Below, in pieces: positions 1 through 10,124 of a stretch of DNA of 10,124 nucleotides; position 1 is the first letter of the stretch; the number at the start of each line of letters is the position of its first letter. This DNA comes from Asaia bogorensis (GTDB lineage Bacteria > Pseudomonadota > Alphaproteobacteria > Acetobacterales > Acetobacteraceae): positions 1 to 10,124 of the forward strand of contig CAMCHA010000046.1 in the NCBI GenBank assembly GCA_945874515.1, in the 5' to 3' direction. The position numbers and the translations under genes were made by a program. The notes under the pieces were generated by a model. It worked only from the letters and a program-made list of their open reading frames with translations, was not told the origin of the DNA and did not search any database.

Positions 1-1691
1 TGGTGCAGCAATACGCGATCAAGCGCGGTGGTGCGCGCCAGAAGCTCCGCATGGTTGGGGGCGGTGATCACCATCTCCACCAGCTCATCTATTACCGGGT
101 CGCAAATGCCGGCGACGTTTTGGCTGCCGTTTTCGCGCGCCTTGGCGCAGGTCCAGTAATCGCGTTGTTCATTGCCTGGGTGAAAGCCCTGGCCGATGCT
201 GTCAATCGTCATGTCATAGTCAAAAGCATCCACGCGAACCTGATATTGCGCCGGGTCCACGGTGCGCACGCGCGCCGATATGCCAAGACGTTCCAGCCAT
301 TGCACATAAGGCAGCGCGACGCGTTCAAAAGTGGCGCCTTGCAGCAGGATTTCGAATTCAAAGCGTCGGCCTTCCGCATTCACCAGGCGGCGGTCGCGCA
401 CGGTCCAACCCGCTTCGCGCAGCAACGCAAGACCGCGGCGCAGCCCTTCGCGGTTATTGCCTGAACCATCGGTCTTCGGTAGGCGATATTCTTCGGTAAA
501 GACAGTCGCTGGCACACGGCCGCGATATTGGTTCAGGATTTCAAGCTCTCGGCCTTCCGGCAGACCGCGGGAAGCAAAATCGGAGTTGGAGAAATAGCTC
601 TCGGTCCGCGTATAGGCGCCGTAGAATAGGTTGGTGTTCATCCATTCATAGTCGAACACTTCAATCAGCGCGCGGCGCACCCGCGCATCCTGAAACAAGG
701 GCCGGCGTAGATTGACGGCGAAGGCCTGCATGCCGGTTGGGATTTCGTGGCGAATTTCCTGCTTGTTGGCCAGGCCCCGCCGCGCAGCCGGGAAGTCGTA
801 ACCCGTGGCCCAATCGCGCGCGACATTTTCCGTGCGGAAATCTATCTGCCCGGCCTTGAAGGCTTCAAAGGCAACGGTCGTGTCGCGGAAGTATTCATAG
901 CGAATGGCATCGAAATTCGACATGCCGCGCGTGGTGGGCAAATCCCGCCCCCAATAATCAGGCACGCGGCGCAGCACCACGCTGCGATTGGGTTCAAAGC
1001 GGTCAATGCGATAGGCGCCTGAACCCAACGGCAGATCAAGGCTTGGGCGGGTGAAGTCGCGCCCTTCCCAGTAATGGCGCGGCAGGATGGACATCTCACC
1101 CAAAATCAGCGGCAATTCGCGGTTTTCATCGGTGCGGAAACGATAGGTCACGCGCCGCGCATCTTCCGCCACCACTTCCGTCACATCCGCCCAATAGGAA
1201 CGGAAGAAGGGCCGGCCATTGGCGCGCAAAGTGGTGAAGCTGAAGACCACATCTTCGGCGGTGATCGGGCGGCCATCATGCCAGCGCGCATCTTCGCGCA
1301 ATTCGAAGGTCACGCCCTTGCGGTCCGCCGGCAATTCAATGATGCGTGCCAGATGCGCGTATTGCGACAAGGGCTCATCCAAATTGCGCGCCAGCAGCGT
1401 GTCATAAATCAGGTTGCTGCCAACTGCCGGCGTGCCGCGCAGAATGAAGGGGTTGAAACTGTCATAGGACCCGATGGCGGTCAGCGTGATTTCGCCGCCC
1501 TTTGGCGCGTTGGGGCTCACCCAGGGCCAATGCGTGAAATCCGCCGGCAAAGCGGGCTCCCCCAGCAGGGCCATGGCATGGGTACGCACCACCTGGCCGG
1601 GCCTATCGCCCCCGGAGGGATTGGCGGCGCGGGCGCCGATGGGCAGGCTGGCAAAAGCGGCGCCAAGCGCCAGAAGGTCACGACGTTGCAT
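1..1691 (-). CDS. YejA-like ABC transporter peptide-binding protein (partial, C-terminus off the left edge)
   Basis: Periplasmic solute-binding protein of the SBP_bac_5 family, probably the binding subunit of a YejABEF-type oligopeptide/microcin C importer. The frame opens at ATG 1691 and stays open for 563 codons to the edge. Residues 1-23 form a signal peptide with a twin-Arg start (MQRRDLLALGAAFASLP) and an ARA-A cleavage site. Residues ~50-90 carry the YejA-like block SPNAPKGGEITLTAIGSYDS followed by FNPFILRG. Further in is the family motif FELREDARWHDGRPITAEDV. Near the edge, FHPGNEQRDYW is also typical of this group. YejA proteins are about 600 residues, so only some 40-50 are missing. 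It starts 48 bases after the phosphatase gene and is probably co-transcribed with it; permease genes, if present, would lie off the left edge. The Shine-Dalgarno is weak. Family sure; the exact peptide substrate is unknown. Confidence 0.88.
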   Translation of the reverse strand, partial: MQRRDLLALGAAFASLPIGARAANPSGGDRPGQVVRTHAMALLGEPALPADFTHWPWVSPNAPKGGEITLTAIGSYDSFNPFILRGTPAVGSNLIYDTLLARNLDEPLSQYAHLARIIELPADRKGVTFELREDARWHDGRPITAEDVVFSFTTLRANGRPFFRSYWADVTEVVAEDARRVTYRFRTDENRELPLILGEMSILPRHYWEGRDFTRPSLDLPLGSGAYRIDRFEPNRSVVLRRVPDYWGRDLPTTRGMSNFDAIRYEYFRDTTVAFEAFKAGQIDFRTENVARDWATGYDFPAARRGLANKQEIRHEIPTGMQAFAVNLRRPLFQDARVRRALIEVFDYEWMNTNLFYGAYTRTESYFSNSDFASRGLPEGRELEILNQYRGRVPATVFTEEYRLPKTDGSGNNREGLRRGLALLREAGWTVRDRRLVNAEGRRFEFEILLQGATFERVALPYVQWLERLGISARVRTVDPAQYQVRVDAFDYDMTIDSIGQGFHPGNEQRDYWTCAKARENGSQNVAGICDPVIDELVEMVITAPNHAELLARTTALDRVLLH

Positions 1692-1739
1692 AAGTTTCAG
1701 GATGGGGTTTCAAAGCGCCTGGGGCAATGGCGCGGTGTC

Positions 1740-2495
1740 TCAGCTTTGTAAAAGATGAACTGCTTCCGGCAGCAGTCTGGGATCACCCAGCGCAATCACG
1801 CGCCCATCGCTGCCTGGGTGCATAGGCGCGCCGGACCAATCCGTCACGCGCCCGCCCGCGCCTTCAATCACCGGCACCAACGCTGCCCAATCCCAGATTT
1901 GCAAATCGCTTTCCGCCACCACATCAATCAGGCCAAGCGCTACAAGCCCATAGGCATAGCAATCGCCGCCCCAGGTGACGCGTCGTGCGCCTTGGCGCAG
2001 CCGATCAAAGCCGGGGCGATTAGCGGGGGTGAACATATCGGGGCTGGTGCAGGAAAGCTCGGCCTCGGCCAGGGTAGGGCAGGGGCGGCAGCGCGCTATG
2101 CCGGCAAAGGGGCCGGTAAAGCGCGTCGGCTGGCCGGCCACGCCCAGCCAGCGTTCGCCGGTGATGGGCTGGTCAATAATGCCAAGCACCGGCTTGCCGC
2201 GATGCAAAAGGCCAAGCAGGCTGCCGAATATCGGCCGACCGGTCACGAAGGCGCGCGTGCCGTCAATCGGGTCCAGCACCCAGACCCACTCGGCATCCGG
2301 GCGTTCCGAGCCATGTTCTTCCCCGATCACGCCATGATCCGGCAGCGCTTCGGCCAGAAGGGCGCGAATCGCTTCCTCGGCCTCACGATCCGCGCGGGTG
2401 ACGGGGCTGGCATCGCCCTTGGCTTCCACCAAAAGCGCAGACCGAAATAACGGCCGGATCACGGCCGCTGCCCGATCAGCGGCGGCTTCTGCCAC
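1740..2495 (-). CDS. hisN: Inositol monophosphatase-family phosphatase, probable histidinol-phosphatase (HisN type)
   Basis: Mg2+-dependent phosphatase of the IMPase superfamily, 251 residues. Motifs visible: GEEHG (residues ~58-62) and DPIDGTRAFVTGRP (~75-88), supplying the metal-binding Glu and Asp residues, and the C-terminal DLQIWDWAALVPVIEGAGG, supplying the last metal-binding Asp. GTRAFVTG and the GDCYAYGLVALG segment are typical of the HisN branch that dephosphorylates histidinol phosphate, rather than of SuhB or CysQ. Substrate is inferred from family resemblance. The only standard start is GTG 2495, 20 bases after the cytochrome stop and without a clear Shine-Dalgarno. The frame stays open upstream with plausible phosphatase-like residues (ALIPQNFIA), so initiation at CTG 2519, overlapping the cytochrome TGA, is possible. 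Cytosolic; likely in one transcript with the cytochrome and the YejA-like gene. Confidence 0.82.
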   Translation of the reverse strand: MAEAAADRAAAVIRPLFRSALLVEAKGDASPVTRADREAEEAIRALLAEALPDHGVIGEEHGSERPDAEWVWVLDPIDGTRAFVTGRPIFGSLLGLLHRGKPVLGIIDQPITGERWLGVAGQPTRFTGPFAGIARCRPCPTLAEAELSCTSPDMFTPANRPGFDRLRQGARRVTWGGDCYAYGLVALGLIDVVAESDLQIWDWAALVPVIEGAGGRVTDWSGAPMHPGSDGRVIALGDPRLLPEAVHLLQS

Positions 2496-2515
2496 CGCGA
2501 TGAAGTTCTGCGGGA

Positions 2516-3055
2516 TCAGGGCGCGGGCGCGTTCGGCGAAATCGAACGCAGATAGGCGATCAGATCGGCGCGGCTTTGCACGCTGGCCATACCGGCATAG
2601 GTCATCTTGTTGCCTGGGGCATAGGCGCGCGGATTGGCGATCCAGGCGTTCAATTCTTCATAGGTCCAGGGCTTGCTGGCCATGCCACGAATCGCCGCAG
2701 AGTAATTGAAGCCTTCGCTATGCGCGTGCTTGGCGCCCACAATGGCATAAAGGTTCGGACCAACGCCGGAACGGCCGCCTTCATTGAAGCTGTGGCAGGA
2801 AGCGCATTGGCGCTGCGCCAATTGCTGGCCATTCTGCGCATTGGCAGCAGCCAGCAGCGGCGTGATGGGTTCAAGCGCCGGTGCCGCGATGGCCGCGATA
2901 GCCTGCACAGGGGCGGGTTCGCCAATCTGAATCGCACTTTCCTTGAGCGGGGTCGGGTGCACAATTAGGCGGCCAACCAAGCCAGCAGCGCCGAAGGTGA
3001 CGCCCGCCGTCAGGATGGCAGCGAAAATCTTGTTCATTTCAAGACTGTTACTCAT
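2516..3055 (-). CDS. Membrane-anchored class I cytochrome c (CycM/c552 type)
   Basis: Electron carrier of about 179 residues held in the inner membrane by an uncleaved N-terminal helix, with the haem domain in the periplasm. The N-terminus MSNSLEMNKIFAAILTAG leads into a hydrophobic helix, then an Ala/Pro-rich linker, then the cytochrome domain with haem motif CASCH and the axial Met in PGNKMTYAGM. This matches CycM-like proteins that pass electrons between the bc1 complex and the aa3 oxidase; that role is family knowledge. ATG 3055 was chosen because GAGGA lies about 11 bases upstream; ATG 3037 is possible but has no Shine-Dalgarno. A GTG at 3073 only extends the frame into that site. Divergent from kdsB, an arrangement I recall from other Rhodospirillales. 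Confidence 0.87.
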   Translation of the reverse strand: MSNSLEMNKIFAAILTAGVTFGAAGLVGRLIVHPTPLKESAIQIGEPAPVQAIAAIAAPALEPITPLLAAANAQNGQQLAQRQCASCHSFNEGGRSGVGPNLYAIVGAKHAHSEGFNYSAAIRGMASKPWTYEELNAWIANPRAYAPGNKMTYAGMASVQSRADLIAYLRSISPNAPAP

Positions 3056-3132
3056 GGCCAAGCTTTTCCTCACACCGCACGCTGACCGCCGGTTTGCACC
3101 AGGGGGCCCGCTTCTTTAAGACAGACGGAACA

Positions 3133-3138
3133 TATAGA
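3133..3138 (+). promoter_or_regulatory. Possible -10 box for the kdsB-pheA unit
   Basis: TATAGA sits 39 bases before the kdsB TTG start in the 122-base gap between the divergent cytochrome and kdsB genes. The AT-rich CATATAG stretch stands out from its GC-rich surroundings. No good -35 hexamer is found 16-18 bases upstream, so this is only a candidate. Confidence 0.25.
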
Positions 3139-3177
3139 TCACCCTTCCCGCCGACAAGGCGGCAGGAGCCCTTTTCC

Positions 3178-3909
3178 TTGCGTTCTATCCTTGTCATTCC
3201 CGCCCGCATGGCCGCGACCCGCCTGCCCGGCAAGCCGTTGGCCGATATCCATGGCCGCCCCATGATCGCCCATGTGCTGGACCGCGCCCGGGAAGCCGGG
3301 ATCGGCCCCCTGGCGGTTGCCTGCGCCGAGGAAGAAATCGCCGAAGCCGCCCGCGCCGCCGGCGCCCGCGCCGTGCTGGTGGCCGATGATGTGCCATCCG
3401 GCACTGATCGCGTGCAGCGCGCCATGAAGGCGCTGGACCCAGACGGCGAATTTGATGTGGTGGTCAATCTGCAAGGTGATTTCCCAACCATCCGGCCCGA
3501 GACGCTGCGCGCCGTGCTGGCCCCGCTGGAAGACCCTTCGGTGGATATCGGCACGCTGGTTTGCCCCATCGCCAATGAGACTGAAGCGCGCACCGATTCC
3601 TTCGTGAAATGCGCCTGCGCCTTTTCGGGCGATGCCATGGTGGCGCCGGCGCTTTATTTCTCCCGCCTGCCGATTCCCTGGGGGGATGGGCCGCGCTGGC
3701 ATCATATTGGTGTCTATGCCTATCGCCGCGCTGCGCTCGACCGTTTTGTGACGCTGCCGGCCAGCCCTTTGGAGCTGCGCGAAAAGCTGGAACAACTCCG
3801 TGCCCTGGAAGCCGGCATGAAGATCAGCGCCGCAAGGGTGGAACACGGCCCCTTTGGCGTGGATACGCCGGAAGATCTGGAACGCGCCCGAGCCCTGCTT
3901 GCCCCTTGA
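3178..3909 (+). CDS. kdsB: 3-deoxy-manno-octulosonate cytidylyltransferase (CMP-Kdo synthetase)
   Basis: Cytosolic enzyme that activates Kdo with CTP to CMP-Kdo for lipopolysaccharide inner-core synthesis. The 243 residues match the usual family length. N-terminal nucleotide-binding loop VIPARMAATRLPGKPL; then DDVPSGTDRV, VVNLQGDFP (metal/nucleotide Asp), YFSRLPIPW, HHIGVYAYRR, SPLELREKLEQLRALEAG and the C-terminal GVDTPEDLERA, all in family order. I place the start at TTG 3178: GGCAGGAG ends nine bases upstream and homology begins with the next residues (RSILVIPAR). The frame is open back to ATG 3094, but those 28 residues look non-coding. pheA follows 11 bases later and is probably co-transcribed. 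Confidence 0.95.
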   Translation: MRSILVIPARMAATRLPGKPLADIHGRPMIAHVLDRAREAGIGPLAVACAEEEIAEAARAAGARAVLVADDVPSGTDRVQRAMKALDPDGEFDVVVNLQGDFPTIRPETLRAVLAPLEDPSVDIGTLVCPIANETEARTDSFVKCACAFSGDAMVAPALYFSRLPIPWGDGPRWHHIGVYAYRRAALDRFVTLPASPLELREKLEQLRALEAGMKISAARVEHGPFGVDTPEDLERARALLAP

Positions 3910-3920
3910 AGGAAAAAACC

Positions 3921-4778
3921 ATGTCTGCCCATCGCATTGCCTTCCAGGGCGTACTCGGCGCCTATTCTGATCTTGCCTGCCGCGCGGCCTATCCGGGGTC
4001 TGACACACTGCCCTGCCCTTCCTTCGAAGCGGCCATGGCGGCGCTGCGCGATGGGCAATGCGATTTGGCCATGCTGCCTTGCGAAAACTCCTTGGCCGGT
4101 CGCGTGCCCGATATTCACCGCATGCTGCCCGATTCCGGGCTTTTCGTGGTGGGCGAGCATTTCCAGCGCGTTGAACATTGCCTGCTGGCCCCAAAGGGCG
4201 CGAGCCTGGCCACCTTGAAGCGCGCCCATAGCCACCCGGTTGCCTTGGGCCAGGTGCTGCGGCTGTTGAAGGACATGAACCTGACCCCGGTGATTGAAGC
4301 CGACACGGCCGGCGCGGCAGCGCTGATTGCCGAACGGGGCGGCGTGGAAGATGCCGCCATTGCCAGCGAACTGGCCGCTGAAATCTATGGCTTGGAAGTG
4401 CTGAAGCGGAATGTGGAAGATGAAGCGCATAACACCACGCGCTTTTATGTGATGTCCCGCGATAGGGCCGATGCGCCCTTGGATGCGCCCAATGTGGTGA
4501 CGACCTTTGTCTTTCAGGTGCGTTCCATCCCGGCGGCGCTTTACAAGGCGCTTGGGGGCTTTGCCACCAATGGGATCAATATGACCAAGCTGGAAAGCTA
4601 TATGGTCGGCGGGCGCTTCTCCGCGACGCAATTCCTGTGCGATGTGGATGGACACCCGGAACAGCCGGGGCTTCGCCGTGCCTTTGAGGAGTTGGCCTTT
4701 TTCTCCTCCTCCATGAAAATCCTGGGCGCCTATCGGGCGCATCCCTATCGGCTGGAACAATCAAGCCCAGCGGAATGA
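3921..4778 (+). CDS. pheA: Prephenate dehydratase
   Basis: Monofunctional PheA of 285 residues, converting prephenate to phenylpyruvate in phenylalanine synthesis; no chorismate mutase domain is fused. The catalytic PDT domain spans residues ~4-182, with FQGVLGAYSDLA at the start, PCENSLAGRV, and the conserved Thr-Arg-Phe of NTTRFYVM at its end. An ACT regulatory domain follows (~195-272), with PAALYKALGGFATNGINM and then TKLES, the region that binds phenylalanine for feedback inhibition in this family. ATG 3921 has GAAGGAAAAA just upstream. The last 135 bases exist again at 7431-7565 as a stranded remnant. The gene itself is intact. Confidence 0.95.
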   Translation: MSAHRIAFQGVLGAYSDLACRAAYPGSDTLPCPSFEAAMAALRDGQCDLAMLPCENSLAGRVPDIHRMLPDSGLFVVGEHFQRVEHCLLAPKGASLATLKRAHSHPVALGQVLRLLKDMNLTPVIEADTAGAAALIAERGGVEDAAIASELAAEIYGLEVLKRNVEDEAHNTTRFYVMSRDRADAPLDAPNVVTTFVFQVRSIPAALYKALGGFATNGINMTKLESYMVGGRFSATQFLCDVDGHPEQPGLRRAFEELAFFSSSMKILGAYRAHPYRLEQSSPAE

Positions 4779-4919
4779 GGGGGGATGCGAGAGAGCCCTT
4801 CCCCTCAAGGGGTTGGTCAGGCTAGAAGTGAGTCGAAGGACCCGTAGCTCAGCTGGATAGAGCGTTGCCCTCCGAAGGCAAAGGCCGAAGGTTCGAATCC
4901 TTTCGGGTCCGCCAATTTT
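4644..4919 (+). repeat. Left copy of the pheA-end / tRNA-Arg direct repeat
   Basis: About 276 bases: the last 45 codons of pheA, the 59-base spacer, the whole tRNA-Arg and five further bases (atttt). The right copy is 7431-7705. The tRNA part is identical; the pheA part differs at 12 sense positions plus the stop codon (TGA against TAG); the spacer has a few changes and a one-base length difference. Similarity begins abruptly at GTGGATGG and ends just after the tRNA. Confidence 0.9.
4838..4914 (+). tRNA. tRNA-Arg (anticodon CCG), left copy
   Basis: Complete 77-base cloverleaf. Acceptor stem GGACCCG/CGGGTCC, D arm GCTC...GAGC, anticodon stem TTGCC/GGCAA with loop CTCCGAA placing anticodon CCG at 4872-4874, T arm GAAGG-TTCGAAT-CCTTT, discriminator G and encoded CCA. 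Reads the arginine codon CGG. Sits 59 bases after pheA. Its 3' end marks the left edge of the defence island, the usual place for tRNA-targeting integrative elements. Confidence 0.96.
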
Positions 4920-5213
4920 CCTTCATAGGTATCTGGTTTGGCTGATAATTTTGGGACATTGGCTCGCGTCGTCCCCACAATCCTCCCCACACATCGCTAC
5001 CTGTGGGGAAAGGCCGCCGGAAGATCGCACCGCAGACGTGGCAAAACCGCCACAGTGCGGGCCACGCCCCTGCCGCGCCGAGCAACCTTGCAAGGCTGTC
5101 TAAGCGCCCTGTCCAAGCCGATCCGTTTGGCCGGTTCCCGCGATTGCAGGACCACCCCATGTAAGGGGCGCGCCTTTAGGCGTTCTGCCATAGACTGCTG
5201 CTAACGAATCGGT
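4920..5213. other. Gene-free left end of the island, with TGTGGGGA repeats
   Basis: No convincing gene. The first 90 bases hold TCCCCACA at 4972-4979 and 4984-4991 (same direction, 12-base period) and its inverse TGTGGGGA at 5002-5009, with TTGGGACA at 4951-4958 as a weaker relative. Copies two and three can pair as an 8-bp stem with a 10-base loop. Such short repeats beside a tRNA 3' end resemble arm-type binding sites of tyrosine recombinases. Further right are small hairpins (CCCC-ATGTAA-GGGG and CGCC-TTTA-GGCG) of unknown meaning. The methylase promoter must lie here, but I cannot pick one out. Confidence 0.5.
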
Positions 5214-6281
5214 ATGAGCTTGATGAACCACCTGCGTCCCCGCCGCTACCACAAGACGAAACACGGTCGCCTCATCCACGGGGACAGCCTCGCCTACATG
5301 CGCAGACTGCGGGCCGAGAGTGTGAACCTCATCATGACCAGTCCGCCTTTTGGCTTGGTTCGGGAAAAGGACTACGGCAACGTCGCCGCAGATGATTACC
5401 TGGAATGGTTCACGCCCTTCGCCGAGCAGTTCAAGCGCATCCTCAAGCCGAACGGCAGTCTCATAATCGACATCGGCGGCGCTTGGGAGAAGGGGCAGCC
5501 GACGCGCAGCCTCTACCACTTTGAGCTTGCGATCATGCTGCGCCGGAAGTTCGGGCTGCACCTCGCGCAAGAGTTCTATTGGTGGAACCCGTCCAAGCTG
5601 CCCACCCCTGCCGAATGGGTGACGGTGCGCCGCGTGCGCGCGAAGGATGCCGTCAACACGGTATGGTGGTTCTCGCCGACGCCATGGCCCAAGGCGAGCA
5701 ACAAACGCGTCATCCTGCCATATAGCGGCGCCATGGAGACGCTGTTGACGAACGGCTACACGCCGAAAAAGCGGCCGTCTGGTCACGATATCAGCGACAA
5801 GTTCCAAAAGCACAATGGCGGAGCAATCCCACCGAACCTCATCGCCATCCCGAACACTGAGAGCAACAGCGCATATCAGCGTTATTGCCAGGAACACGGG
5901 ATCACCAAGCACCCCGCGCGCTTCCCGGCCGCCCTGCCGGAGTTCTTCGTCAGGATGCTAACCGATGAAGGCGACTTGGTGATTGACCCCTTCGGCGGCA
6001 GTTGCGTAACGGGCGAGGTGTGCGAACGGCTCGGCCGCAGATGGGCGTGCATAGAGCTTGATGAGCAATACCTAGAAGGTGCGATGGTGCGCTTCCGCGA
6101 ACGCTCAAACCGCCCGCCTGTGCCGCCTGACGCGCGCTATGCGCTCCCGCATCCCGGCGCGCTCTGGAATGGCGCGGACCACGACCGTTTGCACCCTGAC
6201 GGCGGCTTGAACCATCGGGGCAGAACGGCGGCCGAGAAGGTGAAGGCTGCCGGAAACGCTGCTGCACCAGAGAAACTGTAG
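5214..6281 (+). CDS. M.PvuII-like N4-cytosine DNA methyltransferase
   Basis: Modification enzyme of a restriction-modification pair, 355 residues, beta-class order. Motif IV TSPPFGL at residues 42-48 (SPPF favours N4-cytosine methylation), motif X-like HPARFP at 233-238, and AdoMet-binding motif I DPFGGSCVTG at 258-267. Long blocks match what I recall of M.PvuII: FYWWNPSKLP, KDAVNTVWWFSPT, TPKKRPSGHDIS, GGAIPPNL and LPEFFVRMLT. M.PvuII modifies CAGCTG at the inner cytosine, so that is the first specificity to test, but target recognition cannot be read from the sequence. The last ~60 residues form a Pro/Gly-rich tail beyond the catalytic core. ATG 5214 has no clear Shine-Dalgarno; ATG 5223 is possible. 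The nuclease gene follows after five bases. Confidence 0.93.
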   Translation: MSLMNHLRPRRYHKTKHGRLIHGDSLAYMRRLRAESVNLIMTSPPFGLVREKDYGNVAADDYLEWFTPFAEQFKRILKPNGSLIIDIGGAWEKGQPTRSLYHFELAIMLRRKFGLHLAQEFYWWNPSKLPTPAEWVTVRRVRAKDAVNTVWWFSPTPWPKASNKRVILPYSGAMETLLTNGYTPKKRPSGHDISDKFQKHNGGAIPPNLIAIPNTESNSAYQRYCQEHGITKHPARFPAALPEFFVRMLTDEGDLVIDPFGGSCVTGEVCERLGRRWACIELDEQYLEGAMVRFRERSNRPPVPPDARYALPHPGALWNGADHDRLHPDGGLNHRGRTAAEKVKAAGNAAAPEKL

Positions 6282-6286
6282 GCCCA

Positions 6287-7291
6287 ATGGCGCGACTTCC
6301 GAAAAAAGAATTAATCCGTCGTTTTGAGTTGGCAATTCAAGATGCCGGCGCGCGCCTTATCTATCGTTCGGCCACTTCAACGCAGCCAGTGAGCTACACG
6401 ATTATTTATCGCGATGGCCGATCTTCCCGTGTCCTAGTCTATATCCGCAATGTTACTCCTGGCGGCAACAATCGCCCGACTTGGGAATATCGCATCCAGC
6501 CTACCAAGCTGACGCATTTCGAGACTCGGCCAGACGAGAGTACCCTTATTCTGGGTTGGAGTGAAGACTTCGAGGTTTTTGCTGGTTGGGACTATCGTCG
6601 CCACTCAGGACCGCTTGGAAAGTCATCGTCGTTTCAAATATCGGATGGTGCCCTTCGAAGTGCGCAGACGCGCGGTTTCGCCCCATACGTCAAGGGCACG
6701 GGAGAGACTGCTATCGCTTTCCGTGCCGACCTAGCCGCGGCCTATGTCGAACACCTTATCGCTCTCCACGACACAGGCGGGGTGCCGGCGGAGGCCGCGA
6801 TCCTGGAAAAAATCAGCGAAGACCCCGCCGCCGTTCCCGATGCCGAGATTGACGCAGCCGTTGCGCCAGCCCGCCGCGTGGAGATCGTGGAGACGCGCCG
6901 CGCTGCACGCGATGCGCAGTTCCGTCGGAAGGTGCTGCGCGCCTATGAAAACCGCTGCGCGGTGTGCGGCGTGCAGCTTCGCCTTCTGGACGCAGCGCAC
7001 GTGTTGCCGGTTGACCAGCCGGGCAGCACCGATGACACGAACAATGGCGTTGCCCTCTGCGCCCTGCATCATCGCGCCTATGATCGCGCGCTCATCGCCT
7101 TCGATCCGACCTACGCCATCCAAGTGAACAAGAAGCAGGTTGACGAACTCACGTCGCTGTCTCTCGCGGGAGGGCTGCGCCAGTTTCAGGCCGGGTTGAA
7201 GCCGAGCCTCATCCTGCCTGCCGATCCGCGCGACTATCCAAGACAGGAGTTCATCGCAGCGGCGAACAAGGCCCGCGGCTGGTGCGCATGA
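6287..7291 (+). CDS. HNH restriction endonuclease partner of the methyltransferase
   Basis: 334 residues in two parts. The C-terminal HNH domain (~212-272) has the zinc pair CAVC (C224, C227), catalytic-type DAAHVLP (H238), TNNGVALC (N252/N253, C258) and HH at 261-262, the order of the HNH_2 group in which two Cys pairs hold a structural zinc. The N-terminal ~160 residues (YRDGRSSRVLVYIRNVTPGG, later LILGWSEDFEVFAGWD) are a separate domain, probably for site recognition. I recall such a domain beside methylases (methylase-associated X1), but this is from memory. It is unrelated in appearance to R.PvuII, a short PD-(D/E)XK-type enzyme. The early part is noticeably AT-richer than its neighbours, a sign of transfer. 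Cleavage activity is inferred from the motif and from pairing with the methylase. Confidence 0.85.
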   Translation: MARLPKKELIRRFELAIQDAGARLIYRSATSTQPVSYTIIYRDGRSSRVLVYIRNVTPGGNNRPTWEYRIQPTKLTHFETRPDESTLILGWSEDFEVFAGWDYRRHSGPLGKSSSFQISDGALRSAQTRGFAPYVKGTGETAIAFRADLAAAYVEHLIALHDTGGVPAEAAILEKISEDPAAVPDAEIDAAVAPARRVEIVETRRAARDAQFRRKVLRAYENRCAVCGVQLRLLDAAHVLPVDQPGSTDDTNNGVALCALHHRAYDRALIAFDPTYAIQVNKKQVDELTSLSLAGGLRQFQAGLKPSLILPADPRDYPRQEFIAAANKARGWCA

Positions 7292-7503
7292 TCCAGGACA
7301 TAAAAACCGACCTTCCCGATGCCGAGGTGCTGCTTTTGCTCGCGCCTCAGGAACTGGCGCGCGTACTGCTTCCGATCTTCAAGCGACATCGCGGCGAAAT
7401 CCACCTCTTCAACCTTGTCAATCACCTTCAGTGGATGGCCATCCGGAACAGCCTGGGCTGCGCCGCGCCTTTGAGGATCTGGCCTTTTTCTCCTCCTCCA
7501 TGA
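7288..7503 (+). pseudogene. Truncated third gene of the island (possible TIGR02391/Ymh-like N-terminus)
   Basis: ATG 7288 overlaps the nuclease TGA (ATGA), the pattern of translational coupling, so this was a third cistron of the same operon. About 47 native codons remain, including LPDAEVLLLLAPQELARVLL and FKRHRGEIHLFNLVNHL, an amphipathic helical start resembling TIGR02391 (Ymh) proteins. From 7431 the frame enters the pheA remnant out of phase and continues with junk (WMAIRNSLGCAAPLR...) to a stop at 7503. The gene is therefore broken by the right-hand repeat boundary. Family assignment is tentative; its reality as a coding start is better supported. Confidence 0.55.
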
Positions 7504-7565
7504 AAATCCTGGGGGCTTATCGGGCGCATCCCTATCGGCTGGAACAATCAAGCGCGGCTGAATAG
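7431..7565 (+). pseudogene. Stranded 3' end of pheA (ACT-domain C-terminus)
   Basis: Forty-four codons and a TAG stop matching residues 242-285 of the intact pheA upstream. It has no start and no 5' part. Against the intact copy, eleven codons differ: nine are synonymous, and two change the protein (Glu to Asp, Pro to Ala). Ends in SSAAE where the intact gene has SSPAE. The frame remains clean, so it has either arrived or been cut off recently. Confidence 0.93.
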
Positions 7566-7623
7566 GGGAGTGGCGAGAGAGCCCTTCCCCTTAAGGGGTT
7601 GGTCAGGCTAGGAGCCAGGAGAA

Positions 7624-7700
7624 GGACCCGTAGCTCAGCTGGATAGAGCGTTGCCCTCCGAAGGCAAAGGCCGAAGGTTCGAATCCTTTCGGGTCCGCCA
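7624..7700 (+). tRNA. tRNA-Arg (anticodon CCG), right copy
   Basis: Identical over all 77 bases to the copy at 4838-4914, anticodon CCG at 7658-7660, CCA encoded. It has its own upstream segment, including the conserved palindrome CCCCTTAAGGGG at 7587-7598, so it may be expressed. Beyond the five bases after CCA the flanks of the two tRNAs are unrelated. Confidence 0.96.
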
Positions 7701-7756
7701 ATTTTTCAATAGGCCAGCAGCTCGGCGCTTCGTGCCGCACGCTGTCTCGCGATCCC

Positions 7757-7966
7757 TCAGCGACACCCAAGCCAATTCAGGTAACGCGCGCAAACGGCCT
7801 TCTCAAAGCCTGACCACGCTTGCACAAAGCCAGCACGGGACTGCATGGCGGCGCGGTATGCCGCGCGCAAGGCGCGCTTCGCCGCATCAAGATCAACGCC
7901 GACAAGCTCGCCGTTTTGCACCAGGGTGCTGCCCGCCACCATCAGTTCCCACACATTGGAACAGTT
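7757..7966 (-). pseudogene. C-terminal remnant of a probable amidohydrolase
   Basis: About 70 codons on the minus strand ending in TGA at 7757-7759. NCSNVWELMVAGSTLVQNG followed by ELVGVDLDAAKRAL looks like the end of cytosine-deaminase/chlorohydrolase-type amidohydrolases, where a 'V..V.V.G..V..dG.v..vD' strand pair is followed by a helical tail (here AAYRAAMQSRAGF to ARYLNWLGCR). The 5' part is missing: at about 7966 the sequence changes into the antisense of the pcaG remnant. An ATG at 8002 opens the frame formally but lies in that unrelated DNA. Enzyme subtype cannot be named. Confidence 0.45.
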
Positions 7967-7967
7967 G

Positions 7968-8201
7968 CCGTATATCCTTGTTTGGATTGTCGCGCGCGGC
8001 ATTAATCTTGGCCTCTTGACGCGGCTTTACTTCGAGGGCGAGGTGGAACCTAATGTGGAGAGACCGGTTCTGCGCCTGGTCGAACAGCCCGAACGGCGCA
8101 AGATCTTGATTGCACGACGCGTGCGAGGCGTAGGGGCAAACACCTACGTCTTCAATATTAACTTTTAGGGCGCGGAGGAAACAGGTTTCTTCGAGGTCTG
8201 A
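7968..8201 (+). pseudogene. pcaG: 3' remnant of protocatechuate 3,4-dioxygenase alpha subunit, with an internal stop
   Basis: The frame reads VWIVARGINLGLLTRLYFEG then VLRLVEQPERRKILIARR, the C-terminal part of PcaG, a subunit of the enzyme that opens the protocatechuate ring between the two hydroxyls. The frame meets TAG at 8166-8168, yet reading on gives GAEETGFFEV and TGA at 8199-8201. PcaG proteins end in a similar '...QGE.ETVFFDI', so the TAG most likely replaced a Gln codon (CAG). The first ~125 residues, including the paired beta gene, are missing. The intact binding-protein gene starts 31 bases later, so the two were probably once in one operon. Confidence 0.75.
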
Positions 8202-8232
8202 TTCGTAAAACAGAAAAAAGGGAGGAAAAATC

Positions 8233-9210
8233 ATGATCAATCGTCGAACTTTGATGACTGGCATCGCGGGCGCGCCACTGATGATGCGGGGGGCTTCCGC
8301 GCAAGGCACGGAATGGGTGCCAAGCCGGCCCATACGCTTGGTCGTGGGTTTCGCGGCGGGCGGTTCCACCGATATCACGGGCCGGCTGATGGCGCAGGCG
8401 CTTTCGGCGGTCTTACCGCAGCCTGCCGTCGTGGAAAACCGCGTTGGAGCAGCGGGGAATATTGCGACCGAACATGTGGCGCGCAGTGCGGCGGATGGGC
8501 ATACGCTGGTGGTGGCTTCCATGGGATCGCAGGCGGTGAATGCGGCGCTTTATCGCAGCCTACCCTTCGATCCTATCAAGGATTTCACCGCAGTTTCACT
8601 TTTCGTCAAAAGCTCCAACATGTTGGTGGCGCATCCGGGCTTTCCGGCACGCACCCTTGCGGATCTAGTGGCTATGGCGCGGGCCAATCCGGGGCGAGTC
8701 AATGTTGGCACGGCGGGGGCGGGGTCTTCGCAGCATTTCGCCGCGGCGCTGTTTGAACATTTAGCGCAGGTACAATTCACGCATATCAATTATCGCGGTG
8801 GAGCGCCGGCCATGACGGACCTTGTTGCCGGGCGTGTGGACATCGTTTTCTCGCCTATTGTGGAAACCGTGCAGCAAATCCGCGCCGATCAGGTGCGTGC
8901 GCTGGCCATCACGCGGGCACAACGATCACCCGAATTTCCAAATGTGCCGACGGTCGCGGAAGTGGTGCAGGGTTATGAGTTTTCTTCCTGGCTTGGTGCC
9001 TTTGCGCCTGCCGGCACGCCGCCGGCGGCGGTGCAACGTATCTCGCAGGCATTGGCGGCCGGGCTGAAAGACCCGCAGATACGCGAACGTGTCCTGACCC
9101 TTGGTTATGAGCCAGTGGGTAGCACGCCGGAGGAATTCACCGCTTTCTTCGCTGCCGAAATGCCGCGCGTGGCGGAGCTGGTGCGCATATCCGGCGCCAA
9201 GGTTGAATGA
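8233..9210 (+). CDS. Bug/TctC-family tripartite tricarboxylate transporter substrate-binding protein
   Basis: Periplasmic binding protein of 325 residues, normal for the family. Signal peptide [20 protein letters not shown] ending ASA, with a twin-Arg near the start. Family marks in order: [20 protein letters not shown] (first ligand loop), [79 protein letters not shown] and [15 protein letters not shown]. These proteins bind small carboxylates and either feed a TctAB membrane pair or act as orphan sensors. No TctAB gene is in the window. ATG 8233 has a strong GGGAGG. It lies between wrecked pcaG and hmgA genes, which suggests an aromatic acid ligand (inference). Confidence 0.94.
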
Positions 9211-9229
9211 AACGCGCTGCAGTCTGCCT

Positions 9230-9641
9230 ATGCTGAAGACTGAGCAGCCTGCTTCGCCCCCTTACATGTCGGGCTTCGGCAATTCCTTCGAGACGGAGGC
9301 ATTGCCCGATGCCCTGCCGGTTGCGCGCAATTCACCGCAGAAATGCAATTATGGGCTTTATGCCGAACAGCTTTCCGGTTCGGCCTTCACCGCGCCGCAT
9401 GGCAAGAATGAACGTTCTTGGCTGTATCGTATTCGCCCAACGGTCAAGCATTCCGGCCGCTATCGCCCGATGGATCCCGGAACTAAAGCCGGTGAAACTA
9501 ACCGGCACCATGGCTTTCATGTTCGAAACGCGCTTCCCGCAAAGGGTCACGGCTCATGCAGCGAAGCTGCCGAGCTTGCAGAAAAACTATATCGGCTGCT
9601 GGGATGGTCTGCCGAAACGCTTCAACCCGAAAAAGAAATAG
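9230..9641 (+). pseudogene. hmgA: Homogentisate 1,2-dioxygenase with a large internal deletion
   Basis: Two ends of HmgA joined out of frame. From ATG 9230 about 83 residues match the N-terminus ([56 protein letters not shown]). Near 9477 the homology jumps by +1 into the extreme C-terminus ([31 protein letters not shown]) ending with TAG at 9641. HmgA is about 430 residues and opens the homogentisate ring in tyrosine breakdown, so roughly 290 central codons, including the Fe-binding region, are gone. The reading frame from the start runs on only through unrelated codons to 9655. It follows the binding protein by 19 bases. Confidence 0.88.
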
Positions 9642-9651
9642 GCTTGGTGAG

Positions 9652-10124
9652 ATGAATGCAGCGCCCCCTCAGCCGGATCGCTTGGTGCTGCTTGGCACAA
9701 AGGGCGGCCCTGCCATTCGCAAGGGCGGGCCTTCGCCCACCGCGAATTTGCTGGTGATTGGGGGCTATCCCTATGTGATTGATTGCGGGCTTGGTGTGAC
9801 GCGCGGCTTGGTTGAAGCGGGCCTTGCTCTGCCCGAATTGCGCTGCATCATCATCACGCATTTGCATTCGGATCATGTGTTGGAAATGGGGCCGCTGATC
9901 CATACCGCCTGGACTGCGGGCTTGAAGGACAAAATCCTGGTGCATGGGCCGGCTGGAACGCGCGCCGTCTGGCACGGTTTCTTGGCGTCACTTGCCTACG
10001 ACATCGCGATCCGTATCGAAGATGAAGGCCGGCCGGATCTGGCCGCCATGGTGGAGGTGCTGGAATATGCCGATGGCCATGTCTTCACCGATGCACGGGT
10101 GAGTGTTTCGGCTTTACGGGTAGA
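9652..10124 (+). CDS. MBL-fold metallo-hydrolase (partial, C-terminus off the right edge)
   Basis: Open from ATG 9652 for 157 codons to the window edge. The metallo-beta-lactamase motif THLHSDH is at residues 69-75 (H70, H72, D74, H75 of HxHxDH), after the strand [19 protein letters not shown] and before a helix with LIHTAW. The start [15 protein letters not shown] resembles ribonuclease Z/arylsulfatase-like MBL hydrolases found in catabolic clusters. Hydrolase chemistry is known for the fold; the substrate is not. It starts 10 bases after the hmgA remnant stop with only a weak GGTGAG upstream, so it was probably translated from the same transcript as hmgA. Confidence 0.85.

Follow-up and report, generated by a model that had tools for sequence, protein, structure and literature searches.

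The restriction-modification gene pair located behind pheA in the window (a 10,124-nucleotide stretch of DNA that constitutes the entire contig C46) is probably, although by no means certainly, the stranded cargo of a broken integrative element at tRNA-Arg(CCG), and a one-sided recombination with the DNA of a relative would have left the duplication that surrounds it. The pair would adjoin the tRNA gene because it belongs to what looks like the one remaining terminus of a mobile element with tRNA genes as its docking sites. The features of the locus are presented in Table 1.

Table 1. Features of the pheA-tRNA-Arg locus in the window
Feature	Positions	Strand	Evidence or content
pheA, prephenate dehydratase, 285 aa, intact	3921..4778	+	PDT domain PF00800, E 8.6e-51
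Left repeat	4644..4919	+	final 135 bases of pheA with stop, spacer, complete tRNA-Arg, 5 bases
Left tRNA-Arg(CCG)	4838..4914	+	ARAGORN, complete
Leader, one end of integrative-element family	4920..5213	+	related DNA in G102, G093, G148, G018, G033
Terminal array	4972..5009	.	TCCCCACA at 4972 and 4984, TGTGGGGA at 5002
DNA methylase, M.PvuII-like	5214..6281	+	N6_N4_Mtase PF01555, E 1.1e-38
MTaX1 + HNH nuclease-like protein, 334 aa	6287..7291	+	PF20296, E 1.1e-26; HNH_2 PF13391, E 1.3e-12
5' piece of Hypoth_Ymh gene, cut at 7430	7288..7430	+	86% identity to G031 gene start
Right repeat	7431..7705	+	diverged pheA tail, spacer, complete tRNA-Arg
Right tRNA-Arg(CCG)	7624..7700	+	ARAGORN, complete
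Flank, piece of minus-strand gene	7706..7970	-	directly 3' of tRNA in G005, G024

The two direct repeats were found to be 92% identical across all 276 bp (E 4.4e-111), with 90% identity in the first half (4644-4781 and 7431-7568) and 94% in the second (4778-4919 and 7564-7705). They are not due to chance. The longest identical run common to both is 85 bp in length (4835-4919 and 7621-7705), and a comparison of the repeat with its own genome returned a single further match of 61 bp at 75% identity. The first-pass annotation of this DNA was thus correct in describing repeats of about 275 bp, each with the end of pheA and a complete tRNA-Arg, an intact pheA, and a methylase-nuclease unit between the repeats. 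The sequence agrees with its expectation that a single pheA and a single tRNA would remain after the repeats recombine, and the island could be lost through homologous recombination within the identical run of 85 bp.

The methylase aligns with the PvuII-type modification methylase (PDB 1boo) over 286 residues (E 1.4e-101) and contains the catalytic motifs TSPPF (residue 42) and DPFGGS (258). The two systems are alike in the methylase, but the partner gene here encodes the MTaX1-HNH protein. The HNH motif residues are present in this protein, which scores 76 bits against the nearest NCBIfam family, under the 180-bit cutoff of that family. Judged from these domains, the region from 5214 to 7291 would encode a restriction-modification pair that consists of a type II methylase and a putative endonuclease. 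The two genes are kept together in G208 and in two plasmids. The HNH protein was found in 1 of the 35 genomes of the genus (the window's own), in 2 of 397 genomes of the family and 2 of 385 of the class (the window's own included in each case), and at one distant locus in genome_contigs, with no match in viral_contigs. Since these relatives are so sparse, the donor is not traceable via this protein. The plasmid search for relatives of the island returned 122 matching records, 5 of them covering 80% or more of the query and all below 60% identity; the phage search with the methylase returned 331 records, also all below 60% identity. Within a limited literature collection, nothing was found on Roseomonas tRNA genomic islands with restriction-modification or on "methylase-associated X1".

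The DNA between the left tRNA and the methylase ties the gene pair to a family of elements. This leader recurs in five other genomes at 71-78% DNA identity (77% over 157 bp in G018 and 78% over 226 bp in G033), and in three of them it lies directly after tRNA-Ser. The array within it, two copies of TCCCCACA and one of TGTGGGGA, was found at both ends of the elements in G102, G093, and G018, and its three motifs were reached in 0 of 2000 shuffles of the leader; it may contain putative integrase arm sites. The three elements, 12-14 kb in length, carry a tyrosine integrase, a phage-type Prim-Pol/D5 primase, and differing restriction-modification cargo beside the leader. Across the family, this slot on the tRNA side is occupied mostly by restriction-modification genes, among them those for a PvuII-like methylase and for NotI-like, BsuBI/PstI-like, and type I systems. 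When eight element proteins were compared with PHROGs, only primase and integrase families were matched. Relatives of the integrase at E 1e-40 occur in 16 of the 35 genomes of the genus; among these relatives, that of G018 (71%) is the one analyzed in full. A BsuBI/PstI fusion was found at 24 loci in viral_contigs, where the leader motif gave 0 matches. Weak matches to the leader were observed in G343 and G347. G177 was found by the motif and has a similar array, but no tRNA was found there and it was not used.

As in the family, leader and array follow directly after the 3' end of the tRNA in the window. The far border differs. In G102 and G093, a partial tRNA end lies next to a second terminal array, whereas the right tRNA of the window is complete and the window contains no further exact TCCCCACA, so that the array is single and confined to the left end. 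No integrase or primase genes lie between the repeats, and no integrase of this kind was detected at E 1e-40 in the window's genome, which is 78.8% complete. Because the integrase and primase are missing, we regard the window as the remnant of an element and not as a complete member of the family. It is highly improbable that the right pheA tail and tRNA represent the element's own far attachment site, with the element carrying a gene end and a whole tRNA. The complete tRNA at both ends and the complete second tRNA in G014 would fit such an arrangement, but the far borders of G102 and G093 are built differently and the right repeat is without a terminal array. The right copy instead looks like a recombination scar. 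At tRNA-Arg(CCG) itself, no complete member of the family was encountered. When the leaders of 18 pheA-linked relatives were compared with that of the window, none gave a match convincing for 18 tests; the best were G022, equaled by 2 of 300 shuffles, and G031, equaled by 5 of 300.

The right joint provides the second line of evidence. G031 possesses a full-length Hypoth_Ymh gene (PF09509, E 4.1e-23) at the same tRNA, and in the window the frame of this third gene ends exactly where the pheA sequence of the right repeat starts. With the G031 gene as a stand-in for the uncut gene of the strain, only a few shared bases are visible by eye at 7430/7431, as would be anticipated for the one joint without homology in homology-facilitated illegitimate recombination. 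A likeness between the DNA preceding the methylase and that preceding the Ymh gene in G031 (23 bp, E 0.064) was weak and was set aside. To the right of the joint, L039 and L040 each give a single continuous match to 7431-7970 at 80% identity, and the right repeat and flank run on uninterrupted as at the empty sites of G005 and G024. The comparison of the pheA-tRNA-Arg locus across relatives that had been proposed for this DNA yielded both empty sites and other fillings. The matches listed for 34 relatives of the same genus include no second pheA tail, and one of these relatives has a second complete tRNA-Arg; in this genome, G014, two complete copies flank a single 347-aa gene. An apparent second pheA tail in G022 was rejected, since its two contigs share 118 identical bases and represent a contig overlap.

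Of the 12 base changes in sense codons of the right pheA tail, 10 are synonymous (under neutrality, at most two nonsynonymous changes would be expected with P 8e-5), and this tail therefore diverged from the left one within a working pheA. A tandem duplication within the lineage, in which a copy of the pheA tail, tRNA, and neighbor arose and decayed, with later replacement of its downstream portion, is very improbable. In its favor, the left tail (23 of 193 sites differ) lies roughly as close to the right one as any relative does, but a nonfunctional tail would not keep nearly all of its changes synonymous, and the flank that follows the right copy corresponds to empty sites in other species. 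Relative to G008, the right tail likewise has 23 differences in 193 sites, above the 6.8% of the neighborhood (Poisson P 0.008), an excess that is weak in direct comparison with the left tail (Fisher P 0.083). In the 135 pheA bases alone, the closest counterparts of the right tail are G022 and G014, with 12 differences each, compared with 14 from each of the window's left copy, G008, and G027, and its grouping with the latter three comes only from the spacer. No intact pheA donor allele was found for the right tail. Identity to G008 is even to the left of the island and in contig C174, without a switch point, and thus no crossover is visible.

The assembly is fragmented (2.59 Mb in 404 contigs) and relatives from several species exist, both of which would suit a chimera of two strains of a metagenome. 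Such a chimera is nevertheless very improbable. The overlaps of exactly 149 identical bases between C46 and C174 and between C174 and C259 suggest an assembly word of 149; as this word exceeds the 85-bp identical run, the contig is unlikely to have been joined falsely at the tRNA. In addition, the joint at 7430/7431 offers an assembler almost no misleading homology, and C174 extends the window in the gene order of the relatives.

For the stranded cargo and one-sided recombination that we favor, the following sequence of events is proposed. An integrative element would have entered the locus behind pheA, at the 3' end of the tRNA-Arg(CCG) gene, with the restriction-modification pair as tRNA-proximal cargo in the slot after the leader and array. 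Its half with the integrase and its distal attachment site, both absent from the window, would have been lost by one-sided recombination with DNA from a close relative whose pheA-tRNA region was without the island. Homologous pairing would have occurred on one side, either via pheA upstream or within the flank downstream, and the other joint, 7430/7431, would have formed with little or no homology between the third cargo gene in one partner and another pheA allele in the second. This would leave pheA intact, strand the restriction-modification pair, and add a further pheA tail followed by a complete tRNA. A Campbell-type circle would yield an identical map.

Less likely, but deserving of consideration, is that a small cassette delimited by the repeats is mobile as a whole, forming a circle of pheA tail, tRNA, and restriction-modification genes that integrates either at the tRNA or by a single homologous (Campbell-type) crossover and is able to exit afterwards. 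This predicts the map as observed, and it agrees with complete repeats that share 85 identical bases and with the gene between two complete tRNA-Arg copies in G014. Counting against it are the third gene that is cut at the repeat, the lack of a second pheA tail among the matches listed in the 34 relatives, and the restricted occurrence of the HNH gene, which is so rare in the genus and family that there is no sign of a cassette circulating at this locus. With the array at the left end only, the first two of these observations also argue against the earlier proposal of a moving unit with the two repeats as its borders. What survives of the proposed exchangeable defense cassette is that restriction-modification cargo is swapped within the element family and that the locus is variable. 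The island shows no means of excising itself, and self-driven mobility is unlikely.

Several published systems bear a resemblance to this arrangement, insofar as the excerpted accounts describe them. P4-like satellites and P2-like phages have antiviral hotspots with a slot of 1-5 kb and a high turnover of defense genes (Rousset et al. 2022, PMC9122126). They have in common with the elements reported here a small defense slot in an integrated element, and the elements here contain a D5-type primase and a tyrosine integrase; as a difference, the slot here adjoins the tRNA-side leader, and the window keeps that end only. Cis-mobilizable elements and tandem islands at tRNA or ssrA sites hold cargo without integration genes at the attachment-site gene (PMC3146451). 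As excerpted, the cis-mobilizable elements keep both attachment sites, whereas in the window the far site is missing and the right repeat extends into a protein gene. Tycheposons are described with a tRNA gene at the border, a tyrosine recombinase, and cargo (PMC10872708), a likeness by description to the window and its relatives taken together; the window has no recombinase, and its relatives are 12-14 kb in length with a phage-type primase. Homology-facilitated illegitimate recombination (PMC3240628) has been proposed for the immunity arrays of V. cholerae (PMC5361080), and it would share with the window, where we infer the process from its product, a foreign segment with an anchor of homology on one side, a nonhomologous joint on the other, and a remaining tail of the displaced gene.

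The odd repeat can now be tied to a family of tRNA-integrated elements. An 18-base motif makes the ends of these elements recognizable, and whole restriction systems are exchanged in their slot on the tRNA side. A third gene cut off at the repeat and a pheA tail with mostly synonymous changes would mark how such cargo gets stranded, and pairs of long direct repeats need not be the borders of a mobile unit. It is conceivable, though we consider it rather unlikely, that pheA-mediated one-sided homology exchanges defense cargo at the tRNA hotspots of this genus without an integrase and converts element ends into integrase-free cassettes with a spare tRNA, of which G014 would be a second case.

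The structure is real: the first-pass annotation was right on the repeats, on the complete tRNA-Arg(CCG) gene in each, on the intact pheA and on the methylase-nuclease pair. Its reading of the interval as a self-sufficient cassette, mobile as a unit and with the repeats for its borders, is less apt than that of a stranded mobile-element end with a recombination scar, since the terminal array is found at the left only and the third gene is cut. The assembly is fragmented, the window being one entire contig of it, and the two repeat copies share an 85-bp identical run. A false join through this run is unlikely, to judge from the contigs: in two pairs of neighbours the overlap is 149 bases long. 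The adjacent contig, C174, carries on from the window with the genes in the order seen in relatives. The best pheA relatives bearing names are mostly Roseomonas sp. MAGs.

Coordinates of the features in the window
Feature	Position	Remark
Left repeat	4644-4919	pheA 3' end and tRNA-Arg(CCG)
Leader	4920-5213
TCCCCACA	4972 and 4984	nowhere else in window
TGTGGGGA	5002	nowhere else in window
Methylase	5214-6281	M.PvuII-like
MTaX1-HNH protein	6287-7291
Third gene, 5' piece	7288-7430	Hypoth_Ymh
Right repeat	7431-7705	pheA 3' end and tRNA-Arg(CCG)
Minus-strand gene, leftover end	7706-7970	about 477 codons in G005 and G024
Downstream gene	9263-9642

When the leader was searched in 397 family genomes (E 1e-4), five genomes were found to match besides the window, with G102, G093 and G148 matching over at least 70 bases. 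The leader directly follows tRNA-Ser(GCT) in G102 and G093 and is preceded only by a tRNA-3'-end-like stretch in G148. An 18-base leader motif is present in 5 of the 397 family genomes (the window's own, G102, G093, G148 and G177) and 3 of 35 genus genomes (the window's own, G018 and G033); its reversed control gave no match in either set. The leaders of G018 and G033 are 77% and 78% identical to that of the window; the G033 copy follows tRNA-Ser(CGA), and ARAGORN finds no tRNA beside the G018 copy.

A partial tRNA-Ser end is repeated 11.8 kb downstream in G102 and 13.2 kb downstream in G093. The G102 element encodes a Prim-Pol/D5_N primase and, at its far end, an integrase (Arm-DNA-bind_3, Phage_int_M, Phage_integrase); this part is matched at 91% by G093 and at 73% by G018, whose integrase protein is 71% identical. 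At both ends of the G102, G093 and G018 elements there is an array in which TCCCCACA occurs twice, at a spacing of 12 bp, and TGTGGGGA once; by their place and arrangement these are putative integrase arm sites. By sequence, the left end of the interval between the window's repeats is part of this tRNA-integrated element family. The primase and the element size suggest a satellite life style; no packaging gene was found when eight element proteins were compared with PHROGs.

The slot beside the leader is exchangeable in these relatives: G102 and G093 differ there, yet their DNA aligns on either side. In G102 it holds a C5 methylase together with a relative of NotI (PDB 3bvq, E 2.3e-89); in G093, and by 90% DNA identity also in G148, the cargo is a fusion of a C5 methylase with BsuBI/PstI; in G018 it is a type I methylase-like gene. 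Different C5-methylase restriction systems are seen on a common backbone (L075, L074 and L076, from G093, G102 and G148). The same-genus element of G018 spans 14 kb (G018:C5 about 65470-79400; L130, L131) and carries, with its type I methylase-like cargo, a homologue of a 145-aa gene. In the window, the methylase has its motifs in place. The HNH protein shows a weak likeness to 6yex and TagI, and its relatives adjoin a methylase in G208, a Roseivivax plasmid and a Thiothrix plasmid; the two proteins likely form a working defence pair. A by-eye comparison shows its HNH half to be nearly identical to that of P0002 and P0003 and its MTaX1 half to be far more divergent, as if the halves had been recombined.

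The third gene overlaps the stop codon of the HNH gene and matches the G031 Hypoth_Ymh gene at 86% until 7430, where it is cut and the sequence becomes pheA. The right and left pheA tails differ in 12 codons; 10 of 12 sense-codon base changes are synonymous, two residues are altered, and one stop codon is exchanged for another. Because the changes are mostly synonymous (P 8e-5 for two or fewer nonsynonymous changes under neutrality), the right tail diverged, by its substitution pattern, as part of a functional gene. With its spacer, it is nearest to the left copy and G008 (23/193 sites differ in each), then G027 (26/190); its pheA part alone is nearest to G022 and G014 (12/135). Its divergence from G008 is above that of the neighbourhood (Poisson P 0.008), and the excess tested directly against the left tail is non-significant (Fisher P 0.083).

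Insertion of an element at tRNA-Arg(CCG), followed by one-sided recombination with the pheA-tRNA region of a relative, would account for this arrangement. One-sided recombination is reported for three naturally competent species and, at a low efficiency, for conjugation in E. coli (PMC3240628); it has also been proposed to explain arrays of immunity genes in which tails are left over (PMC5361080). The main rival, a Campbell-type circle, would yield an identical map.

The locus was searched in 34 same-genus relatives with a pheA plus tRNA query. The match is unbroken from pheA to tRNA in 18 (in G022 over two contigs) and ends near the pheA end in 16. Upstream of the tRNA all 18 are collinear with the window, to the extent of each contig; downstream the content is variable. 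The expectation of empty sites and alternative contents at this locus was borne out, that of repeats like those of the window was not: no second pheA tail is among the matches listed for the 34 relatives (down to E ~5e-6). The empty-site arrangement, with the homologue of 7706-7970 directly after the tRNA, is found in G005 and G024, species only ~80% identical there. Elsewhere the tRNA is followed by a Hypoth_Ymh gene and an Abi_C/AbiJ gene (G031), a DUF2783-like gene (G019, G026, G034 and G007, by eye; Pfam was run on the G014 copy only), a gene matching the window from 9683 onward (G027), the 145-aa gene, whose homologue within the G018 element is evident by eye (G008 and G017), an integrase-start-like reading in a frame with no Pfam match (G029, by eye) or its broken form (G002, by eye), or other DNA (G012, G022, G023 and G025). 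In G014, a single 347-aa gene with no Pfam or PADLOC match is flanked by two complete tRNA-Arg(CCG) genes (L042:14055-15382), the second starting immediately past its stop codon; G033 has a relative of this gene and no second tRNA.

The T-stem of tRNA-Arg(CCG) in the window and the 18 relatives has two main matched forms, cgaag/ctttc and cgtac/gtatc, and one cgcac/gtgtc; possibly these arose when integrated elements replaced the 3' half of the tRNA. Further downstream, at 9480/9486, the window lacks a stretch of about 0.9 kb that G023 (L052) has, and the gene there, a putative homogentisate dioxygenase gene, looks internally deleted.
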